Origin: a virus
Direction: 5' to 3' (one strand)
Virus record (IMG/VR): IMGVR_UViG_3300003702_000012
Coordinates: 1 to 28,191 of that record
Length of the DNA stretch: 28,191 bases
Every line of letters begins with the position of its first letter. Position 1 is the first letter of the stretch. The notes under the pieces are model-generated. The model was not told the DNA's origin and ran no database searches. It saw only the letters and a list, made by a program, of their open reading frames with translations. Shown here piece after piece: positions 1 through 28,191 of the stretch. The translations under genes and the position numbers were made by a program.

Positions 1-784
1 CATCATTCACAAATGTTTGAGTATCTGGCGCCGTTGATAGTGATCGGGTAGCAGTACTAGATCCTCCAACAACATTTGCACTCGTTGAAAATGTTCCTTT
101 TATATCTGAAATTTTCAATACATTATCTGTAGAATTCCAAGTCAACACTATTGCTGTAGTACTTGCAGTTGCCGCTGTATTTCCTTGATATACAGTTTCC
201 CCGACCGTATAATTACCAGAACCACTTCCTAATGTTAATTCTAATGCATATGATAAAGTATCTTCAATAGTATCTATATCTGAAATTCCTGTATCAAGTG
301 TTTCATCAGAATACTCAAAGAGTTCACATGTTAAATCATATACAGGAAGATTTCCTATTTGATAAAAAACTGAAAATGCATCTACAAAACGAATTTCAAA
401 TATTTGTTTAGAAAGGGGGAAAAAGACTAAATCACCCTCCGCTGGTCTAGCATAAGTCAAATTATTAAGATCAGAAAACAAAGAAAATTTTCTTTGGGAT
501 ACTGTAAAAGTAAGTTGGTCTCGGATTTCTAATCCAAATCTACCTAAAAACCTACCTTCACCTTCAAACCCATCAGAGTTTTTAATGTACATTTCGATAA
601 CATATGCTTGAGAAAAATCTGAAAGATAGTCTTCACCATATAGGCTGTCTTCCTTAACTAGAGTTCTAGGAAGATAATATACATCATGACCATAAATTTT
701 AATAGTTTCTTCGACTAAATTTTCGATGAGTGTTTGCTCATTTGAATTTTCAAGCCCGTGATTAAAATATTGACTTACTGCCAT
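1..784 (-). CDS. 14: Neck protein gp14 (T4-like), C-terminus cut by window edge
   Basis: The product is the second head-tail neck protein. In T4, gp13 and gp14 form the neck that closes the filled head and receives the tail. The 261 residues read from the ATG at 784 begin MAVSQYFNHG. They carry the family's hallmark stretch around residues 30-60 (YGHDVYYLPRTLVKEDSLYG) and then EMYIKN, FEGEGRFLGRFGLEIRD and, near 155-175, FEYSDETLDTGISDIDTIED. These match gp14 of marine T4-like phages as I recall them. From about residue 191 a threonine-rich double beta-module follows (GETVYQG ... ITG-like half, see repeat entry). The start lies two bases after the gp13 stop and is served by an AGGAT sequence inside the end of gene 13, so the two are probably translationally coupled. 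The reading frame is open to position 1, and the stop lies outside the window. Confidence 0.9.
   Translation of the reverse strand, partial: MAVSQYFNHGLENSNEQTLIENLVEETIKIYGHDVYYLPRTLVKEDSLYGEDYLSDFSQAYVIEMYIKNSDGFEGEGRFLGRFGLEIRDQLTFTVSQRKFSLFSDLNNLTYARPAEGDLVFFPLSKQIFEIRFVDAFSVFYQIGNLPVYDLTCELFEYSDETLDTGISDIDTIEDTLSYALELTLGSGSGNYTVGETVYQGNTAATASTTAIVLTWNSTDNVLKISDIKGTFSTSANVVGGSSTATRSLSTAPDTQTFVND
35..214 (-). repeat. Double beta-module of gp14 (GETVYQG type), shared with gp8 and the gp7-like protein
   Basis: Residues 191-250 of gp14 read as two linked half-motifs. The first contains GETVYQGNTAATAS, followed by a strand ending KISDIKGTF. The second half contains VVGGSSTATRSLS. The same order of half-motifs occurs in gp8 (residues 427-485) and, as a first half only, in the gp7-like protein (about 1067-1100). 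The DNA encoding the first half at 183-202 differs at one base of 20 from 13952-13971 in the gp7-like gene. The function is unknown; I infer a surface-exposed beta domain. Confidence 0.7.
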
Positions 785-786
785 TA

Positions 787-1803
787 TTATCCTGGTCCGA
801 TCATAAAATCTATTGGTAATTCGTAAGTTAACCGCATTTCTTCGTGTAATGCATTAATCTCTTCTTTTGCTTCATCTAATATTCGTGCCCCATTTAATGT
901 GACACCTCCTGGTAATTGTACTCCCTCAAACTTTATTAAATTCATTCCCCATTGGCGTTTAAATAGAGCCGTAGTATAGTGTTTGAGAAACATATCATTA
1001 AATATATCACCATATGTAGTTCCATTAAGAGAACGATATGCCTCCGCTATAACCCAATCATCTGGTTCTACATCAGTTGATATTCCATACCAATCCCAAT
1101 CTATGTATAATCGATCCATGTGTCTATTAAATCTTATTGATTTTTTTCCAACAAACAAATCTTTTAACAATTGAATATGTGACATAGTTGAAGCAAAATT
1201 GGCAATACCAGCCCCACTTTGTAAATATGGCATTTCATTCAAATGAAATTGATATTGAAAACTAAACATATTTGATGTGGTCGATCCGGAATCATTAACA
1301 TCAAATATGCCGGTTACACTTATAACATTTTCAGCAATAGAAATATAATGATTATCCATATCACCGAAAGTAACTGCTGGTGTACCATGTACTGTTACTG
1401 TCGATCCACTTCCACTCCCAGTAACCGTTTCTCCTGCTGTAAATGTTGAGCTTGAATTATTATTTTGTACTCCATTTTGGTCGTTATGACTATGAAATGT
1501 CACTATTGTAGTATTTTGAGAGTAAAATGTGGCGGTTGCATTACTTGTACCACCTGTGATAGTTTCTTCTTTTGTAAAGGTGCCGCTATTAGCAGAAATT
1601 GCAAAGGTGGAACCTGTAATTTTATGTTTTAGATAAATTTTTTCGGTGCCTTCATGGTGATATTCATTCCAATATTCTAACGCTTCATCTATTCTATCAT
1701 CAAGTTGGTCTTCATCTACGTTAATTTCTACTACTGGATGTCCAAGGGCCCTTTTACAGTAATCTCTCAGTTCTACTCTACTGGCAGGTTTTGTGGCGCT
1801 CAT
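787..1803 (-). CDS. 13: Neck protein gp13 (T4-like)
   Basis: This is the head-tail connector/neck protein that acts with gp14 after DNA packaging. The 338 residues show the family core. An N-terminal region (residues 18-50) contains ALGHPVVEINVDEDQ, DDRIDEALEYW and the YHHEG that follows. A central part contains YISIAENVISVTGIFDV (153-169), RFNRHMDRLYIDWDW (224-238) and MFLKHYTTALFKRQWG (271-286). The C-terminal part reads LIKFEGVQLPGGVTLNGARI (289-308). Between the N-terminal region and YISIAENV lies an insert of about 85 residues (63-148) made of two GETITG/GETVTG modules, which I do not recall in most relatives. The ATG at 1803 has AGGAG eight bases upstream (1812-1816). A late-type AATAAATA lies further upstream. 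The gene is followed two bases later by gene 14. Confidence 0.93.
   Translation of the reverse strand: MSATKPASRVELRDYCKRALGHPVVEINVDEDQLDDRIDEALEYWNEYHHEGTEKIYLKHKITGSTFAISANSGTFTKEETITGGTSNATATFYSQNTTIVTFHSHNDQNGVQNNNSSSTFTAGETVTGSGSGSTVTVHGTPAVTFGDMDNHYISIAENVISVTGIFDVNDSGSTTSNMFSFQYQFHLNEMPYLQSGAGIANFASTMSHIQLLKDLFVGKKSIRFNRHMDRLYIDWDWYGISTDVEPDDWVIAEAYRSLNGTTYGDIFNDMFLKHYTTALFKRQWGMNLIKFEGVQLPGGVTLNGARILDEAKEEINALHEEMRLTYELPIDFMIGPG
1360..1617 (-). repeat. Two GETITG/GETVTG modules inserted in gp13
   Basis: Residues 63-148 of gp13 hold two copies of a beta-module with the pattern F-x-x-(G/E)-E-T-(I/V)-T-G-x-(T/G)-S-x-(A/S)-T. The first copy reads FTKEETITGGTSNATATF (76-93) and the second FTAGETVTGSGSGSTVTV (121-138). 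Conserved gp13 sequence flanks both sides, so the modules look like an insertion in a surface loop. The second copy includes 19 bases (1418-1436) identical to 21902-21920 in the 1009-aa protein gene. Confidence 0.7.
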
Positions 1804-1854
1804 TTAAAATGCTCCTATTGGTAGGGGTCTGGTCTATGTTCTTATTATATTTAG

Positions 1855-1862
1855 TATTTATT
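1855..1862 (-). promoter_or_regulatory. Probable late promoter of genes 13-14 (AATAAATA)
   Basis: The minus strand reads AATAAATA, one base off the T4 late consensus TATAAATA. It fits the NATAAATA form described for cyanophage late genes. With T4 spacing, transcription would start near 1849, giving a leader of about 46 bases before the gp13 ATG. It faces away from the plus-strand promoter at 1903-1910. Confidence 0.55.
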
Positions 1863-1902
1863 AAACTGCTAGGAAGTATATAAGATGATAAGAGAAGATT
1901 AT

Positions 1903-1910
1903 TATAAATA
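1903..1910 (+). promoter_or_regulatory. T4-type late promoter of the plus-strand gene (TATAAATA)
   Basis: This is a perfect match to the T4 late promoter TATAAATA, recognised in T4 by RNA polymerase carrying the gp55 sigma factor with gp33 and the sliding clamp. It sits in the short divergent region between gp13 and the plus-strand gene. T4 spacing puts the transcription start near 1916, about 33 bases before the GTG start. The octamer lies within a small palindrome, TATTATAAATAATA. Confidence 0.75.
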
Positions 1911-1937
1911 ATAGGAAGGATTTGAAAACACTAAATT

Positions 1938-1943
1938 GGAGGG
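1938..1943 (+). promoter_or_regulatory. Ribosome binding site that fixes the GTG start at 1949
   Basis: GGAGGG is followed by five bases (CTCCG) and GTG. The in-frame TTG at 1922 is only about six bases downstream of the predicted transcription start and has a purine run abutting it rather than a spaced site. The GTG is therefore the better start. Confidence 0.75.
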
Positions 1944-1948
1944 CTCCG

Positions 1949-2308
1949 GTGGCTTTATCTATTAAAAAACAGACAATTAACTATATTTTAGATCAAGGAT
2001 GTAATTTTGAAAAAACTGTTACTGCAAAAAATGCTAATAATGCAAATGTAACAATAAGTTCTGGTAGTTGTGCTGCTAAAATGAGAACTTCACACTATAC
2101 ATCAAATTCAAATAATATTTTTACATTTACAACAAGTGTTACTGGATCTAATGTAACCATAACCGCAAATGCGACTCAAACGGCAAATACCACTATTGTT
2201 CGACCAGGGCGTTACATATTTGGAGTAGAATATACTCAATCTGATGATGTAACAAAGGAGAGAATTTGTGAAGGTGTAATTACCGTTTCTCCTGAATCGA
2301 CCAAATAA
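1949..2308 (+). CDS. Small Ig-like-type virion protein on the opposite strand
   Basis: I predict a 119-residue protein from the GTG at 1949, starting MALSIKKQTINYILDQGCNF. A longer TTG-started version from 1922 is possible but unlikely (see ribosome binding site). It is rich in Thr, Asn and beta-formers. A central segment SCAAKMRTSHYTS is followed by strands and then the C-terminal pattern RPGRYIFGVEY ... ICEGVITVSPE. This layout resembles small structural proteins of tailed phages that begin with a 'fixed-energy loading' strand and end with a G-x-Y-x-(F/Y)-x-(L/V)-x and EG-x-(I/V)-x-V-x-P pair. That suggests a single Ig-like beta-sandwich, but I cannot name a family with certainty. It is the only plus-strand gene here. 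It has its own late promoter and ends three bases from the stop of the convergent fibre gene, with no terminator visible. The late promoter and location point to a virion component such as a fibre adaptor or decoration protein; this is inference. Confidence 0.75.
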   Translation: MALSIKKQTINYILDQGCNFEKTVTAKNANNANVTISSGSCAAKMRTSHYTSNSNNIFTFTTSVTGSNVTITANATQTANTTIVRPGRYIFGVEYTQSDDVTKERICEGVITVSPESTK

Positions 2309-2311
2309 TAA

Positions 2312-4240
2312 TTAATTTATTTTCTTCTTTAATTCAAGTATTTCTTTTTGTTGTTCTTTTATAGCTTCAATAAGAAGAGCAGAAATTTTAGAATATGAAA
2401 TTGCTATTGGCTCACCATTTTGATTTGTACTTACTAGTTCGGGACATACATCATATGTATCTTCAGCGATAAGACCTAAAACATCTGTTTGATTCTCTGC
2501 ACCTTTTCTTATTTTTTCAATAAAATCAAATTTTACCCCCTTTAATGCCAATACAGATTGTAAAGGATTATCTATATTTCGTATATTTTCTTTAATACCT
2601 CTATATGAAGATTCTGTAATTGTTCCCGTTACTGTAAGTGTATCTGATGGAGTAGCCGTACCAATACCAACATTACCTCCAGAAGTAATTAATGCATAAT
2701 TAGTATCTGCACTTCCTACTGTAATATCCATTCCGATTGTTTTACTTGTTCCGTCTGTCGTTCCCACAACATCTATATCCATACCTGTTGAGGTAAGAGT
2801 ACCAGCTCCGTTACCATTTACTTCTAGATCAATTCCAATATTAGAAATAGTTGCAGTTCCTGATGAAGCATCTTGATCAAAATCTATATATAATCCCTTA
2901 ACTGTATTAGCGCTAACATCAGAAAAATTCTTATCTAATGTTATTCCTGTAGTACCACCATCTGATTGTACATATAATGCTTGGGCAGCCACGGCATCTG
3001 CATGATTTTGAATAATCTGAACACCCTTCCTTGCAGTAGTCGAATTAGAAGTATCATCCAAATAAAGCATTGATCCTGATGTTAAAGCAGATGCTGTAAC
3101 ATTAACGACCTTTTCAGTTGTTTGAGCGGCGGCTATATCCAGAGCTATTTTATCAGCATCATTTGAATCAATATAAATCCCAGCTGTAGCATCTGAAGAT
3201 CCTACATTAACGTGTAATTTACCAGAAAAAGCACCGGTTGCCCCTGCTCCCGGAACCATAACAGAACCTCCAGAAGCGTCATCAATATGTAATCCAACTG
3301 CCGCTCCGGCGCCAAGAGTCATACAATCATTTGCGTGATTATAACTAATATAGCCAATATCTGCGTCAGCAGAATCACCAAATGCCAAAGTACATTTAGA
3401 AGTAGTATTTGCGAGAAGAGTAGCTCCAGCAGTATTACCCTCTAACATCAATAAACTATCTGTTATAAGTGCTCCGTTAGCTGTTGCTGTTGTACCTCCT
3501 GCCGCGTGGTCATTTCTAATATGAAGATGGGATTTTGAAGAAGTTGCTGTTCTTGTTGAGCCTGTAACTTCAGGAAAATTCCCTATAGCAACATTAGCGT
3601 TTGTAACATCTTTACCAAACACAGCTCCACTATTTGTCGTAAGAGTTGAAGTTGTATTCATTGTTACATTACAATTATCAATAGTACCACTATTAATATC
3701 TAAAGAAGTCATAGAGGCACCACCAGAAACGGTTCCTGAACTAATGTCCAATGTACCACCATCTAGGGTAAGTGTATCGGATCCTCCGATTGTAATAGTA
3801 GTATCATTAACTGTTCCATTATCAATATTTACAGTAGTAATATTACCTAAATCACTTACTGTGGCACCAGCAAAATTAACTGTTCCACTAACTGTTAATG
3901 TTTTTCCAGAACCAACTGTAATATCAGAAGTGGCTATGGTAGCGCCATCAATAGTACCACCATCAAGATTTATTGTAGTTACCGTACCTAAATCGGCAAC
4001 TGTTGCACCAGAAAATGTTACATTACCAGTTGTAACTAATTTAGTGGCAGAAATATTAGCCGAGATAGAATTTGCTGTTATTGCATTGGTTGAAAAACTT
4101 CTATTTGTATCTCGTAGTATCAATTTATCCGCAGTATTATTTTCTGTCGAACCATTTAATGTGGCAAGTGCCTCATTTGTTCTAGTTCTCCAAATCTCAA
4201 AAGTATTTGTTAATTCAACATTTGCGAGTGAAATAGCCAT
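2312..4240 (-). CDS. Tail-fibre protein with C-terminal S74 intramolecular chaperone
   Basis: The protein is 642 residues long. It begins with a helical leader (LTNTFEIWRTRTNEALATLN, 10-29) like the attachment ends of marine phage fibres. A Gly/Thr-rich beta shaft follows, with a 47-residue repeat at 74-149 and many further short strands. At 522-541 is the fibre motif GNVGIGTATPSDTLTVTGTI. The last 98 residues are an S74 chaperone domain with SYRGIKENI, LGLIAEDTYDVCPELV and a final coiled helix. Ser545 and Lys550 have the Ser-x4-Lys spacing of the catalytic dyad known from endosialidase tailspikes. Self-cleavage before Ser545 would release the chaperone once the trimer has folded. The gene takes the place where T4 has gene 12 and wac. 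It starts one base after the stop of the 82-aa gene, with AAAAGGGAT as a moderate ribosome site. The receptor-binding role is inferred from family and position. Confidence 0.85.
   Translation of the reverse strand: MAISLANVELTNTFEIWRTRTNEALATLNGSTENNTADKLILRDTNRSFSTNAITANSISANISATKLVTTGNVTFSGATVADLGTVTTINLDGGTIDGATIATSDITVGSGKTLTVSGTVNFAGATVSDLGNITTVNIDNGTVNDTTITIGGSDTLTLDGGTLDISSGTVSGGASMTSLDINSGTIDNCNVTMNTTSTLTTNSGAVFGKDVTNANVAIGNFPEVTGSTRTATSSKSHLHIRNDHAAGGTTATANGALITDSLLMLEGNTAGATLLANTTSKCTLAFGDSADADIGYISYNHANDCMTLGAGAAVGLHIDDASGGSVMVPGAGATGAFSGKLHVNVGSSDATAGIYIDSNDADKIALDIAAAQTTEKVVNVTASALTSGSMLYLDDTSNSTTARKGVQIIQNHADAVAAQALYVQSDGGTTGITLDKNFSDVSANTVKGLYIDFDQDASSGTATISNIGIDLEVNGNGAGTLTSTGMDIDVVGTTDGTSKTIGMDITVGSADTNYALITSGGNVGIGTATPSDTLTVTGTITESSYRGIKENIRNIDNPLQSVLALKGVKFDFIEKIRKGAENQTDVLGLIAEDTYDVCPELVSTNQNGEPIAISYSKISALLIEAIKEQQKEILELKKKIN
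3794..4021 (-). repeat. 47-residue tandem repeat in the fibre shaft
   Basis: Residues 74-102 (start VTFSGATVADLGTVTTINLD) and 121-149 (start VNFAGATVSDLGNITTVNID) are two copies of the same unit, offset by 47 residues (141 bases). The copies are diverged at the DNA level. A third, weaker echo may follow around 176-190 (MTSLDINSGTIDNC). This is most simply a repeated beta-helical or beta-prism turn of a trimeric fibre shaft. Confidence 0.7.
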
Positions 4241-4241
4241 T

Positions 4242-4490
4242 TTAGTGATCCCTTTTCTCGGTTAACCCCAACAATAAATTTTTTATTTCTGTACAGTCTT
4301 CTTTTAACGTACTTAAATTTTTTATTTGCTCTTTCATGATATTTATATCCTCAGAAAAAGCCTTTAATTCGTTTGTTGTTTTAATCTGTTTAAGATTTTT
4401 TTCTAACGCTTCACGGTCTGTAGCCAATAAGGCATTTGAATAATTGTCCCGAACATAACGTGAATCATTTGTTTTTATTAATTGTGACAT
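4242..4490 (-). CDS. 82-residue coiled-coil protein preceding the fibre gene
   Basis: The product has 82 residues, starting MSQLIKTNDSRYVRDNYSNA. The remainder is almost entirely charged and leucine-rich, with heptad-like spacing from about residue 28 to the end (EALEKNLKQIK, INIMKEQIKNL, EIKNLLLGL). It has no signal peptide, membrane segment or cysteine pair of note. The gene begins seven bases after the stop of the 2202-aa gene and ends one base before the fibre start, so it is part of the same operon and co-translated with the fibre. Its position between a baseplate-periphery protein and a fibre suggests a connector or trimeric foldon-like assembly factor. That is inference; I do not recognise a named family. 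Confidence 0.75.
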   Translation of the reverse strand: MSQLIKTNDSRYVRDNYSNALLATDREALEKNLKQIKTTNELKAFSEDINIMKEQIKNLSTLKEDCTEIKNLLLGLTEKRDH

Positions 4491-4497
4491 ATCTTAA

Positions 4498-7400
4498 TTA
4501 CGATGTTGTTGCTACAGCGATAGCTCTTAAATCTCTTACGCGAGGAACATTAATAGAATTCTTTTGTGAACTACGATTCATTGTTAAAACAATTTTAACA
4601 GCAAATGTAGAAAAGTCTTCAAAACTTGTCCCCGCCGTATTTAAATATTCGATCTTACCATCAGATGAAACAAATTTAAATTGTTTATAATCTTCTTTAT
4701 CAGCAGAATAAACATCTGCCGCAGTATCTTGAGTCATTTTAACCCAACTTCTATCTTCAAAATTTTCTGAGTCTTCTTTATTAGAAACTTTATAATATAC
4801 ATGAACATCAGTATTGTATGGTTTATAGGCAGAAATATAAGCAACTAAATCTTTTGCATCAAATCCTTCTTGAAGTGCAACTCTTCTTGAAATATATCGC
4901 GCTTTATTATTTCCTCCTGAGGCGCCTGTTTCACCAACAATTTCTACTGTTGCTCCAGAACCGGCAGAACCACCTCCTTCTCCAACTACTGTGACAGTTG
5001 GAGTTTTTGTATAACCAGATCCGGCACCAACAACAGCCATTTGGTTAAATGCATTAACACTACCAGTTAAATGAACATTAGCTCCTATAGTTGCCGTGGT
5101 ACCACCAGATATATCAGGAGAAGAAACAGTAAATACGGAAGTATTTCCACTTATAGCATCTCCTGTTGCAAATTGTGTAGTATTTCCCCCTACTCGACTA
5201 TCATGATATCCAGTACCTGGGTTAGTAATTCTTATATCTGAATTTGCTAATGAACCATTATTGATAAGATATTCAACATTAACAACTCCCATTTTATGTA
5301 CATCAAGTATGGGAGATACATAAGTGTTAGAAGTAGTCATTATTGTATTGACTGTAAACGAATTTTTATAATGTGTATTAGTAGTATTTGTAATATATTG
5401 TATTGCTTGTTGCTGTTCTAAGAATATATTTTTATTAGTAATAGTATCTTTATAATCAGCAGTAGCTTCTGCATATGCTGTGCCATTTGCTGCAGAATCA
5501 TAACTATATGTAAATGATGTATTTGCAAAATTTAATTCTGCAGTCATGATTTTCATCACATCAATTTTAGTATTAGATGTGGCACCCATTGCACTATTTA
5601 CAGAATTTTTAAATCTGGCATAACTTACATTAGCAGTTGTTCCATAAGTAAAATCAGCGCGGTCGAGCCTGAACATTAAACCTTCGGCTGGTTCGGGTTC
5701 CCATTCTGTTGCATTATGTTGTTTAAAAAACGAACCAACAACCTTTGGTTTTGTAATTTTTCTATCAGTTCCTGTATGTTTAGCCCCTATATCATATGCA
5801 TACAATTTATATGCTGGATCGTTTGACTGTACTACAAATGCATATTCCCCTGGTAATAGATATACAGGAGATGAAAATTCAAATACTGTTTTAGAACCTT
5901 TATCTATTCTCGACATATTTCCTGTCATTGAATTTCCACGCAAATCGGGAGCAAATTCTCCGACAGTCTCACCCGCGACAGTATTATTTGCTGTTACTGC
6001 CGTAGTTACTGGGACTGGTGTTGAAATATTTGCCGTTATTCCTCCCGTCCATTTTGTTACTTCTGAAAATGGAATAATAACAGACGAACTTGGTTTACCA
6101 TTATATACGGGCCTTAATGATACAGTTACAGGTGTTTTTGAACCAGAAGTTGTTGACGCCTTAGAATAAAAATATAAATGTAATCGTGTAGCAAATACAC
6201 CAAAGGGATAGTTATCTTTATCAACAAAAAATGTTTGCGCCATAGGGTATACAAAATTTGTTGATGTAGATTGTCTAGCCTCTGTGGCAGACTTTGCAAT
6301 TGTTAATTCTGTTGGGTCTTGTCTCCTCGTTATGGGAGGTCTAGTAGAAACTATTCCATCAATTCTTGTTTGTGTAGCACCGCTTGCATGAAAATGTGAC
6401 TCGGCGACTGATGTTGTAGTAGATAGGATATTATCTACATCATCAGTTAATCTTAATAATCTCGGACCCGTAAGAAATTTATTAGAAGGTATACTAATAA
6501 CTCCAGCAACAACTCCTTCAGCACTTACTTGAAGTTCGGTATTTGCATATTGGTATGAGGTAGGAGTAGAAGATATTGTTCCATTAGCGCCCGATTTATC
6601 TCCTTGAACAATAGAAGATAAAGAAAATGCTAAAGCAGTACTTTCTTCAATATACATTATAGTACAACCGTTAGCTGCAGTTCTATCATTCATGAATAAA
6701 ACGTTTGCTGTATTACTAGCATTAGTTCCCGTACCTTGTATAGTAATTTGTTCATGATGACCACTAGTTGTTCTAAATACATTGTCTTGATTAACTTCAG
6801 AAAGAGTAGCCGATGTTGCTTGTTTAACATTAGCCGTTATATTTACACCATCGAAAAATGCATAAACATTTTTATTAGGTTTTAGTCCTTTAGCAATAAA
6901 GCGAAGTGTTTGTGTGCGAATATATGGGACTACACTAACATCAACTAATTTATTTCCAACCAATTTAATAATTTTTTCAGGCAATTCTCCGGATCTTAAT
7001 GCAATTCCTGTTTTTTTCAACGAAACTTCAGTTGTTTCTCGCTTACTTTTAACTTTTTTACCTAAATCTCTAGACCCCTTTTTAATTTCTTCCGAAGATT
7101 CTGGTAGTCTTCCTGACCAAATCCGTTCCCATGAATTCCACATTGTACCATGACCATTAGAAGTAATAATGTTAAGAAAGCCATCATTTTGACCTTCTAA
7201 ATTTACTACTACAGAAGCCCGATTAGAAGAATCATACCAAATATCGCCAGGTGGGTCGAGTTCTAAAGAACCAATATAACTTTGTTTTGCGAATGGATTC
7301 ACAGAAAGGTATTTTTGAAAATTTTTGCTTTCTGTATTACCCGTTAATGGTATATCAATAAATGAAGTATGATCATACGGCAATGTAACCAAACCACCAC

Positions 7401-10400
7401 TTTGAATACAATTATTACTTTTTGAAGTATCATCATCAAATTCTAAAGAATACGTATCTGCATTAAATCCTGGAGTAAGTTCTTTTTGTTTAAAATCCAT
7501 CGCACAATAATAATCTAAATCATACACATCTCCAATAGAATGTCCAGCAAATGGATCGACCATAATACCATTTTTAAATCTGTCATTTCCATTAGCATCA
7601 GTAATTGAAACACCATCTGCTTCTTTTTCTAACAAATTCATTGCTGTATAATATTCTAATCTTTCTATTCTCTTTTCTAACTCGCCTATATCACTCATAG
7701 TATAACCTTTATGTTCAATATATTGAGTAATTACATTATTTAAATCAAAAGTATAGGCTGGAATTGAAACAGAATATAAAGTCATAGAATCTTCATCATC
7801 AGATGGTAACTGAGGTTCATCAGCAGAAATGCCTTTGAGAACTTTAAGTTTTCTATCTCTTGTTAATATAATTTTATCTTTTCTAGGAAGGTAATAATTA
7901 TAATCTGTTGTTGCTGTAAAATTGCCTGCAGGAGTTACTTTTGGAGAGAATACATTTGCTGTTGCCGTAATGTCATTACCTGCACCAGATTCATATCCAT
8001 GCCTACGTGGGCGATAGTCTATCATATCTTTTAATTCAAATGATTCTCCACTAGTAGAACTTACGTAAGTGGGAATCTCAGTATATACAGTATTTGTTGT
8101 ATGTGCAGCATTACCTGATATGGCAAAAGTATAAGAATCTACAATAAATGCACCATCTCCATGATGTTGCCAATAATCAACTATTGCCATAACTTGTCCG
8201 CTTGGAGGTGTCACACCTGGTTTCAATGAAATTTTTCCATAATCATAATAATTATCACGTTGCCCCGTGTCCAATATCCAATCAGAAGTAATATCATGTG
8301 TGTTTGATGTACCACCTCCAGCAGAAGTATAAGCGGCGGTTAACATAGCATTAGTAATCGCAACACTCTTATCAAGAGAATCTATTACAACTTTAATCTT
8401 TTTAATATCAGCGAGAAATAATGAATTATTTGCGCCAATTGATGAGTTAACTGGAGGATAAGCAGTGTTTGAAGTTCCCATGGCACCCATATGAATTTGT
8501 CCATTATTAGCCATGTGAGTATTAGATGGAGCGGCATTAACTACAGTTGTATTACCATTAATAAGATTTTTCCGAGCAATACCAGTAGCAGTTGCGTCTG
8601 CCCCCTGAATATTAACGGTTGTAATAATATCTGTAGTTCCGGCATATGCGGTTTCTGTAGTATTTGCAGAATCAAAAGTAAGAGTATCAGCAACAGTAGA
8701 TGTTGTACTAATTGTCATTGATCTACCATTACCAGTATTTGCACCTATGGTCGTTAAAGCATTCGAAAAATCCACCAATTGACCAGCCGCCATAGTTCCA
8801 GCAGTCCTAGTAGATAATGAAACTATATGATGTTTAATATCAGTTTGAGAAACAACACCTATTGTTCCAGGATAAAATCTTTCATTACTTTGATCTGTTT
8901 GTATTGAAAAACCACCAGTGGAATTTACTGTAACCCCATCATAATATCTCTTTGCTGTATATACTGTATTTGTAGTACCAGTAGGAAGTAAAGTTTTTAG
9001 AATTGGTTTTTCAAAAGGAAATAATAAAGACCTATGTAAATCTGTTACATTAAATATTTTTGTATTTGCTGTCTCATCACTATTAACCTTACCTGTTGGG
9101 TCAATATTTATTCCAGATGTAATACTTGTGGTAGCAACAACAACTGCTGATTCAATATCTTTGGCACTAAATTGAACAGTATATGTAGAATCTGATTGCG
9201 TTTGTTGTGAAAGAGGTGAATTAAGTAAAGCCATATATGAACTAGCTGCTTCTATTGCTCCATCTGCATCATGGTCAACACCATATGGTATTGCTCCTGT
9301 TGCTCCTACATTTGCCCCAAACCAACGAGTAATTCTTCTCGTATCACTTGTTGATGATCCTAAATAAGTTGTATTAACTGTTACTGTACAATTATATAAA
9401 CAATTAACAGTTGGAAAAGAACTGGCTCCAGAAGTAGCAAGTTTTACTACTGAAACATTAGCTACCGCTGCCCCACAAGTTCCAGTTACTTTACTGAATC
9501 TCATATCAAATAAGTCTAATCTACCAATATATGAAGATTTGGCATTTGCACCAGCCGCAGAATATTGGAAATTTCTAACTCTTGCGGTTCCAATTTTTGT
9601 ATTGGCTATGGTTGCCGCGCTTGTAGTATCAATAGCGGATACAGCATGAGTGGTGTTTTTATTAAACACATAATTCGCGTCAACTGGCCATTTCACCATA
9701 TGCAAATCAACAATCTCACAATTGGCTTCTTGACCCGTACTACCTGCCCCATCACACAAAAATGAACCATTGGGATCTCTTACTTTGAAATAAGGCCCAT
9801 AATCAAGAGTAATTGTTTCACCAAAAACGTTGGAAGTGTCTCTTGACTTAGAGAGTGTTACATAATCTGTTTGAGGGCTTTCATATCCATAACCTTTGAT
9901 ATATGCTCTACCTCCACTAATACCAATAGAAAAATCTGTTTCTCGTCCAATTGTTTGGACTGTACCATCACCCAAGGTGGCAGCAGTAGTAAATTGAGTA
10001 TTATTTGCAATGGCAGAAATTGTTGTAGTAGCCGTTGTATTACTTGAAACAAAAACTGTTTGGCTTGTAGCCAAATCATCAGAAAATGCAGTACCAGAAC
10101 CAGTAATAGTTGCTGTTCCGCTTATACTAGTAGTACCACCTATTCTATGATACGTAGTTTCTGCTTCAAAAGGAGTTATCGTATAATCACCACTTTCATC
10201 TTCCGTTCTTCGCGCAAGAGTTTTTTCTAATTCTGTAGTACCTGGATACTTATTTGTAATAAGTTTTATTCCATTATTAAGTCGAAATAATTCAAGATAA
10301 TTTGCGTCAGCCGCATTTTCAATTGGATCTGTTTGATTTAATTGTTTCTTGGCAAGAGCCGCCACAATTTTATACCTATTTGCACCGGGAGCCGTATAAT

Positions 10401-11106
10401 TTTCAGTGCCCTGTGCGGTATCAAGTAATGAACTGTCATCATTATAATCCACAAATGATTCGGTAATTTCAAGTCCCACACGATATGAAGGTGTTTTAGA
10501 GTATTTTTCTAAAACTAATGTTTGTGCCGCTACTCTGACAAAAAATCCTCCTATATAATACACACCCGCATCTATACTCACAATAGATGCGTTAGAAGAA
10601 GGTGCCGTATTTCCACTCGCAGACACTACATCGGCAATTTCTGATGTAGTAATTGTATTTGCTTGAAATGTTGTACCCTCTTCAGTTGTCACAATTTCAT
10701 TATTTGAAAATTCTTTTTCATCCAAATATTGTACATAAAGAGTATCATATTCTGTGGCAGTGGCTTCATCTGTTTTTACTACATATGCTCTAGCGCTTGA
10801 AGTACCTCCCGTAACAATTTGACCATCGAAATTATCTGCGGAAATATCAGTACCTTCATAAGCATCTTGTAATTTTACAGATTTGAGATCCGTATCAAGT
10901 GTAATATTAGCGCCTGTCACTCTCTGACCATCTTCAAAAAGATAAGAACCATTTCGTTCAATTTGTTTTTGTAGAATGGTTTGTAACTGGGTCACCTCCC
11001 TTGCTTGCAAAGAATACCCGGGACGGAATAGAATTCTATAAAAATCCTTATCCTCACTATAATCATCATAATATGGAGTTACATTAAAATCTGTCGTTAA
11101 AGCCAT
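4498..11106 (-). CDS. 2202-residue DUF4815 virion protein (baseplate periphery)
   Basis: This is the largest gene in the window. Its N-terminus has the DUF4815 signature NVTPYYDDYSEDKDFYRILF followed by RPGYSLQAREVTQLQTILQ and GSYLFEDGQ (about residues 8-62). This domain is found in structural proteins of marine T4-like phages and has no assigned function. GRAYIKGYGYE near residue 395 belongs to the same conserved part. A beta-module insert precedes it (about 322-386). Around 1134-1165 a helix with heptads (ELEKRIERLEYYTAMNLLEKE) is typical of trimeric baseplate or fibre proteins. The C-terminal third holds GTGYHDS and GSGYTKTPTVTVVG motifs. The last 160 residues (RRVALQEGFDAKDLVAYISA ... NVPRVRDLRAIAV) look like a conserved terminal domain. 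It sits directly after gp8, where T4 has genes 9-11. It is probably a peripheral baseplate protein, but equivalence to gp9 or gp10 is unproven. A weak AGGAA site serves the ATG at 11106. Confidence 0.85.
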   Translation of the reverse strand: MALTTDFNVTPYYDDYSEDKDFYRILFRPGYSLQAREVTQLQTILQKQIERNGSYLFEDGQRVTGANITLDTDLKSVKLQDAYEGTDISADNFDGQIVTGGTSSARAYVVKTDEATATEYDTLYVQYLDEKEFSNNEIVTTEEGTTFQANTITTSEIADVVSASGNTAPSSNASIVSIDAGVYYIGGFFVRVAAQTLVLEKYSKTPSYRVGLEITESFVDYNDDSSLLDTAQGTENYTAPGANRYKIVAALAKKQLNQTDPIENAADANYLELFRLNNGIKLITNKYPGTTELEKTLARRTEDESGDYTITPFEAETTYHRIGGTTSISGTATITGSGTAFSDDLATSQTVFVSSNTTATTTISAIANNTQFTTAATLGDGTVQTIGRETDFSIGISGGRAYIKGYGYESPQTDYVTLSKSRDTSNVFGETITLDYGPYFKVRDPNGSFLCDGAGSTGQEANCEIVDLHMVKWPVDANYVFNKNTTHAVSAIDTTSAATIANTKIGTARVRNFQYSAAGANAKSSYIGRLDLFDMRFSKVTGTCGAAVANVSVVKLATSGASSFPTVNCLYNCTVTVNTTYLGSSTSDTRRITRWFGANVGATGAIPYGVDHDADGAIEAASSYMALLNSPLSQQTQSDSTYTVQFSAKDIESAVVVATTSITSGINIDPTGKVNSDETANTKIFNVTDLHRSLLFPFEKPILKTLLPTGTTNTVYTAKRYYDGVTVNSTGGFSIQTDQSNERFYPGTIGVVSQTDIKHHIVSLSTRTAGTMAAGQLVDFSNALTTIGANTGNGRSMTISTTSTVADTLTFDSANTTETAYAGTTDIITTVNIQGADATATGIARKNLINGNTTVVNAAPSNTHMANNGQIHMGAMGTSNTAYPPVNSSIGANNSLFLADIKKIKVVIDSLDKSVAITNAMLTAAYTSAGGGTSNTHDITSDWILDTGQRDNYYDYGKISLKPGVTPPSGQVMAIVDYWQHHGDGAFIVDSYTFAISGNAAHTTNTVYTEIPTYVSSTSGESFELKDMIDYRPRRHGYESGAGNDITATANVFSPKVTPAGNFTATTDYNYYLPRKDKIILTRDRKLKVLKGISADEPQLPSDDEDSMTLYSVSIPAYTFDLNNVITQYIEHKGYTMSDIGELEKRIERLEYYTAMNLLEKEADGVSITDANGNDRFKNGIMVDPFAGHSIGDVYDLDYYCAMDFKQKELTPGFNADTYSLEFDDDTSKSNNCIQSGGLVTLPYDHTSFIDIPLTGNTESKNFQKYLSVNPFAKQSYIGSLELDPPGDIWYDSSNRASVVVNLEGQNDGFLNIITSNGHGTMWNSWERIWSGRLPESSEEIKKGSRDLGKKVKSKRETTEVSLKKTGIALRSGELPEKIIKLVGNKLVDVSVVPYIRTQTLRFIAKGLKPNKNVYAFFDGVNITANVKQATSATLSEVNQDNVFRTTSGHHEQITIQGTGTNASNTANVLFMNDRTAANGCTIMYIEESTALAFSLSSIVQGDKSGANGTISSTPTSYQYANTELQVSAEGVVAGVISIPSNKFLTGPRLLRLTDDVDNILSTTTSVAESHFHASGATQTRIDGIVSTRPPITRRQDPTELTIAKSATEARQSTSTNFVYPMAQTFFVDKDNYPFGVFATRLHLYFYSKASTTSGSKTPVTVSLRPVYNGKPSSSVIIPFSEVTKWTGGITANISTPVPVTTAVTANNTVAGETVGEFAPDLRGNSMTGNMSRIDKGSKTVFEFSSPVYLLPGEYAFVVQSNDPAYKLYAYDIGAKHTGTDRKITKPKVVGSFFKQHNATEWEPEPAEGLMFRLDRADFTYGTTANVSYARFKNSVNSAMGATSNTKIDVMKIMTAELNFANTSFTYSYDSAANGTAYAEATADYKDTITNKNIFLEQQQAIQYITNTTNTHYKNSFTVNTIMTTSNTYVSPILDVHKMGVVNVEYLINNGSLANSDIRITNPGTGYHDSRVGGNTTQFATGDAISGNTSVFTVSSPDISGGTTATIGANVHLTGSVNAFNQMAVVGAGSGYTKTPTVTVVGEGGGSAGSGATVEIVGETGASGGNNKARYISRRVALQEGFDAKDLVAYISAYKPYNTDVHVYYKVSNKEDSENFEDRSWVKMTQDTAADVYSADKEDYKQFKFVSSDGKIEYLNTAGTSFEDFSTFAVKIVLTMNRSSQKNSINVPRVRDLRAIAVATTS
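9948..10140 (-). repeat. GD-type beta-module inside the DUF4815 protein
   Basis: This insert runs from about residue 322 to 386 of the DUF4815 protein. It has the order ITGSGTAFSDDLATSQTVFV, then SSNTTATTTISAI and TLGDGTVQTIG. The same order (GT-x-F, then D/E-L-x-x-G-D, then SS-x-T ... V-x-x-I, then GDGT) occurs three times in the gp7-like protein. It interrupts the conserved N-terminal region just ahead of GRAYIKGYGYE. Confidence 0.6.
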
Positions 11107-11133
11107 TGTTTTTTTCCTAAATTATCAGCAATA

Positions 11134-12705
11134 TTAAAACTCTAGTACAAGTTTTATATCTTCTAATTGGTCTTCTGACCGTGTAATTGCTGCTCTATTC
11201 TCTATATAAAGAATTTCACCAGAATATCGTTTCATATCTGGTGTAGCAATTGTACTAACTGTTGCTGTCCCGCCGGAAGTATTTCCTGTAATTGTATTAA
11301 CTGTACTATTTGCAACAAAAGTTCCTAAAACATCTGTTATCCTGATTTTATTTCCATCTCTAAAATCAACAAAAGTGCCATTTGCTGTAGAGGACCCTAA
11401 CGTTCCTCCCTGATAGATAACTTCATCATTTGCCGTTGATGGGGGATATCCAAAAGTTCCTGTTACCCCTGTTAATGTTAATGTAAAAGTTTGATCTGCT
11501 TGTGCTCCCGTGAAAAACGCTTCTACGTTAGAATATTGTTTAGGATCACGTAATAAACCCACTTTTCTATAATCACAACTTGTAGCAAATTTACTATCTT
11601 CATTTCCACTTAATCTGGCATTTACTATAACATAATGACCGCCCAATTCCACAGGAGCATTAGAACCATGTCCTCCCGGAGGTCCTATAATAACAGTTCC
11701 CGTTGCACCAGAACCATGACTAGCATTTCCATAAACTGTAACATTTGCTGTTGTATAACTACTTCCTACTTTAGTTATTTCAATTTTAGTTACTTGTGTA
11801 CCAGAATTTCCAATACATCTCGCCTTTGCCGCTGAACCATCTCCATTAACATTTGCCGTTGGAGCAAGTTGATATCCACTAGATGTATTCGCTAATACTG
11901 AAAAGGCATTTACTAAGGTTGCTCGTCTTTGTGCTCCGTCATATGCACTAATTACCGATTGCTCTCCTCGGGAAGCATTGTTTGTTATATAAACTGTTGA
12001 ATTTACATAAATGCCATCAGTAGTATTTGCAGAAGCTGCGAGAGTTATAACTGATGTATTTTGTACACTCGCCAAAGTTCCTTCATCAAATAAAAATGAA
12101 GTACCATTTGCAGTTTTATTAATAATATCAACAGCCCCATCTATTGCTATATCTTCAACATTAAATTGATTAGAACCATCATCCACAGAACCCACTTTTT
12201 GTACGGGAACATAATCTGTAGTCACAAATTTCAGCTTATCTTCAGGTGAAATGGTATACAAATATTTCCATTTATAACCATCATCAGTTTCAATAATTTT
12301 TGTACTGGTGCCCGTTGGTTGAGATGTTGAATTACCACTATTTATATTATTTTGTACACATTTATATACATGATCACTTGTTGTAACAACATAAAAAGTA
12401 TTTGAATATAAATCAGCATTAGTATCAGTATATGCAGTATAAGCTGTATTTGTTGTCCAATTATATCTTTTGACAATTTGTGATACATCACTGCCATCTA
12501 ACTTTTTGGCAGAAATCATATCTCGCCAATGTGCATATGCTGTATTGGCTACAGAATCAGAAGGAGTTGGTGGTGTAGATTCATCTGGCCATACAACAGG
12601 GCCTCCAATAAACATATATAAATTGGTAGCAGTTGTTTCACTTAAAGCTTCTACAAACTGTTCTGCATTATGTATTCTAAAATTTGCTGAAATAACTTTT
12701 GCCAT
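11134..12705 (-). CDS. 8: Baseplate wedge protein gp8 (T4-like)
   Basis: gp8 is a baseplate wedge component that joins the gp7/gp10 assembly in T4. The 523 residues keep the T4 framework. The N-terminal part contains LYMFIGGPVVWPDESTPPTP (29-48) and a TFYVVTTSDHVYKCVQNNIN block (103-122) followed by ETDDGYKWKYLYTISPEDKL (139-158). The C-terminal end MKRYSGEILYIENRAAITRS (491-510), followed by EDQLEDIKLVLEF, aligns well with the end of T4 gp8 (LMRHSGEMIYMENRPPI...). It is much longer than T4 gp8 (334 aa). The extra length is in the middle: a GSSYTTANVTVYG motif with GSGATGTV (314-337) and a double VIYQGG/ITGNTSG module (427-485). The ATG at 12705 has AGAAGGA upstream. A late promoter and a large hairpin lie directly ahead of the gene. 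Confidence 0.92.
   Translation of the reverse strand: MAKVISANFRIHNAEQFVEALSETTATNLYMFIGGPVVWPDESTPPTPSDSVANTAYAHWRDMISAKKLDGSDVSQIVKRYNWTTNTAYTAYTDTNADLYSNTFYVVTTSDHVYKCVQNNINSGNSTSQPTGTSTKIIETDDGYKWKYLYTISPEDKLKFVTTDYVPVQKVGSVDDGSNQFNVEDIAIDGAVDIINKTANGTSFLFDEGTLASVQNTSVITLAASANTTDGIYVNSTVYITNNASRGEQSVISAYDGAQRRATLVNAFSVLANTSSGYQLAPTANVNGDGSAAKARCIGNSGTQVTKIEITKVGSSYTTANVTVYGNASHGSGATGTVIIGPPGGHGSNAPVELGGHYVIVNARLSGNEDSKFATSCDYRKVGLLRDPKQYSNVEAFFTGAQADQTFTLTLTGVTGTFGYPPSTANDEVIYQGGTLGSSTANGTFVDFRDGNKIRITDVLGTFVANSTVNTITGNTSGGTATVSTIATPDMKRYSGEILYIENRAAITRSEDQLEDIKLVLEF
11251..11427 (-). repeat. Double beta-module of gp8, matching that of gp14
   Basis: Residues 427-485 read DEVIYQGGTLGSSTANGTFV, then KIRITDVLGTF, then TITGNTSGGTATVS. 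The order and spacing match residues 195-250 of gp14 (GETVYQG, KISDIKGTF, VVGGSSTATRSLS). Conserved gp8 sequence resumes at residue 491, so the module sits immediately inside the conserved C-terminal strand. Confidence 0.7.
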
Positions 12706-12717
12706 TAATTCCTTCTG

Positions 12718-12758
12718 CCGTATAAAGATTATACAGATATTTATAATCTTTTATACGG
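12718..12758 (-). repeat. 41-base imperfect palindrome (hairpin) at the gp7/gp8 junction
   Basis: The plus-strand arm 12718-12733 (CCGTATAAAGATTATA) is complementary to 12742-12758. The second arm has one extra T, giving a 16-base-pair stem with a single-base bulge and an eight-base loop. The structure includes the stop codon of the gp7-like gene (12751-12753) and the late promoter of gp8, and ends two bases before the gp8 AGAAGGA ribosome site. It lacks a following U-run, so it does not look like an ordinary intrinsic terminator. Confidence 0.8.
12738..12745 (-). promoter_or_regulatory. T4-type late promoter of gp8 (TATAAATA)
   Basis: The minus strand reads TATAAATA, a perfect late consensus, in the 45-base gap between the gp7-like gene and gp8. 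T4 spacing predicts a start near 12732 and a leader of about 27 bases. The upstream context AAGAT-TATAAATA resembles the one before gp25 (AAAGT-TATAAATA). The octamer overlaps one arm and the loop of the palindrome at 12718-12758. Confidence 0.75.
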
Positions 12759-15700
12759 ATGTTTTCTTTTTACCTACCTGGTTATTCAATATTGTAAATT
12801 CTTCAAAAAGCATATACTCTGTTTCATTTGTCGTTTCTAATTGGAATCTGCCCGTATCTACATCAGTATCAATAACATTTAAAAATATATTAGCCATTGA
12901 GAATTTTTTGTTTAATGTAAGAGTAGTATTACTAGATTCCAAATCAAATCTATGTTCTTTTATTCTTACAAAGGTTTGATTGGCACCAACAACGGGTCCT
13001 GTACCAAGAGCAACATTTGTAGTAAATATAGTATTACTTGTAACAGCTGTAACATTTGCGTATAATGATGTATTACTGGAAAGTGAAATTATATCACCAG
13101 CAGTTAAGTCTTCATCAAATGTTGAACCTACCGCAGTAACAGTTTTTACTCCATCATTAACACCATTAGCAGATGTATTGCCTCTTATAGTACTTTCAAG
13201 AATAAAATATAAAGGCTCACTATCTATATCAATAGTACTTGATGTACCATCTCCCATAGAATTAGCATTAACTACCATTAGAGTACTATTACTAATTGAA
13301 ATTACTTCTGCTAATGCACTAGTATCTGATGAAAATGATACTATATCACCCACTTCTACTTCTTCATCAAATTTCGTTGCCACTCCTATAATAGCATTAG
13401 GTGTTGCTGAATAAGTATTTGCTGTATAACTTGTACCATTTTCAGTAACAGTATTTCCGGCAAGAAATGTTCCTGTGGCGGAATGAACCAATACTGTTTG
13501 AGCATTTGAATCAAATGAAACTATATTACCCAAAGCACTATTTGCTTCATTAACCAAATAATTTGATATTGTGGTATTACTATCTTCTAATAACAAACCA
13601 CCTGTTTCTATAGTAAATCGTGAATCATCCAGAAAAAATGTATCTATTTGTAAATTAATATTTTTATGTTTCAAAAGAGAAAGTGTTGCACCACTGTCAT
13701 CTCCCACAACATTTGTACTATCTACAAATGATCGAGCAAATTCTCCATAAATGGTCATAGAACTGTTCGATGTAACATTATAATCGGCAAGAGCAATTGC
13801 TGTTGAACTGATTTGTAATATATCACCAGATACATAACCTTCCAATTCCAAGTGTACTGGATCACCTCCTGATGTCTCCTCTAATAATAAATTATTACTA
13901 TCAGAATAAAATTCAATTGAAGCATTGGCTGTAGAATCGGCTAATGAATCACCTTGATAAACAGTTTCCCCTTCAATAAATCCTCGAGTACCCGTGAAAT
14001 CTAATAATGTTCTAACATTTGATGTACTAATCAATTCAAATGACAATTTATCATAAACTTGTGAAATAGATTTACCGGCTGAAAAATTTGCAGTTGCATT
14101 AGTAACTTGCATCGAAATAATTAAATTTGATGAAGATGCTATGGTTGTTCCTGTTATACTTGAATCTAATCTTAATTCTCCATCAGAAACATTAAACGCT
14201 TGTTCATCATCAAAAGTAATCATATCATTAGCAGAAAAATCATCACTAAAACTAGTTCTTAAATAAATGGATTGAGAAGTACCGTCTCCTATAGCAACAT
14301 TAGTTGTAAGTGTATTAGCGTCCGTAATCGCAGTAACATTTGCCAACGTAGTTGAGTCACTAGAAACATAAATTTTATCTCCAATCTCCAATTCTTTAAC
14401 AAAGTCAGTTGTGGTTTTTACTCCATTTAAAGTTGTACTACTACTAACAGTTGTTGTTCCCGAAAGTGTTGTTATACCATTTATTGTAGTATTACCTCCT
14501 TGAACTGTAATATCTCCACCACCACTAACTGATGTATTACTTATTGGTTGAACCTTAAATGTATTTACATTATGTGTTGGGTTTGTATATTCTTCTGTAA
14601 TTAAAAAGTGATCAGATCCTAATTGTGCTCCACGCCCTAATGGAATTCCTTGAGTACCATCTTCCATGATGATGTCATTACCACTTTCAGTAATAATAAT
14701 ATGAGGAGAATCCTGATTTAAATACAAATACTGTCGAGGAACCTGCATTTCTCCAAAAAGCTGTTGCCCCGCAGGATGTAATAATTTTCTAACCGTTTTT
14801 CTATAATCATCAATAGAATTTTCTGCTCTTATTACATACGAATAATCTTGATAATAAAGACTGTCTTGAACAATTTTAGTAGAACTTAATTGACCCCTAT
14901 CATCTTTAAATGAACCTGCCGCTAATACAACAACTCCAGTCTGAGCTGTAAGATCAGCGTTTCCATCACCCAAACCACTCATATCGATTGTTGGAGATGA
15001 AGTATACCCTAAACCAGGATTTGTAATTTCAAGGGCTCTAATAGTTCCCGCGGCCAACTGTCCAGCAGCAACATTTGCATTGTCTCCTTTAGTACCTCCA
15101 GCAATTACTACATTTGAAGTTGAATTTACATTTGCTCTTGCTTGTGATGTTGTGTTTGAGCTTGTAATATATTCATTTAATTCAAATCCCCTGAGATTAA
15201 ATGTCCATTTATCTCCGACAGCGGCAGAATCACCAGTATTAGCTACAAATTTTACTGACACCCCTGTATTACCTAAAGCCTGATCTGGACGGGTAACTGA
15301 TTGTGTAATAGGAATAGATGTTACAAATTCTACAACAGATTGTGCTTCCTGCCCTCCAGTATTTGCAGTAAAACCAAATATATTATAACTGTATGTTGAA
15401 AATGTACTATTTGCGGATTCTACTTTAATTGTGAAATATGTATTTCCATTTGTGTTTGCGAAACCATAAAATCCATTAACTGTGGCAGTAAAAGTTCCGT
15501 TAGTGGATGTGGCTTTGGTGAGAGTTGTGGCCCCAGCATTTACTCTACTTATAAAACGTAATTGAGTATTTCCCGAATTGACAGAAATTATATTACCTGT
15601 TGCGCCGCTTGTACCCCCTGTAATGGTTTCTCCTATAAAAAATGAATTAGAACCAATATTGTAAATATTTAAAAGAGGGGCGGCTGGTAGTTTTAAATCA

Positions 15701-17181
15701 GAAACACTATTTGAAGTAACAGAAACAGCTGGAAGAGCTTCATATCCCTCACCTGATGTTATAACTGAAAGTGCATTAATGGAACCTGTTTCAGTAGCAG
15801 TAAATCCCAATATATTTCCAATTGTATTATGTGTGGCATTTCCTAGTGTATTACCTGAAAAACCATATATTGAAGCATCTAAAGAAATTTCTGAAAAATC
15901 GGCAACTACATCATCATTAATATCAATTGTCTCTGTTACATGGATACTAGAAATACGTCCCGTGGCGCCGGTACCACCTGTACCTGTATTGATAATTATT
16001 AGAGATGTAGCATTAACATATCCGTCACCACCATCATTGAATATAAAACTTCCAATTTTACCTGTACCAATTGCAGAAATTTTTGCGGCAGCTGCTTCAA
16101 CTGCATCACCACCACTAAAAACAAGTTCGTTTCCTACTTCATGTCCCGTTCCACCATCATTAATGACTATGCTTGACACAACGCCCAAAGCAGTTCCAGT
16201 TCCAGATGTGCCCCCAGCAATTGATGAAGTTACTTTTTCAGCAACATCAAATGTTCCACTAATATCAGTAACAAAAAGTTCTGTAATTGTAGTGGCACCA
16301 GAAATGAATGTTTGAACCTTATCAATTTTGGCTGTTGCTTCAGAAGTATTTCCTGTTAATGTTCTATTAGCAAAGTCAGAAATGCTATCTGTAGTATCAA
16401 TTCTAATACTTTTGTCTTGAACCCAAACACCATCAGAAAGTTTTAAAACATCCTTTTTTGGAAAATATAATTCTAAATCGTCTATAGAATATAAAGAACG
16501 AAATAAAAATTGAAACGAAGCCTCGGATCCCTTAGTACGATAAACATCAGTAATGTGTTTAAGTATTAATCGTTTATTACTATGCGCGGCTGTGGGAATA
16601 TCTTCAAGAAATTCTTTCCTGAAATAATCAAGATACGAGGAAGGAGTATCATCAACATCAATTAAAGTTAAAAGAGATTGGGTTCCCCATATAGGATTTC
16701 TTTTATAACTAACTACATTAGCCGTTGCTAAACTAATATCACCTGTAATTATTTCACCAACACTAAAATCTGTTTGAGTAATACCTGATGCATATATTTT
16801 TGTACTTAATGTATTTTTATTTGCATCTACGGTTGCTGTGGCTCCGCTTGAAGAACCTGTAATAGTTTCTCCAGAAGAAAATGTAATAGTATCTGACCGT
16901 GTTGATTCATTGATAAGCTTATCTGTTGCTGTGCCAGTGGTAAGTTCTTCAAGCAAAAATCTATCAGTAGAGGTCGCACTAAGAGAAGTGGTTTCTAACA
17001 ATATACCAGATTCATTCCTAGTTACTGTATCAATAGATAATTCATTGGACTCCAAAAATTCATAATATTTTTTCAAAAAAGTTACAAATTTTGGGCCCTC
17101 GGAATTTATAAATTCAGGAAGTTGATTATCTACTAATACTGATACTTTATCTTCTATAGAAAGATGTGATTGAGCTACCAT
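12751..17181 (-). CDS. 7: gp7-like baseplate wedge protein (1476 aa)
   Basis: The position directly between gp6 and gp8 is that of T4 gene 7, the wedge protein that nucleates wedge assembly. The protein also has a conserved pattern seen in marine T4-like phages. The N-terminus contains LPEFINSEGPKFVTFLKKYY (21-40). The block 181-255 contains SYLDYFRKEFLEDIP, KRLILKHITDVYRTKGSEAS and YFPKKDVLKLSDGVWVQDKS. A third conserved block at 773-812 ends RKTVRKLLHPAGQQLFGEM. The rest is modular beta-sequence: GETITGSSSGATATV at 104-118, more such modules at about 263-313 and 515-531, GYVNATS/GLGYTSSP motifs, and three GD-type modules between 914 and 1400. T4 gp7 is 1032 aa, so the excess is mostly these modules. 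The gene starts 13 bases after gp6. The assignment to gp7 rests on synteny plus the conserved blocks, not on direct similarity to T4 gp7 that I can show. Confidence 0.75.
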   Translation of the reverse strand: MVAQSHLSIEDKVSVLVDNQLPEFINSEGPKFVTFLKKYYEFLESNELSIDTVTRNESGILLETTSLSATSTDRFLLEELTTGTATDKLINESTRSDTITFSSGETITGSSSGATATVDANKNTLSTKIYASGITQTDFSVGEIITGDISLATANVVSYKRNPIWGTQSLLTLIDVDDTPSSYLDYFRKEFLEDIPTAAHSNKRLILKHITDVYRTKGSEASFQFLFRSLYSIDDLELYFPKKDVLKLSDGVWVQDKSIRIDTTDSISDFANRTLTGNTSEATAKIDKVQTFISGATTITELFVTDISGTFDVAEKVTSSIAGGTSGTGTALGVVSSIVINDGGTGHEVGNELVFSGGDAVEAAAAKISAIGTGKIGSFIFNDGGDGYVNATSLIIINTGTGGTGATGRISSIHVTETIDINDDVVADFSEISLDASIYGFSGNTLGNATHNTIGNILGFTATETGSINALSVITSGEGYEALPAVSVTSNSVSDLKLPAAPLLNIYNIGSNSFFIGETITGGTSGATGNIISVNSGNTQLRFISRVNAGATTLTKATSTNGTFTATVNGFYGFANTNGNTYFTIKVESANSTFSTYSYNIFGFTANTGGQEAQSVVEFVTSIPITQSVTRPDQALGNTGVSVKFVANTGDSAAVGDKWTFNLRGFELNEYITSSNTTSQARANVNSTSNVVIAGGTKGDNANVAAGQLAAGTIRALEITNPGLGYTSSPTIDMSGLGDGNADLTAQTGVVVLAAGSFKDDRGQLSSTKIVQDSLYYQDYSYVIRAENSIDDYRKTVRKLLHPAGQQLFGEMQVPRQYLYLNQDSPHIIITESGNDIIMEDGTQGIPLGRGAQLGSDHFLITEEYTNPTHNVNTFKVQPISNTSVSGGGDITVQGGNTTINGITTLSGTTTVSSSTTLNGVKTTTDFVKELEIGDKIYVSSDSTTLANVTAITDANTLTTNVAIGDGTSQSIYLRTSFSDDFSANDMITFDDEQAFNVSDGELRLDSSITGTTIASSSNLIISMQVTNATANFSAGKSISQVYDKLSFELISTSNVRTLLDFTGTRGFIEGETVYQGDSLADSTANASIEFYSDSNNLLLEETSGGDPVHLELEGYVSGDILQISSTAIALADYNVTSNSSMTIYGEFARSFVDSTNVVGDDSGATLSLLKHKNINLQIDTFFLDDSRFTIETGGLLLEDSNTTISNYLVNEANSALGNIVSFDSNAQTVLVHSATGTFLAGNTVTENGTSYTANTYSATPNAIIGVATKFDEEVEVGDIVSFSSDTSALAEVISISNSTLMVVNANSMGDGTSSTIDIDSEPLYFILESTIRGNTSANGVNDGVKTVTAVGSTFDEDLTAGDIISLSSNTSLYANVTAVTSNTIFTTNVALGTGPVVGANQTFVRIKEHRFDLESSNTTLTLNKKFSMANIFLNVIDTDVDTGRFQLETTNETEYMLFEEFTILNNQVGKKKTSV
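12982..13149 (-). repeat. GD-type beta-module, copy 3 of the gp7-like protein
   Basis: Residues 1345-1400 contain KTVTAVGSTFDEDLTAGDII, then SSNTSLYANVTAVTSNTIF and TTNVALGTG. The order of motifs is the same as in the copies at 13222-13392 and 14257-14424. Confidence 0.65.
13222..13392 (-). repeat. GD-type beta-module, copy 2 of the gp7-like protein
   Basis: Residues 1264-1320 contain IIGVATKFDEEVEVGDIVSF, then SSDTSALAEVISISNSTLM and NANSMGDGTSSTIDID. This copy and copy 3 lie about 80 residues apart and look like a tandem duplication that has diverged. Confidence 0.65.
14257..14424 (-). repeat. GD-type beta-module, copy 1 of the gp7-like protein
   Basis: Residues 920-975 contain GVKTTTDFVKELEIGDKIYV, then SSDSTTLANVTAITDANTL and TTNVAIGDGTSQSIYL. 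The motif order matches copies 2 and 3 and the module in the DUF4815 protein. Confidence 0.65.
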
Positions 17182-17194
17182 CTAATTATCTTCT

Positions 17195-19021
17195 TTAATA
17201 TGTTGAAGGTGCAGGATTTGTACCCGAAGCAGCGTCATCATTCATGTGTATTGTCACATCGCCTCGTTCTATTGATACTATTTGTTCTCTAACAGGAATT
17301 ATATCCTTACTATTAGGTTTTACGGTAATTTTAAGATTACTTCCATCATATGCAGTAGGACCAAAATTATTTAATACAATTTTACCATTATTATAATTAA
17401 CTGTTCCTGCCTCAGATTTAACAACAACATTTACATTATTAGGTTTTTTCACAATTCTAAGGGAGCCATCAACATCATCAAAAAAACAATCCGTTTGTAC
17501 AATACCTTGATCATCCGTATGAGTAAATGTAGTACTTGATATTGCATTAACATAACCAGAAAATGGATGGCTAATGGGGTTTTTAAAATCTACCGTATAT
17601 GATGTTGTAAGAGAAGTATTTGGTGCTAGTCTTATTTGCATTTCAACCGTAGTTTCATTTCCTTTAATTGAAGTATCTGTTTCATCTATAGTTTGAGTGA
17701 AGGCAGAAAACCGAAATTTTTCATCAAATGTTGCGAGCTTAGTTGTACTAAATGCTACAGCTTCATCTTTAATGTTAGACTCAATTTGTGATGTTGTTTT
17801 TTGAGTTAATCTAGAATCATAATTCACATTTGAAGTTATCACCAAAAATAGATATAAAGGATCAACTATTAGAGGTGAAATTGATGCCACAGAATATTTT
17901 GCTAATATATTATCAATAATATCATTCTTGGCAGCAGTTGATATTTGAAATCCTGATTTTGGTTTAAGAGCCAAATAAACTTTTCCATATATTGGAGGAT
18001 CATTATCTTCTCCTCCCCAAGCCACAACCGCTTCAGCATTAGTATATTCTGATAAAAGAATTCTTTTAAAATCATTTATTGTTACAGCTCTATTTTGAAC
18101 AGCAAAAAACTTTGGTGCATTAAACTTAATAGAACTAACAGATTCCCTTGTTGTACCTCCCGAAGCGGCACTATTAGTTGTAACCGTAACTGATGAATAC
18201 CCACCTACAGTACTTGCCACAGTAAATGAACTTGATTTATTACCCACAGGACCACCACATACATTATATTCAAGAATAACAATATTATTATTTGCTAATG
18301 ATCTTCCTGTAACACCATCCCCAAATTCAACACTATATTTTTCACCATCACCTTCATGAAACCAATAAACATTAGATGTTGCATTTGTTTGTGCCAAATC
18401 CGTTGCTAGGGTATAAGTATATTGTGCGTCATTTGTATCAGAAATTTGAATTGTTACAGCCAGGGCTGTTGTATCAACTCCTTGATTTGGTATAGTAAAC
18501 CTTTGTTCTGAATTTGCTGTATTTACAGTATAACGGTGTGATAAAGGAATTCCCTCTTTAATATCTACACCATATACATTTACTACAGAATTATCACTAT
18601 TGGCAACAGCTGCTGTTGCTGATGTAGTCACAAACGTATATGACACACCCTCAATAGATGTATTAAATTTTGTATTTTTGGCAATAGTAATAGTGGATGG
18701 AGAATCATTAGGTGTAATAGCGAGGTCTAAAACTGCCGTGGACCCTCTGCTAGAGGCGGGCGTATATCCAAGCTCCTTTGCTTTTTGAACTACCGAACTT
18801 CTCAATACAGCCGTATCTAAAAACATTTCATTGGCTATCATATTCAAATAAAACGCATTATAATGGGTATTATATGACAAAACGTCAAGCAAGGCTGACA
18901 TGGAAGACCCCTCAAAATCATAATCTGTAAATTCATCTTGATCTTGTAGAAATATTTTTAAATTTGTTTTTATTGAATCAAAATCTAATTCTGAAACTTC
19001 TAATTTTGATATTGTTGCCAT
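17195..19021 (-). CDS. 6: Baseplate wedge protein gp6 (T4-like)
   Basis: gp6 forms the continuous inner ring of the T4 baseplate and links the wedges to each other. The 608-residue product is close to the T4 length (660). Its N-terminus is the conserved one of the family: TISKLEVSELDFDSIKTNLK (3-22), then FLQDQDEFTDYDFEGSSMSA, LLDVLSYNTHYNAFYLNMIA and NEMFLDTAVLRSSVVQKAKE, then LGYTPASSRG. The middle contains GDGEKYSVEFGDGVTGRSLA and FFAVQNRAVTINDFKRILLS, both typical of baseplate_J-like wedge proteins. It contains none of the inserted beta-modules found in its neighbours. The ATG at 19021 has AGGAA five bases upstream and follows the gp25 stop by 16 bases. Confidence 0.93.
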   Translation of the reverse strand: MATISKLEVSELDFDSIKTNLKIFLQDQDEFTDYDFEGSSMSALLDVLSYNTHYNAFYLNMIANEMFLDTAVLRSSVVQKAKELGYTPASSRGSTAVLDLAITPNDSPSTITIAKNTKFNTSIEGVSYTFVTTSATAAVANSDNSVVNVYGVDIKEGIPLSHRYTVNTANSEQRFTIPNQGVDTTALAVTIQISDTNDAQYTYTLATDLAQTNATSNVYWFHEGDGEKYSVEFGDGVTGRSLANNNIVILEYNVCGGPVGNKSSSFTVASTVGGYSSVTVTTNSAASGGTTRESVSSIKFNAPKFFAVQNRAVTINDFKRILLSEYTNAEAVVAWGGEDNDPPIYGKVYLALKPKSGFQISTAAKNDIIDNILAKYSVASISPLIVDPLYLFLVITSNVNYDSRLTQKTTSQIESNIKDEAVAFSTTKLATFDEKFRFSAFTQTIDETDTSIKGNETTVEMQIRLAPNTSLTTSYTVDFKNPISHPFSGYVNAISSTTFTHTDDQGIVQTDCFFDDVDGSLRIVKKPNNVNVVVKSEAGTVNYNNGKIVLNNFGPTAYDGSNLKITVKPNSKDIIPVREQIVSIERGDVTIHMNDDAASGTNPAPSTY

Positions 19022-19037
19022 TGTATTCCTAATTCAA

Positions 19038-19562
19038 TTAAGCTTCGTCTAAAATAAAAGCAGTTGTGCCTGCTTCTGTTATGTTTGTAGGATGTTCAGG
19101 AGTATATGTAGTTTCGGTTGTTTGTGATAACCATGTAGTAAATTCTAAAGGCTCTATTTGGCTGGTTATTCTAAAAACTATGTCTATTTTGTAACCGTTT
19201 CGATCCGGATCTGCCTTGGCCCCAACATGAATCAAATCACAGCGTGGTTCCCAATTATTAATGGCTTCAGTACACATCCTAATAAGCCTTTGTTCAGTTA
19301 TGGGACTATAGGGCTCAAAAAGAAGCCATTTAATACCAGAACCATATCCAGGTTGAAACAATTTTTCACCAAAATCAGTAAACAATATATTTCGAATAGA
19401 CCTTTTGATAGCAATGTCACCTCTAGCAAGTACAATATCTCCCGATGTAGGGTGCTTGCCAAATGTAATATCTAAATCCCGATGAATTTTAAAACCGGCA
19501 TTTTCTAATACCTCAATCCGTTTATCATGTTCTGCGTTATGACCTACGTTTAATGTTCCCAT
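19038..19562 (-). CDS. 25: Baseplate wedge protein gp25
   Basis: gp25 is a small wedge protein of the inner baseplate, related to lysozyme-like GpW/Gp25 sheath-initiator proteins of contractile tails. The 174 residues include the family core. LDITFGKHPTSGDIVLARGD (25-44) is followed by AIKRSIRNILFTDFGEKLFQ, PGYGSGIKWLLFEPYSPIT and NNWEPRCDL. The core motif R-N-I-(L/I)-x-T-x-x-G-E-(K/R)-x-(F/M)-x-P-x-x-G is intact apart from minor changes. About 25 C-terminal residues (TETTYTPEHPTNITEAG...) extend beyond the core and may be disordered. The ATG at 19562 has AGGAA upstream. A perfect late promoter lies 32 bases upstream, making this the first gene of the 25-6-7 unit. In T4 itself gene 25 lies in another cluster. 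Confidence 0.94.
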   Translation of the reverse strand: MGTLNVGHNAEHDKRIEVLENAGFKIHRDLDITFGKHPTSGDIVLARGDIAIKRSIRNILFTDFGEKLFQPGYGSGIKWLLFEPYSPITEQRLIRMCTEAINNWEPRCDLIHVGAKADPDRNGYKIDIVFRITSQIEPLEFTTWLSQTTETTYTPEHPTNITEAGTTAFILDEA

Positions 19563-19593
19563 ATTCCTATAAAATTAATTATTGATTTTAATA

Positions 19594-19601
19594 TATTTAT
19601 A
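19594..19601 (-). promoter_or_regulatory. T4-type late promoter of gp25 (TATAAATA)
   Basis: The minus strand reads TATAAATA within the 43-base gap between the third small paralogue and gp25. T4 spacing predicts a start near 19588 and a leader of about 26 bases with AGGAA before the ATG. The bases just upstream (AAAGT) resemble the context of the gp8 promoter. Confidence 0.75.
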
Positions 19602-19605
19602 ACTT

Positions 19606-19872
19606 TTAACTCATCGTACCTGAAGCCGTTCCCGTTTCAGGCACCGCCACTAAGGGTCCTGGAACTGGAGGGCTTCCCGGTGCCGCCATAGATGCTGGTC
19701 CATTGACTGTTGTTGTTCCAGCAGTTGCTACCATTCCACTTTTTAAATATGTGTCTATTGCCGTTGATATATCCTTACACAATTCTTCCTGTGCATCCAG
19801 AGTTTTTGAGCTCATAGCTTTTAAAAAAGCGGCTTTCAATTGTGATTGTAATGAAGATGTTACTAACGGCAT
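19606..19872 (-). CDS. Small tandem paralogue C (88 aa)
   Basis: This is the last of three neighbouring paralogues. The N-terminal half is helical: MPLVTSSLQSQLKAAFLKAM, then a conserved LCKDISTAIDTYLKSGMV. The C-terminal half is Gly/Pro/Ala-rich (PASMAAPGSPPVPGPLVAVP) and ends GTASGTMS. It is the most proline-rich of the three and lacks the glycine stretch of its siblings. It has a good AGGAG site upstream of the ATG at 19872. The gene begins eight bases after paralogue B and ends just ahead of the gp25 promoter, so it is the final gene of the upstream unit. The function is unknown. The place among hub and wedge genes and the late position suggest a minor baseplate or spike-associated protein. 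Confidence 0.75.
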   Translation of the reverse strand: MPLVTSSLQSQLKAAFLKAMSSKTLDAQEELCKDISTAIDTYLKSGMVATAGTTTVNGPASMAAPGSPPVPGPLVAVPETGTASGTMS

Positions 19873-19880
19873 ATTTTCTC

Positions 19881-20126
19881 CTATGACATTGAACCTGTTC
19901 CTGTTCCTACTCCCACGGCACCTGATATTGGGCCCCCAGGAAGTCCTATTCCACCATTAGCAACTCCTGTTTCTGTAGTACTAACTAATCCAGATTTTAT
20001 ATAAGTATCTATTGCAGTAGCCAAATCACTACAAAGTTCATCAAGTGAAGCAGAGGCTCCTCTACTTTGTTGTTTTTGATACGCTGCATACATTTGAGCA
20101 GATAAAGATGATGATACTAAAGGCAT
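19881..20126 (-). CDS. Small tandem paralogue B (81 aa)
   Basis: This is the middle member of the set. It shares MPLV-x-x-SL at the N-terminus, LCSDLATAIDTYIKSGLVST in the middle and the ending GTGTGSMS. A single cysteine lies in the same place in all three (C32 in A and B, C32/33 in C, by eye). The C-terminal half is glycine-rich (GIGLPGGPISGAVGVGTGTG), which suggests an extended or spike-like tail rather than a globular fold. It starts one base after the stop of paralogue A, so it is likely translated by coupling. I know no named family for it. A PAAR-like spike tip was considered but the histidine and metal-site pattern is missing. Confidence 0.75.
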   Translation of the reverse strand: MPLVSSSLSAQMYAAYQKQQSRGASASLDELCSDLATAIDTYIKSGLVSTTETGVANGGIGLPGGPISGAVGVGTGTGSMS

Positions 20127-20127
20127 G

Positions 20128-20379
20128 TTATGTCATGCTCCCTGTTCCTTGTGACAATCCTGCCCCTCCCGCAAAAGGGGTTCCTGGAGCCGGTCCACAC
20201 GCCCCGCCACCGACTCCAGATGTATATGATGTAGACACAAGACCAGATTGAATAAAAGTTGTTATCGCTTGAGCAACATCATCACATTGAGTTTTTAAGG
20301 CGTCTTGAGTTTGTGTTATTTGAGCCTTTTTAAATGCTGCATTTAATTGCCCTTGTAAAGAACCTGCTACTAATGGCAC
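20128..20379 (-). CDS. Small tandem paralogue A (83 aa), GTG start
   Basis: This is the first member of the set. It shares MPLV-x-x-SLQ-x-QL at the N-terminus, QCDDVAQAITTFIQSGLVST in the middle and GTGSMT at the C-terminus. A second cysteine occurs in the glycine-rich half (GVGGGACGPAPG), which siblings lack. The start is GTG, chosen because it aligns with the MPLV of the other two and follows a very strong ribosome site (20383-20390). An ATG overlaps the GTG by one base in another frame but stops after three codons. The gene follows the 1009-aa Ig-array gene by 12 bases. Its function is unknown, and its neighbours point to the baseplate. Confidence 0.75.
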   Translation of the reverse strand: MPLVAGSLQGQLNAAFKKAQITQTQDALKTQCDDVAQAITTFIQSGLVSTSYTSGVGGGACGPAPGTPFAGGAGLSQGTGSMT

Positions 20380-20382
20380 ATT

Positions 20383-20390
20383 ACCTCCTT
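20383..20390 (-). promoter_or_regulatory. Near-perfect Shine-Dalgarno that decides the GTG start of paralogue A
   Basis: The minus strand reads AAGGAGGT, then AAT, then GTG. This is the strongest ribosome site in the window. It compensates for the GTG start and for a competing ATG that overlaps it out of frame. Confidence 0.8.
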
Positions 20391-20391
20391 A

Positions 20392-23300
20392 TTATGTAGT
20401 GTCAAATTGCCCGATTGTCACAAAACTAGCAACCGGTTGAAGACCTAAACTTTTTGCTGTCACACCAATTCCTACATAATGTGTAGTAGATGCCGCTAAA
20501 TTCGCACTAGGAACCAAAGTTACTTGTCTACCATCTGCCGATACACGTAAACGATTAACCGCGCCTGTAGCAAATGTTTGTACTACACTACCAAAATCAG
20601 CAGCAGTAGACAAATACAATGAAGTAGAAGAATTTGCCGTACCCCCTGTATTTGCTGTCAATGTTGCTGGGCTCATAGCCTGATCAAAAGTAACTATAAT
20701 AGCTGTAGTATTTGCCACGCCTGTTTTATTTGAATTAGTTCCGTTTGTACGTAAATGAGTAAAACCTGCAGTTCCTTCTATCATAACAGCCACATTTGAA
20801 ACAGTTGGAGCTGTAGTATCCGTTCTACCTCCAGAAGCGTGAGCATTTGTTTGAGCAATCGCCGTACCTCCTTTATCTTCTATTCCAGTTGTCATTCTAA
20901 CATATACATTTGTATTTCCACCCAACTTTTCTTTTGGTTTTAATGTTACAACAGAAAAATTTGTTGAATCGGAAACTCCAGTAGAAATGTCAAAAGCTTC
21001 AGAATTAGAATAATTCGTACCATCATAAGAAAGTAAAATCGAACCAGACGGATCGTGGCTTTCATGTGTAAAAACTACATTCATTGTTTCTACATTCATT
21101 TCTTGACTAAACGTTACAATAATATTTGAATCGATTTTGATTGCCGTCTGTGCACCAGCTTTAATATCCTTCTTTGCATCACTTGAATTATACATTTCAA
21201 TTGTTATTACTGTAGGAGTAGATGTTTCCGTAACAAATCCGGTAGAAGTAGTATTTGCCAAAACATTATTGTTTATAGTTCCCAAATTATTTTCAGAAGA
21301 AGTATTATCCGTTACACCAGATCCTACTCTAACTTTATATGTATTCGCTGAAGCCAAATTAGATGCTGGTGTTAAAGTATATGTCTGATTAGAATTACTA
21401 GCAACAGGGCTAGAATCTGCAAACTCTACAAGAGAATTAAAATCATCCATTGAAACTTGAATAGTACCATTTGGCGCTGTACTATTCGCACAAGAAATTG
21501 TGTGTACATTCATTGGTTTCGTAAATGATACAGATAATTTAGCTGTACCAGTATTTAATGGAACACTAGTTGCGCCATTTGCTACTACTTTTGTTCCCGA
21601 CTGATCACTTCCAATAAGAATATGTGCAATTTCGGGAAATGTTGTATTTGACTGAACAGTAAATCCGTCACTAATAAATTCAGATTTTATATTGGCTTGC
21701 CCTGTATCTTGAGCAGAATTTTTAACTTTAACTTTATAAAAAACATTTTCTACTAAATCTGCCGCTGGCACCATTGTAAAAATGGAATTACCTAATTCTG
21801 AAGTGGGTGTGGTTGAAGACATCGCGACTATCAAATTACTTTCAAAATCAGCTGACTCAAGAACGCTATCAGCAACAACACCAGTTTGTGTACTAGACGC
21901 TCCAGTAACCGTTTCTCCTGGAACAAATACACCTGTTAAAGCTTCATATCTCAATGTTGTTGTAGAGGGTTCATCTATTACTCTTCCCGTTGCTTCAGAA
22001 ACAGAGCCCGTAATTTTTTCATGTATAGTAAATGCTCCTCCGGGAGCAGTAGAAAATGTCATAGTAAATGCATTAGCCCGTGAAACAAGAATGCTATGTG
22101 CAGTAGTTGTAGCACTTGTTGATGTATTTACAGTTGAAATATTCATCGATTGACTGAATAAAACCGAAATATTAGATCCGGGTAAAACATCACCAGCCCC
22201 CTCTAAAGATGTTCCCACAACAGTTGGGGCAAATGTTGCATATGGGGCTTGTCTTAATGTTGCTATAGCACCACTAATATCTCCTTTTACTTCTTCCTCA
22301 TTTTGAAATGTGCCAGATATAGAATTTATTGTAATAACAGTATTACTTGGAATCGTTACAACATTACCTTTTGATCCACTATTTTGCCCGATAACACGTT
22401 CCCCAAGAGTATATGTTACAAAATTTCCATTTGTATTTGCGGGGGGCGACTGAAAATTCAATGTCTGAGAATTTCCTGTAGTAAATCCATATGCAATAAA
22501 ATTATTAGATACTGTATTACCACCATCAAACGCCTCTATACCGTCTGTAATTTTAATATAGTACGTTGTATTAGACGCAAGATTGGCTATAGGAGTCAAT
22601 ATAAAGGAAGTATTGTCACCAGGATCAACTGAAGAATCAGATGTTTCTAACAAAAAACTACCTACTGTAGAATCGTTATCAGATGTAGTGGTGCCATCTT
22701 CTAGTAATATTCGAAAATTAGCATATGTTCCTTCTTCACTTAAAAATCTGTCAGTACTACCAGAAATATCAATACCATTTGATGCTGGGTGATCTTTCAT
22801 TTGAACTATAGAACCCGCCACATCAAATTGTGAATTATGTGAAACAAGAATAGTACCCGAAACATCAGAATTGCTTCTATTGGTAGTAATTGTATCCACA
22901 TTCATTTTACGATCAAAAATAACTGATATGGTTGTATTGGGTGTAATATCAGATACATTATTCGCTAAAATATCGGGAATAAGGTCTACAACCGAAGGAT
23001 AATTCGTAGTAAATCCTGTAGGTTGAACATACGTTGTAGAATTTGAAACACCATCAGTAACTTCAGTAATACCATATTGAGGATTAACAGTAAGACCATC
23101 AGTACTCATGATTTTATTTGTAAATTTTACTTTATATTCCGTGCCAGAAACTAAATTTGCTTTAGGTACTAATTCAAATTCTTTACGTTTATTAGTAAAC
23201 CTAGGAGCACTTAGCATTTGCACAGTTGTCACAAAATTATCATTTGAAACTTGAACACTTCCAAAAGGAGACGTATTTTGTGTATTGACTGTAATAGTGT

Positions 23301-23421
23301 CAGGGTCCATACTGTGAGTAAAATATAAAAATATATGAGTACCAACAGGTGCATTAATTCGCCTATCACGAGGAACAATCAATTGAACAAATGGATTGGG
23401 TGCTAGTTCTTCTTGTGCCAT
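20392..23421 (-). CDS. 1009-aa virion protein with six Ig-like (SbsA/Big_5-type) repeats
   Basis: Six domains each carry the SbsA-like Ig signature in which 'F-(T/S/D)-x-x-M-(N/D)-x-x-T-(I/V)' follows a hydrophobic strand. The copies are FTHSMDPDTI (34), FDRKMNVDTI (169), FSQSMNISTV (422), FTKPMNVHTI (633), FSQEMNVETM (771) and FDQAMSPATL (912). Most are followed by a GTI-x-VS strand and by a closing 'L-x-P-x-x-x-L-x-x-x-T-x-Y-x-(V/I)' strand, for example TLTPASNLASANTYKVRV (682-699). GERVIGQNSGS and GETVTGASSTQTG modules lie between and inside domains 2 and 3 (331-394 and 464-520). There is no signal peptide, membrane anchor or enzyme motif. Such repeats usually form a chain of beta-sandwiches on the virion surface that may bind cell-surface sugars. 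The gene starts one base after the 1353-aa gene's stop, so the two probably work together. Confidence 0.85.
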   Translation of the reverse strand: MAQEELAPNPFVQLIVPRDRRINAPVGTHIFLYFTHSMDPDTITVNTQNTSPFGSVQVSNDNFVTTVQMLSAPRFTNKRKEFELVPKANLVSGTEYKVKFTNKIMSTDGLTVNPQYGITEVTDGVSNSTTYVQPTGFTTNYPSVVDLIPDILANNVSDITPNTTISVIFDRKMNVDTITTNRSNSDVSGTILVSHNSQFDVAGSIVQMKDHPASNGIDISGSTDRFLSEEGTYANFRILLEDGTTTSDNDSTVGSFLLETSDSSVDPGDNTSFILTPIANLASNTTYYIKITDGIEAFDGGNTVSNNFIAYGFTTGNSQTLNFQSPPANTNGNFVTYTLGERVIGQNSGSKGNVVTIPSNTVITINSISGTFQNEEEVKGDISGAIATLRQAPYATFAPTVVGTSLEGAGDVLPGSNISVLFSQSMNISTVNTSTSATTTAHSILVSRANAFTMTFSTAPGGAFTIHEKITGSVSEATGRVIDEPSTTTLRYEALTGVFVPGETVTGASSTQTGVVADSVLESADFESNLIVAMSSTTPTSELGNSIFTMVPAADLVENVFYKVKVKNSAQDTGQANIKSEFISDGFTVQSNTTFPEIAHILIGSDQSGTKVVANGATSVPLNTGTAKLSVSFTKPMNVHTISCANSTAPNGTIQVSMDDFNSLVEFADSSPVASNSNQTYTLTPASNLASANTYKVRVGSGVTDNTSSENNLGTINNNVLANTTSTGFVTETSTPTVITIEMYNSSDAKKDIKAGAQTAIKIDSNIIVTFSQEMNVETMNVVFTHESHDPSGSILLSYDGTNYSNSEAFDISTGVSDSTNFSVVTLKPKEKLGGNTNVYVRMTTGIEDKGGTAIAQTNAHASGGRTDTTAPTVSNVAVMIEGTAGFTHLRTNGTNSNKTGVANTTAIIVTFDQAMSPATLTANTGGTANSSTSLYLSTAADFGSVVQTFATGAVNRLRVSADGRQVTLVPSANLAASTTHYVGIGVTAKSLGLQPVASFVTIGQFDTT
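21862..22032 (-). repeat. Two GETVTG-type modules inside Ig domain 3 of the 1009-aa protein
   Basis: Residues 464-520 hold FTIHEKITGSVSEATGRV and FVPGETVTGASSTQTGVV. They split the third Ig-like domain between its SILVS strand and its closing FTMVPAADL strand. The base stretch 21902-21920 is identical to 1418-1436 in gene 13. Confidence 0.65.
22240..22431 (-). repeat. GERVIG/EEVKG module linking Ig domains 2 and 3
   Basis: Residues 331-394 form a double module of the same kind (YTLGERVIGQNSGSKGNVV, then ISGTFQNEEEVKGDISGAIA) in the linker between the second and third Ig-like domains. Confidence 0.55.
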
Positions 23422-23422
23422 T

Positions 23423-26400
23423 TTAATTGCCTGTTAATGATCGGATAGTAAACCCCGTTTCAGTTACATAATCATTTTCAATGTTATTGGGTTGTGCAAG
23501 TTGATTAAGTACACCTAACCTATTTTCATTCTGATCCGAGGCCTCAGTAGAAATTTTAAATCTATAATTTTGGTTTGTTATTCTCACACATGCTCCTGTA
23601 GTTGTACCATCTGAAAGTTTGTGACCAATTCCTGAAAATCCGGATATGGGACCATCTAAAAAAACATATTGTTTACTATTGTCTATAACTATAATTTCTG
23701 TAACTATGGCTGTACCATATACTGCACCAGCATCAGTTTGAGTTCCATCTTCCTTTTCTCCATATTCTGTTACAGATACACCAATTTCCAGATCATTACT
23801 TTTTGGATTTCTTACAGCTATTGTATCACCCTCTTCAGTCAGTACATCTGAATCGTCATATTTTGGTGGTCTTAATTTTGTTTTGATATCTCCATCTTCA
23901 TCAAAATCTCCAACTCTAAAAAAATGAGTTGAGGCCTCTTTTCTGGTATCAGAACTTAACATATCATGAACAGATTTGAAATTGGGTTCGTTTAATACAT
24001 CAGCAATAGAATGAACAGATTGACTTAATCCCTTATAATTATTATCTGGACTTACTCCTACTTTTTCATCGGGCGTTGGTAAACCCTGTGCTGCATATGT
24101 AGAACTAAAAGTATAAGAAAGTACAAGTACATCCGCATCTTCACTCGATGCATCAACAGCAATAGAAAAAGAATCATCATCTATTTTTGTAATTGAGTAT
24201 TTCTCGGTTCTAACCTCTAAAGCCGATGCTTCTGGTGACTCAGTTATAGTTATTAAATCACTAGTAGAAAACCCATGAGATGAGCTCGTAATTACAGCAG
24301 GATTTGTGGCTGTAAATGAAACATCTTCTACTGGAACTTCATAAGCCACATCAGCTCCATTGATATCTTTACCTTGTGCTTTTGCTACTTTTATGTTTAA
24401 TAAGGGAACATCATTAGGATTAAATTTGAAAATCGGACTCATTTCTTCTTCAAATTCCACTACAGGGATCCAAAGAAACATTCTTTCATTATCATTAGGG
24501 GCAATAAACAAATTTCCTGGAACATCAGTTATATTATCCGTACTTCGTATTGGTGGTCTATATACTGAAACTGCTTTTTGTATCGAACCAAGATCCATTG
24601 GTTCACTAAATTCCATAAATATTATTGAATTTGGATCAATGTCTGCTCCTCCATCAATGTCTCCACCACTAGCCAATATTTGGCTCCATCCACCCCAATA
24701 TTCTCTGTCTGTTCTAGTTTTGCCTCCGCTATCATCAACACCCGACAAATTTCCTATCAAAGTTTTTGTTATTTCAGGCTGTTCTAAATTTAAGGCAACC
24801 CCTGGTTGTAATGCTTTAGCGGTCGCTTTTTGAATTACTGAAGCTTGAGAACGAGCGAGCCCCAACATTTTTGAAAATTCTTCTACATAACCACTATCGG
24901 GACCTTGCCCATAAAAACAAATAGCCATTGAATATTCCAAACCATCTAACCCTGAAGGATCACCAGTACCATTAAAAGGCGCACCCGTATGATCAAAAAA
25001 TTTGGCACTTCGTATAATTTTCTGAAATCCCTCAGCCCCGCCTTCTTCGTTTAATAATACTAATTGATATAATCCTACAGCGGGCAAACCATCCGCGATA
25101 AGTTTTAATATTCGTTGAATTTGATTATTTAATTTTGTTACTTCTTTAATCATATCTTCAAGATATTTAATCATATCATCAATAAATTGAAATGGATTTT
25201 CAAGTAATCCCTTCGCTTGTTGTACAAATTCTATACATCTCTGTATTGCTTCTCCATAAGGAGGAAATATTGTCTGAACTAAAATTTTATCTGACCATTG
25301 TGGTTGCAGAGACTTCCCGCGATCAACTGGTTTTCCATTTGCCACTTCTGTCATATCATTAACAAACCATGCTTGTTCATATACTTTAAGTTCAAATTCT
25401 CTCATGGTAATTTTTCCTCTTGAATATGCATCGAGAGCAGCAGTATCACCGAACTCACCACCGAGAGCGTCAAATTCGCTTCTATCAGTAAAATATTTTA
25501 CCTGCCGATCTGACAAGAGGTCAAGGTCAGTACTACCTAGGTCATTATACGGATTAGTTGCTCTAATTGCAGTCTTAACTCCCAATTTCAAATTACCAGA
25601 CATATTTGTAACGGTTAAAATATTTTGTCCTCCGGCTGCTAGAAACTTTTTATATTTTTCTACAGAATCGTAATCACTCCATTTCTCTCCTAAATCTTGT
25701 GCATCGGTGAATTTTCCCTTCTCCTCTAACTTTAATGCTGCCTGATAAACACTTTCATTTTTATATAAACTGTGTGATACAACATCAGCTTCAAACCAAG
25801 GTATAAAATCACCTTGACATACTTTATCTCCTGTATAACGCCCAAACCAAGATTCTGGATCTCGTTTTGTGGTTAAAAATGGGAAAATAAGATGTGGCTC
25901 AGGAAGCCCCTCGGTTAAGTCACCGCCGTGCAGGAGCTGTGATGACGCTCTTGCCGCTCCCGTCCAGTGCAATTTCTGCCATTTGTTTTTCTTGTTCACC
26001 CACCGATCTGTTTTCTTTTTAACAAAATCTGGCACTCTTAATGATATAAAATCTCGATCTTTGTCCTCCTTTGGTTTACCTACCCCCAACCATTGAATAC
26101 CACCATCTTCTTCTGCAGCACCATGTAATTTTATTTTTAATGTTTTTCCCACATCTGAATTACTGTTAAAATAATCGATCCCTTTTTTTATTTTACCACC
26201 AATTAAACCGCCTCCAAAAAAGCTATATATTGATTCTAATGTTTCATTGAATGTAGAAGGATTAGGAAGAGCTAATAAAAACACAACTGCACTAAATTTA
26301 CCAGTTCCAACGGGGCGATTTGGATCTGCAGTATCATCAATTGAAGCGGCTAATTTATTTAAAATTTGACTAGGTGACAACCTTGGAAGTCCCGGAATAA

Positions 26401-27484
26401 CAGCCTTATCTAATGATCGTAAAAGGTTAGACATTTTACCATCCATAACCATATCCGGCGCTACATTTACATTTTCCTCATCTTCTTCTGTTGCTGATGT
26501 TTTTAATCCCCATATAGCTGGCATATGTTTTTCTAGTAAAACAGCCGGGTCTCTTGCCATTATATTCATAAAATTTTGCAGACTAAATGATGATGATGTT
26601 GCAAAATCATCTTCGAAAAGTTTCCCTGCATTTCCTGCCCATTGCTCTAGTTTAGCCTTTATTCTGTGCGTATCTTCAATTGTGACTATCTTTTCTTGGA
26701 TTGCCTTATTATAATATGCCCTTGCGTCCTCTCCCTTGACTGAATAAGGTGTTTTTTGATAAACACCAATAGTATATGCTGCCATTTTTTCTTCTAATTT
26801 AGGATAAGAAGAAAAATTAAAATCATCAAGAACTTTCATAAAATAGGGATTTTTTACATTGTCACGATCAGCAGTAAAAAAAGCTCCTTTTTCCGTATCA
26901 AATGCTGTATCTCCTTTATCCAAAAATTCTCTTTCATCAAGACCTATAGGAGCGCCTTGAGAGATCATATATAAATACCAAAATGCCTGATCTAAATTAA
27001 AATCAAAAGGATCTGTCTTTTCACCATGATCCCATGGCCATATGTAAATATGGAAAAAGCCAACACCTAACAAATCTTCCAAAGCATCAATTAAAGCGTC
27101 TGCTGCAGCAGATAAAAGTAAAACCAGAGGGTCTACTAAACCTTTCGCAAATATTAACTGGGCTTTCGCAAATTTTAAATTTAATACAAATAATTGAACA
27201 CCATTATCAATCTGTGAACCTAAATTTTTAGCCCCTTTAGCAATTTCAGCAAATGGTGACATATTACCAACCACGGCAACATTTCTAAAATATCGATTTC
27301 CAAATTCATCCGTAACCGCCGCGGTAATCGATCTTTCCTTAATAGCTTGTTCAGCCCTTCCCTTCAGGGATTCATAGGAGGTCGTTTGATCATGAGCTTT
27401 GGTACCGAGCACGTCAGAATCCCTCGCCCGTTGTTTTATGGATTCAGCGTCAGTTATTAAATTTCCAAATTTATCTGTTGGCAT
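23423..27484 (-). CDS. 1353-aa structural protein with helical core, Ig-like and FCCH-like domains
   Basis: I do not recognise a named T4 counterpart. The N-terminus (PTDKFGNLITDAESIKQRAR, 2-21) is soluble and charged. A hydrophobic, mostly helical stretch follows at about 95-150 (LVDPLVLLLSAAADALIDAL then VGFFHIYIWPW). Around 740-808 lies a long amphipathic helix (QFIDDMIKYLEDMIKEVTKL) leading to GLYQLVLLNEEGG, a pattern I associate with large tail or baseplate proteins of marine phages. At about 945-1000 is an Ig-like start, NSIIFMEFSEPMDLGSIQKA. At about 1050-1120 is a segment with TNPAVITSSSHGFSTSDLIT and KYSITKIDDDSFSI, which resembles the FCCH domain seen as a module in phage proteins. 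There is no enzyme motif. The gene overlaps closely with its neighbours (one-base gaps), so it belongs to the hub-to-Ig operon. It is likely a baseplate or tail-tip structural protein. Confidence 0.75.
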   Translation of the reverse strand: MPTDKFGNLITDAESIKQRARDSDVLGTKAHDQTTSYESLKGRAEQAIKERSITAAVTDEFGNRYFRNVAVVGNMSPFAEIAKGAKNLGSQIDNGVQLFVLNLKFAKAQLIFAKGLVDPLVLLLSAAADALIDALEDLLGVGFFHIYIWPWDHGEKTDPFDFNLDQAFWYLYMISQGAPIGLDEREFLDKGDTAFDTEKGAFFTADRDNVKNPYFMKVLDDFNFSSYPKLEEKMAAYTIGVYQKTPYSVKGEDARAYYNKAIQEKIVTIEDTHRIKAKLEQWAGNAGKLFEDDFATSSSFSLQNFMNIMARDPAVLLEKHMPAIWGLKTSATEEDEENVNVAPDMVMDGKMSNLLRSLDKAVIPGLPRLSPSQILNKLAASIDDTADPNRPVGTGKFSAVVFLLALPNPSTFNETLESIYSFFGGGLIGGKIKKGIDYFNSNSDVGKTLKIKLHGAAEEDGGIQWLGVGKPKEDKDRDFISLRVPDFVKKKTDRWVNKKNKWQKLHWTGAARASSQLLHGGDLTEGLPEPHLIFPFLTTKRDPESWFGRYTGDKVCQGDFIPWFEADVVSHSLYKNESVYQAALKLEEKGKFTDAQDLGEKWSDYDSVEKYKKFLAAGGQNILTVTNMSGNLKLGVKTAIRATNPYNDLGSTDLDLLSDRQVKYFTDRSEFDALGGEFGDTAALDAYSRGKITMREFELKVYEQAWFVNDMTEVANGKPVDRGKSLQPQWSDKILVQTIFPPYGEAIQRCIEFVQQAKGLLENPFQFIDDMIKYLEDMIKEVTKLNNQIQRILKLIADGLPAVGLYQLVLLNEEGGAEGFQKIIRSAKFFDHTGAPFNGTGDPSGLDGLEYSMAICFYGQGPDSGYVEEFSKMLGLARSQASVIQKATAKALQPGVALNLEQPEITKTLIGNLSGVDDSGGKTRTDREYWGGWSQILASGGDIDGGADIDPNSIIFMEFSEPMDLGSIQKAVSVYRPPIRSTDNITDVPGNLFIAPNDNERMFLWIPVVEFEEEMSPIFKFNPNDVPLLNIKVAKAQGKDINGADVAYEVPVEDVSFTATNPAVITSSSHGFSTSDLITITESPEASALEVRTEKYSITKIDDDSFSIAVDASSEDADVLVLSYTFSSTYAAQGLPTPDEKVGVSPDNNYKGLSQSVHSIADVLNEPNFKSVHDMLSSDTRKEASTHFFRVGDFDEDGDIKTKLRPPKYDDSDVLTEEGDTIAVRNPKSNDLEIGVSVTEYGEKEDGTQTDAGAVYGTAIVTEIIVIDNSKQYVFLDGPISGFSGIGHKLSDGTTTGACVRITNQNYRFKISTEASDQNENRLGVLNQLAQPNNIENDYVTETGFTIRSLTGN

Positions 27485-27485
27485 T

Positions 27486-27650
27486 TTATTTTTCTCTTGT
27501 CTTTCTTAATTCTAAAGCATCATTTTTTTGTTTTTCAAGATATTCTAAAAAAAGAGAATTGAATTCTAAAATTTTTTCTAATTGCTCTTTTTGCCTTACA
27601 TCTGTTAAACGTGGTGTTTCCTCAAATCCATATATTTTATTTTCAGACAT
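27486..27650 (-). CDS. 54-residue coiled-coil protein between the hub and 1353-aa genes
   Basis: This small gene fills the gap of about 165 bases between the gp5-like gene and the 1353-aa gene. The protein starts MSENKIYGFEETPRLTDVRQ and then becomes a highly charged helix (EQLEKILEFNSLFLEYLEKQ, then KNDALELRKTREK). Leucines and other hydrophobics are spaced in heptads. The ATG at 27650 has GGAG five bases upstream, placed within the last codons and stop of the preceding gene. The TAA at 27486 lies one base before the ATG of the next gene. The tight fit, a good ribosome site and sensible codon content support a real gene. The function is unknown; it may be a small assembly factor or a helical staple in the baseplate. 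It is in a different frame from both neighbours. Confidence 0.75.
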   Translation of the reverse strand: MSENKIYGFEETPRLTDVRQKEQLEKILEFNSLFLEYLEKQKNDALELRKTREK

Positions 27651-27651
27651 A

Positions 27652-28191
27652 TTACTCCAATAATAATTTTAAATCTACTGCACTTTTAGTAAATTTTGGT
27701 AAGTTTATGGGAGGTCCACTAGGACCCGTACCTGTAGGATGAGTGTGTTCTTGTAATGCTGTAATTAAATCTTCTAACAATTTGGCTAAACTTCCACCCG
27801 CACTTTTAATAGAATGTATCCCCGCTGGATTAATAGTATGTTTACCTAAAGCCGTAGAAAATTCTGCTTGGACTAATCCTTGTAATTTTGCCTCATTAAT
27901 TGCTGTTGCGCTCCAATTCACAGCTGATTGAAAATTTGTAGAGAGCGCACTTATTGCTAATATAGAACCTGTTGGTGTCATTGAAAATTGAGCCAAACCC
28001 GTAGCCGCAGGCGTACCGGGAACCTTTCCTGAAGCCAAAGAAAGAGGTCCAAAACAATTTGAAATTTCAGCTGCGGTTGGTGTCATCCCCAAACCAACAG
28101 TACCAACTTCTATATTCAACCCCTTAGGTCCCGGTGGTGTATCATTACTAATTACCAAATTCAATTGATTAGCTTTCATTGTCAATGAGCC
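27652..28191 (-). CDS. 5: C-terminal part of a gp5-like baseplate hub/spike protein (5' end outside window)
   Basis: The frame is open to the right edge (the first codons read Gly-Ser-Leu-Thr-Met), so the true start lies outside the window. The TTG at 28185 and the ATG at 28179 are only internal codons. The visible 180 residues include GSLTMKANQLNLVISND and TPPGPKGLNIEVG. The C-terminal helix LAKLLEDLITALQEHTHPTG is followed by TGPSGPPINLPK. A closing amphipathic helix, then H-T-H-P-TGTGPSGPP, is common in baseplate hub and spike proteins of contractile phages (gp5/gpV-like). The upstream 'TMKAN' beta-strand pattern fits the end of a repetitive beta-helix. No lysozyme part is visible in this stretch. 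T4 gene order (5 before 6) supports the call, but it is a partial sequence. Confidence 0.6.
   Translation of the reverse strand, partial: GSLTMKANQLNLVISNDTPPGPKGLNIEVGTVGLGMTPTAAEISNCFGPLSLASGKVPGTPAATGLAQFSMTPTGSILAISALSTNFQSAVNWSATAINEAKLQGLVQAEFSTALGKHTINPAGIHSIKSAGGSLAKLLEDLITALQEHTHPTGTGPSGPPINLPKFTKSAVDLKLLLE

Follow-up and report, generated by a model that had tools for sequence, protein, structure and literature searches.

A small inverted LtfC-like gene of T4-like phages that has its own late promoter and, in most relatives, a predicted leaderless mRNA

What is a single inverted gene doing in the middle of a phage structural operon, and how is it expressed? The question is raised by a 28,191-base fragment, the record analysed here and called the window throughout. 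Its genes gp14 (head closure Hc2; 2-784, minus strand, cut by the window end, assigned by profile matches), gp13 (head-tail adaptor Ad2; 787-1803, minus strand, phrog_211), a fibre gene with a C-terminal S74 chaperone (2312-4240, minus strand, profile matches), the neighbour of the fibre gene encoding an 82-aa small virion protein (4242-4490, minus strand, phrog_473), and baseplate wedge genes show that the virus is T4-like. Between gp13 and the fibre gene, an ORF of 119 aa with a GTG start, here named inv, occupies positions 1949-2308 of the plus strand. All other plus-strand ORFs of at least 60 aa in the window lie mainly inside longer minus-strand genes, and inv is indeed, as the earlier note on this DNA had it, the sole plus-strand gene. 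Both gp13 and gp14 contain inserted stretches with weak matches to phrog_693 (tail fibre protein).

Upstream of inv, a T4-type late promoter box, TATAAATA, is situated at 1903-1910 on the plus strand and is divergent from the gp13 box AATAAATA at 1862-1855 on the minus strand. Exact matches to TATAAATA are about as frequent in shuffled sequences as in the window (5.3 versus 6), and for this reason the promoter call, which agrees with the earlier note, is based on where the box lies and on its conservation among relatives. T4 late boxes span positions -13 to -6 (PMC1524935), and from this geometry transcription of inv is predicted to start near 1916; the box ends 38 nt before the GTG. The predicted mRNA has a 33-nt leader (1916-1948) with the Shine-Dalgarno sequence GGAGGG at 1938-1943 (plus strand), 5 nt before the start codon. 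At the other end, the stop codon of inv (2306-2308) is separated from that of the convergent fibre gene (2314-2312) by the three nucleotides 2309-2311. Terminator scans of 1700-4600 found no terminator-like sites, and fold scans found nothing unusual at the inv/fibre junction, so this part of the earlier description stands as well.

A near-identity DNA search with the window gave no match, nor did a tblastn search of phage records with the window inv protein, although a query with the protein of a relative did find homologues there. Related loci, all on contigs that are themselves fragments, numbered 58 with the inv protein as query and 76 with an inv profile. The resulting clade set consists of about 75 loci with 49 distinct inv genes, all of which run against the structural operon (gp13, gp14). 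In every clade member found through gp13 whose contig spans both junctions, inv is present and inverted, and patchy presence among close relatives was not found in these loci. The suggestion that inv is a recent insertion has therefore to be given up, for the gene is inverted in all clade relatives at 50-65% protein identity, though its site differs.

The window site, between the fibre gene and gp13, is common to only three close relatives, L001-L003, which are 96-99% identical; in the two that extend past gp14 (L001 and L002), the gap between gp14 and gp15 is short and contains no gene. The remaining clade members carry inv between gp14 and gp15, usually with a TTAA stop in common with gp14. 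Comparison with sister genomes, which the earlier note had called for, thus confirms a shared place and orientation among close relatives and gives no sign of clean termination. In a gp13-gp14-gp15 tree, the window lineage is sister to the majority, with cyanophages and the SAR11 and OM43 phages on a separate branch. No inv-like gene is seen in the available stretches of the more distant T4-like loci L136-L153. In phage S-SCSM1, a homologue is situated directly before gp13, which is also the junction used in the window, and this match hints that the window junction may be the older of the two sites. Another gene of the window lineage, located between gp15 and the gene for the terminase small subunit (L001:1657-2931), encodes an N-terminus that by eye resembles tRNA nucleotidyltransferase.

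One explanation for the orientation would be that inv and its convergent neighbour are transcribed into one another and adjust each other's expression, the arrangement being kept for this purpose. Terminators are missing from the junction in scans of the window and of two relatives. The inv stop falls within a TTAA in 41 of 50 distinct genes, and this is shared with the gp14 stop in the common arrangement, leaving no room for a terminator; moreover, antisense RNA has been documented in cyanophage S-PM2 (PMC2984593). However, the partner is gp14 or the fibre gene depending on the lineage, so there is no single conserved pair, and the overlap may merely reflect compact genomes. As the convergent partner is gp14 in most relatives, a tuning specific to the fibre cannot be the conserved purpose, and we regard antisense control as unlikely.

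It seems quite unlikely, too, that inv together with its promoter is a mobile, moron-like cassette inserted in reverse at operon junctions. Two insertion sites would fit such a history, as would the HNH endonuclease gene of the same relatives (L005:1141-1563 and equivalents), which is reversed, adjoins terL and has a box 4 or 5 nt before its ATG, and in T4 itself, segD stands in reverse orientation between genes 23 and 24. Yet inv occurs in every gp13-found clade member with both junctions on the contig, is under strong constraint, and has homologues elsewhere that are ordinary operon members. We consider it fairly probable instead that inv encodes an LtfC/p132-family virion protein anchoring the tail fibre and forms a self-contained inverted late unit, leaderless in most relatives. 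Such a unit would consist of a T4-type late promoter and one gene without a terminator, transcribed against the structural operon. With a promoter of its own, inv could invert and move between operon junctions while late expression is kept.

The dN/dS values of inv range from 0.02 to 0.22, silent changes far outnumbering amino-acid changes, and inv is a real protein under purifying selection. By sequence-profile similarity it belongs to the LtfC/p132 family: phrog_1084 and phrog_3304 (L-shaped tail fibre assembly) match 32 of 32 members, with best E-values of 2.5e-20 and 5.4e-14, respectively. The top PDB ranks of an inv-family profile that took in 10 homologues from named phage records are LtfC of DT57C (8hqz_Q, E 4e-4) and p132 of T5 (7qg9_R, E 6.5e-4). 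The Pfam LtfC match remains under the cut-off (19.5-22 versus 27). An AlphaFold2 model shows a seven-strand beta-sandwich (pLDDT 78.8). In a fold search with this model, many Ig-like domains match equally well and LtfC of DT57C is not among the matches listed, an absence that does not speak against it; the phage chains 8jou_B and 8fxr_P3, at Z 7.6, are not decisive. Naming the family from the fold search was dropped, as generic Ig-like sandwiches are too common.

LtfC forms a dodecameric ring to which the lateral tail fibres attach (PMC10713586), and by homology inv would most likely help to anchor the tail fibre to the particle. Family membership and the presence of homologues in fibre clusters of cultured phages bear out the link to fibres that the earlier note had drawn. 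In the cultured phages examined, the inv homologue is co-oriented and lies close to genes for fibres or wedge proteins, and the homologue of L119 directly follows a fibre gene whose product has an N-terminus resembling that of the window fibre. In most relatives, inv adjoins gp14 and gp15 and not a fibre gene.

The position of the late box differs, unexpectedly, between the lineages. In 46 of the 49 distinct clade inv genes, the box NATAAATA ends exactly 5 nt before the ATG; in the three window-lineage genes it lies 38-39 nt before the start, and the outlying homologue L119 has a Shine-Dalgarno sequence and no box. Given the T4 geometry of -13 to -6, a box ending 5 nt before the ATG places the +1 at the A of the AUG, and transcription in most relatives would begin at this nucleotide and yield a leaderless mRNA. 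A box at -13 to -6 from the AUG without a Shine-Dalgarno sequence is found in these relatives and not at the window gene. L103 and L106 keep the 5-nt spacing even though the DNA upstream has been replaced and now includes about 1.7 kb of new genes. In L103, three tandem Gly/Tyr/Cys-rich genes are also inserted, in the orientation of inv, between it and gp15 (L103:2293-3982). Their products look like adhesin-type proteins, and the first gives no match in PHROG or Pfam. In the group L041-L055 (for example L049:5970-6001), the starts of gp15 and inv are about 25 bp apart and have the palindromic TATTTATAAATA in common, with the gp15 box 8 nt before the gp15 ATG; a single 12-bp element may thus serve as promoter for two near-leaderless genes that diverge from it.

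The same layout would serve other genes, both in clade phages and in the cultured SAR11 and OM43 phages HTVC008M, Mosig, and Melnitz. When distances from box to start were counted for ORFs of at least 60 aa, with 20 permuted heptamers as control, the 5-nt spacing occurred 32 times in 12 clade contigs (0.2 expected), nine times in HTVC008M (0.1 expected), six times in Mosig (0.3 expected), and three times in Melnitz (0.1 expected). It was absent from the cyanophages DSL-LC03 and S-SCSM1 and from the late region of T4, in which spacings of 20-29 nt are the most frequent. Counting without the filter in additional genomes gave the same picture; P-HM2 came out slightly higher than its control (4 versus 1), so that cyanophages may not be wholly free of the arrangement. 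The 32 clade sites belong to only four gene families, i.e., inv, the HNH endonuclease, gp25, and a gene for a wedge protein of about 600 aa. Shine-Dalgarno sequences are found at none of 34 clade sites with spacings of 4-6 nt versus 12 of 13 ordinary T4 sites. Seven of the HTVC008M sites coincide with deposited start codons, including those of gp25, the tape measure gene, the DNA end protector gene, and a fibre-region gene, and Shine-Dalgarno-like words occur at two of the nine. Boxes at ordinary spacings also occur in HTVC008M, Mosig, and Melnitz. Standing at late genes, the TATAAATA box has the character of a T4-type late promoter. A/U-rich sequence near the AUG can aid translation initiation, but that the box 5 nt before the ATG is a signal of this kind, such as an A/U-rich ribosome-binding stretch, and not a promoter is quite improbable, as no peak is seen with heptamers of equal composition but permuted order, and as other late genes, in these phages or in relatives of theirs, have the same box about 20-40 nt upstream.

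On the promoter reading, the window lineage would depart from its relatives in producing a leadered inv mRNA with a Shine-Dalgarno sequence, and two further genes of the window behave alike. The box at 12738-12745 (minus strand) lies 32 nt before the baseplate wedge gene at 11134-12705, whose orthologue in relatives has its box 5 nt before the ATG, and the box at 19594-19601 (minus strand) lies 31 nt before the gp25-type gene at 19038-19562, whose orthologues have the 5-nt spacing in relatives and in HTVC008M. Together with inv at 38 nt, ordinary leaders of 26-33 nt are predicted for these three genes in the window lineage. A Fisher test of this lineage against the majority gives P 0.0015 but treats overlapping contigs as independent, and we therefore rely on the three orthologue comparisons only. 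Adjoining gp25, at 19606-20379, are three tandem small paralogues of 81-88 aa that start with MPLV..S.L.

Textbook accounts of T4-like late-gene control are based on leadered mRNAs. SAR11 and OM43 are abundant marine bacteria, and the fixed 5-nt distance from box to AUG in their phages suggests that late translation is started in another way. We lean, if only slightly, towards the view that T4-like phages infecting streamlined marine heterotrophs have some of their late promoters placed so as to start transcription at the start codon itself, with leaderless late mRNAs as a regular outcome, and that lineages of the window type switched the same genes to leaders with Shine-Dalgarno sequences, or the reverse, perhaps tracking host translation. 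In the part of the literature covered, we found no published description of leaderless mRNAs with T4 late promoters, in Pelagibacter or in marine phages. According to earlier authors (PMC7029224), late promoters were not satisfactorily found in pelagimyophages, and a leaderless late mode, if true, could help to explain why those searches failed. The 5-nt spacing would also give annotators a precise signal for start codon and promoter, and inv itself is a conserved, unannotated candidate for fibre attachment in an uncultivated phage clade.

LtfC/p132 of T5 and DT57C (PF23926, phrog_3304) resembles inv in its length of 113-140 aa, its profile-level similarity, and the linkage of homologues to fibre genes in cultured phages, and may resemble it in its beta-sandwich. 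However, T5 is a siphovirus, whereas the window is from a T4-like phage in which inv is inverted relative to the structural genes. The phrog_1084/phrog_3304 homologues of Kyanoviridae (HTVC008M, Mosig, Melnitz, S-SCSM1, and P-HM2) are 22-31% identical to the window protein and co-oriented with the operon; in contrast, clade inv genes are reversed and have their own late promoter. The box is the same as the T4 late promoter TATAAATA (gp55), but in the T4 late region it is mostly placed 20-29 nt before the ATG and accompanied by a Shine-Dalgarno sequence, whereas in the clade relatives it is placed at exactly 5 nt and without one. Leaderless phage mRNAs as such are known, for example that of lambda cI, whose transcript begins at the AUG; here, in contrast, the prediction of leaderless mRNAs concerns several late genes for structural proteins in T4-like phages.
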